The notes under the pieces were generated by a model, which searched no databases, was not told the origin of the DNA, and saw only the letters and a program-made list of their open reading frames with translations. A DNA stretch of 43,028 nucleotides from Pelagibacteraceae bacterium AG-359-O02. GTDB taxonomy: Bacteria > Pseudomonadota > Alphaproteobacteria > Pelagibacterales > Pelagibacteraceae. Positions within the stretch are counted from its first letter, which is position 1, and each line of letters begins with the position of its first letter. Of this stretch, positions 1-43,028 are shown piece after piece. Where the stretch lies: positions 1 to 43,028 of the forward strand of contig QCEU01000009.1 in the NCBI GenBank assembly GCA_003280485.1. Direction: 5' to 3'. The position numbers and the translations under genes are program-made.

Positions 1-54
1 GAACAAATTATTATCCCATTAGGTGATGGAATGACTGTTTGTAGGGTTTTATAA
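1..54 (+). CDS. C-terminal end of an O-methyltransferase-like protein (partial)
   Basis: An open frame enters from the left edge and stops at 52-54, giving 17 residues that end in IPLGDGMTVCRVL. The pattern P-x-G-D-G-x-T-x-C/A-R is how class I SAM-dependent O-methyltransferases of the caffeoyl-CoA O-methyltransferase type usually end. Only this tail is visible, so the family call rests on one short motif and the substrate is unknown. Its TAA shares an A with the ATG of the next gene (TAATG), so the two are probably co-transcribed and translationally coupled. Confidence 0.5.
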   Translation, partial: EQIIIPLGDGMTVCRVL

Positions 55-956
55 TGTTCAATATTTTTGGTTTTTATAAATTTAAAAAACTTAATAATCT
101 TAAAAAGTTAAAAAATAGATTAGAAAATAAACTTAAAGATTATGAAATCAGAGGTACAATAATAATTTCATCCGAAGGTATTAATGGAGCAATTTCAGAT
201 AAAAAAAATAACCTTTTAAAATTCAATAAACTTTTAAAAAAAATATTATCTATAAAAAAATTTAATTCAGAAAATAATTCTAATAGTAAATTTAATCCAT
301 TTCATAAACTTAAAATTAAAATCAAAAAAGAAGTTGTTCCAATGGGTTTTAAAGTTAGAAACTATAATTATCCTAAGAACAACCTCAATCCAAGGGAATG
401 GAATAAAATAATTAAAAAAAAGGATACAGTTTTGATAGATGCACGGAAATCTTTTGAGTATGATGTGGGAACTTTTAATAAATCTTTAAATCCAAATATA
501 GAAAACTTTCGTCAATTTCCTAAATATTTAAATCAATTTAAAAAAAGTGAAAATATAGCAATGTTTTGCACAGGGGGTATCAGATGTGAAAAAGCAAATA
601 TTTATTTGAAAAAAAAAGGATTTAAAAATGTATTTGTTTTAAAAGGTGGAATTATCAATTATCTGAATAATATTGATAAAAAAAATAGTCAATGGAAAGG
701 CGAATGTTACGTTTTTGACAATAGAGTTTCAATAAAACATGGTTTAAAGCAGGGAAGTCATTCTATTTGTAGTGGGTGTAGAAAACCTCTTTCTGCTAAA
801 GAAAAAAAATCTCCTAAATATCTAGAAGGTATTCATTGTCCAAAATGTCACGATTACTTAACAGATGATCAAAAATCTAGATTTGCAATGAGACAAAAAC
901 AAATAATACTTGCAAAAAAAACTGGCAAGAGACATATCTTTAAAAAAGAATATTAA
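54..956 (+). CDS. trhO: tRNA uridine(34) hydroxylase TrhO (rhodanese-domain, UPF0176/YceA family)
   Basis: A 300-residue protein of the TrhO family, whose members hydroxylate U34 of certain tRNAs, a step towards 5-carboxymethoxyuridine-type wobble modification. The N-terminal half has the family motif SEGINGAIS (40-48). The central rhodanese domain (about 120-210) has its active-site loop CTGGIRCEK at 172-180 with the catalytic Cys at 172. A C-terminal Cys-rich part has C239/C242 and C262/C265, which could bind a metal. Length is typical for the family. The start overlaps the stop of the upstream gene by one base and MATE follows after 16 bp, so it lies inside a forward operon. The hydroxylation role is known for characterised homologues and is inferred here. 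Confidence 0.9.
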   Translation: MFNIFGFYKFKKLNNLKKLKNRLENKLKDYEIRGTIIISSEGINGAISDKKNNLLKFNKLLKKILSIKKFNSENNSNSKFNPFHKLKIKIKKEVVPMGFKVRNYNYPKNNLNPREWNKIIKKKDTVLIDARKSFEYDVGTFNKSLNPNIENFRQFPKYLNQFKKSENIAMFCTGGIRCEKANIYLKKKGFKNVFVLKGGIINYLNNIDKKNSQWKGECYVFDNRVSIKHGLKQGSHSICSGCRKPLSAKEKKSPKYLEGIHCPKCHDYLTDDQKSRFAMRQKQIILAKKTGKRHIFKKEY

Positions 957-972
957 TTAAATTATAATCTTT

Positions 973-2334
973 ATGGATTTGCTTAAAGAAAATATACCTT
1001 TACTTGTTAGAAAACTTGCAATACCTGCAAGTGTAGGTACGCTTTTTCAAACCTTATACAATATTGTTGATACTTTTTATTCAGGACTAATCTCGCCTGA
1101 AGCACTTTCTGCGCTTAGTAAATCATTTCCAATATATTTTATTATTGTAGCAACATCAATTGGAGTAACAGTTGCGGGAACTTCTTTAATAGGGAACAGT
1201 ATTGGAGAAAAAAATGAAAAAAATGTCTCTTATTATTTTACCCATATTGTTATCTATGGACTGATCATATCAGTTTTTATTACATGCATAGGTTTATATT
1301 TTGCCGAAAAGGTTTTTAACATAATGGGTTCGAATGAAGAAATTACAAATTTAGGGCTTCAATATACAAATATTATGTTTTATGGATCATTTCTTTTTTT
1401 CCTTGTTGTATCACTTAACTCTTTATTACATGCAGAAGGAGATACAAAAACATACAGAAATGTTTTGATTTTAAGTTTTCTACTAAATATAATTTTAAAT
1501 CCTATACTAATATTTGGTTTTCTATTCATTCCTGCTTTGGGTATGATGGGTATAGGTCTATCTACAATTATAGCCCAATTTATAGCTTTTGCGATTATTT
1601 TATATAAAGTCTTACAAAATCCTAGAGTAAAAAAAATTACCAAGGAATTTTTTAAAATTAAAATAACATTTTTAAAAAATATATTTTTTCAATCAATGCC
1701 AATATCAATTGCTATATGTGGATATGCAGTTGCTGCTACATTTATATTTACTTATGTTGGTCAAACTAGTGAATTGGCAGTAGCTGGTTATGGTGCAGCT
1801 ACGAGAATAGAACAGGTTGTTTTACTACCTATATTAGGAATAAATACTGCAATTATCTCAATTATAGCTCAAAATTATGGTGCAAATCATTTCGATAGAG
1901 TGAAAGAGACTTATTTTATATCTATCAAATATGGCCTTTTATTAATGTTTTTCTCTGGAATATTTGTTTATTTCACAGCAGATATAATACCAAGGCTTTT
2001 CTCTAATGATGAAACTGTTTTAGAATATGGACGTAGATACTTAAAAATCGCAGCATTTATTTTACCTGCATATCCAATTTTCTTTTTATCAAACGGTTTT
2101 TTTATGGGATTAAAAAAATCTAATTATGCAATGATAAATAATATTTTGCGAAATGTTCTTGTTCCAATATGTGTTTTTTACTTAGCCAAATATCTATCTG
2201 CAGATTTTGATAGTTTTTTCTGGTTGTGGTTTATATTTCAGTGGACGCTTTCGATACTATTATTTAGTTATGTGAGTTATTATATAAAAAAAAAATTAGA
2301 TAAACCTAGCGCTATCCTTAATCCACAACCATAA
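973..2334 (+). CDS. MATE family efflux transporter
   Basis: A 453-residue integral membrane protein with about 12 predicted membrane helices in two similar halves, as expected for MATE (multidrug and toxin extrusion) transporters. The N-terminal region with PASVGTLFQTLYNIVDTFY (residues 18-36) is the usual MatE first-helix signature (P-x-x-x-x-x-x-x-x-x-N-x-x-D). Such proteins export organic cations or other compounds using a Na+ or H+ gradient; the substrate cannot be read from sequence. The 3' end overlaps the convergent soxG gene by 39 bp, so no independent terminator fits between them. Confidence 0.9.
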   Translation: MDLLKENIPLLVRKLAIPASVGTLFQTLYNIVDTFYSGLISPEALSALSKSFPIYFIIVATSIGVTVAGTSLIGNSIGEKNEKNVSYYFTHIVIYGLIISVFITCIGLYFAEKVFNIMGSNEEITNLGLQYTNIMFYGSFLFFLVVSLNSLLHAEGDTKTYRNVLILSFLLNIILNPILIFGFLFIPALGMMGIGLSTIIAQFIAFAIILYKVLQNPRVKKITKEFFKIKITFLKNIFFQSMPISIAICGYAVAATFIFTYVGQTSELAVAGYGAATRIEQVVLLPILGINTAIISIIAQNYGANHFDRVKETYFISIKYGLLLMFFSGIFVYFTADIIPRLFSNDETVLEYGRRYLKIAAFILPAYPIFFLSNGFFMGLKKSNYAMINNILRNVLVPICVFYLAKYLSADFDSFFWLWFIFQWTLSILLFSYVSYYIKKKLDKPSAILNPQP

Positions 2335-2841
2335 ATCTTCTGAGAATGATCTTCTCACAAAAAGATTTATTTCGTTAATTTCAGCATGATGAATAATTAC
2401 ATCTGTATGATTTAGCAATGTTTGTGATACAGAATTTTTAGTATTTTTAAAATTATTGAAGTTAAAAGGAGATCCTGATGAAAGTAAATCAAAAGCCTTT
2501 TTACCCTTTATATTAATACATATCCATTGATTAGAAACATCGACTATAGAGCCAAAATTTAATTTAGATATTTCGTTAAAAAGATCATTATAAATATTAT
2601 TATTCTCTTCATTATAATATACTAACCATTCATCTGGACTAAGCCATAGAGCATTAAATTGCTGATTTGAGGAACTTGTATTTGGTTCAATTGGCAAGAT
2701 GATTGATAAAATCTTTCCTACTTTTGTAAAAAATTCTTTCTTTTTTCCTCTAATATTTATTTTTTTAATTGGTTCAGATAATTTTAATTCTAGATCATCT
2801 AATAATTTTTTTTTAAAGTTAGGATATTCTGTATTAAGCAT
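2296..2841 (-). CDS. soxG: Sarcosine oxidase, gamma subunit
   Basis: A 181-residue protein, last gene of a soxB-soxD-soxA-soxG operon read leftwards. The gamma subunit is the non-catalytic GcvT/YgfZ-like subunit of heterotetrameric sarcosine oxidase. The stretch LWLSPDEWLVYY and the late segment with the R-S-F-S-E-D-L-W-L-W core match the conserved parts of SoxG, which is otherwise poorly conserved. The start overlaps the 3' end of soxA by 8 bp, typical of coupled translation. The C-terminal coding end overlaps the convergent MATE gene by 39 bp. Operon position supports the call strongly; sequence alone would be weaker. Confidence 0.9.
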   Translation of the reverse strand: MLNTEYPNFKKKLLDDLELKLSEPIKKINIRGKKKEFFTKVGKILSIILPIEPNTSSSNQQFNALWLSPDEWLVYYNEENNNIYNDLFNEISKLNFGSIVDVSNQWICINIKGKKAFDLLSSGSPFNFNNFKNTKNSVSQTLLNHTDVIIHHAEINEINLFVRRSFSEDLWLWIKDSARFI

Positions 2842-5836
2842 TGATCCTCTTGTTTTCTTTATCTAAAAAAATAAAATCTGAAACTGTTACATTGATATTT
2901 TTGTTTTCCATTGGAACAAATAGTTTTTGACCTTTCATTTTTTTTCCACCTTTAACAACTGCTAGTGCAATCGATTTATTTAAATTAGGGCTAAAATAGC
3001 TTGACGTTACATGTCCAATCATTTCGACAGGTTTCTTATCTAATTCAGATACTATTTGAGCACCTTCTTCCAATATTTCATTGGGGTCATCTGTAAGCAA
3101 TCCAACAAGCTGTTTTCTATCCTCTCTTATTGTATCACTTCTATAAAGTGATCTTTTACCAATAAAATCATATTTTTTTTTACTAACTATCCAATCCATC
3201 TGAAGATCAATTGGAGTCATAGTTCCATCTGTGTCTTGTCCAACAATAATAAATCCCTTTTCAGCCCTTAATAAATGCATTGTTTCTGTTCCATAAGGAG
3301 TAATTTTGTATTCTTCTCCTGCCTTGATACAGTTTTCCCATAATGATTTACCATATTTTGACTCTATGTTAATTTCATAACTAAGCTCTCCTGTGAAACT
3401 TATTCTCATTATTCTACATTCAATTTTGTCAATTATTGCGTCTTGGTAAGACATGTGAGGAAAGGCTTCATCACTAAAATCTTTATTAGGAAATAATTTT
3501 TTCAATATTTTTTTTGAATTTGGACCACAAATACTCGCTGTAGAATAGTGATCAGTAACAGACGTTAAGTAAACATCTAATTCTGGCCATTCTGTTTGTA
3601 AATAGTCTTCAAGTTTAGAAAGCACATTTGCTGCGCCACCAGTAGTTGTGGTCATTAAATAATGATTTTCACCCAATCTTGTGGTTACACCATCATCATA
3701 AACCATACCATCTTCATTTAACATTAAACCATAACGGCATTTCCCAATACCTAATTTTGACCAAGCATTTGTATAAACTCTGTTTAAAAATTCAGAAGCA
3801 TCAGATCCCTGAATATCTATTTTTCCTAATGTAGAAGCATCTAAAATTCCAGCACTATCTCTTGCAGCTTTACTTTCTCTTTGAACTGCTTCATGAAGAT
3901 TTTCGTTATTAATAGGGTAGTACCAAGGCCTTTTCCATTGCCCAACATTTTCAAACTTTGCATTGTTTTGCACGTGCCATTCGTGAATTGAGGTTTTTCT
4001 CACAACATCAAAAAATTTTCCAACACTTCTTCCTACAATTGCTCCAAAAGTTAATGGTGTAAATGGTGGTCTAAAAGTAGTTGTACCTAAAGTACCCATT
4101 TTTACTCCAGCAGTGTCAGCAATTATTCCCAGAGCATGCATATTCGATAATTTACCTTGATCTGTTGCCATTCCAGTTGTTGTATATCTCTTTACATGTT
4201 CTATTGATTTAAAACCTTCTCTAAGTGCTAACTTTATATCTTTCGCTGTCGAATCATTTTGAAAATCTATAAAAGATTTAGTTTTACCCTCCGAAATAGT
4301 ATTTGGTAACAGCCATATGTTTTTCTTCTCTAACTCTTTTGAACATAAAATTGAAATTTTATCAAAACCGCTTTCATTAATGTTTAAAAATTTTTTAACT
4401 TTATTATTTGTATTTTTAACTATTTCTTCTAATTCAAAATCACCGTTACATGATCCAACATTTATATGATTTTCACTTTTTTCATTTGGAACAAATGCTT
4501 GATCTCTTTCTCTAAAATCTAATTTTCCTCCTGATTGTGTATGCATATGCACCATTGGTGTCCAACCTCCACTTATTGATAAACAATCACACTGAATTCT
4601 ATTTTTATTTCCAGTAACATTCGATCCATCTTCTGATAAATTCATAATTTCTATTGATTTTATCTTTTTGTAACCAAAAGTATTTACCACTGTAGAATTC
4701 CAATATATTTCAATTCCTAGTTCTTCAGCATTTTTAACAATTTTTGATGAAGATTTTTTTCTAATATCAACAATCTTTACTGATATTCCTTTTTCAAATA
4801 ATGACACTGCAGTTTCGTAAGCACTATCATTGTTAGTAAAGATAATATTATTTAATCCAGTGGTTACACCATAAAAATCTAAATATTTTTTAACAGAGTT
4901 AGCAAGTATAATTCCTGGTCTATCATTGTTGTTGAATATAAGAGGTCTTTCTATTGCACCTGCAGCAACAATTACTTTATCTGCTCTTATTTTCCATAAT
5001 CTCTGTCTTATATCGCCATTTTTTTTATCTAAAGGTAAATGATCCGATATATTTTCTTTGGCCAAAAGGTAGTTATAACTATGAAAAGCGGCCAAACTTG
5101 TTCTAGTTTTTAATATTAAATTATCTAATTTTTCTAATTCTGATATTTCATTCATTAACCATTCATTTGATTTTTTATTATCTATTATAAAATTTTTATT
5201 ATTTTGATAGATTGTGGATCCACCAAGTATATTTTTATCCTCAATTAAGATTGTCTTTAAATTATTTTTTGCTGCTATTTTAGCTGATATTATACCTGAA
5301 ATCCCACCTCCAATAACCAATACATCACAATGCTCATGTTTATGGTCATATATGTCTGGATCTGGTTGTGAAGGTGATTTGCCAAGGCCTGCGGACAATC
5401 TTATTAATGGTTCATAAATTTTTTTCCAAAAACTTTTAGGCCACATAAAAGTCTTATAATAAAAACCTGCCGGTATAAATGGTGATATTAAGTTATTAAT
5501 ACCACCTATGTCAAAGTTAAGATTTGGCCAACAATTTTGACTAGATGCTTTCAACCCTTCGTAAAGTTCTATTTCTGTAGCTCTTACATTTGGTTCTGTT
5601 AAATTTGTATCATCATTTATTTGGCATATTGCGTTTGGCTCTTCAGACCCACATGACATTATACCTCTTGGGCGGTGATACTTAAAACTTCTGCCAACTA
5701 AATGAATGCCATTTGAAAGAAGTGCAGAGGCTAGGGTATCACCCTCAAAACCATGATATTTTTTACCGTCAAAAGTAAATGAAACAGTTTTTGTTTGATC
5801 AACAAATCTTGTCTTATTAATTCTATATTTGGTCAT
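2834..5836 (-). CDS. soxA: Sarcosine oxidase, alpha subunit
   Basis: A 1000-residue large subunit of heterotetrameric sarcosine oxidase, which demethylates sarcosine to glycine and passes the one-carbon unit to tetrahydrofolate. An N-terminal domain of about 100 residues is followed by an NAD/FAD-type dinucleotide fold, with GGGISG at 176-181. The C-terminal third (from about residue 620) is a GcvT-like aminomethyltransferase/folate-binding domain; it contains the conserved segments GILDASTLGKIDIQG and SFTGELSYEIN. Length and domain order are normal for the family. soxD ends directly upstream at 5837 with no gap, and soxG overlaps the end. The glycine produced can be used by glyA, which also lies in this window (19181-20491). 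Confidence 0.97.
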   Translation of the reverse strand: MTKYRINKTRFVDQTKTVSFTFDGKKYHGFEGDTLASALLSNGIHLVGRSFKYHRPRGIMSCGSEEPNAICQINDDTNLTEPNVRATEIELYEGLKASSQNCWPNLNFDIGGINNLISPFIPAGFYYKTFMWPKSFWKKIYEPLIRLSAGLGKSPSQPDPDIYDHKHEHCDVLVIGGGISGIISAKIAAKNNLKTILIEDKNILGGSTIYQNNKNFIIDNKKSNEWLMNEISELEKLDNLILKTRTSLAAFHSYNYLLAKENISDHLPLDKKNGDIRQRLWKIRADKVIVAAGAIERPLIFNNNDRPGIILANSVKKYLDFYGVTTGLNNIIFTNNDSAYETAVSLFEKGISVKIVDIRKKSSSKIVKNAEELGIEIYWNSTVVNTFGYKKIKSIEIMNLSEDGSNVTGNKNRIQCDCLSISGGWTPMVHMHTQSGGKLDFRERDQAFVPNEKSENHINVGSCNGDFELEEIVKNTNNKVKKFLNINESGFDKISILCSKELEKKNIWLLPNTISEGKTKSFIDFQNDSTAKDIKLALREGFKSIEHVKRYTTTGMATDQGKLSNMHALGIIADTAGVKMGTLGTTTFRPPFTPLTFGAIVGRSVGKFFDVVRKTSIHEWHVQNNAKFENVGQWKRPWYYPINNENLHEAVQRESKAARDSAGILDASTLGKIDIQGSDASEFLNRVYTNAWSKLGIGKCRYGLMLNEDGMVYDDGVTTRLGENHYLMTTTTGGAANVLSKLEDYLQTEWPELDVYLTSVTDHYSTASICGPNSKKILKKLFPNKDFSDEAFPHMSYQDAIIDKIECRIMRISFTGELSYEINIESKYGKSLWENCIKAGEEYKITPYGTETMHLLRAEKGFIIVGQDTDGTMTPIDLQMDWIVSKKKYDFIGKRSLYRSDTIREDRKQLVGLLTDDPNEILEEGAQIVSELDKKPVEMIGHVTSSYFSPNLNKSIALAVVKGGKKMKGQKLFVPMENKNINVTVSDFIFLDKENKRINA

Positions 5837-6112
5837 TTAAATTAAAGGAGGTTTTTCACCCATTTTATAAACTGCATGTATTTTGTCATTTGATGTGTCC
5901 CTAACCATATTAAACCATTTTCTACATCCATGAGCATGGTTCCATCTTTCAAATTGAACACCTTTAATATTCTTTCTCATAAATAAATATTCTGCCCATT
6001 CATCATCACTTAGTTCAGTAGGTTGTTTGGGTCTTACAATGTGTGCTTCGCCACCACATGAAAACTCACTTTGGTCTCTTTCTCCACAATATGGGCAATT
6101 TATTATAAACAT
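5837..6112 (-). CDS. soxD: Sarcosine oxidase, delta subunit
   Basis: A 91-residue zinc-binding subunit of heterotetrameric sarcosine oxidase. All four metal ligands described for SoxD are in register: Cys6, Cys9 (CPYC), His59 and Cys63 (HAHGC). The protein is full length, starts with FIINCPYCG and has the family W-x-x-Y-L-F-x-R segment in the middle. Its ATG overlaps the TAA of soxB by one base at 6112 and it abuts soxA without a gap, so soxBDA must be one transcript. Confidence 0.97.
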   Translation of the reverse strand: MFIINCPYCGERDQSEFSCGGEAHIVRPKQPTELSDDEWAEYLFMRKNIKGVQFERWNHAHGCRKWFNMVRDTSNDKIHAVYKMGEKPPLI

Positions 6113-7365
6113 TAATGTGCCACAGCAGCAGCACCATGTTCATCAACAAGATCTCCACTTACAAATCTATTTAGATTAAATGCTGCATTTAATTTGTGTG
6201 GCTCATCATTAGCAATTGTGTGAGCAAACAAATCACCAGATCCAGGTGTTGCTTTAAATCCTCCTGTTCCCCAACCACAGTTAAAATAAAGACCTTTAAT
6301 ACTTGTTTTACTAATGATCGGGCTTGCATCTGGGCAAATGTCAACAATACCACCCCATTGTCTTAACATCTTCATTCTACTAAAAATAGGATATAGCTCC
6401 AATATTGCTTTTAAGGTGCCTTCTACTACATCATGACTTCCCCTTTGTGTATAAGATATGTAAGCATCTGTTCCAGCTCCAATTACTAATTCACCTTTAT
6501 CAGATTGACTAACATAAGCATGGACAGCATTAGACATTACAACTGTATCTATTATTGGTTTAACTGGTTCTGATACTAATGCTTGTAATGGTTTACTTTC
6601 AAGTGGTAATTTTAAGCCTGCCATATTTGCAATTACACTTGAGTGACCTGCTGCTACAACACCAATTTTTTTTGTTTTGATAAATCCTTTTGTAGTTTCA
6701 AGGCCTTCAACTTGATCTCCATTTCTTTTTATTCCTTTAACTTCACAATTTTGAATTATGTCAACCCCCATTGCATCTGCACCTCTTGCATAACCCCATG
6801 CAACAGCATCATGTCTTGCAGTTCCAGCTCTTCTTTGTAAAGTTCCACCAAGTACAGGATACCTTATATTTGGAGAAGTATTTATTATTGGACAAAATTC
6901 CTTTACTTGTTTTGTGTCTAACCAAACGGCATCAATTCCATTTAATCTATTTGCGTGAGTTCTTCTTTTTAAATCTCTAATGTCTTGAAGGTTATGTGCT
7001 AAATTCATAACACCACGTTGACTAAACATTATATTGTAATTTAACTCTTGAGATAAATTTTCCCAAATTTTTAAAGCATGGTCATATAATCCAGCACTAG
7101 CATCCCATAAATAATTTGATCTTATGATTGTTGTATTTCTCCCAGTATTACCACCACCAATCCAACCCTTTTCTAATACTGCAATATTTTTCATGTTATG
7201 TTTTTTTGCAAGATAGTATGCAGTTGCTAATCCATGCCCACCACCTCCGACAATTACTGCTTCATATTCTTTTTTAGGTTCAGGATTGCCCCAAGCTTGT
7301 TTCCAGTTTTCATGCTGCGAAAAAGCATTTTTTATCAAAGAAAAAATAGAGTATTTGTTTTTCAT
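6112..7365 (-). CDS. soxB: Sarcosine oxidase, beta subunit
   Basis: A 417-residue flavoprotein, the catalytic subunit of heterotetrameric sarcosine oxidase that oxidises sarcosine. An FAD-binding Rossmann motif [14 protein letters not shown] lies at 40-53, and [17 protein letters not shown] at 178-194 matches the segment that carries the covalently bound FMN in characterised SoxB proteins; His185 is the likely attachment residue (inferred from the motif). It is the first gene of the operon. The 64 bp between its start and the divergent tRNA-Ser gene contains a perfect palindrome (7391-7404) well placed for regulation. Confidence 0.97.
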
Positions 7366-7390
7366 AGTTGCAAGAAATTACTTGATTAAT

Positions 7391-7404
7391 ATTGAATATT
7401 CAAT
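7391..7404. promoter_or_regulatory. Palindrome upstream of soxB, candidate operator
   Basis: ATTGAATATTCAAT is a perfect 14-bp palindrome centred 32 bp in front of the soxB start codon. A second inverted repeat encloses it, ACTTGA at 7380-7385 and TCAAGT at 7409-7414, with its centre shifted by half a base. The position between soxB and the divergent tRNA suits a transcription factor site controlling sarcosine oxidase. No regulator gene lies nearby, and short palindromes are common in AT-rich DNA, so the role is inference. Confidence 0.4.
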
Positions 7405-7429
7405 GATTTCAAGTTACACATATATCAAC

Positions 7430-7520
7430 GGAAGAGTGGGTGAGTTGGCTTAAACCAGCAGTTTGCTAAATTGCCGAAGGAGCAATCCTTCCAAGGGTTC
7501 GAATCCCTTCTCTTCCGCCA
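7430..7520 (+). tRNA. tRNA-Ser (anticodon GCU)
   Basis: A complete 91-nt class II tRNA. The acceptor stem GGAAGAG pairs with CTCTTCC and is followed by discriminator G and an encoded CCA. The anticodon stem GCAGT/ATTGC encloses the loop TTGCTAA with anticodon GCT at 7465-7467, reading AGC and AGU. The long variable arm pairs GAAGGA with TCCTTC, and the T arm AAGGG-TTCGAAT-CCCTT is perfect. The long variable arm and the G discriminator identify serine. The gene ends 4 nt before the stop codon of the convergent lytic transglycosylase gene. Confidence 0.97.
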
Positions 7521-7524
7521 ACAA

Positions 7525-9711
7525 TTAATACAAATTCTGATTTTTAAAGAAATCTTTTAGATAAATTGGCTTTTGTGACAAAATGTACCTATAAACATTA
7601 TAATTTTCTAAAACTCTTTGTACGTAATTTCTAGTTTCTTTAAACTTAATAAGTTCAATCCAATCAACATAGTCAATTTGTTTTTTTTGTGGATCCTTGT
7701 TAATTTTTTTCCAATACTTTACCCTCTTAGGTCCAGCATTATATGCGGCTGTAGCAAAAGGGTAGGAACCTTTATACTGATTAATTAATCCTGCAATATA
7801 ATGAGATCCTAAATTAATATTATATTCTGGGTCAGTTGTTAATTTAGATTTCGAGTATCCTAACTTTGCTTGTTTTGATACAGTCTTAGCTGTATAAGGC
7901 ATAAGTTGCATTAATCCTTGAGCACCAACTCTACTCCTAGCAGAGGTATCAAATTCACTTTCTTGTCTGATAATAGATAATATTAATGCTGGATCAGGAA
8001 TTTTTCTTCCACCTACAAATTTTGGTACACTCATTATTGGATAATTAAATTGGTTATGAAATCTTTTTTGATATGAGGCAATTTTAGAAACTTGTATAGC
8101 AAAATCAAAACGTGATATATCTGAAGCTAATTTAGCAGCTAAAGCTTCACTGCCTTTTTCTACATTATCATTTGCGAGAAATCTTAATATATGTTTTGTG
8201 TATTTATCTTTATTTAAATAATCAAGCAAATCTACAATTGCGACAAGTTTTTTTGAGTAAAACTCTTCTTCATAATCATCATCTACAAACATTAATTTAT
8301 CTAATTCAAATTTCTCTTGAGGTTTTACTTTCATGTGTGAGAGCTGACCATAATATGTAGTTAAATATTTTGATCCTTCAAAGAACCATTTATTTGAGTT
8401 TTCATTATCACCGATTTTTTCATAAGCTTTACCCAACCAATAGGCACCTCTAGACAAGCTAATTGGATAACTGACATTCCTATAAAAATTTAAAAAATGT
8501 TTTTCTGCCTGTTTTGCATCTTTTAAAAAACTAAGTGCTATCCAACCACTCATCCACTCAGCCTCGGCATATTCCGCACCTTCTGTCATTGCGTGATTTG
8601 AAACAATTTTATAAGCCGTTTTATATTTTTTTTTATAAATTAAAGATCTTCCAATTATTGATCTTTCTTTCCACCATTTATCTGGTCTTACTAAATATTC
8701 TTCAGTATTTTTTATTTTATTAAGAATTTCTAGCGAGCTATCTGTACGTCCTTTTTTTCTTCTCCATTTTAACCGATCATAATTTAAACCAGCATCATTC
8801 TTAAATTTTTTTGGTACTTTCTTTATCGCTTCATCAACCCCAAATCCTCTACTAATTAATATTTGCCTTGCTGTATAAAGTAATTGATACTCACTAGGCA
8901 GGTATCTAATAACCCTTTTAAGATCCCAATGTTTACCCTCCCAAGCATAATAATCTGCTCTATTTATATAATCAGAAGTGTCTAAAACATTTTTAAATTT
9001 TTTTCTGAAATATTTTAAATTATTTGTATTTAAATCTGCACTTATAAAACCCTCTTTTATTAATCTTATTCCATCACCAGACTTTCCAGTTTTAATTAAA
9101 CTCTCACCTAACATCATTTTACCATATCCACTTAATGGTTCATTACTTTGAAACCAATTAATTATTTCTGTTGGAGAATGGTTTTGTAAATTTATTTTGT
9201 GTTCACCAAGATATTTAATTCTATCAAATCTTGGATAATCTTTAACTCTTTCGATAAATCTTTTATATTCAGAAAAGGTTACTTTATTTCCCGATGTAAG
9301 AAGATGTCTCCACTCTATAAAGTCATATATTGATTGGGCCCTTGCTTTTCTTGCAATATTTTTTGCATCTTTCCAATTAGATTTTTCCATAAATCTAATT
9401 GCTTGTTTTGCGAATTCAAAATCTCTTTCACTATAATATCTGGTTTTTTTAACAGTCCTAAATGTTTGTTTTTTTACAATAAGTGGTTTTTTGGGTGGTA
9501 TCAAAATACCAAATATCTCTTTAGGTAAATCTTTATCATCTTTTAAACTTTGTTTCTCATTAAATGTTCCAGGTTTGAAAGGAGGTACTACTATCTGACT
9601 TTTAACCGCAGGTTTTTTCTTAGGTATTATTATTTCATTTGAATATGATGATTGAAAAAAGCTTAAAAAAAATATAGTTGTTAGTAGTAATTTAGATTTT
9701 CTAAAAATCAT
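7525..9711 (-). CDS. slt: Soluble lytic murein transglycosylase (Slt70-like)
   Basis: A 728-residue exported protein that cleaves the MurNAc-GlcNAc bond of peptidoglycan with formation of a 1,6-anhydro end. The N-terminus (MIFRKSKLLLTTIFFLSFFQ) is a signal peptide, followed by a Lys/Pro-rich stretch and a long all-helical superhelix (about 100-560) as in Slt70. The C-terminal SLT domain has the catalytic Glu584 in the IIRQESEF motif, then GAQGLMQLMP and AAYNAGP. It stands alone on the minus strand, with tRNA-Ser behind it and dapA diverging only 27 bp in front. Confidence 0.92.
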   Translation of the reverse strand: MIFRKSKLLLTTIFFLSFFQSSYSNEIIIPKKKPAVKSQIVVPPFKPGTFNEKQSLKDDKDLPKEIFGILIPPKKPLIVKKQTFRTVKKTRYYSERDFEFAKQAIRFMEKSNWKDAKNIARKARAQSIYDFIEWRHLLTSGNKVTFSEYKRFIERVKDYPRFDRIKYLGEHKINLQNHSPTEIINWFQSNEPLSGYGKMMLGESLIKTGKSGDGIRLIKEGFISADLNTNNLKYFRKKFKNVLDTSDYINRADYYAWEGKHWDLKRVIRYLPSEYQLLYTARQILISRGFGVDEAIKKVPKKFKNDAGLNYDRLKWRRKKGRTDSSLEILNKIKNTEEYLVRPDKWWKERSIIGRSLIYKKKYKTAYKIVSNHAMTEGAEYAEAEWMSGWIALSFLKDAKQAEKHFLNFYRNVSYPISLSRGAYWLGKAYEKIGDNENSNKWFFEGSKYLTTYYGQLSHMKVKPQEKFELDKLMFVDDDYEEEFYSKKLVAIVDLLDYLNKDKYTKHILRFLANDNVEKGSEALAAKLASDISRFDFAIQVSKIASYQKRFHNQFNYPIMSVPKFVGGRKIPDPALILSIIRQESEFDTSARSRVGAQGLMQLMPYTAKTVSKQAKLGYSKSKLTTDPEYNINLGSHYIAGLINQYKGSYPFATAAYNAGPKRVKYWKKINKDPQKKQIDYVDWIELIKFKETRNYVQRVLENYNVYRYILSQKPIYLKDFFKNQNLY

Positions 9712-9718
9712 TTATAAT
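9691..9718 (+). promoter_or_regulatory. Possible dapA promoter inside the slt 5' end
   Basis: TATAAT at 9713-9718 is an exact -10 consensus, 20 nt before the dapA ATG. TTTAGA at 9691-9696, 16 bp upstream, is a partial -35 (4 of 6) and lies inside the slt coding sequence. Transcription would start near 9725 and leave a leader of about 14 nt. In DNA this AT-rich such matches also arise by chance. Confidence 0.35.
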
Positions 9719-9738
9719 AACTTATGATATAAATATTT

Positions 9739-10626
9739 ATGTTTAAAGGTTCAAATGTAGCGTTAGTAACACCATTTAAAGGCAATAGCCTTGATGAGGA
9801 AACTTATATAAAAATTATTAATTTTCATTTAGAAAATGGAACAAATGGACTCGTGCCAGCTGGTACAACAGGCGAGTCTCCAACTCTTTCACATAGAGAA
9901 CATGAGAAAGTTATAGAACTATGCATACAAGAAGCTAAGGGAAAAATTCCCGTAATTGCAGGCACTGGATCAAATTCTACTACAGAAGCTATATCGCTCA
10001 CAGAACACGCAGAAAAGGCTGGAACAGATGGGGCCTTGATAGTGACACCTTATTATAACAAACCCACTCAGGAGGGCTTATATCAGCACTACAAGGCTAT
10101 AAATGACAAATGTGGCATACCAATCATAATTTATAATATTCCTGGCAGATCAGTTATTGATATGACAGTAGATACTATGGCAAGATTATTTGAGCTTAAG
10201 AACATTGTTGGTGTTAAAGATGCAACTGGCGATTTGAATAGAGTAGATGAGACTTTCAAAAAACTTGGTCATGAATTTATCCAACTAACAGGTGAGGATG
10301 GTCTTGCTTATGAATATAATAAAAGAGGTGGTGTAGGGTGTATTTCTGTTACTGCCAACATAGCTCCTAAAATGTGTTCTGATATGCAAAAATTTTCAAA
10401 ATCGCAGAATAACGATGAGCAAAAAAAGGCTGAAGAGATAGATAAAAAACTTCAACCTTTACATAAATCGTTGTTTATTGAGAGCAATCCATCACCAGTT
10501 AAATACGCAGCTAAATTGATAGGTCTATGTGATGATAATGTGAGATTACCTTTGGTAACAGTTTTAGATGAAACAAAAGCTGAAGTTAAAAAAGCTCTCA
10601 TATCTGCCAAATTAATTAATGAATAA
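9739..10626 (+). CDS. dapA: 4-hydroxy-tetrahydrodipicolinate synthase
   Basis: A 295-residue TIM-barrel enzyme that condenses pyruvate with aspartate semialdehyde, the first committed step of lysine and diaminopimelate synthesis. The catalytic residues are in place: Thr43/Thr44 in AGTTGES, Tyr132 in YNIPGRS and the Schiff-base Lys160 in GVKDATGD. Length is standard. It is the first gene of a forward run and overlaps smpB by 8 bp, a frequent neighbour in alphaproteobacteria. It supplies diaminopimelate for the peptidoglycan that the adjacent Slt protein remodels. Confidence 0.97.
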
Positions 10627-11089
10627 AAAAACCACTCCTGGTTTAAAAATTATTACAATTAATAGAAAGGCATCTTTTAATTATTTTTTTAAAGAGTTAT
10701 TTGAAGCAGGTATAGTTTTAAAGGGCTCTGAAATAAAATCAGTAAGATCAGGTAAAATTAATATAGCAGATTCATATGCTGTCGATAAAGATGGAGAAAT
10801 TTTTTTGATCAATTCTCATATACCTATTTATAAACAAGCTAGTTATTCAAATCATAACCCTTACTCTGAAAGAAAACTTTTATTAAATAAAAAAGAAATT
10901 AATAAAATTATAGGTAGAATTCATGAAGATGGTTTGACTATCGTACCAACAAAAATGTATTTCAAAAAAGGTAAGGCAAAATTAGAGATTGCAGTAGCTA
11001 AAGGCAAAAAACAATTTGATAAAAGACTGACAAAGAAAACAAGAGACTGGAACCGTGAAAAAGCAAGATATATTAGAAAATCAAGTTAA
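10619..11089 (+). CDS. smpB: SsrA-binding protein SmpB
   Basis: A 156-residue OB-fold protein that binds tmRNA and delivers it to stalled ribosomes in trans-translation. [23 protein letters not shown], shown here by its start [11 protein letters not shown] at about 31-41, is the family signature; the basic C-terminal tail with [15 protein letters not shown] is also typical. The start overlaps the end of dapA by 8 bp. The matching tmRNA gene was not found in this window. Confidence 0.96.
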
Positions 11090-11585
11090 TTTTGTATACC
11101 TGGCATTAGGTTCTAATCTTGGAGACAAGAAAAATAATCTAAATACAAGTATAGATTTAATCCAAAAAGAGGGAATTTTAATAAAGAAAAGATCAAAATT
11201 TTATAGCACAAAATCTTGGCCAAATGAAAATTTTCCAAATTTTATTAATTCTATCATATTGATAGAGACAAAATTAAATATAACCGAATTATTTTTAAAA
11301 ATTAAAAAAATTGAAAAAAAATTGGGAAGAACAAAGTCAAAAAGAAATCATCCAAGAATATGTGATATTGATATAGTTGATTATAATGGTGAAATAATCC
11401 ATAGAAAACATGGAAATCATAAACTTAATACTCCGCATAAAAGAATGCATAATAGAAATTTTGTTCTGTTTCCTTTATATGAATTAGATAAAGATTGGGT
11501 TCACCCTAAACTTAATAAAAATATAGTCATTTTAATGTCAAATTTAACCTCAGATCAGTTATTGGGTATTAAAATTGCTCAATAA
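11055..11585 (+). CDS. folK: 2-amino-4-hydroxy-6-hydroxymethyldihydropteridine pyrophosphokinase
   Basis: A 176-residue HPPK that transfers pyrophosphate from ATP to 6-hydroxymethyldihydropterin in folate synthesis. The opening [15 protein letters not shown], the ATP/Mg site [14 protein letters not shown] and [17 protein letters not shown] cover all family motifs. The start used is GTG at 11055, 35 bp inside smpB; it is the only plausible start codon before YLALGSN, and no ATG is available. Folate from this pathway feeds the one-carbon chemistry of sarcosine oxidase and GlyA encoded nearby. Confidence 0.9.
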
Positions 11586-11601
11586 AATGATATAAATAGT
11601 A

Positions 11602-13344
11602 ATGCTTAAATCTGAAGAATTAATTAATAAGGTAAAAAATTATAACAAGTTTCTTAATCCAGAAACTTTATCAAAAGCTTATGATTTTGCTTTAAAAGCC
11701 CATGAAAAACAAAAAAGAGATGAGGGATCACCTTATATTATTCATCCGATTGCAGTTGCAAATATTTTAACTGAGTTAAAGCTAGACAGTGCAACTATAG
11801 CTACTGGTTTACTTCACGATACAATAGAAGATACTCATGCAACTTATAATACAATAGAAGCAGAATTTGGAAAAGAGGTTGCTGATTTAGTTGATGGTGT
11901 GACAAAAATTTCTGAGTTTGAAAATCAAGCAATATCAAACTCTAAAGCAGAAAATTTTAGAAAATTAATATTAGCAACATCAAAAGACATCCGAGTTTTA
12001 CTGGTGAAACTTGCTGATAGACTACACAATATGCGTACCATTAAAGTTGTTGATAAAGAAAAGCAAATTAGAAAAGCAAAGGAGACAATGGAAATTTATG
12101 CGCCTCTTGCAGATAGGATGGGTATGCATCGTATAAGAGATGAATTAGAAGACCTTTCTTTTGAAGTTTTAAATGAAGATGCAAGAAAATTGATAAAAGA
12201 CAGATTAGACAAAATTAAAGAAAATAATCTAATTAACTTTAATAATATTTCTAATGAGTTTTTTGAAGTACTTAAAAACAAAAATATAGAGCCAAAAATA
12301 GTTGGAAGAGAGAAAACTCCTTTTTCAATTTGGAGAAAAATCCAAAAAAAAAGAACTTCTCTTGAACAAATAACAGACATTATTGGGTTTAGAATTATTT
12401 TAGATAATATTGAGGATTGTTATAAAGCTTTAGGAGTTTTCCATAGTAAATGGAATTGCATACCAGGTAAATTTAAAGATTATATTTCATCACCAAAAAT
12501 CAATAAATATCAATCATTACACACAGCTATTATTGGACCAAATAAAAGACCAATTGAAATCCAGTTAAGAACAAAGCAAATGCATGAATTTGCAGAAAGA
12601 GGTATTGCTTCTCACTGGAAATATAAATCATCAGAAAAATTTAATTCTTTAACTTGGAAAGAGTATGATTGGTTAGCAGATTTAGTTGAAATTATTGATA
12701 AAAATGAGAATCCAGATGACTCATACGAATATACAAAACTTCAAATGTTTCAAGAAAACGCATTTTGTTTCACTCCAAAAGGATCAATTATAAAACTACC
12801 TAAAAATGCTACACCAATAGATTTTGCCTATGCGGTCCATACTCAAATCGGAGATGCTGCTGTTGGTTGTGAAATAAATGGAAATGAAAGCGCTTTGCAA
12901 TCTATATTAAGAAACGGGGATGTAGTTAAGATTATCACCTCTAAAAAAGCCTCCCCCTCATTACATTGGTTAACGAGCACCAAAACAGGTAAAGCTCGTG
13001 CTGCAATTAGACGTTATTGGCAGTACCGTGAAAATAGCAAACCGATTAAGGAAAAAAGATATAATACTACACTTTGGATTTCTCTGCCTGACGAACCTGG
13101 AAAAATGGGTGATGTAACAACCATGATTGGTGAAAACTTAGTTAATATTTCAAGTGTAGAAATGGTAGAAAAACTCAATGGAAGGATTAATTTCAAATTT
13201 AATTTAATCATACATGACCTTAAGAACTTTACAAAATTGATAAGTGAACTAAAACAAAAAGAATATAAATTTAAAATTATAAGACACAAAAATAAAAAAT
13301 ATGCTTTCTTTAAAAAACTCTTTAGCAGTTTTAAGAAAAACTAA
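11602..13344 (+). CDS. rel: Bifunctional (p)ppGpp synthetase/hydrolase, short Rel
   Basis: A 580-residue Rel/SpoT protein controlling the stringent response. The N-terminal HD hydrolase is intact (His48, His72-Asp73 in LLHDTIEDT, then DRLHNMRT). The synthetase domain has FKDYISSPKINKYQSLHT and EIQLRTKQMHEFAERG. A TGS domain follows (MFQENAFCFTPKGSIIKLP) and an ACT domain ends the protein (LWISLPDEPGKMGDVTTMIG). The usual length is about 700-750. The missing stretch lies between TGS and ACT, where the helical and zinc-finger/RIS regions should be; here only an AR-x-x-IRRYW segment of about 30 residues links them. Both catalytic domains look functional. Confidence 0.93.
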   Translation: MLKSEELINKVKNYNKFLNPETLSKAYDFALKAHEKQKRDEGSPYIIHPIAVANILTELKLDSATIATGLLHDTIEDTHATYNTIEAEFGKEVADLVDGVTKISEFENQAISNSKAENFRKLILATSKDIRVLLVKLADRLHNMRTIKVVDKEKQIRKAKETMEIYAPLADRMGMHRIRDELEDLSFEVLNEDARKLIKDRLDKIKENNLINFNNISNEFFEVLKNKNIEPKIVGREKTPFSIWRKIQKKRTSLEQITDIIGFRIILDNIEDCYKALGVFHSKWNCIPGKFKDYISSPKINKYQSLHTAIIGPNKRPIEIQLRTKQMHEFAERGIASHWKYKSSEKFNSLTWKEYDWLADLVEIIDKNENPDDSYEYTKLQMFQENAFCFTPKGSIIKLPKNATPIDFAYAVHTQIGDAAVGCEINGNESALQSILRNGDVVKIITSKKASPSLHWLTSTKTGKARAAIRRYWQYRENSKPIKEKRYNTTLWISLPDEPGKMGDVTTMIGENLVNISSVEMVEKLNGRINFKFNLIIHDLKNFTKLISELKQKEYKFKIIRHKNKKYAFFKKLFSSFKKN

Positions 13345-13891
13345 TGCTTTGTTAGATGGGCATTTTGTATTGTCATCTGGACTACATTCACCTTCTTATG
13401 TGCAATGTGCAAAATTATTAAGCTTTCCAAACAAATCTGAAAAATTTACAAAATCTTTAGCAAGTAAAATAAAAAAAACATTTAAAAATATTGATTTAAT
13501 TCTTTCACCAGCGATGGGTGGAATTGTAATTGGTTATGAAATCGGGAGAGTTTTAAAAAAAGAAACAATTTTTTGTGAACGTGTTGAGGGAAATTTTAAG
13601 TTAAGAAGAGGTTTTTATATCAAAAAAAAATCAAGAGTATTAATTATTGAAGATGTTATAACTACAGGAAAATCAAGTTTAGAGTGTGCTAAATTAATAA
13701 AAAAATCTGGAGCAATTTTATTAGGATTTGCGTGTTTAATTGACAGATCTAATGAGCAAACTTTAAAAATAAAAAGAAAAAATATAATTTCACAAGTAAA
13801 ATTAAAAATTCCAACTTTTAAAAAAAAAAATATTCCAGATAGTCTAAAAAAAATTCCAATTACCAAACCTGGAAGTAGGTTTTTAAAATGA
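13301..13891 (+). CDS. pyrE: Orotate phosphoribosyltransferase
   Basis: A 196-residue type I phosphoribosyltransferase that joins orotate and PRPP to orotidine 5'-phosphate in pyrimidine synthesis. The PRPP-binding loop is RVLIIEDVITTGKSSLE (about 107-123), and LDGHFVLSSGLHSPSYVQ near the N-terminus is also conserved. The ATG at 13301 lies 44 bp inside rel; no later in-frame ATG precedes the conserved N-terminal block, so the overlap appears real. pdxJ overlaps the end by 4 bp. Confidence 0.94.
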   Translation: MLSLKNSLAVLRKTNALLDGHFVLSSGLHSPSYVQCAKLLSFPNKSEKFTKSLASKIKKTFKNIDLILSPAMGGIVIGYEIGRVLKKETIFCERVEGNFKLRRGFYIKKKSRVLIIEDVITTGKSSLECAKLIKKSGAILLGFACLIDRSNEQTLKIKRKNIISQVKLKIPTFKKKNIPDSLKKIPITKPGSRFLK

Positions 13892-14607
13892 AAAAGAGAC
13901 TAGGTGTCAATATTGACCATGTTGCAACGTTGAGAAATGCCAGAGGTGAAAAGCATCCTGATCCCTATACTGTAGCATTAGATGTTTTAAAGTCTGGCGC
14001 AGACTCTATTACAGTTCATTTAAGAGAGGATAGACGACACATTAATGATATGGATTTAAAAATCCTTTCATCAGACAAATCAATCCCTATTAATTTGGAA
14101 ATAGCTACAGATCCAAAAATGATAAATATTGCATTAAAAAATAAACCTTCTTTTATTTGTCTTGTTCCTGAAAAAAGAAATGAAGTTACTACTGAAGGAG
14201 GATTAAATTTGAAAAAGAATAAAAATAAAATCAAAAAAATATTAGAAATTTTTAATAGAAATAATATTAGAACAAGCTTATTCATAAACCCATCTCTGCA
14301 AGATATAAAATTATCAAAAATCTTAGGAAGCAAATGTATAGAGATACATACAGGTAAGATTTCTAACCAAATAAAACAAAATAAAAATTATACTAAAGAG
14401 CTAAATCAAATTAAAAAATGTGCCTTTTATGGAAATAAAATAGGTTTAGAGGTTCATGCTGGACATGGTATGGACTATAAGACAACAAAAATACTAAATA
14501 AGATAAAACAAATTGAGGAATTTAATATAGGCCATTTTATAATTGGAGAGTCTGTCTCACATAGCATTTCAAAAGTAGTTAAACAATTTATTAAAATATT
14601 AAGATAA
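13888..14607 (+). CDS. pdxJ: Pyridoxine 5'-phosphate synthase
   Basis: A 239-residue TIM-barrel enzyme that closes the pyridoxine ring from 1-deoxyxylulose 5-phosphate and 3-amino-2-oxopropyl phosphate in the DXP-dependent vitamin B6 route. RLGVNIDHVATLRNARG at the N-terminus is the defining motif, followed by HPDPYTVAL, SITVHLREDRRHI and, late, GLEVHAGHGMDY. It overlaps pyrE by 4 bp and shares one base with acpS; the pdxJ-acpS pair is conserved in many proteobacteria. PLP made from this product serves GlyA and the MetY-like enzymes in this window. Confidence 0.97.
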   Translation: MKKRLGVNIDHVATLRNARGEKHPDPYTVALDVLKSGADSITVHLREDRRHINDMDLKILSSDKSIPINLEIATDPKMINIALKNKPSFICLVPEKRNEVTTEGGLNLKKNKNKIKKILEIFNRNNIRTSLFINPSLQDIKLSKILGSKCIEIHTGKISNQIKQNKNYTKELNQIKKCAFYGNKIGLEVHAGHGMDYKTTKILNKIKQIEEFNIGHFIIGESVSHSISKVVKQFIKILR

Positions 14608-14996
14608 TGCATATAATAGGTAATGGTGTTGATATTATTAAAAACAGTAGAATAAATAATTCATTAAAAATTAAAGGTTTTTTAAATAGAATTTTTACAG
14701 AAAAAGAAATTCAACAAGGAACAAAATTAAAAAATAAAATTAATTTTTATGCAAAAAGATTTGCTGCAAAAGAGGCTTTTGTTAAAGCAATTGGTACCGG
14801 CTTTAGGTCAGATATAAATTTTACAGATATTGAAATTAAGAATTATAAGAATGGAAAGCCATATATTTCACTATCAAAAAAACTAAACAATTTTTTGCAA
14901 AAAAAATTCAAAATACAAAAATATAAAGTCTTTTTATCACTTTCTGATGAAAAAGAATATTCTATAGCGTTTGTTGTTATAGACAAAAAAATATGA
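14607..14996 (+). CDS. acpS: Holo-[acyl-carrier-protein] synthase
   Basis: A 129-residue phosphopantetheinyl transferase that activates acyl carrier protein. The Mg-binding motif GNGVDIIKNSRI is at the N-terminus and FAAKEAFVKAIGTGFR in the middle; both are the AcpS signatures. It overlaps pdxJ by one base and lepB by 4 bp. Length is normal for the family. Confidence 0.96.
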   Translation: MHIIGNGVDIIKNSRINNSLKIKGFLNRIFTEKEIQQGTKLKNKINFYAKRFAAKEAFVKAIGTGFRSDINFTDIEIKNYKNGKPYISLSKKLNNFLQKKFKIQKYKVFLSLSDEKEYSIAFVVIDKKI

Positions 14997-15721
14997 AAAA
15001 AATAATTATTGAAAATCTTAAAACTATAATTTATGCACTTATCATTGCAGTTTTAATTAGATCTATTTTATTACAACCTTTTTATATACCTTCATCGTCA
15101 ATGGAACCAAATTTATTAGTTGGAGATAGACTTTTTGTTACTAAATTCACATATGGTTATAGCAAGCATTCCTTGCCATTTAGTCCACCTATTTTTGAAA
15201 ATCGTATTTTTACCGATATTCCTAAAAGAGGTGATGTTGCTGTATTTAAAACGCCAGCTGATAATAGAACCGACTATATAAAGCGTGTTATTGGTTTACC
15301 AGGTGATACAATTCAGTTTATTAATGGCGATCTTTATCTAAATGATAATCAAATTTTAAAAACAATTAAATCAAAAAATATCACTAATTATTGTGGAAAA
15401 TCAAAAATACAAGTTAACACATTTGAGGAAAAACTTCCAAACGGCAAAGTTTATTTGGCATCATACAGAACTGATATTACTTTTGCTAACACAGATAAAT
15501 ACCTAGTTCCAAAAGACCATTTATTTTTCTTAGGAGATAATAGGGATTGCTCAAAAGATAGTAGATTTTTATCTGAAGTTGGATATGTGCATAAAAATAA
15601 TCTTGTGGGTAAAGCTCAAATATTGTTTTTTTCATCAGATCCATTTGTAGGAAGTATTGTAAAATTTTGGAATTGGACTGAAATATTAAGGTTAAATAGA
15701 TTTTTCAAATTTATTGATTAA
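14993..15721 (+). CDS. lepB: Signal peptidase I
   Basis: A 242-residue inner-membrane serine protease that removes signal peptides from exported proteins. There is one N-terminal membrane helix (about 9-28). The catalytic Ser36 is in PSSSMEPNLLVGD and the catalytic Lys97 in DYIKRVIGLPGD; LGDNRDCSKDSR completes the family boxes. It overlaps acpS by 4 bp and is 2 bp from rnc, the classic lepB-rnc order. Confidence 0.97.
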   Translation: MKKIIIENLKTIIYALIIAVLIRSILLQPFYIPSSSMEPNLLVGDRLFVTKFTYGYSKHSLPFSPPIFENRIFTDIPKRGDVAVFKTPADNRTDYIKRVIGLPGDTIQFINGDLYLNDNQILKTIKSKNITNYCGKSKIQVNTFEEKLPNGKVYLASYRTDITFANTDKYLVPKDHLFFLGDNRDCSKDSRFLSEVGYVHKNNLVGKAQILFFSSDPFVGSIVKFWNWTEILRLNRFFKFID

Positions 15722-15723
15722 TT

Positions 15724-16389
15724 ATGAGCACTCTAAAAAACCTTCAAAAAAAGATTAAAATAAATTTTAAGAACCAGCAAATCCTTTTGCAAGCTATTAC
15801 TCACAAAAGCTATGATCCAAATAATAATTATGAAAATCTTGAATTTTTAGGAGATAGAGTACTAGGACTTGTAGTTTCAAAAAAATTATACGAGCTTTAT
15901 CCACATGAAAAAGTAGGTTCCTTGGATAAAAAATTAGCCTCTTTAGTCAACAAAAATAAATGTCTAGAAGTTGGAAATTCATTAAAACTTAGAGAATTTG
16001 TAATTACAGGAAATTCTAAGACGAGCAAAAATATAGTTGAAAATAAAATTATCTCGGATTGCTGTGAGGCATTAATAGGAGCCATTTATTTGGATAAAGG
16101 TTTTGAAGTTTCTAAAAGTTTTATTCTTAAATTATGGAAAAATTTAATAAATAATGCTGAAACAACTTTCATTGATGCCAAAACTCAACTTCAAGAGTAT
16201 TCTTTAAAAACTTTTAAAGTATTACCTATCTATAAATTAGTCTCTAACACAGGACCAAGACATAAACCAAATTTTAAAGTAGGAGTAAAACTTAAAAATA
16301 GCAAATATTTTTATGCTGTGGGATCCTCAAAAAAAAAAGCAGAGCAATCTGCTGCATCAGAACTCCTTAAAAAAATTAATCAAAAATGA
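15724..16389 (+). CDS. rnc: Ribonuclease III
   Basis: A 221-residue double-strand-specific endonuclease for rRNA and mRNA processing. The catalytic signature NYENLEFLGDRVLGLVVS is at about 38-55, a second acidic site is in SDCCEALIGAIYLDKG, and a double-stranded-RNA-binding domain follows (about 152-221, DAKTQLQEYSLK to KKKAEQSAASELLKK). It overlaps recO by 4 bp. In many proteobacteria era lies between rnc and recO; here it does not. Confidence 0.97.
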   Translation: MSTLKNLQKKIKINFKNQQILLQAITHKSYDPNNNYENLEFLGDRVLGLVVSKKLYELYPHEKVGSLDKKLASLVNKNKCLEVGNSLKLREFVITGNSKTSKNIVENKIISDCCEALIGAIYLDKGFEVSKSFILKLWKNLINNAETTFIDAKTQLQEYSLKTFKVLPIYKLVSNTGPRHKPNFKVGVKLKNSKYFYAVGSSKKKAEQSAASELLKKINQK

Positions 16390-17060
16390 ATTGGCAAGAT
16401 AAAGGTTACTTATTATCTTTAAATAAATATAATGAAAATTCATCAATAGCTGAATTCTACACTAAAAATAATGGAAAAATAGTTGGTGTTATTTTTGGCT
16501 CCACATCAAAAAAAATTAAGAGCTATTTATTAATAGGTAATAAATTTCATATCAATTCAAAACTAAGAGAAGATGGTAGACTTGGATATCTAAAAGTTGA
16601 GATTGATGAAATTAAAACACCTGTTTATTTGGAAAATAAAAAAAAATTATTTTGTATTATTTATTGCATGCATTTAATTAAAATTCTTACAGTTGAAAAT
16701 GAGAATAATGTTGAAATATATAATCTTTTAGAAAAATTATTCAAAACAATTGAACTTGATAATTGGCTAGTTGAATTTTTGTATTTAGAGCTAAACATAT
16801 TAAAGTCTGTAGGATACGATATTAACTTTAAAGATTACGTGGTTGATAAAAGCATAAATGGTCAAACCAAATATATTGTAGACTCAAGTAAAAAAATCAT
16901 ACCCAATTTTCTAATAGATAAAAATATGAGTCCTGAAAATTTAAATGATATATACAGTGGCTTTTCCATAGTTGGAGATTTTTTGGATAAAACAATTATC
17001 AAACCTAATAACAAGAATTATCCTTCTTCAAGAAATGATTTTGTTAATTTGTTGAAATAA
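16386..17060 (+). CDS. recO: DNA repair protein RecO
   Basis: A 224-residue protein with an N-terminal OB fold (about 1-78, opening with W-x-D-x-G-Y-L-L-S) and a helical C-terminal domain. RecO acts with RecR to load RecA on SSB-coated DNA in recombinational repair. The zinc-binding cysteines seen in some RecO proteins are absent, as in many proteobacterial versions. It overlaps rnc by 4 bp and its stop directly abuts that of the convergent hemB. Identification rests on the N-terminal pattern plus position after rnc. Confidence 0.85.
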   Translation: MNWQDKGYLLSLNKYNENSSIAEFYTKNNGKIVGVIFGSTSKKIKSYLLIGNKFHINSKLREDGRLGYLKVEIDEIKTPVYLENKKKLFCIIYCMHLIKILTVENENNVEIYNLLEKLFKTIELDNWLVEFLYLELNILKSVGYDINFKDYVVDKSINGQTKYIVDSSKKIIPNFLIDKNMSPENLNDIYSGFSIVGDFLDKTIIKPNNKNYPSSRNDFVNLLK

Positions 17061-18041
17061 TTAGAGATCAATTTGATCGGCAAAATAAGTTACAATACCG
17101 TTTGCTCCAGCTCTTTTAAACGAAATAAGAGACTCTTTTATTGAGGCTTTATCTATTAATTTTTTATTAATTCCATTCATTATCAAACTGTATTCACCAG
17201 AAACTTGGTATGCAAATACTGGTATTTTAAAATTATCCTTTACTTTTTTTATTATATCAAGATAGGGCATGCCAGGTTTAACCATGACCATATCAGCACC
17301 TTCTTTTATATCTAATGAAACTTCTCTCAAACATTCATCTGAATTTCTAAAATCCATTTGGTATGTTTTTTTATCACCTTTAAGTAATTTTTTTGATCCA
17401 ACAGCATCTCTAAATGGTCCATAAAAGCTAGATGAAAATTTAACTGCATATGATAATATTTGCACGTCATATAAATTATTTTTATCTAATGCTGATCGAA
17501 TTTTACCAATTCTGCCATCCATCATATCTGAGGGTGCAATAACATCACATCCCATTTTAGCTTGCAGCACCGCTTGTTTGGTAAGTATTTCTATAGTTTT
17601 ATCATTTTGAATATTATTTTTCTTTAACAATCCGTCATGGCCATGAGAAGTGTAAGGATCTAGAGCCACATCACACATAATACCAATTTTATTCTTAAAT
17701 TTTTTTTTAATGAATTTTATACCTCTACAAACTAAATTATCTGGATTTAATGCTTCAGATCCATTTTCATCTTTTTTTGTTTTGCTTATGTATGGAAATA
17801 AAGCAACCATAGGTATTCCTTTTTTAATTGCTTTACCTACAGCTATATTCAGTTTGTCTATACTATACCTAAATACATTTGGCATAGATTTTATTGATTC
17901 TTTTTTATTTTTTCCTTCAATCAAGAAAATTGGCAGGATCAAGTCACTATAAGATAAAGAACTTTCTTGGACTAGTTTCCTAGACCAAGCGTATTTTCTT
18001 GATCTTCTAAGCCTTAAATTTGGATATTTACCTGTAATCAT
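17061..18041 (-). CDS. hemB: Delta-aminolevulinic acid dehydratase (porphobilinogen synthase)
   Basis: A 326-residue enzyme that condenses two 5-aminolevulinates to porphobilinogen in heme synthesis. I start it at the ATG at 18041 (MITGKYPNLRLRRSRK), because 21 further residues possible upstream do not resemble the family. Conserved parts include CDVIAPSDMMDGRIGKIR, SFYGPFRDAVGS and the Schiff-base segment MVKPGMPYLDII. The metal site reads DVALDPYTSHGHDG, with Asp where zinc enzymes have Cys, so this is the Mg-dependent type found in many alphaproteobacteria. Its stop abuts the recO stop with no gap. Confidence 0.96.
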   Translation of the reverse strand: MITGKYPNLRLRRSRKYAWSRKLVQESSLSYSDLILPIFLIEGKNKKESIKSMPNVFRYSIDKLNIAVGKAIKKGIPMVALFPYISKTKKDENGSEALNPDNLVCRGIKFIKKKFKNKIGIMCDVALDPYTSHGHDGLLKKNNIQNDKTIEILTKQAVLQAKMGCDVIAPSDMMDGRIGKIRSALDKNNLYDVQILSYAVKFSSSFYGPFRDAVGSKKLLKGDKKTYQMDFRNSDECLREVSLDIKEGADMVMVKPGMPYLDIIKKVKDNFKIPVFAYQVSGEYSLIMNGINKKLIDKASIKESLISFKRAGANGIVTYFADQIDL

Positions 18042-18109
18042 ATTGTATTTTATTATGCGACAAAATCTATTATACAAATATATATATAAATGAGTAGAAA
18101 ACAACTTCC

Positions 18110-18754
18110 ATGATGAACAATAAAGATAAAATCGTAAACCTTAACTTACATAATCAAACTGACAGAGTTTTAGACTTTAGTGATTTTCAGAAACAGACTA
18201 TACAATTTGATATTGATAAGCTTCAAGATGCTTATAACCAAATTATACAAATTAAAAAATTTGATGATGGAGGTGGTGTAACTAACTTTGGTGCAATTTC
18301 TTTAACACAAATACCAGGAGACCCGGACTCAATAAAAGGTAGCAAAGCTCGAGGTGTTTATTGGACTAAACCGGACAAGTCTGGGAAAGAAGTTTCAAGG
18401 GATGTAGATATAGATGAGTCTAAGTACAGTGAATTTATAAAAGATTACGAAAATACTTATTTTAAAGAAGTTTATGATGTTCTTTCATCAAAATATAAAT
18501 TAGGCAGAGTAAGAATTTTATTAAAAGAACCAAGATCAACATTAAGCTGGCATAGAGATCCAGAACCTAGATTGCATATACCAATTATAACAAATCCTGG
18601 ATGCTTGATGGTTATTGATAATGTAGCTAAGCATATGCCTGCTGATGGATCAGTTTGGGTTACTAACAATACAAAATATCATAATGCATTTAATGGTGGA
18701 GAAGAAAATAGAATACACCTAGTTGCATGTGTTTTAGATTATAAATTTAATTAA
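18110..18754 (+). CDS. Aspartyl/asparaginyl beta-hydroxylase-like 2-oxoglutarate/Fe(II) oxygenase
   Basis: A 214-residue protein with the iron and 2-oxoglutarate ligands of the Asp/Asn beta-hydroxylase family: His148-x-Asp150 in SWHRDPEPRLHIPI, distal His191 in NNTKYHNAFN, and Arg201 in ENRIHLVACV for 2-oxoglutarate. It therefore probably uses 2-oxoglutarate and O2 to hydroxylate a substrate; which one is unknown. It diverges from hemB 68 bp away and is followed after 1 bp by rpiB, so it probably heads the rpiB-glyA transcript. A second ATG directly follows the first. Confidence 0.8.
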   Translation: MMNNKDKIVNLNLHNQTDRVLDFSDFQKQTIQFDIDKLQDAYNQIIQIKKFDDGGGVTNFGAISLTQIPGDPDSIKGSKARGVYWTKPDKSGKEVSRDVDIDESKYSEFIKDYENTYFKEVYDVLSSKYKLGRVRILLKEPRSTLSWHRDPEPRLHIPIITNPGCLMVIDNVAKHMPADGSVWVTNNTKYHNAFNGGEENRIHLVACVLDYKFN

Positions 18755-18755
18755 T

Positions 18756-19175
18756 TTGAAAAAAATTTATATCGCATCTGATCACGCTGGATTTAATTTA
18801 AAAGAGAGTATTAAAAAGAAATTTTCTTCAAAATTTGAAGTTTTAGACTTAGGTCCAGAGCATTCAAAAAAATCAGTAAATTATCCAGATTATGCTCATA
18901 AATTATCAAAAAGGATAAAAAAAGAGAATATTGGTATTTTAGTATGTGGTTCGGGTATGGGTATGGCTATCACAGCTAATAAACATAAAAATATAAGAGC
19001 GGCATTATGTTATTCGGTAAAAAATGCTAAATTATCTAGATTGCATAATGATGCAAATGTTATTACATTAGGAGAAAGGTTGATTAGTAAAAATTTAGCC
19101 TTTAAATGTATAAATGCATTCTTAAATACTAAGTTTGAGGGTGGAAGACACTTAAAAAGAGTTAAAAAAATATAA
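18756..19175 (+). CDS. rpiB: Ribose 5-phosphate isomerase B
   Basis: A 139-residue RpiB/LacAB-type isomerase that interconverts ribose 5-phosphate and ribulose 5-phosphate. The conserved parts are [10 protein letters not shown] (Asp9-His10), the catalytic Cys64 in [12 protein letters not shown], and His97 in [11 protein letters not shown]. Translation starts at TTG (18756), one base after the stop of the upstream gene, and [11 protein letters not shown] follows at once, so no other start is possible. glyA begins 5 bp downstream; the rpiB-glyA-nrdR-rib order is common in alphaproteobacteria. Confidence 0.94.
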
Positions 19176-19180
19176 AAATT

Positions 19181-20491
19181 ATGTCAAGTGAAACAAAATA
19201 TTTAAATAGTGAGTACAAAGACTTCTTTGAAAAAAGTTTATTAGATAGTGATCCTGAAATTTATAAAGCCATTAATGATGAGTTGGTTCGTCAACAAAAT
19301 CATATTGAATTAATTGCATCTGAAAATATTGTATCTCAAGCAGTCCTTGAAGCTCAAGGTTCAGTATTAACAAATAAGTATGCCGAAGGCTATCCAGGCA
19401 AAAGATACTATAATGGTTGTGAACATGTGGATGTAGCTGAGCAATTAGCTATAGATAGACTTAAAGAATTATTTAATTGTAAATTTGCCAACGCTCAACC
19501 TCATTCGGGAGCGCAGGCAAACGGAGCTGTGTTTTTAGCTTTGTTAAAACCTGGTGATACTTTTATGGGAATGAGCTTGAATTCAGGAGGGCATATTACT
19601 CATGGTTTAAAAATTTCTATGTCAGGAAAATGGTTTAATGCAATTGGATATGAAGTTGATAAAGAATCTGAACTTATTGATTATGATAATGTTGAAAAAC
19701 TTGCGCTTGAACACAAACCTAAACTTATAATTGCTGGCGGTAGTGCTTATTCAAGGGTGATTGACTTTAAAAGATTTAGAGAAATAGCTGATAAAGTTGG
19801 AGCATACCTAATGGTTGATATGGCTCATTTTTCTGGTTTGGTTGCTGGTAAGGGGTATCCAAATCCATGCGACCATGCTCATGTAGTCACCTCTACTACT
19901 CATAAAGTTTTTAGAAGTGCGAGGGGTGGTATCATATTAACTAATCATGAAGACTTATCTAAAAAATTTAATACAGCAGTTTTTCCTGGATACCAAGGAG
20001 GACCACTTATGCATATTATAGCAGCAAAAGCTGTTGGATTTAAAGAGGCATTAAAACCTGAATTTAAAGATTATATTAAAACTGTTTTAGCAAACGCAAA
20101 AATTTTAGCTGAGACTTTAAAAAATAATGGTTTTAAAATTTATTCAGGTGGGACGGATACACATCTGATGTTAGTTGACTTAAGACCTTTTAATGTAAAA
20201 GGTAACGTCGCTGCAGAAAGCCTTTCTAGAGCAAATATTACATGTAATAAAAATGGTATTCCATTTGACAGTGAAAGCCCAATGATAACTTCTGGAATAA
20301 GACTTGGATCGCAAGCAGCCACAACAAGAGGATTTGGCTTAAAAGAATTTCAAATAGTAGGTGATTTAATAACAAAAACTATAAAAGGGTTAGCCGAAAA
20401 CCCTGAAGATAACTCTAAAACTGAAGATGAAGTAAGAAAAGAAGTTGTAAGCCTTTGTTCTAATTTCCCTATCTATAAACACTTAGGCTAA
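19181..20491 (+). CDS. glyA: Serine hydroxymethyltransferase
   Basis: A 436-residue PLP enzyme that interconverts serine and glycine with transfer of a one-carbon unit to tetrahydrofolate. The PLP lysine is Lys242 in [45 protein letters not shown] and [12 protein letters not shown] are all intact. It sits between rpiB (5 bp) and nrdR (8 bp). Together with sarcosine oxidase it links sarcosine-derived glycine and methylene-THF to serine. No structured leader is visible: the gap to rpiB is only 5 bp, so any glycine control must act further upstream. Confidence 0.98.
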
Positions 20492-20499
20492 ATAAATTT

Positions 20500-20958
20500 A
20501 TGATTTGTCCATGCAGCAAAAAAGGTGACACTTCAGTTGTTGACTCAAGGCCCACAGAAGATGGAACGGCAATTAGAAGAAGAAGATTATGTAGTTGTGG
20601 TGAAAGGTTCACAACATTTGAAAGAGTTCAATTTAGAGAACTCACTGTAGTTAAAAAAAATGGAAGAAAATCATCTTTTGATAGGGAAAAACTTTCAAAA
20701 TCAATTTATGTCGCTTTAAAGAAAAGACCTATTGATACTGAGACAGCAGAAAAATTTATCTCAAAAATTAGTAGATCATTAGAAGAATTAGGTCAAAGTG
20801 AAATTTCATCTAATACTATTGGAACAATGGTTATGGAGGGCTTAAAAGAACTTGATCCTGTAGCATATGTCCGATTTGCATCAGTCTATAGAAACTTCAG
20901 AGAAGAAAAAGACTTTGTTCAATTTGTGGATAGAATTGATGTCTTTAAAAAAAGATAA
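20500..20958 (+). CDS. nrdR: Transcriptional repressor NrdR with CxC zinc knuckles
   Basis: A 152-residue ATP-cone repressor of ribonucleotide reductase genes. The N-terminal zinc ribbon (about 1-45) is followed by an ATP-cone (about 49-139, beginning [16 protein letters not shown]). The remaining signature is normal ([35 protein letters not shown]). Oddly, both zinc knuckles are one residue short: C3-P-C5 and C31-S-C33, where NrdR normally has CPxC and CxxC (Cys3/6 and 31/34). The nucleotide sequence confirms this reading. Nothing else suggests a broken gene. ribD begins inside its 3' end. Confidence 0.95.
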
Positions 20959-22036
20959 TTATAAATCATCAGATAAAAAAATTATGAACTTTGCTATAAG
21001 ATTAGCAGAGAATAATAAGTATTTAACTGGCACAAACCCATCAGTTGGATGTGTAATTGTAAAAAATAATGAAATCTTATCTTTTGCAACTACTAATAAT
21101 GGTGGAAGACCACATGCAGAAAGCATTGCTTTAAGCAAAAATAGATATAATAATGGAACATCGCTTTACTCCACACTTGAGCCTTGTTCTCATCACGGTG
21201 TAACACCTCCTTGCACAAATGCAATAATAAAAAATAAAGTTAAGAGAGTGTATTACTCAATTGAGGATAAAGATTTACGAACATTTAATAAAACTAAAAA
21301 GATTCTAAAGTCTAAAAAAATAGTTGCAATATCAGGTCTTCAAAAACTAAAAGTTAAGAACCTTTATAAAGAGTATAATTATATAAGATCTAACAAAGCC
21401 CCTTATGTAATTGGAAAAATTGCAAGTTCATCAAATTTAAATATTTTAAGAAACAATTCTTTTATAACAAATGAACATTCAAGAAGAGTTTCACATATTT
21501 TAAGATTTCAAAATCACGCAATATTAACTTCCTACAAAACAATAAATACAGATAACCCTAAACTTAATTGTAGATTAAATGGATTAGAGAAATTTTCACC
21601 TACCGTAGTTGTTATAGATAAGAATTTAAAAATAAAAATTAACTCTTATGTGATTAAAAATTCAACAAAAACTAAATTAATTATATTTCATTGTTCTCAA
21701 AATAACTCAAAGATTAAATTGCTAAAAAATGTGGGTGTCAAACTTATTTATCAAAAACTTGTAAATAATACTAATTTTAATCTTAGAAGTATCATTCAAA
21801 AACTTTATACATTAGGACTTCATAGGCTATTGGTGGAGTCAGGTAAGGATTTAATGACTAATTTTCTTAATGAAAATTTATTAAATGAATTTTACTTTTT
21901 TAAAAGCGACAAAATAATCTCTAATAAAGATAAAATTAATATATCTTCATTAATAAAAATGATTAATAAAAACTACAAAAATAAAAAAAAAATAAACACA
22001 TATTTAGATAAAGATACACTTACTCACTATTATTAA
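20939..22036 (+). CDS. ribD: Riboflavin biosynthesis deaminase/reductase RibD
   Basis: A bifunctional enzyme of about 365 residues: an N-terminal cytidine-deaminase-type domain with the zinc motifs PHAES and [16 protein letters not shown], and a C-terminal reductase domain starting near [15 protein letters not shown] with [16 protein letters not shown] late. It deaminates and reduces the pyrimidine intermediate of riboflavin synthesis. I chose the ATG at 20939, 20 bp inside nrdR; the frame is open further upstream without family similarity, and an ATG at 20984 is the alternative. The reductase half is divergent but complete. Confidence 0.9.
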
Positions 22037-22037
22037 A

Positions 22038-22631
22038 ATGTTTAATGGAATTATATTTAATAAAGGCACAATTAACGAAATCAAAAAAAGACAAAAGGGA
22101 GTTAATTTATTTGTAAAATCTTCCTTGAAAGTTTCAAATAAAAACCTTGGTATTTCAATTTCTTGTGATGGAGTTTGTCTTACTTTAATTTCTTATAAGA
22201 ATAAGACTTTAGAATTCTATCTTTCAAATGAAACGTTGGCTAAATCAAAATTTAAAAATATTAAAATTGGAGATGAAATTAATTTAGAAAAACCGTTAAA
22301 ATTTGGTGACAATATTTCAGGACATATTTGTCAAGGTCATGTTGATACAGTTTGTTCTGTAAAAAGTATTAAGAAAGTAGATAAGTCAAATATTTTTGAA
22401 TTTAAATTAACAAAATCACTTAAGAAGCAATTAGTAGAAAAAGCTTCTATATTAATAAATGGAGTATCACTAACAATATCAAAAATTAAAAAGAATTCCT
22501 TTGAAATATGGATTATACCTCACACATTAAAATTAACTAACTTAATCACTCTTAAAAAAAATGATTTTGTCAATGTTGAGATTGATATTATGTCAAAATA
22601 TGTAAAGAAATTTATCAATGAAAAAAAATAA
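22038..22631 (+). CDS. ribE: Riboflavin synthase alpha chain
   Basis: A 197-residue protein that dismutates two lumazines to riboflavin. It has two similar lumazine-binding barrels; the start MFNGIIFNKGTI and the repeat of SISCDGVCLTLIS with SILINGVSLTISK show the internal duplication, and GDNISGHICQGHVDTV is the conserved hinge. It begins 1 bp after the ribD stop and overlaps the next rib gene by 14 bp. Confidence 0.94.
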   Translation: MFNGIIFNKGTINEIKKRQKGVNLFVKSSLKVSNKNLGISISCDGVCLTLISYKNKTLEFYLSNETLAKSKFKNIKIGDEINLEKPLKFGDNISGHICQGHVDTVCSVKSIKKVDKSNIFEFKLTKSLKKQLVEKASILINGVSLTISKIKKNSFEIWIIPHTLKLTNLITLKKNDFVNVEIDIMSKYVKKFINEKK

Positions 22632-23733
22632 TTTTAGCTCAATAGAAAGTATCATTAAGACAGTTAAAAAAAATGGAATGTTTATTCTTGTTGACGATGA
22701 GAGCAAACATGAAGAAATGGAAAATGAAGGTGATTTAGTAATTTCCACATCAGCTGTTAATCCAAATCATATTAATTTTATGGCCAAACATGCAAGAGGA
22801 TTAATTTGTTTAGCAATGGATAATACACAATCCAAAAAAATTGGATTAACTTTAGCTTCACCAATAAATCAATCAAGAAGCAAAACTGCTTTTACTTATT
22901 CTATAGAGGCTAAAAAAGGTGTTACAACAGGTATATCAGCCTATGATCGTGCTAGAACAATTAAAGCTGCATCAAAAAAAAATGCAAAAAAAAATGATAT
23001 TGTATCTCCAGGGCATGTTTTTCCAGTTATAGCAAGAGATGGAGGTGTACTTGTTAGAGCAGGGCATACAGAGGCTTCAGTTGATATATCAAAACTTGCA
23101 AAAAAAAATAATTCAGCTGTTATTTGTGAAATTATGGCAGATGATGGAAAAATGGCGACAGGCAAAACATTATTTAATTTTGCAAAAAAACATAAACTTA
23201 AAATTGGCAAGATTGAAGATTTAATTGCTTATAGGTTAAAAAGAGAGAAACTTGTTAAATTAAAAAAAACTTCTTCAATAATTGTTCAAAAACAAAAATT
23301 TAAAATAAAAGTATTTGAAAATGTATTAGATGGGTCAGAAAACTTTGCACTGATAAAGGGAACTTTAAAGAAAGGAGTTGTTCCTAGATTAAGAGTAATA
23401 TCTTCTAACGTAGTTCAAAATTATTTAATTAATCAAAAACTGCCGAATTCATTTGATAAAACAATCTCATATTTCAAAAAATATAATAATTGTGTACTTG
23501 TGTTTATAAGAGACCCTAATTTAAAATCCGTAACTCAAACACTTAAGCAGTACAAAAGTAAAACTTTTTATAAAAAAGGTCATGATAAATTGATTAGAAA
23601 CTATGGTATAGGAGCTCAAATTATTAAATCATTAAATATTAAAAATATGATACTTGTTACTAGATCTAAAAAAAAAGTGATAGGTTTAGAAGGTTACGGA
23701 ATAAAAATTAAAAAACAGGAAATTATAAAGTGA
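22618..23733 (+). CDS. ribB: 3,4-dihydroxy-2-butanone-4-phosphate synthase fused to a degenerate GTP cyclohydrolase II domain
   Basis: A 371-residue fusion. The N-terminal RibB domain (1 to about 205) converts ribulose 5-phosphate to the butanone and is complete: FILVDDESKHEEMENEGDLV, FMAKHARGLICLAM, the segment TGISAYDRARTI, and HVFPVIARDGGVLVRAGHTEA. The C-terminal domain (about 210-371) has the length and some spacing of RibA, but the zinc cysteines and the R-x-H-S-E-C and C-D-C motifs are missing; the corresponding place reads PRLRVISSNVVQNYL. It therefore cannot be a normal GTP cyclohydrolase II. Fusions with such an inactive RibA-like part (sometimes called RibBX) are known in proteobacteria. 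Confidence 0.9.
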   Translation: MKKNNFSSIESIIKTVKKNGMFILVDDESKHEEMENEGDLVISTSAVNPNHINFMAKHARGLICLAMDNTQSKKIGLTLASPINQSRSKTAFTYSIEAKKGVTTGISAYDRARTIKAASKKNAKKNDIVSPGHVFPVIARDGGVLVRAGHTEASVDISKLAKKNNSAVICEIMADDGKMATGKTLFNFAKKHKLKIGKIEDLIAYRLKREKLVKLKKTSSIIVQKQKFKIKVFENVLDGSENFALIKGTLKKGVVPRLRVISSNVVQNYLINQKLPNSFDKTISYFKKYNNCVLVFIRDPNLKSVTQTLKQYKSKTFYKKGHDKLIRNYGIGAQIIKSLNIKNMILVTRSKKKVIGLEGYGIKIKKQEIIK

Positions 23734-24116
23734 AAAAAAAAATTTTAATTGTTGTTGCAAATTATTATGAGAATATTGCTAGGTCTTTATTAAACAGTGC
23801 AAAAAATAAAGTTAAAGACAAATATAGTGTACAGGTGATTTACGTGCCTGGTGTATTTGAAATACCTGTAACAATTTCAAAAAACTTAAATAAATTTAAT
23901 GGTTTCATTGCTCTAGGATGTGTGATTAAAGGTCAAACGCCTCATTTTGATTTTATATCAAAAGCAACCACTGACGCATTGATGACATTATCGTTAACAT
24001 CTAAGAAACCTGTAGGTAACGGTGTAATTACTTGCTTGAAAAAAAAACAAGCTATTGCTCGTGGAAAGAAAGGCTCAGAGGCAGCAGAAGCAGTTTTGTC
24101 AGTTCTTTCACAATAA
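23730..24116 (+). CDS. ribH: 6,7-dimethyl-8-ribityllumazine synthase
   Basis: A 128-residue enzyme that makes lumazine from the RibD pathway product and the RibB butanone. Conserved segments are VPGVFEIPVTI, GCVIKGQTPHFDFI with the catalytic His, and KPVGNGVITCL. It is about 20-25 residues shorter than many RibH proteins, mostly at the N-terminus, where the usual lead-in before the first strand is missing. The GTG start at 23730 overlaps the TGA of ribB (GTGA); no upstream start fits. nusB follows 6 bp later. Confidence 0.93.
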   Translation: MKKKILIVVANYYENIARSLLNSAKNKVKDKYSVQVIYVPGVFEIPVTISKNLNKFNGFIALGCVIKGQTPHFDFISKATTDALMTLSLTSKKPVGNGVITCLKKKQAIARGKKGSEAAEAVLSVLSQ

Positions 24117-24122
24117 ATAATT

Positions 24123-24527
24123 ATGACAGTTCAATTTTCTCCAAAAAGAAATCCTAGAGTAATAATTATACAAAAACTTTATGGAAAGCTCTTTAACAAT
24201 GAAGAAAATATAACTTTTCCAAAACATAGGTTTAAAAAGTTTATTAAAGACATTGTTAACGGAACTATCGAAAGAGAAGATTTAATAAATGCAGAGATAA
24301 ATAATCATTTGGATCAAGATCTAAAAATTAAAAATATGGATAAAGTTTTTCAAATAATTATAAAAAGTGCAATTTTTGAATTTTTATATAAACCAAATAC
24401 ATCAATTAAGATTATTATAAATGAGTATTTAAAAGCATCAAATTTTTTTATTGATGACACGCAAACAAGATATCTAAATGCCTTATTAGATAAAATTTCA
24501 AAAAAAATTAGAATTAGAAATGAATGA
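24123..24527 (+). CDS. nusB: Transcription antitermination factor NusB
   Basis: A 134-residue all-helical RNA-binding protein that with NusE (S10) supports rRNA antitermination. The N-terminal NPRVIIIQKLYGKLFN corresponds to the Arg-rich helix of NusB, and FEFLYKPNTSIKIIINEYLKASNFF is the conserved middle. The order ribH-nusB-thiL is widely conserved and supports the call. The end overlaps thiL by 8 bp. Confidence 0.92.
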   Translation: MTVQFSPKRNPRVIIIQKLYGKLFNNEENITFPKHRFKKFIKDIVNGTIEREDLINAEINNHLDQDLKIKNMDKVFQIIIKSAIFEFLYKPNTSIKIIINEYLKASNFFIDDTQTRYLNALLDKISKKIRIRNE

Positions 24528-25479
24528 ATTTACTCTAATTCAAAAGCACTTTAAAAAATTAACAAATAATAATCCTTCAGCATTAGAATTAAATGATGAT
24601 GTCTTTTTTGATAAAAAAAATAGAGTGGTTCTTTCTATTGATAATTATGTAGAAAATGTTCATTTTCTAAATTTTAGAAATCCTGACTTAGTAATTAAAA
24701 AAATTTTAAGATCTTCAATTTCAGATTTGTATTGTAAGGGAGTAAAACCAAAATTTATTTTTGTAGGTGCTAGTGGAAATAAAAAATCATTTTCAAGTAA
24801 AAATCTTAATCTAATATTTAAAAGCCTTAAAGAAGAGCAGAATAAATATGGTATAAAATTATCTGGAGGTGATACTACAAAGTCAAAAAAATTAACTTTT
24901 TCAATCACTACATTAGGCTATTCAAAAAGAATAATAAAAAGAAATAAGTGCAAAAATGGTGATGATATATATGTAACAGGTAATATTGGAGATAGCTATT
25001 TAGGACTACAGATTTTAAAAAAAAGGGTTTTCTTAAACTTAAAGAGAAATAAATATTTTATTAAAAAATATTATTTACCTAACTTACCAATTCAAATTAG
25101 CTCTAAACTTTTAGAAATAGCCAACTCTGCAATAGATATATCGGATGGATTATTTGGAGATTTGAGCAAATTGATTAATAAAACTAAATTATTTTACAAA
25201 ATTGATTTAAAAAAGATTCCAATTTCATCAAATTTACAGAAGTACCTTAAAAAATCTAAAGAAAAGAAGATTAACTACATTTCAAAAGGTGATGATTATC
25301 AAATTATATTTACATCCCCAAAGTCAAAGAGAAATTATATAAAAAAATTATTCAAGAAGATGAATCAGAAAGTAACACTAATTGGCAATTTAACTAAATA
25401 TCCAAAAAAAAATGAAATTATTGATGGTGATAAGCGAATAAAACATGCATTTAATGAAGGATATTCGCATAATTTTTAA
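24520..25479 (+). CDS. thiL: Thiamine-monophosphate kinase
   Basis: A 319-residue PurM-like kinase that phosphorylates thiamine monophosphate to thiamine diphosphate. The N-terminal metal site corresponds to LELNDDVFF and SIDNYVENVHF; KLSGGDTTKSKKLTFSITTL and AIDISDGLFGDLSKL are also characteristic. It ends the nrdR-rib-nusB-thiL run. The 74 bp to hppA contain no obvious terminator. Confidence 0.93.
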   Translation: MNEFTLIQKHFKKLTNNNPSALELNDDVFFDKKNRVVLSIDNYVENVHFLNFRNPDLVIKKILRSSISDLYCKGVKPKFIFVGASGNKKSFSSKNLNLIFKSLKEEQNKYGIKLSGGDTTKSKKLTFSITTLGYSKRIIKRNKCKNGDDIYVTGNIGDSYLGLQILKKRVFLNLKRNKYFIKKYYLPNLPIQISSKLLEIANSAIDISDGLFGDLSKLINKTKLFYKIDLKKIPISSNLQKYLKKSKEKKINYISKGDDYQIIFTSPKSKRNYIKKLFKKMNQKVTLIGNLTKYPKKNEIIDGDKRIKHAFNEGYSHNF

Positions 25480-25491
25480 CAAAGTTAAATA

Positions 25492-25519
25492 TTGCGTTTT
25501 ATATCATATTTTGTATTAC
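25492..25519 (+). promoter_or_regulatory. Possible hppA promoter
   Basis: TTGCGT at 25492-25497 and TATTAC at 25514-25519 are separated by 16 bp and precede the hppA ATG (25554) by 34 bp. Between them and the gene lies a recognisable ribosome binding site, AAAGGAA at 25544-25550. It is a plausible housekeeping promoter for a highly expressed gene, but the match is partial and the DNA very AT-rich. Confidence 0.3.
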
Positions 25520-25553
25520 ATATTTTTCATAACTTTAATTAACAAAGGAACCA

Positions 25554-27659
25554 ATGAACACATCAAATGAAACAATAATGTATTATATTATAGCGGCTGG
25601 AATATTATCCATCGTTTATGGTTTTATTACTGGAAGAAATATTTTAAATTCAAGCTCAGGTAATGCTAAAATGCTTGAAATTGCATCTGCAATTCAAGAA
25701 GGAGCCAGAGCATATTTAAATAGACAATATAAAACGATAGCAATAGTTGGTGTGGTAGTCCTAATAATTATTACAATTTTATTTAGTCCTTTAGTTGGTT
25801 TAGGTTATTTAATTGGGGCAACTTTATCAGGTATAGCTGGCTATGTTGGTATGCTTGTGTCAGTACAAGCTAATGTTAGAACAGCTGAAGCATCAAGAAA
25901 AAGTTTAGCAAGTGGTTTGTCCATAGCATTTAAATCAGGAGCAGTAACTGGAATGTTGGTTGCTGGTCTGGCATTACTTTCAATAGCTGTATATTATTAT
26001 TTTTTAGTAAAAAATGGAGTTGATGAGAGAGAAATAGTTAATGCTTTAGTTGCATTAGGCTTTGGTGCTTCATTAATCTCAATTTTTGCAAGACTGGGTG
26101 GAGGAATTTTTACAAAGGGAGCAGACGTTGGTGCCGATTTAGTAGGTAAGGTTGAAGCTGGTATACCTGAGGACGATCCAAGAAACCCAGCTGTCATAGC
26201 TGACAATGTTGGTGATAATGTTGGAGATTGTGCAGGTATGGCAGCAGATCTTTTTGAAACTTACGCTGTCACAATTGTTGCTACAATGGTACTTTCATCC
26301 ATTTTCTTTGTAAATGATTTTAATATGATGATCTATCCTTTAGCAATTGGCGGTGCTTGTATTTTAACGTCAATTCTTGGAACTTTTTTCGTTACTCTTG
26401 GTAGTGATAAAAATATTATGAAGGCGATGTATAAAGGATTTGTGATAACAGCTATTAGTTCATTGGTAATTCTATTTCCAATAACTAAGCATGTTATAGG
26501 CTTTACAACAGAATATGTGGCTAATGGAAAGTCATTTAATGGTTTAAGTCTTTATTTTTGTGGAATCATTGGTTTAGTTATAACAGGATTAATAATTTGG
26601 ATTACAGAATATTATACGGGAACTGATTACAGACCTGTTAAAAGTGTTGCTCAATCATCAACAACAGGACATGGTACAAATGTTATTCAAGGTTTAGCGG
26701 TTTCTATGGAGGCTACTGCTGTTCCAGCATTAATAATTGTTGGTGGTATTTTATGGACTAACCATATAGCAGGCCTTTATGGTATTGCTATTGCTGTAAC
26801 TACAATGCTTGCACTAGCGGGTATGGTTGTTGCTTTAGATGCTTATGGGCCTGTTACAGATAATGCTGGCGGTATAGCTGAAATGTCAAATCTTCCTAAA
26901 AATGTACGTAAAACAACGGACGCCCTTGATGCAGTCGGTAATACAACAAAAGCGGTAACAAAAGGTTATGCAATAGGTTCAGCGGGTCTTGGTGCGTTAG
27001 TTCTTTTTGCTGCATATACAGAAGATATAAAACATTTTTCAAAAGTTGCTGGATCAAATTTAGAGGGCATAGCTGTTACTTTTGATTTGTCAAATCCGTA
27101 CGTAGTTGTAGGACTTCTAATTGGTGGTATGCTTCCTTATCTATTTGGATCAATGGGAATGCAAGCAGTAGGTAGAGCGGGTGGTGCCGTTGTAATTGAA
27201 GTTAGAAGACAATTTAAAAAAATACCAGGTATAATGAAAAGGAAAGCTAGACCTGATTATGGTAAACTAGTTGATTTGCTAACAAGAGCTGCAATTAAAG
27301 AAATGGTAATTCCATCATTATTACCAATTTTATCTCCAATTGTTTTATACATAGTAATTTATTTTATTGGAGGACAAGTTGCTGCATTATCTTCTCTTGG
27401 AGCAATGTTACTTGGAGTTATTATAACTGGATTATTTGTTGCTGTTTCTATGACAGCAGGAGGTGGTGCTTGGGATAATGCAAAAAAATATATTGAAGAT
27501 GGCAAGTTTGGTGGAAAAGGCTCTGAAGCTCATAAAGCAGCTGTAACTGGTGATACAGTTGGTGATCCTTATAAAGATACTGCGGGACCTGCGGTAAATC
27601 CAATGATAAAAATCACAAATATTGTGGCTTTACTATTATTGGCTGTTATTGCTGGATAA
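25554..27659 (+). CDS. hppA: Membrane-bound proton-translocating pyrophosphatase (K+-independent type)
   Basis: A 701-residue protein with about 16 membrane helices that couples pyrophosphate hydrolysis to H+ pumping. The catalytic loop [11 protein letters not shown] is at 191-201, followed by [22 protein letters not shown]; late acidic motifs include [18 protein letters not shown]. The subtype marker reads GNTTK with Lys466, where K+-dependent enzymes carry Ala, so this is the K+-independent H+ pump. It has its own leader with a ribosome binding site and appears monocistronic. Such pumps recover energy from biosynthetic pyrophosphate. Confidence 0.98.
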
Positions 27660-27717
27660 ATTTAATTTATCATATTAATTAGATTTATTCACCATAAAGA
27701 TAAAAAATCATAATTAA

Positions 27718-27999
27718 ATGAAATATCATGTTTACATGATTATAGCTAAGAAAATTCGCCGATATATTACTTATGTTGGTTACTCAAAAAATATTGAAAA
27801 AAGACTTTTATTACATAATAGTTCTAAGGGTGCAAAATTTACAAAAGGAAATTATTGGAAGCTTATTTATCAAAAAAAATATAATTCTAAATCAGAGGCT
27901 ATGAAAGCTGAATATAATTTAAAAAAAAATTATAGATATAGGTTAAAATTAAAAAATAAATTTATAAATGATGAAAATATCAATATTACTTCCTTATAA
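27718..27999 (+). CDS. GIY-YIG nuclease-fold protein (UPF0213/YhbQ-like)
   Basis: A 93-residue single-domain GIY-YIG protein. The two strands with Y-x-V-Y-M and Y-V-G-Y-S (modified GIY-YIG), the Arg in IEKRLLLHN, the GAKFTKG turn and KSEAMKAEYNLKK, whose Glu is the probable metal ligand, all match the UPF0213 group. Homologues have been linked to DNA nicking or repair; the cellular role is not settled. Its end overlaps the start of the following glycosyltransferase by 32 bp, so the two are coupled, although functionally unrelated as far as can be seen. Confidence 0.85.
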   Translation: MKYHVYMIIAKKIRRYITYVGYSKNIEKRLLLHNSSKGAKFTKGNYWKLIYQKKYNSKSEAMKAEYNLKKNYRYRLKLKNKFINDENINITSL

Positions 28000-30082
28000 A
28001 GAAAATTTTTCACCAGAGTACGCAGGTGCAGTCTCGTTATTTGTAAAAGATACAACTGGTATTAGCTCATTTAAGAAGCAAATTACTGTTTATGGTAATA
28101 CAAACTTTAAAAAAAAATATAAAATAAATTATAAAAATATATCACTAAAAAGGAAATTTCTTAATAGTACCTCTAAGAGATATATTGAAGAATTTTTATA
28201 TAATGAAAAGAAAGATCCATCTGACTTAATAGAAGTTCATAATAGACCAAGTTATATAAAGCCAATTTATGAAAAATTAAAAAAAGATGTTATTCTTTAC
28301 TACCACAATGATCCTTTGTCTATGGGTGGATCACAATCAATAAGCGAAAGGTTATATTTATTAAATAATTGTGAATCAATAATTGTAATAAGTGAGTGGA
28401 TAAAAAAAAGATTACTTAAAGGTTTAAATGTTAGCGATGACCTTCGGAGAAAAATACATGTAATACCACATTCAACAAATAAGATAAATAATTTAGATTT
28501 AATCAAGCGTAAGAAAAATTATATAATTTTTGTTGGTAAATTAAATTCACAAAAAGGCTATGATATTTTTGGTAATGTTATAATTAAAATTTTAGAAAAA
28601 AATAAAGATTGGAAAGGTATCGTTATTGGTGATGAAGAAAGAGAAAAGTTAACATTTTCACATCCATCTCTAAATATAATGGGGTTTATTGAGCATAACA
28701 GGGTAATAAAATTGTTCGAAAAATCTAGTATTGCTGTAGTACCTTCAAGATGGGAAGAACCATTGGGTAGAACAGGATTAGAAGCATCTAGCAGAGGATG
28801 TGCAACTATAGTTAGCAATAGAGGAGGATTACCTGAAACCGTTACAGATGGAATAATTTTAAAAAAATTAAATGAAAAAGAATTATATAAAAATATTCAA
28901 TTTTTAATAAATAATAAAAAATATAGATCAAATCTCCAAAAAAAATCTATTATTAACTTTAAACTTGACCATTCAATTATTGCAAGAAAAATTGATAGTG
29001 TAAGAAGGAAAATTTTTAAAACTTTTAATTTTAATATTGATAAGAAATCAAAACTTAAAATTATTCATATAACTAACTTTAATTTTAGATATCATGGAAG
29101 GTTACATTTTAATACAGGAACTAGACTTAACAACGGGCTTATCAGACTGGGGCATAACGTATTAAGTCTATCTGATAGAGATTTAATAAGTCTAGGAAAA
29201 TCATTCAGGGACTACACAGGATCGAAATATTTAAATGAACTAGTTTCAAAAACTATAACAAATTTTAAACCTGATATGGTTATAATGGGACACGCTGATA
29301 GAATTGACTCTAGTATGCTTTCAACTATGAAAGATTCAAATAAAAATTTAAAAATAGCACAATGGTTTTTAGATCCTCTTACAAAAAAAGGTCCAGATTA
29401 TAATAAGAATAAATTAAGGATTCTTGATAAATTAGATAGTATTGACGCTACATTTATTACCACAGACCCATATTCACTAGATTTTAAGATAAAAAATTCT
29501 TTTTTTATTCCAAATCCATGTGATAAGTCTCTAGATAATCTTAAAAATTTTAACTTTGATCACGATAATGATCTATTTTACGCAATTAGCCATGGAGTTC
29601 ATAGAGGAACACTTCGAAAAGGTAAAATAGATGAAAGAGAATTGTTTATTAAAAAGCTTCTAAAAAAGAGTAAAAATATTAATTATGACATATACGGAAT
29701 GTTCAATAGACAACCTGTGTGGGGTGATGAGTTTATTTTTAAGATATCTCAGTCAAAAATGGGTTTAAATTTAAGTAGGGGAAAACCTATCAAATATTAC
29801 AGTAGTGATAGAATAGCTCAATTAATGGGCAATGGATTGTTAACATTTATTGATAAAAAAACTCATTACAGTGATTTTTTTAGAGATGATGAAATGATTT
29901 TTTATACAGATATAAATGACTTAATCGATAAAATCTATAAATATAAAAAAGACACAAAGCTACTTAAGAGAATAGCAAAAAGAGGTCATGAAAAATATCA
30001 TAAGTATTTTAATTCTAACATAGTTGCAAAATTTATTATTGATAAAACTTTAGGATTAAAATCAAATTACTATTGGGATTAA
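27968..30082 (+). CDS. Two-headed glycosyltransferase (GT4 domain plus CgeB-like domain)
   Basis: A 704-residue cytosolic protein with two glycosyltransferase modules. Residues 1 to about 350 form a GT4-type enzyme, with the sugar-nucleotide site PSRWEEPLGRTGLEASSRG (E-x7-E) and SNRGGLPETV after it. Residues about 360-704 form a second GT-B-like module of CgeB type, ending in YYSSDRIAQLMGNGLLTFID and the C-terminal EKYHKYFNS segment. Donor and acceptor are unknown; a surface polysaccharide or glycolipid is the likely product class. It starts inside the GIY-YIG gene (ATGATG) and is followed 13 bp later by another glycosyltransferase. The AT content seems even higher than in flanking core genes. 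Confidence 0.82.
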   Translation: MMKISILLPYKENFSPEYAGAVSLFVKDTTGISSFKKQITVYGNTNFKKKYKINYKNISLKRKFLNSTSKRYIEEFLYNEKKDPSDLIEVHNRPSYIKPIYEKLKKDVILYYHNDPLSMGGSQSISERLYLLNNCESIIVISEWIKKRLLKGLNVSDDLRRKIHVIPHSTNKINNLDLIKRKKNYIIFVGKLNSQKGYDIFGNVIIKILEKNKDWKGIVIGDEEREKLTFSHPSLNIMGFIEHNRVIKLFEKSSIAVVPSRWEEPLGRTGLEASSRGCATIVSNRGGLPETVTDGIILKKLNEKELYKNIQFLINNKKYRSNLQKKSIINFKLDHSIIARKIDSVRRKIFKTFNFNIDKKSKLKIIHITNFNFRYHGRLHFNTGTRLNNGLIRLGHNVLSLSDRDLISLGKSFRDYTGSKYLNELVSKTITNFKPDMVIMGHADRIDSSMLSTMKDSNKNLKIAQWFLDPLTKKGPDYNKNKLRILDKLDSIDATFITTDPYSLDFKIKNSFFIPNPCDKSLDNLKNFNFDHDNDLFYAISHGVHRGTLRKGKIDERELFIKKLLKKSKNINYDIYGMFNRQPVWGDEFIFKISQSKMGLNLSRGKPIKYYSSDRIAQLMGNGLLTFIDKKTHYSDFFRDDEMIFYTDINDLIDKIYKYKKDTKLLKRIAKRGHEKYHKYFNSNIVAKFIIDKTLGLKSNYYWD

Positions 30083-30095
30083 ATTTATATAGTAA

Positions 30096-31073
30096 ATGAA
30101 AATTTGTTTTATAGATAAAACTAATTTTAATTATGACGCAAATTCACTTTATTCTAAAGAATTAAGAGGTGCTGAAAGTGTTATTATTAATTTATCAGAT
30201 GCTTTAGCACTTCTTGGAAATAATGTTACTGTTATAAATAACTGTCTTAAAACTAAAATAATCAATGGTGTAAATTGGATTGATATTAAATCAATTAAAG
30301 AAATTTCTGAATATGATTTAGTGATATCAAATGGTGATTGCAGACTATTTAAATATGCAAAATCCAATAAATATGTTCTTTTTTCTCATAGCTTACAAAG
30401 TATTGAAAAATTTGTTAGAAAAAAACAATTAATCCCATATTTGAAATATAAGCCAAAAGTTTGTTTTTTAAGTAATTATCATAAAAAAAATAGATCTAAA
30501 TTACTTCATTTATTTGGCGAAATTCATCTTAAATGGGCAGTTGATAAAATCTTTTTAGAGACTCCTATTTCAGCAAATATCAATAAACAGACAGCTTTTT
30601 TTACATCTAGGCCAGATAGAAACCTTAAAATGTTAATTGATATATGGACAAGATTTGTAATCCCTAATAACAACAAACTAAAATTACTAGTAACAGAAAA
30701 TAATTTTGAAAATGTTGATAAATCAATAGTTAGTAGAGAGCTAAGTGATCAAAGAGCTTTAATTAAGGATTTACAATCTGCAAGAATGGTCGTTTTACCT
30801 GGTCATAAAGCTGAACTATATTGTCTTGCAGCAGAGGAGGCTAGGGAGCTTTGCATACCAATTGTTACAATGGGCATTGGATGTTTGTCTGAAAGGGTTA
30901 TTCATGAAAAAACTGGTTTTGTTGCTAAAAATGAACATGATTTTGCTAATTATATTCTTAAATTATTTAAAGATGATAAACTTTGGAATTCGTTAAGAGA
31001 GAATCTTATAAAAAAAAGAAAAATAAACACCTGGAAAATAGTTGCTGAAGCACTGTTGAGACAAGTTTCTTAA
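30096..31073 (+). CDS. Glycosyltransferase, GT4-like
   Basis: A 325-residue GT-B-fold protein. The N-terminal part begins MKICFIDKTNFNYDANS and contains LRGAESVIINLSDALALLGNNV, the usual glycosyltransferase helix after strand 1. The C-terminal donor domain has VVLPGHKAELYCLAAEEAREL with Glu residues at the positions of the E-x7-E motif and a following T-M-G-I-G-C-L-S-E-R turn. Substrates are not predictable. It is co-directional with and close to the two-headed enzyme (13 bp) and faces the FkbM methyltransferase gene, so all three may act on one glycan. Confidence 0.75.
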   Translation: MKICFIDKTNFNYDANSLYSKELRGAESVIINLSDALALLGNNVTVINNCLKTKIINGVNWIDIKSIKEISEYDLVISNGDCRLFKYAKSNKYVLFSHSLQSIEKFVRKKQLIPYLKYKPKVCFLSNYHKKNRSKLLHLFGEIHLKWAVDKIFLETPISANINKQTAFFTSRPDRNLKMLIDIWTRFVIPNNNKLKLLVTENNFENVDKSIVSRELSDQRALIKDLQSARMVVLPGHKAELYCLAAEEARELCIPIVTMGIGCLSERVIHEKTGFVAKNEHDFANYILKLFKDDKLWNSLRENLIKKRKINTWKIVAEALLRQVS

Positions 31074-31081
31074 TATACTGT

Positions 31082-31101
31082 AGTTAAGGTGTTTAACTTT
31101 T
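31082..31101 (+). terminator. Weak AT-rich hairpin between convergent genes
   Basis: AGTTAA (31082-31087) pairs with TTAACT (31093-31098) across a 5-nt loop, followed by a short T run to 31101. It lies in the 37-bp gap between the forward glycosyltransferase and the reverse FkbM gene, where a terminator would be expected. The stem has only one G-C pair, so the evidence is positional. Confidence 0.35.
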
Positions 31102-31110
31102 GATTAACTA

Positions 31111-31872
31111 TTATTTTTTATAATTTACTTTTAAAAATTGAGAGTCGTTTCTTATAAATACACAATCAACTTGTAGTAAAAATGATTTTTCATATCCTGT
31201 TCTCTTAAAATCAAATAAATCATATAAAGTGTATTTTTTATTATGCATATACGCTATTACCTCGTCAAATAGTGGGGCATTTTTGTTATACTTATGAATT
31301 GATGTTTCCATAATAATTATTTCAAAATGAGTTAGATAATTGTCTAATCCATCCAAAACTTTTAGTTCTGAACCTTGGACATCCAATTTAATTAAATTAT
31401 TATTTTTTGTTGTAATTATCTTTGGCAGAATTTCAGATAATTTTTTAGACTTTAGTTCTATGGCTTGTCTTTTATGATTTGTCTGTTCTTCAAAAATTGA
31501 AGATCCATATCCCATTTTAAAAAATTTATAATTCTTATTATCTTCTGATAGTAGGTTAATTTGATAAGATATATTTTTATTTTTTTTACATAATTTTTCT
31601 AATTCAACTTTATTATCTTCATTTGCATCATAAAGATAAAAATTTGAGTTTGGAAAATATTTAAGCATTTTTTTTGTCCATTCTCCATAAGCACAACCTA
31701 CATCTACGATAAATTTTGGATTAAAATTTTTTGATTGTAATGAATGTAATATAAAATTTGTTGTTAGAATTTGATTTTTGTTTTGGTATTTATGGTGTAG
31801 TTTATGTTTATCGCTAATTAAATTTCTAAAAAACTGAGATATTCCCTCTAATAATTTGTTAATTTGATACAT
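31111..31872 (-). CDS. FkbM family SAM-dependent methyltransferase
   Basis: A 253-residue methyltransferase. SAM motif I is FIVDVGCAYGEW (54-65), followed by an acidic end of strand 2 (FYLYDAN); IKLDVQGSELKVLDGL is the hallmark of the FkbM group, which O-methylates sugars in glycolipids and polysaccharides and some secondary metabolites. The gene lies 5 bp downstream of the tyrosine recombinase gene on the same strand and is probably expressed with it. Convergent glycosyltransferases next door make a sugar substrate plausible. Confidence 0.85.
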   Translation of the reverse strand: MYQINKLLEGISQFFRNLISDKHKLHHKYQNKNQILTTNFILHSLQSKNFNPKFIVDVGCAYGEWTKKMLKYFPNSNFYLYDANEDNKVELEKLCKKNKNISYQINLLSEDNKNYKFFKMGYGSSIFEEQTNHKRQAIELKSKKLSEILPKIITTKNNNLIKLDVQGSELKVLDGLDNYLTHFEIIIMETSIHKYNKNAPLFDEVIAYMHNKKYTLYDLFDFKRTGYEKSFLLQVDCVFIRNDSQFLKVNYKK

Positions 31873-31877
31873 TATTT

Positions 31878-32831
31878 TTATATATTAATTTTATTTAATG
31901 CATTATTTTTAAAAATATTTGCCTCACGTATATATCTTCTAACCATTTGTGTTGTTTTATGGCCTGTCATTGCCATTATACTTCTTTCATCAGCTCCAGA
32001 ATCAGCAGCTACTGTTGCAAAACCCGACCTTAAACTATGACCTGCAAAATTTTTGTTTTCGATACCTGCTAACTTCAAATACTCTTTCATTAACAAAACT
32101 ACAGATTGGTCAGTTAATCTTTTGTCTGTTAATGATAAACCTTTAGAAAATCTTCTAAAAATAGGTCCAGACTTAATTTTAGAAATTTCTAACCATTTTT
32201 TTAGATTTGTAACAGGACAATAAATTTCATTATCGAAGTAGGGTAGTCCTTTAGTCATTCCTTCTCCGTATTGGTCAGTTTTTGATCTTTTAATAGTGAT
32301 TTTAAGACCCTCAGGAACAAATTCTAAATCCTCATGATCAATTGAAATTAGCTCGGTTCTTCTAAAGCCTCCTCCAAAGCCAATTAAGATTATTGACTTG
32401 TCTCTAAGTTTTTTTATTTCTTCAGTTTTTTGTTCATTTATTACATTAATAATTAATTTTAAATGATTGATTAATATAGGTTTTTTACCTTTCTGAATAC
32501 TTCCTTTGACCCTTCTTATTCCCATTAAATTTTCAACAATGATTGGATGTTTAGTGTCTAGATAATGCCCTTTAAGCCTATGAACCATGCTTATTGATAC
32601 TAATCTTCGTCTTAAAGTGCTTATTTTTGAGTTTTTAGAGAGATGGGTAAGGTACAATGAAACTATTTTCGGCTCTGTTGGTAATGAATTTAATCCATGT
32701 TTTGCACAAAAAGCTCCAAAGTCTTTAAAGTCCGACTTATAAGCTCTTAGAGTATTATTTGCTTTAGAGCTTTTAAGATTATTTAAAGTTGCCTCATGAA
32801 GCGATTTTAGGTCTGTTGTCAGTTCATTCAT
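31878..32831 (-). CDS. Tyrosine recombinase / integrase
   Basis: A 317-residue site-specific recombinase. The N-terminal core-binding domain (about 10-105) starts with the pattern T-L-R-A-Y-x-x-D. The catalytic domain has all expected residues: Arg157 (GFRRTEL), Lys184 (KRSKTD), His265 and Arg268 (HSLRSG), His291 (TGHKT) and nucleophile Tyr300 (RRYIREAN). It appears functional. It is similar in size to XerC/D but not clearly one of them, and more like recombinases of integrated elements. Directly before its start lies a 35-bp dyad (32835-32869) with the layout of a recombinase core site. FkbM follows 5 bp downstream. Confidence 0.92.
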   Translation of the reverse strand: MNELTTDLKSLHEATLNNLKSSKANNTLRAYKSDFKDFGAFCAKHGLNSLPTEPKIVSLYLTHLSKNSKISTLRRRLVSISMVHRLKGHYLDTKHPIIVENLMGIRRVKGSIQKGKKPILINHLKLIINVINEQKTEEIKKLRDKSIILIGFGGGFRRTELISIDHEDLEFVPEGLKITIKRSKTDQYGEGMTKGLPYFDNEIYCPVTNLKKWLEISKIKSGPIFRRFSKGLSLTDKRLTDQSVVLLMKEYLKLAGIENKNFAGHSLRSGFATVAADSGADERSIMAMTGHKTTQMVRRYIREANIFKNNALNKINI

Positions 32832-32834
32832 ATA

Positions 32835-32869
32835 ATTACTATTGATAACAATTAATTATCGCTAGTAAT
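32835..32869. repeat. 35-bp interrupted dyad at the recombinase start: candidate crossover site or operator
   Basis: Two 14-nt arms are inverted around a 7-nt centre. The left arm is ATTACTA-tt-GATAA (32835-32848), the centre CAATTAA (32849-32855), and the right arm TTATC-gc-TAGTAAT (32856-32869). Twelve of 14 positions per arm are exactly complementary; only the dinucleotide at 32842-32843 and 32861-32862 breaks the symmetry. Tyrosine recombinase core sites have this architecture: two inverted arms of 11-14 bp around a 6-8 bp crossover region. The site starts 4 bp before the recombinase ATG. It could instead be an autoregulatory operator. No second copy was seen in the window by eye. Confidence 0.5.
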
Positions 32870-32916
32870 AATATAACTCATTTAATAAGTCAAGCATTTA
32901 ATGTAGAAGAATATTT

Positions 32917-33081
32917 ATGCCTAAATACGTATTAATTGGACTAGTTGTTGTTATTGGAACATTCCTTATCATGAATTATTGGCCAAAACTAAAAGAACAA
33001 ACAAAAAATAGAATATTAATGGTTATTTTCGGCATTTTTTTTATAAGCATATTTGTTTTACTATTTTTATTAATGTTTTGA
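32917..33081 (+). CDS. Small two-helix membrane protein, 54 aa
   Basis: A complete ATG-to-TGA frame of 54 residues starting MPKYVLIGLVVVIG. It has a hydrophobic segment at about 4-20, a short basic loop with WPKLKEQTKNR at 22-32, and a second hydrophobic segment at about 33-54, so a small hairpin-like membrane protein. It ends 6 bp before the DUF2938-like gene on the same strand. I do not recognise a family. Consistent hydrophobic helix-loop-helix organisation and tight spacing to the next gene argue that it is real. Confidence 0.55.
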   Translation: MPKYVLIGLVVVIGTFLIMNYWPKLKEQTKNRILMVIFGIFFISIFVLLFLLMF

Positions 33082-33087
33082 GGTTAT

Positions 33088-33561
33088 TTGATAGAAATAA
33101 TTAGTATTTTAGTTGCTGGAGTATTTTCGTGCATAATTCTTGATATTCTGGGTTATTTGCTCAAGTTAATGGGTATTCCAGAACCATCGTGGGGAATTGT
33201 TGGAAGATGGACATATTATATGCTTAAAAATGCAACTTTTTATAACCCAAATATTGCCCAAATGCCCGATTATAGGTATGAGGTCTTACTTGGTTGGATT
33301 TTTCACTATTATGTATCGATTTGTTGGGCTGTGATATATTATTTTTGTTTTTTAATGGTAGGTCTAAAAATGACTTATTTTTCAGGCTTTATTTTTGGGG
33401 CTCTTACAACGTTAGCTCCATTACTGATATTTCTTCCTTTTACAGGACAAGGAGTGTTTGCAAATAAGACTGGAATACCCATTAAAACATCAATTATGTT
33501 TCTAATCAGACACTCAATTTACGGAATTGCAATGTATGAGGGTTTTAGATGGTTTACTTAA
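33088..33561 (+). CDS. DUF2938-like integral membrane protein
   Basis: A 157-residue protein with four or so membrane helices. GRWTYYMLKNATF, the HYYVS segment after LLGWIF, the PFTGQGVFANKTG turn and the late RHSIYGIAMYEG match the conserved pattern I associate with DUF2938 membrane proteins; their function is unknown. The start is TTG at 33088 because an in-frame ATG is not available near the first helix. It follows the 54-aa membrane protein by 6 bp; the two may act together. Downstream lies the structured RNA region. Confidence 0.65.
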   Translation: MIEIISILVAGVFSCIILDILGYLLKLMGIPEPSWGIVGRWTYYMLKNATFYNPNIAQMPDYRYEVLLGWIFHYYVSICWAVIYYFCFLMVGLKMTYFSGFIFGALTTLAPLLIFLPFTGQGVFANKTGIPIKTSIMFLIRHSIYGIAMYEGFRWFT

Positions 33562-33592
33562 AGCTTTAGATTAAGTTATCCCCAGTATTCAT

Positions 33593-33852
33593 CCCTGTTG
33601 AAAACTCAGTATATTCAACGATAAAGTGATACATACAACCTACTCTATCTGATAATGTTATAAATGAATTAAGAGGCAACTCTTAACTGACCAGCTAGGG
33701 AAAAACCGAGAGGTTCAAGCCTAGAGGGCAGAAAGCTCTGCAGAGTAGCGCTAAAATTGTAGGGTGGACGGCATGGCGGTAGCGCATACAACGACGTGCC
33801 AAAAACTACTGTTCTTTGTACCTGAAAAGGTGCAAGGAAACAGGGTTTTTTT
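33593..33852 (+). ncRNA. Highly structured RNA of unknown family
   Basis: Between the DUF2938-like gene and ogt lie about 260 nt that are much richer in G and C than the surroundings and packed with helices. Seen on the plus strand: TTAAGAG-GCAA-CTCTTAA (33669-33686, GNRA loop); a nested hairpin CTAGG/CCTAG (33695-33724) enclosing AACC-GAGA-GGTT, again a GNRA loop; GCAGA-AAGC-TCTGC (33728-33741); CTACTCT (33640-33646) pairing with AGAGTAG (33742-33748); and a possible pseudoknot of TTGTA/TACAA (33757-33761, 33787-33791) with GGCATG/CGTGCC (33770-33775, 33795-33800). It ends in a strong terminator. A TTGAAA-16-GATAAA promoter candidate (33598-33625) would give a transcript of about 220 nt. I could not match it to tmRNA, RNase P RNA, SRP RNA, 6S RNA or a known riboswitch. 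Confidence 0.65.
33809..33852 (+). terminator. Strong intrinsic terminator at the end of the structured RNA
   Basis: CTGTT-C-TTTGTACCT (33809-33823) pairs with AGGTGCAAG-G-AAACAG (33828-33843) through about 15 pairs with one bulge and two G-U wobbles, closed by a GAAA tetraloop and followed by GG and seven T (33846-33852). It is the clearest terminator in the window. The T run ends only 5 nt before the ogt ATG. The segment AACAGGG at 33839-33845 can alternatively pair with CCCTGTT at 33593-33599, which would break the base of the hairpin. Confidence 0.8.
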
Positions 33853-33857
33853 CATAT

Positions 33858-34133
33858 ATGATCATTAAGGGCACAAAATTTCAATTAAAAGTATGGAAAT
33901 ACCTTGAATCTATACCAAAAGGTGAATTAAGGACTTATTCTCAAGTAGCAATAGCAATCAAAAAGCCAAAAGCAGTGAGAGCTGTAGCAAATGCCATAGG
34001 AAAAAATCCTTATGCTCCAAAAATACCTTGTCATAGGGTAATAAGGTCAGATGGCTCTTTAGGTGGTTATTCAGGTAAAGGCGGTATAAATACTAAGAAA
34101 AAATTGCTAAAATTAGAAGGGATTTTGCTCTAA
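33858..34133 (+). CDS. ogt: Minimal MGMT/Ogt-like methylated-DNA cysteine methyltransferase
   Basis: A 91-residue protein corresponding to the C-terminal, active domain of O6-alkylguanine-DNA alkyltransferases: FQLKVWKYLESIPKGELRTYS (given here by its ends FQLKVWK and GELRTYS), RAVANAIGKNP with the Arg finger, and IPCHRVIRSDGSLGGYSG with the acceptor Cys. The N-terminal domain of full-size Ogt/Ada proteins is missing. I start it at the ATG at 33858; the frame is open back to 33816 but that stretch is the terminator hairpin. No ribosome binding site precedes this ATG, only the terminator T run. Confidence 0.85.
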   Translation: MIIKGTKFQLKVWKYLESIPKGELRTYSQVAIAIKKPKAVRAVANAIGKNPYAPKIPCHRVIRSDGSLGGYSGKGGINTKKKLLKLEGILL

Positions 34134-34225
34134 AAATGTTAAATACCAACGTTTTTTTTTAAATGTACAATATTTAGTATTAATTTTGTAATATCACCTA
34201 TAAGTTGCACAGTAAAATTACAAAT

Positions 34226-34254
34226 GCTCAAAATAGACCCAATTTTGGGCTTTT
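34226..34254 (+). terminator. Terminator-like hairpin downstream of ogt
   Basis: GCTCAAAAT (34226-34234) pairs with ATTTTGGGC (34242-34250) through nine pairs including one G-U, with loop AGACCCA, followed by four T. An alternative inner stem CCCAA/TTGGG uses the same bases. It lies 92 bp after the ogt stop and could end that transcript. Confidence 0.5.
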
Positions 34255-34261
34255 AAACGGT

Positions 34262-34273
34262 ATATTCGAATAT
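34262..34273. repeat. 12-bp perfect palindrome in the gene-free stretch
   Basis: ATATTCGAATAT is a perfect palindrome located 7 bp after the T run of the hairpin at 34226-34254. It might be a protein-binding site, but there is no adjacent gene start and chance occurrence is quite possible in such AT-rich sequence. Confidence 0.25.
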
Positions 34274-34656
34274 TGCAGAGCTATTTCAAAATCAGCTTTT
34301 TTCTTATAAAAATTTAATCATAATTATTTAAAAAAAATTTAATAAAATGTCTTTGAAACATGTAATTATCAAAATATTGGCATATTTGCTTGTTTTTTAA
34401 GTTATTTATCACTAAGTTTAAGTAATTCTAATTTTATTTATAAACTGGTATTTATTCCGCACTCATTCTCATCAGAACATGTCTAATTTGGAAAAAATTA
34501 TGAATTAATTCATTAAAAATAAGACTTTTTTTATGATATTAATTATTAAGATAAAAAATAAAAAATATTCTATAATTATATAAATTTTAAAAAATCATTA
34601 AATTTCAATTATATATACTATGAACATAAAGTATTACATTAATATATTAGTAAATG

Positions 34657-35517
34657 TTACTTACCTAAATAAAGTCTTGATAAGTAATACTCTCTTCTAG
34701 AAATGTAAATACCACAAAAAACTATTATAGAAAGACCTAAATATGTCCAATTATCTGGCAATTCTTTAAATACATAATAACTGAGCAAAATATTAGTAAT
34801 AATTTCAGTATAGCCAAGCGGAGCTAATTTAGAAGCATCAGCGTATTTAAGAGACAAAATGATAAAAAGGTGTGCAATAGCTGCTATGAAGCCAATTAAA
34901 GCCATCATAATCCACTGACTATTTGATGGCTGTATCCAAACACCGGGCATAAATAAAGACATGACAATGGTCCCTACTGTGCCAGCAAATAATAAGGTTA
35001 ATAGAGAATTATCAGAGGTACTTAACTTTCTTGTAATAATTAAATAAAAACCATAGCAAATACCATTACCCAAGGCTGCTAATGTAGCTAAATTAATCTC
35101 TATAAATCCAGGTTTAATAACAATTAAGGTACCAATAAATCCCATGGATACAGCTGTCCACCTTCTTAGGCCTACTTTTTCGTTTAAAAAAAAGGGGGAC
35201 ATTGCGGTTACACAAATTGGGGCTACAAATGCTAAGGTTAAGGCCTTAGGTAAAGAAATCTCAGATATTGCAAAAAAAAATAAATATGTTGAAAATACAA
35301 AGATTAATCCTCTTATCAATTGAAGCACAGGTTTTTTACTCCAAACAATGGATTTTCTATCAAAAAAAAGCATTATTGAGAGTGCAAAAACAACTGTAAA
35401 AAAATATCTAGCCCAAGTAATTTGCAAAACATCCATAGATGAACTTAAATATTTTGCAAAAGCATCCATAAATGGAACAATCATCCAAGCTGATGCATTG
35501 AGAATAACAGCCTTCAT
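34657..35517 (-). CDS. EamA/RhaT-type drug/metabolite transporter
   Basis: A 286-residue membrane protein with ten predicted helices in two EamA repeats (about 1-135 and 145-280), the standard layout of the DMT superfamily. WARYFFTVVFALSIM in the first repeat and the second-repeat ending PLGYTEIITNILLSYYVF-like pattern, here LAPLGYTEIITNILLSYYVF, are typical. Substrate is unknown; many homologues export amino acids or metabolites. It is preceded by an AEC-family transporter gene on the same strand, 16 bp away. Confidence 0.88.
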   Translation of the reverse strand: MKAVILNASAWMIVPFMDAFAKYLSSSMDVLQITWARYFFTVVFALSIMLFFDRKSIVWSKKPVLQLIRGLIFVFSTYLFFFAISEISLPKALTLAFVAPICVTAMSPFFLNEKVGLRRWTAVSMGFIGTLIVIKPGFIEINLATLAALGNGICYGFYLIITRKLSTSDNSLLTLLFAGTVGTIVMSLFMPGVWIQPSNSQWIMMALIGFIAAIAHLFIILSLKYADASKLAPLGYTEIITNILLSYYVFKELPDNWTYLGLSIIVFCGIYISRREYYLSRLYLGK

Positions 35518-35533
35518 ATGAAAATCTTATCTC

Positions 35534-36433
35534 TTAATTAAAGTATTTTAAAGCAAAGAATACAGTTATGGGTACAGTTAAAAGAGACATTAAAGTTGAA
35601 ACAACTATTGTGCTAGATATGTTATCGACGATTTCCTTAGGCGAATACATTGAAGCAACAAGATAACAAAGTATTGCACTTGGCATAGATGACTGAATTA
35701 AAAGAACACCAGCAGCAAACCCAGATAGGTTAAAAAAAGAGATCAGCGAAAAGCCAATTAGGGGCCCTATAATAACTCTTCCGGTAGATGTAATTAAAGC
35801 ATCCTTAAAGGAAAAAACTTTCATTTGTGTTAATGAAACACCTAAAGACATTAAAATCATTACTATCATTCCATAAGCAAGAAGCATAACAGTATTCAAT
35901 ACAAATATTGGCAAAGGTATTTCGTAATATAGAAAAATAATGGTAGCAATTATTGCATAAAATGATGGACTTTTTATTATAACCTTTAAATCAAACTCAC
36001 GTTTAGCTAAAAAAATATTAAGAGTAAAATGAAGAAGAACGACCAAAGAAGATATAGCTGCCGCAATACCCATACCCAATTTACCATATGCAAACAAGCA
36101 TATTGGAATACCCATATTGCCTGTATTAGGTAAAAAAAATGTTGGTAGTTCTCTCAAATAATCTTTCTTCATCAAAATTAAAAAAATTAGTCCAACAATT
36201 AAAAAAGAGGATAAAAGAATTACTGCATATAAAAAATACTCTGAAAACATTGCAAAAGTTACACCACTTGCCGAAATAGAGAATATTACTATAGATGGCG
36301 TTCCAAAATTAGCAGAATAAGTAGTTATAAATGATGTATCAAAATTTGGATTTTTTTTACCTAAAAAATATCCGATACCAACTATAAAAAAAACTGGAAA
36401 AAGAACTTCAAATAATTTTATATAAAGTTCCAT
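35534..36433 (-). CDS. AEC (auxin efflux carrier) family transporter
   Basis: A 299-residue membrane protein with about ten helices. The N-terminal FPVFFIVGIGYFLGKKN and the central PNTGNMGIPICLFAYG are the conserved boxes of AEC transporters, which move organic acids such as malate or malonate or similar anions. The substrate cannot be inferred. It overlaps the start region of hom (shared base at 36433), so it is probably transcribed with hom and the lipoprotein gene upstream. Confidence 0.88.
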   Translation of the reverse strand: MELYIKLFEVLFPVFFIVGIGYFLGKKNPNFDTSFITTYSANFGTPSIVIFSISASGVTFAMFSEYFLYAVILLSSFLIVGLIFLILMKKDYLRELPTFFLPNTGNMGIPICLFAYGKLGMGIAAAISSLVVLLHFTLNIFLAKREFDLKVIIKSPSFYAIIATIIFLYYEIPLPIFVLNTVMLLAYGMIVMILMSLGVSLTQMKVFSFKDALITSTGRVIIGPLIGFSLISFFNLSGFAAGVLLIQSSMPSAILCYLVASMYSPKEIVDNISSTIVVSTLMSLLTVPITVFFALKYFN

Positions 36434-37722
36434 TAAAATAATCGAATAAGAACAGGATTTTTAATAATATTTTTATTTGATTTAAATGATTTAATACATC
36501 TTTGAGCGTCTAATTCATTTGCATTATGAGTAATAAGAACAATCGAAGCTGTCTTTCTTTTATGATCAGGTATTTGTATTAATCTTTGAATAGAAATTTT
36601 ATACTTCGCTAGAATCTTTGTTATAGAAGATAAAACGCCTGGTTTATCCTTAACTTCTAATCTTAAATAAAGAGAATTTGATGATTGGTCTTTATTAAAT
36701 ATTTTAGGTTTTAATCTTTTATTTTTAGATATACCAAAAGGATATTTTATATTTCCTCTCAATATAGATAATAAATCAGACATCAAAGCAGAGGATGTTG
36801 GTCCTGGTCCAGCCCCCTCCCCTTGCAATACAGACTCTCCAATAGGTGAACCATTTAATATAACAGCATTCATTACACCATCTACATTTCCTATATAAGA
36901 ATCTTTTTTAACTAAACATGGATGAACTCTTTCAAAAATATTATTATTAATAATCTCAGTTATACCTAATAATTTTATTCTAAAATCTAACTGATCAGCA
37001 ATTTTAATATCTGCATAATCGATGTTTTCAATACCCTCCATTAAACATTCAGATTTTGAAATTTTCTTATTAAAAGCTAATGATGTCAAAATTTTTATTT
37101 TAGCTAAAGCATCATAACCGTTAAGATCTAATTTTGGATTTCCAGGTTCAGCATAACCTAGTTTCTGTGCCATCTTCAGAACATTTTTGAAACTATCTTT
37201 AGTTCTCTCCATTTCTGACATGATGTAGTTACAAGTACCGTTAAGTATACCATAAACTTTTGTGATTTTATTTGTAGCCAAACCTTCTTTGATTGTTCTT
37301 ACAATAGGAATACCGCCTGCAACAGATGCCTCAAATTCTAAATTAACTTTATTTTTTTCAGCTAATTCTCCCAGTTTATCACCATGTTTTGAAATTAATG
37401 CTTTATTTGGAGTTATTACATGAATTTTATTTTTAAGAGCTGTCTCAATAATTTTTTTTGAAATACCATCTGATAAACCTATAGCTTCGATTACTATATT
37501 TAGGTTTTTAATCTTTAAAATATCTAGAGGATTTGAATAAAAAATTTTCTTATTAATTTTAAATTTTCTTTTCTTATTTTTATTTTTAGCCGATATAGCT
37601 ATAACTTTAATTCTCTTTCCAGTTTTAGTTTCAATATCTTTCTTTTTTGTATTTAACTCATTTAGGACATATGATCCAATTTGACCTAGTCCAATAACAG
37701 CAATATTTATATTTTTATTCAT
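36433..37722 (-). CDS. hom: Homoserine dehydrogenase
   Basis: A 429-residue NAD(P)-dependent enzyme reducing aspartate semialdehyde to homoserine for threonine and methionine. The nucleotide-binding motif IGLGQIGSYVL is at 11-21, ASVAGGIPIVRTIKEGL and ILNGTCNYIMSEM form the catalytic region, and YAEPGNPKLDLNGYDALAK is the substrate-binding segment. The C-terminus (about 350-429) is an ACT domain, so allosteric control by threonine is likely. Homoserine made here can feed the MetY-like enzymes at 40024 and 42232. It stops on the AEC gene start and lies 4 bp after the small lipoprotein gene. Confidence 0.97.
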   Translation of the reverse strand: MNKNINIAVIGLGQIGSYVLNELNTKKKDIETKTGKRIKVIAISAKNKNKKRKFKINKKIFYSNPLDILKIKNLNIVIEAIGLSDGISKKIIETALKNKIHVITPNKALISKHGDKLGELAEKNKVNLEFEASVAGGIPIVRTIKEGLATNKITKVYGILNGTCNYIMSEMERTKDSFKNVLKMAQKLGYAEPGNPKLDLNGYDALAKIKILTSLAFNKKISKSECLMEGIENIDYADIKIADQLDFRIKLLGITEIINNNIFERVHPCLVKKDSYIGNVDGVMNAVILNGSPIGESVLQGEGAGPGPTSSALMSDLLSILRGNIKYPFGISKNKRLKPKIFNKDQSSNSLYLRLEVKDKPGVLSSITKILAKYKISIQRLIQIPDHKRKTASIVLITHNANELDAQRCIKSFKSNKNIIKNPVLIRLF

Positions 37723-37726
37723 TAAA

Positions 37727-37933
37727 TTAATCTAATTTAGGAAAGTCACTGATCTTACCATATTTAATAACATTTTTTTTAAATTCTTCAAAAGATGTTG
37801 CATTTTCAAAGTTTAATTTAGAAATATCTTTGTCGGTACTGTCTTCTTCAATATTCCACATAGAAACAGGATGATTTAGTGAACAATGTGATGATGAAAA
37901 TATTAATAAAATTATAAAAATATATTTAAACAT
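37727..37933 (-). CDS. Small predicted lipoprotein, 68 aa
   Basis: A 68-residue protein with a lipoprotein signal: MFKYIFIILLIFSSSHC, where Cys17 follows a hydrophobic stretch as in a lipobox, then a short acidic mature part with EEDSTDKDISKLNFE. I recognise no family. It overlaps the 3' end of argC by 8 bp and precedes hom by 4 bp, so it is co-transcribed with amino-acid synthesis genes without obvious functional link. Confidence 0.65.
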   Translation of the reverse strand: MFKYIFIILLIFSSSHCSLNHPVSMWNIEEDSTDKDISKLNFENATSFEEFKKNVIKYGKISDFPKLD

Positions 37934-38951
37934 TTAGACCTTCGTTCTGATTAAACCCATAATAATTATTCATATTTTGTACAGCTTGACCTCCACCACC
38001 TTTAATCAAATTATCAATTGCGGACAATATTATTATTTTATCTTTATATTTGCTTTTACATACAGAAATAAAGCAATTATTGGTATTGATAACATCATTA
38101 GTACTTAAGAAAGTATTTATTTTACAGATTTTTATAAATTTATGATTCTTGTATTGAACATTTAGAACGTTAATTATTTTGTTTATGTTAATGCCCTTTT
38201 TTAAATCAACATAAATAGTGCTTAAAATTCCTCTGAACATCGGTGTAAGATGAGGTGTAAAATGAAATTTATTTTTTTTGCCAGTTTTAATATCAAGCTC
38301 TTGTTGAATTTCAGAATTATGTCTATGATTTGCTAATCCATAAGCACTCAAAGACTCATATAAATTTTTGTCTTTATATTTTTTATGCACTCCTCTACCT
38401 GCTCCTGAATAACCAGATTTCGAGTCTATAATAATTGTTTGATTATTAATTAAGTTTTTTTTAATTAACGGGATTAATGGAATTAATACAGATGTAGGGT
38501 AGCATCCAGGACAAGATACTATTGGAAATTTTTTAACTAATTTACCACTAATTTCAGGTATAGAGTAAATACTTTTTTTGATTTTATTTAATGCTTTGTG
38601 TTTAATTTTATACCATTTTTCATAATCTTTTTTATTATTAAGTCTAAAATCGGCCGCTAGATCTATCAATAAATTATTTTTATTTAAAAATTTTGAAATA
38701 GATTGTGCCTCACCATTTGGCAATGCTGTAAATATTATATCCACATTTGATAAATATTCTTTTTTAAATGTTGATATTTTTGGTAACTTATATTTTTTTA
38801 ATTCTTGTTCAAAAGAATCTATTTTTTTTCCGACAGAAGTGCTTCCACACAAATATTTAATACTTATTTTTTTATGTGTACATAGTAGTTTAGTTAGTTG
38901 CAATCCTATATATCCAGTAGCTCCACATATAAGAACATTTTTCTTGCTCAT
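37926..38951 (-). CDS. argC: N-acetyl-gamma-glutamyl-phosphate reductase
   Basis: A 341-residue NADPH-dependent reductase of the arginine pathway. The N-terminal nucleotide fold has CGATGYIGLQL (9-19), the catalytic Cys150 is in SCPGCYPTSVLIPL, and GYSGAGRGVHKKY and HFTPHLTPMFRGIL are conserved. Length fits the longer ArgC type. It lies 33 bp behind rpsI, a common neighbour in alphaproteobacteria, and overlaps the lipoprotein gene by 8 bp. Confidence 0.96.
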   Translation of the reverse strand: MSKKNVLICGATGYIGLQLTKLLCTHKKISIKYLCGSTSVGKKIDSFEQELKKYKLPKISTFKKEYLSNVDIIFTALPNGEAQSISKFLNKNNLLIDLAADFRLNNKKDYEKWYKIKHKALNKIKKSIYSIPEISGKLVKKFPIVSCPGCYPTSVLIPLIPLIKKNLINNQTIIIDSKSGYSGAGRGVHKKYKDKNLYESLSAYGLANHRHNSEIQQELDIKTGKKNKFHFTPHLTPMFRGILSTIYVDLKKGININKIINVLNVQYKNHKFIKICKINTFLSTNDVINTNNCFISVCKSKYKDKIIILSAIDNLIKGGGGQAVQNMNNYYGFNQNEGLNV

Positions 38952-38984
38952 AATTTAATATAACAGTTGAAATTTAAAAAGAAA

Positions 38985-39416
38985 TTATCTTTTAGAAAAT
39001 TGGTAGCTTTTTCTAGCTTTTGCTCTACCAGGTTTTTTTCTCTCAACAGATCTTGAGTCTCTTGTTGTGAGTTTTTCTTTACGTAAAATTGATTTTAAAG
39101 TTTCATCAAATTTTAATAAAGCTCTAGAAATACCATGTACTAAGGCACCAGCTTGACCAGTTTGTCCTCCACCTACAACTTTAGATCTAACATCATAATC
39201 AGTTGACTGATTTATAATTTCAAAAGGTCTTAAAATTTGCATTACATGATTAGCTCTTGGAAAATAATCGTTTAAAGATTTACCATTTACATAAAATTTT
39301 CCTGAACCTTTTTTTAACCAGACTTTTGCTACGGATTTTTTTCTTCTTCCAGTTGCGTATTTGCTATCTTTAAAGTCTAACTTTATTTTTGATGAAGATG
39401 TTTGAGAAGTTTCCAT
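38985..39416 (-). CDS. rpsI: 30S ribosomal protein S9
   Basis: A 143-residue S9 protein. The core ATGRRKKSVAKVWLKKGSG, NHVMQILRPFEI, GGGQTGQAGALVHGISRAL and the C-terminal GRAKARKSYQFSKR, which reaches the P-site tRNA in the ribosome, are all present. The first 14 or so residues are a short extension. It follows rplM by 1 bp, the universal rplM-rpsI pair. Confidence 0.98.
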   Translation of the reverse strand: METSQTSSSKIKLDFKDSKYATGRRKKSVAKVWLKKGSGKFYVNGKSLNDYFPRANHVMQILRPFEIINQSTDYDVRSKVVGGGQTGQAGALVHGISRALLKFDETLKSILRKEKLTTRDSRSVERKKPGRAKARKSYQFSKR

Positions 39417-39417
39417 A

Positions 39418-39876
39418 TTAATTTCTTACAATATTTTTTTGATTAAGTTTGCCTATTTCAATTATTTTTGGATTTTGCGCAGTATGAGGATGGTCCTCTC
39501 CAGAATAAATTTTAAGTTTTGTTAATTGTTTTTTACCCAACGCTCCAGAAGGCAACATTCTTTTAACAGCTAACTTTAATACTTCACCAGGTTTTTTTTC
39601 ACTCAATTTTTCAGGTGTTATTTCTTTGATACCACCTGGATATCCAGTGTGTCTGTAATATTTTTTATTTTGAAATTTATCGCCAGTAAATTTTATTTGA
39701 TCTACATTTTTGATAACAACAAAATCTCCATGGTCCATGTGAGGCGTATATGTTGTTTTATTCTTACCTCTTATGATTTTTGATACAACTGTTGCTAGTC
39801 TACCAACTACAGCTCCTGTAGCATCAATTTCAAACCACTCGCTATTTATCTCATCTTTTTTAACAAACTTTGTCAT
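39418..39876 (-). CDS. rplM: 50S ribosomal protein L13
   Basis: A 152-residue L13 protein starting at the ATG at 39876 (MTKFVKKDEINSEWF); the frame stays open 41 codons upstream, but that part is unlike L13 and lies in the promoter region. W-F-E-I-D-A-T-G-A-V-V-G-R-L-A, the HMDHGDFVVIKN segment, YYRHTGYPGGIKE and MLPSGALGKKQL are conserved. It heads the rplM-rpsI-argC run and diverges from the MetY-like gene 147 bp away. Confidence 0.97.
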   Translation of the reverse strand: MTKFVKKDEINSEWFEIDATGAVVGRLATVVSKIIRGKNKTTYTPHMDHGDFVVIKNVDQIKFTGDKFQNKKYYRHTGYPGGIKEITPEKLSEKKPGEVLKLAVKRMLPSGALGKKQLTKLKIYSGEDHPHTAQNPKIIEIGKLNQKNIVRN

Positions 39877-39937
39877 GAATGCGGGATTAATACTTATAAT
39901 TACATATATTGTCAAATTATTATATTTTGGTTGGACT

Positions 39938-39964
39938 GAATGGTTGATTGAATTATGACCATTT
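39938..39964 (+). promoter_or_regulatory. Hairpin with possible pseudoknot in the leader of the MetY-like gene
   Basis: GAATGGT (39938-39944) pairs with ACCATTT (39958-39964, one G-U) around a 13-nt loop. TTATG at the end of the loop (39953-39957) can pair with CATGA at 39980-39984, which would make an H-type pseudoknot of the layout used by SAM-II/SAM-V riboswitches. The conserved core of those riboswitches is not recognisable, so a regulatory function is only a possibility. A good ribosome binding site, AAAGGAG (40013-40019), follows. Confidence 0.3.
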
Positions 39965-40023
39965 ATTAGTAATAATAACATGATAAAAAACGAACTCACA
40001 AAATTATAAATTAAAGGAGCCTA

Positions 40024-41355
40024 ATGAGTGATAAAAAAAAAGAATTAAAACCAAATACTTATAAATTTGATACACTTAGTTTACATGCTGGATATCAGCC
40101 ACATAAAAATGCTGGTTCAAGACAAGTACCAATTTATCAAACTACATCTTACCTTTTTGATGATGTAGATCACGCAGCTGCTCTTTTTAATTTAGAAAGA
40201 GGTGGACATATTTATAGTAGAATATCAAACCCAACTGTGGGTGTATTAGAAGAAAGAGTTGCTTCACTTGAGGGTGGTACAGCAGCATTAGCTACATCTT
40301 CAGGAATGAGTGCAATATTTTTGACAGTAATGACATTATGTGAAGCAGGTGACCATTTAGTTGTATCATCTCAACTTTATGGGGGCACTGTAAACCTATT
40401 TAGATTAACCTTACCTAAATTTGGAATTAAATGTACATTTGTTAAACCAAGAGATACTGAAGGATTTAAAAAAGCAATTCAAAAAAATACAAAAGGTATT
40501 TTTGGAGAACTAGTTGGAAATCCAGGTAACGAAATAATGAACATGCCTGAAATCTCTAAAATTGCACATGAAGCTGGAATTCCATTGATGGTTGATGCAA
40601 CTTATCAAACTCCTTATTTATGTAAACCGTTTGAGCATGGCGCTGATATAGTAATTCATTCACTAACAAAATGGATGGCAGGACATGGATCTTCGATGGC
40701 TGGAATACTAGTTGAAGGTGGAAAATTCGATTGGATGCAAAATGATAAATTTCCAACAATGACAAAACCTTATGAAGGATATCATGGATTATCATTTGCC
40801 GAGGAGTTTGGCCCAACAGCTTTTACAATGAAAGCTAGAGCTGAAGGCATGAGAGACTTTGGTCCTTGCTTAAGTCCTCAAAATGCATGGAATGTTTTAC
40901 AAGGTATAGAAACTTTATCAGTAAGAATGAAAAAACATTGTTCTAATGCAGAAGAAATGGTTAAATATTTATCAAACCATGAAAGTGTTGCTTGGGTATC
41001 ACATCCAAGTGTCCCAGATCATCCAGATCATGAATTAGCAAAAAAACTTTTACCGAATGGAAGAGGTTCAATGATTGCGTTTGGTATTAAAGGTGGAAAA
41101 GATGCTGGTGTTGCGTTTATTAATAACGTAAAGTTGGCATCACATTTGGCAAATGTAGGCGATACAAGGACTTTAGTTATTCATCCTGCATCTGGAACTC
41201 ATTCGCAGATGGATGAGGCAACCTTGAAGTTTGCTGGACTGTCCCATGACATGATTAGATTGTCAGTAGGAATTGAAGATATTGATGATATAAAAAATGA
41301 TTTCGAGATTGGTTTTAGAGCAGCAAGAAAACCAAGGCTTGTTTCAAATCAATGA
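40024..41355 (+). CDS. metY: O-acetylhomoserine sulfhydrylase-like PLP enzyme (Cys/Met metabolism family)
   Basis: A 443-residue fold-type I PLP enzyme. PIYQTTSYLFDDVDHAAALF, YSRISNPTVGVLEERVASLEGG and the PLP lysine Lys216 in HSLTKWMAGHG are the Cys/Met-metabolism signatures. Length, about 430-440, and sequence resemble MetY-type O-acetylhomoserine aminocarboxypropyltransferases, which join sulfide or methanethiol to acetylhomoserine. Methionine gamma-lyase-type activity cannot be excluded. It has a strong ribosome binding site. An alpha/beta hydrolase gene overlaps its stop (ATGA) and a paralogue follows. Confidence 0.85.
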   Translation: MSDKKKELKPNTYKFDTLSLHAGYQPHKNAGSRQVPIYQTTSYLFDDVDHAAALFNLERGGHIYSRISNPTVGVLEERVASLEGGTAALATSSGMSAIFLTVMTLCEAGDHLVVSSQLYGGTVNLFRLTLPKFGIKCTFVKPRDTEGFKKAIQKNTKGIFGELVGNPGNEIMNMPEISKIAHEAGIPLMVDATYQTPYLCKPFEHGADIVIHSLTKWMAGHGSSMAGILVEGGKFDWMQNDKFPTMTKPYEGYHGLSFAEEFGPTAFTMKARAEGMRDFGPCLSPQNAWNVLQGIETLSVRMKKHCSNAEEMVKYLSNHESVAWVSHPSVPDHPDHELAKKLLPNGRGSMIAFGIKGGKDAGVAFINNVKLASHLANVGDTRTLVIHPASGTHSQMDEATLKFAGLSHDMIRLSVGIEDIDDIKNDFEIGFRAARKPRLVSNQ

Positions 41356-42170
41356 AATTTAAAGTAAATGGGCATGAGGTTTTCGCCTCTACTGGTGGAA
41401 GACCATTTGATAAAAAAAAACCATTAATTATATTTGTTCATGGGAGCGGTTTAACCCATATGACCTGGGTTCTTCAAACAAGATATTTTGCTTTTCATGG
41501 ATATAACTCTTTAGCAGTTGATCTACCTGGTCATGGTTTGTCAAGCGGTGAAAGTCTTAAATCAATCGAAGAAATGGCAGATTGGGTAAGTGATGTAATT
41601 GATGCTGTTGGTCATAAAGAAGCTTCTTTGGTAGGACACTCTCAAGGATGTTTAGTAACAGTAGAATGTACATCAAGGTATCCTGATAAAATTAAAACTT
41701 TGAGTTTGATGGGTGGTGCTGGTGCTATACCAATGAATCCAGAGTTACTTTCTTTGGCTGAAAACAATGATCCTAAAGCAGTAGATTTGATGATGGATTG
41801 GGCTCATGGGCCAGCTGGGCATTTTGGTGGCCATCCTGTACCTGGTCTTTATCATATCAATACAGGAACAATGCTTGCAAAATCTAGAACAATACAAAAT
41901 ACTTTGGGTGTAGATTTTAGAGCTTGTGATAATTACAAAAATGGCTTTGACGCAGCAAAAAAAATTAAATGTCCTACTCTATCAATCTTAGCAACAGATG
42001 ATAAAATGTGTCCTGTTAAAGAGGGAAAAAAATTAGCTTCATTAATTGACGGTAGTCAAGTTGATATAATTGATAACTGCGGTCACATGATGTTATTAGA
42101 GGAAGCAGATAGAGTATTAACTGTACTTAAAAAATTTATAACAACAAATTATCCCCCATTATCAAGTTAA
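41352..42170 (+). CDS. Alpha/beta hydrolase
   Basis: A 272-residue hydrolase-fold protein. The nucleophile elbow GHSQG places Ser97; the probable acid is Asp216 or Asp217 in LATDDKMCP and the base His245 in NCGHMMLLEEADRV. An oxyanion segment FVHGSGLT is at 28-35. Its ATG overlaps the stop of the preceding sulfhydrylase by 4 bp and it lies between two such paralogues, so a role on a sulfur amino-acid or acyl-homoserine-type substrate is suggested. It is much shorter than MetX homoserine acetyltransferases and lacks their specific features; the substrate is unknown. Confidence 0.85.
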   Translation: MKFKVNGHEVFASTGGRPFDKKKPLIIFVHGSGLTHMTWVLQTRYFAFHGYNSLAVDLPGHGLSSGESLKSIEEMADWVSDVIDAVGHKEASLVGHSQGCLVTVECTSRYPDKIKTLSLMGGAGAIPMNPELLSLAENNDPKAVDLMMDWAHGPAGHFGGHPVPGLYHINTGTMLAKSRTIQNTLGVDFRACDNYKNGFDAAKKIKCPTLSILATDDKMCPVKEGKKLASLIDGSQVDIIDNCGHMMLLEEADRVLTVLKKFITTNYPPLSS

Positions 42171-42231
42171 ATTTAAGCTTGATTGTATTTTTTCATTTTA
42201 GTTAAATACATGTTTAAACAGAAGGGGAAAT

Positions 42232-43028
42232 ATGAGTAAAAACAAACATCCAGAAACAATAGCATTACATGGTGGAGATTACAGAAGCGATCCTGCAACA
42301 ACAGCGGTAGCAGTACCACTATATAGAACAACATCTTATCAATTTAATGACACTGACCATGCTGCAAATTTATTTGCACTAAAAGAATTTGGAAACATAT
42401 ACACAAGAATTATGAATCCAACAAATGATGTACTTGAAAAAAGAGTTGCGGCTCTTGAAGGAGGACTTGCAGCTGTGACAGTTGGTTCAGGTCAAGCAGC
42501 ATCAACATTTGCCATAATGAACGTGTGTCAATCAGGTGACAACTTTATTAGTTCAACTGATTTATATGGTGGAACAGTTAACTTATTCACTCATACACTT
42601 AAAAAATTAGGTATTGAATGTAGATATGCAGATCCCTCAGATCCAAGTAATTTTGAAAAATTAATTGATGATAAAACAAGATGTTTTTATGCAGAGACCT
42701 TGCCTAATCCATACTTAAGAGTATTTCCAATCAAGGAAGTTTCGGATATTGGAAGAAAGCATAATATTCCATTAATTATGGATAATACTGCAGCACCAAT
42801 TATTTGTAAACCTCTAGAACATGGTGCAGCGGTAGTAGTTCACTCGCTTACTAAATTCATTGGAGGTCACGGTACAGTTATTGGTGGAGCTCTTGTTGAT
42901 GGAGGTAATTTTGATTGGACAAAAGATCCAAAAAGACAACCATTATTTAATGAGCCAGATGCTAGTTATGGTGGAGCAAAATGGGGTGAAGTAGTGCCAC
43001 AATTAACAGGTGCAAATGTTTCATTTGC
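42232..43028 (+). CDS. Second O-acetylhomoserine sulfhydrylase-like PLP enzyme (3' end beyond window)
   Basis: The first 265 codons of a second Cys/Met-metabolism PLP enzyme: MSKNKHPETIALHGGDYRSD at the start, PLYRTTSYQFNDTDHAANLF, YTRIMNPTNDVLEKRVAALEGG, and the PLP lysine Lys208 in HSLTKFIGGHG. It is clearly paralogous to the gene at 40024 but diverged along most of its length, so the two likely differ in substrate. It starts 61 bp after the hydrolase gene with its own ribosome binding site (GAAGGGGA). The leader can form TGTATTT/AAATACA (42184-42190, 42204-42210). Confidence 0.9.
   Translation, partial: MSKNKHPETIALHGGDYRSDPATTAVAVPLYRTTSYQFNDTDHAANLFALKEFGNIYTRIMNPTNDVLEKRVAALEGGLAAVTVGSGQAASTFAIMNVCQSGDNFISSTDLYGGTVNLFTHTLKKLGIECRYADPSDPSNFEKLIDDKTRCFYAETLPNPYLRVFPIKEVSDIGRKHNIPLIMDNTAAPIICKPLEHGAAVVVHSLTKFIGGHGTVIGGALVDGGNFDWTKDPKRQPLFNEPDASYGGAKWGEVVPQLTGANVSF

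Follow-up and report, generated by a model that had tools for sequence, protein, structure and literature searches.

An IMES-2 RNA gene in Pelagibacteraceae bacterium AG-359-O02: flanking signals, refined fold and distribution in SAR11

IMES-2 (RF02035) is, to our knowledge, an RNA family that was defined from ocean sequence and whose function is unknown. According to literature from 2009, it is reportedly expressed in ocean samples. IMES-1 (RF02034) shares the name series and is said to be another marine RNA described in that 2009 study; IMES-1 matched none of 36 SAR11 genomes, with no control positive either. Another system that invites comparison is 6S RNA (RF00013), which is characterized by a long hairpin with a central bubble. 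Like IMES-2, it is a free-standing bacterial RNA of comparable length, but the fold is different and a scan of the DNA described here gives no 6S match.

Two papers, PMC2704228 (Meyer, 2009) and PMC6429828 (Stav, 2019), each scanned one SAR11 genome. The term 'IMES' is absent from the main text of the latter paper and was not seen in the sections consulted of the former. In the portions of the open-access literature that could be searched, IMES names occurred only in a squid genome paper ('IMES-2' once) and in a chemistry paper. A search of the open-access literature for psRNA together with Pelagibacter found nothing.

The locus lies on contig QCEU01000009.1 of Pelagibacteraceae bacterium AG-359-O02; the whole stretch of 43,028 nucleotides that was analysed is referred to as the window. 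The original prediction pointed at a compactly folded RNA that could not be placed in any family. The latter part fails, as scanning the entire window against Rfam 15 at the curators' thresholds returned two matches only, a tRNA and IMES-2 (Table 1), and thus confidently places the stretch in this family (159.3 bits, E 4.5e-42, cut-off 54.7). Such a hit was the first of the outcomes that had been named as refuting the prediction. The model is fully covered (positions 1–141 of 141) with the consensus helices formed; two model positions are flagged, apparently representing one non-standard pair. A single IMES-2 copy was detected in the genome, which is 84.7% complete. We are nearly certain of the family identity and of the status as a free-standing gene. 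The family was already known, whereas its placement, the promoter and terminator, and a finer fold are added here: the Rfam model includes neither promoter nor terminator, and the consensus line of the match shows no pseudoknot.

Table 1. Features of the IMES-2 locus and its surroundings, in window coordinates
Feature	Position	Strand	Remark
Xer-like tyrosine recombinase gene	31878–32831	minus	
Two abutting 9-mers, DnaA-box-like (TTWTNCACA twice)	33576–33593	+	Place conserved upstream of the RNA
Promoter element TTCAACGATAAAGTGATAC, covers the −35 region	33614–33632	+	Conserved among copies
Likely −10 element GATAAT	33651–33656	+	From sequence reading and comparison of copies
IMES-2 RNA core	33662–33802	+	RF02035 model 1–141, 159.3 bits
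Hairpin P1, GNRA loop (GCAA here)	33669–33686	+	100.0% of cells paired
Hairpin P2, 4x4 internal loop and GAGA tetraloop	33687–33731	+	Paired cells: outer 99.0%, inner 91.0%
Hairpin P3, loop holds a pseudoknot strand	33735–33765	+	Main helix: 6/6 pairs with double changes
Hairpin P4, loop holds a pseudoknot strand	33770–33800	+	5/8 pairs with double changes
L3–L4 pseudoknot	33748–33752 (GCGCU) with 33781–33785 (AGCGC)	+	Five pairs, covarying
Intrinsic terminator hairpin and T tract, 3′ end of the gene	33803–33851	+	Hairpin in 39/39 copies

The physical properties that had drawn attention to the stretch are real. The GC fraction reaches 0.43–0.49 in 150-nt windows, compared to 0.15–0.37 in the surroundings, the predicted folding energy is −77.4 kcal/mol vs. 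−53.5 kcal/mol for shuffled sequences (z −5.7; 0 of 200 shuffles as good), and the GNRA loops GCAA and GAGA were both found again. Moreover, the compensatory changes that were to be sought in homologues are present, so that the second refuting outcome, their absence, does not apply. The alignment contains 39 of the 41 distinct cores among 61 loci, leaving out the truncated L060 as well as L005, which is nearly identical to L004. In these 39 copies 98.0% of the cells are paired and 29 of the 41 scored pairs, which include the pseudoknot pairs, have changed on both sides, a level that was not reached in any of 500 shuffles. Fold and covariation hence bear out the claim of a structured RNA gene under selection.

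The nested fold consists of the hairpins P1 to P4. The letters of the P1 loop vary yet remain GNRA, with GUAA or GCGA in relatives, and the inner loop of P2 is shorter in g2 and g8 copies. Of the longer-range helices that were proposed initially, the closing pair CTACTCT/AGAGTAG survives in only 4 of the 39 copies, and its 5′ arm lies between the promoter elements, upstream of the presumed transcript start. The crossing helix TTGTA/TACAA is paired in 61.1% of the cells with no double changes, and it competes with P3, which does covary. GGCATG/CGTGCC is not a crossing helix and corresponds to the ordinary hairpin P4. As a separate observation, one g5 copy (L053, 1498–1640, minus strand) has the usual 5′ half, while P3, P4 and the terminator are very different, as though its 3′ half were a module that had been swapped.

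A pseudoknot does exist, although its strands differ from those that were suggested and are located in the loops of P3 and P4. It is paired in 96.9% of the cells, and three of the five pairs have double changes (a count reached in 17 of 500 shuffles). Its covariation score of 0.181 compares to 0.079 for shuffled alignments (0 of 500 as high), with six slid controls all being lower, while the count of further pair types was equalled in 147 of 500 shuffles. Pair 92–130 is broken in five copies and pair 93–129 in one. Because the changes are found in several genera, for instance in L038, L045, L053, L056, and L057, the covariation of the pseudoknot is not the result of one inherited event.

The complete IMES-2 unit measures approximately 275 bp and comprises its own promoter, a predicted RNA of approximately 190 nt and an intrinsic terminator. 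The promoter that was initially read as TTGAAA-16-GATAAA is not the conserved one. The elements that the copies have in common are located approximately 30 nt further downstream, namely AGTGATAC (33625–33632) and a GATAAT-like −10 element, from which transcription would start near 33662. The upstream block has the order paired 9-mers (about −87 to −74), AATCAAC-N-ATAAAGTGATAC, a loose −10-like element and the RNA. With at most two mismatches the paired 9-mers occur in 12 of the 39 copies, from five genera, vs. 2 of 20000 random 50-nt windows, and with at most four in 35 of the 39 copies vs. a fraction of 0.023 of the windows (5 or 6 mismatches in the other 4), a contrast that serves as a guide and not as a probability since the motif was picked post hoc and the copies are related. 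The pair in the window itself has four mismatches. The idea that these signals are shared with other loci was rejected on comparison with reversed controls: the promoter element has 19 matches in 16 genomes, three of them being IMES-2, vs. 20 for the control, and the paired 9-mer pattern has 6 matches in 17 genomes, two of them being IMES-2, vs. 4. Six of the other promoter-element loci were scanned and contained no Rfam RNA.

At the 3′ side, the proposed intrinsic terminator stood up to comparison. The hairpin has at least 8 pairs in every aligned copy and is followed by a T tract in most of them, the T run being short or broken in L034, L037, L039, L041, and L048. A simple terminator scan of the window left this plus-strand terminator unreported.

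The same unit of paired 9-mers, promoter, RNA and terminator adjoins unrelated genes in different genera. In g1 it is flanked by ogt on one side and, on the other, by a gene for a small membrane protein, a DUF2938 gene or the recombinase gene itself. The g5, g6, and g9 units have mnmA on one side and a membrane gene in convergent orientation on the other. In g2 the flanking genes are a nuclease gene and an SRAP gene, the latter convergent, and a single g8 genome has the unit next to a SelO-like gene. The neighbors called mnmA, SRAP, nuclease and SelO are what we take them to be on reading their sequences, whereas the names DUF2938, ogt, EamA and recombinase were computed here. In the mnmA context (L032–L041), the paired 9-mers overlap the last mnmA codons, wholly or partly, and the end of mnmA may have been lengthened where the cassette sits.

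With strict filters, one copy of IMES-2 was found in each of 200 out of 397 genomes of the SAR11 order. The RNA is present in 75 of the 151 best assemblies and in 6 of the 13 genera of the order. In a class-wide sample, 3 of 385 genomes matched, all three belonging to SAR11, with filters so strict that weak matches can be lost. Among 80 IMES-2 loci listed from the genome collection, all are from Pelagibacteraceae or Pelagibacterales. Three exact patterns were unmatched in viral contigs, and one blastn search of phages found nothing either, searches that diverged copies would escape. A laxer search with our own model R1 in 20 genomes lacking IMES-2 gave no convincing copy; 6 of the 20 had matches with E-values of 0.075 to 0.99. 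Three of these six matches lie across what are presumably rpoA and rplQ, judged from reading the translations, with 14.7–16.7 bits (E 0.0006–0.002 when those 9 kb are searched alone), and were regarded as having arisen by chance in coding DNA. On a tree built from linked genes of 47 carriers and 16 non-carriers, in which 22 of the 60 inner branches are open and the genes may have a history in common with the insertion, presence changes 6 times (starred branches force 4) vs. 14.3 times when shuffled. Presence is therefore clustered, yet the unit was gained or lost several times. As complete SAR11 genomes without IMES-2 exist, the RNA would be an accessory regulator and not a housekeeping RNA.

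The initial choice between a free-standing RNA gene and a cis-regulatory leader can be settled to a large extent in favor of the former, since which gene follows the RNA depends on the genus, and in g2, g5, g6, and g9 this gene is convergent. It is very improbable that IMES-2 is a cis-acting leader of ogt, in which terminator read-through switched by a ligand or protein would set the expression of the alkylguanine repair protein. In g1, ogt does begin just past the terminator (in the 20 loci that match the start pattern, 51–64 nt separate it from the core) and may depend on read-through. However, a constant downstream gene, the mark of such a leader, is missing among 119 loci from the genome collection, which show two contexts, ogt/recombinase in 74 and mnmA/F7 in 45, by a pattern that misses the g2 and g8 types. 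Besides, ogt was found in 16 of the 18 searched g1 genomes that lack IMES-2. All 16 have an empty site, with the upstream gene ending at −9 to +14 nt relative to the point where the ogt match begins, so that there is no room for the unit. These clean empty sites, together with the several neighborhoods and the six presence changes, would also fit a selfish or mobile RNA element without host function. This reading is improbable as well, given that each matched genome has a single copy, that the core in the window has no ORF over 40 aa, and that the core is identical to the letter in 19 genomes whose neighboring genes differ by 5–9%. Specifically, the core is exactly the same in 19 of the 61 loci, and 40 sampled pairs of these, which were selected for agreeing cores from the best-scoring matches and thus represent the family where it is most conserved, have an average identity of 92.4% in ogt, 90.9% in the recombinase and 94.5% in EamA (34 pairs for the latter). 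In the same 40 pairs the promoter region is on average 91.3% and the terminator 98.5% identical. As the promoter has drifted like the neighboring genes, purifying selection explains the identity of the core better than recent spread of the cassette. This constraint is not uniform, since in 14 diverse g1 copies the core is only slightly more conserved than the genes (on average 80.8% vs. 72.3–75.8%).

A free-standing gene with its own terminator and a patchy presence among genomes would also suit an antisense regulator that pairs with mRNAs in trans without Hfq, for instance via the P3 and P4 loops or the joints. Conservation of the unpaired letters is compatible with such a role, as 28 of the 62 unpaired columns have one letter in at least 90% of the copies. 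Nevertheless, this reading is rather unlikely: the conserved strands of the two loops are engaged in pairing with one another, and the compact fold offers no long open seed. Moreover, Hfq was detected in 0 of 26 SAR11 genomes, the genome studied here (84.7% complete) included, with the control being positive in 5 of 14, and its absence from all 26 makes an Hfq-dependent antisense mode unlikely. A further option is that IMES-2 stands in for 6S RNA by binding RNA polymerase. It is of 6S-like size and free-standing, and a 6S RNA was recognized in 0 of 37 SAR11 genomes (control positive in 5 of 14). However, the long hairpin and central bubble typical of 6S RNA are missing from IMES-2, roughly half of the genomes do without IMES-2, and carriers and non-carriers equally lack a recognized 6S RNA, which makes this role extremely doubtful.

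The best explanation in our opinion, which could about as easily prove wrong as right, is that IMES-2 is a protein-bound, Hfq-independent RNA that acts in trans and is expressed from an activated promoter. Of its components, action in trans, as a compact RNA without Hfq, is quite probable. That one or more proteins would hold the RNA, either as a ribonucleoprotein or as an RNA that titrates the protein, is a more tentative proposal. Alongside the 28 of 62 unpaired columns mentioned above, 7 of the 10 pseudoknot columns have one letter in at least 90% of the copies, as do 24 of the 72 nested ones, meaning that unpaired and pseudoknot letters are at least as conserved as those of the nested helices. 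Conserved letters outside the nested helices fit a surface that is read by something, although the conserved loops could instead serve RNA pairing or catalysis. Columns without any variation are evenly distributed (13 of 72 nested, 11 of 62 unpaired, and 4 of 10 pseudoknot columns) and thus do not demonstrate a special binding surface; because such letters do not accumulate outside the helices, protein binding is put forward with reserve. As for expression, the lack of a consensus −35 element combined with the conserved upstream block suggests an activator. The promoter would be activated by a factor that binds either the paired 9-mers further upstream or the AACNATAAAGTGATAC element.

By sequence resemblance of the 9-mers, DnaA is a candidate for this factor, and dnaA is present in 11 of 11 genomes. 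The replication initiator could then switch the accessory IMES-2 RNA via the two boxes, coupling the replication state to the protein held by the RNA, with the whole being a single-gene cassette that is gained and lost. This scenario is a long shot. A link to DnaA by position was looked for through sampled skew and box searches, which gave no support: the GC skew over 20 sampled stretches of 20 kb in each of the genomes G015 and G007 did not place IMES-2 at any fixed distance from origin or terminus, and near dnaA there are 0–3 exact DnaA boxes per locus in 11 loci, without a cluster. The stretch at the skew minimum of G015 (L201) contains 7 exact DnaA boxes over 15 kb, compared to 0–4 in the other 19 stretches. 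In the same genome, the IMES-2 locus is located near the maximum of the sampled skew.

The main value of the locus lies in the natural pairs of genomes with and without the unit and in the refined fold. A cassette that is cleanly present or absent, with relatives that have a natural empty site, makes the function of IMES-2 testable by comparing strains. Since no Hfq and no recognized 6S RNA were found in the SAR11 genomes searched, whether or not they carry IMES-2, a structured RNA that is conserved in such streamlined cells is all the more informative. Elsewhere in the window, a near-palindrome, TTACTATTGATAA-CAATTAA-TTATCGCTAGTAA, is present at 32838–32870, just upstream of the Xer-like tyrosine recombinase gene, as expected of a putative dif-like site beside its recombinase.
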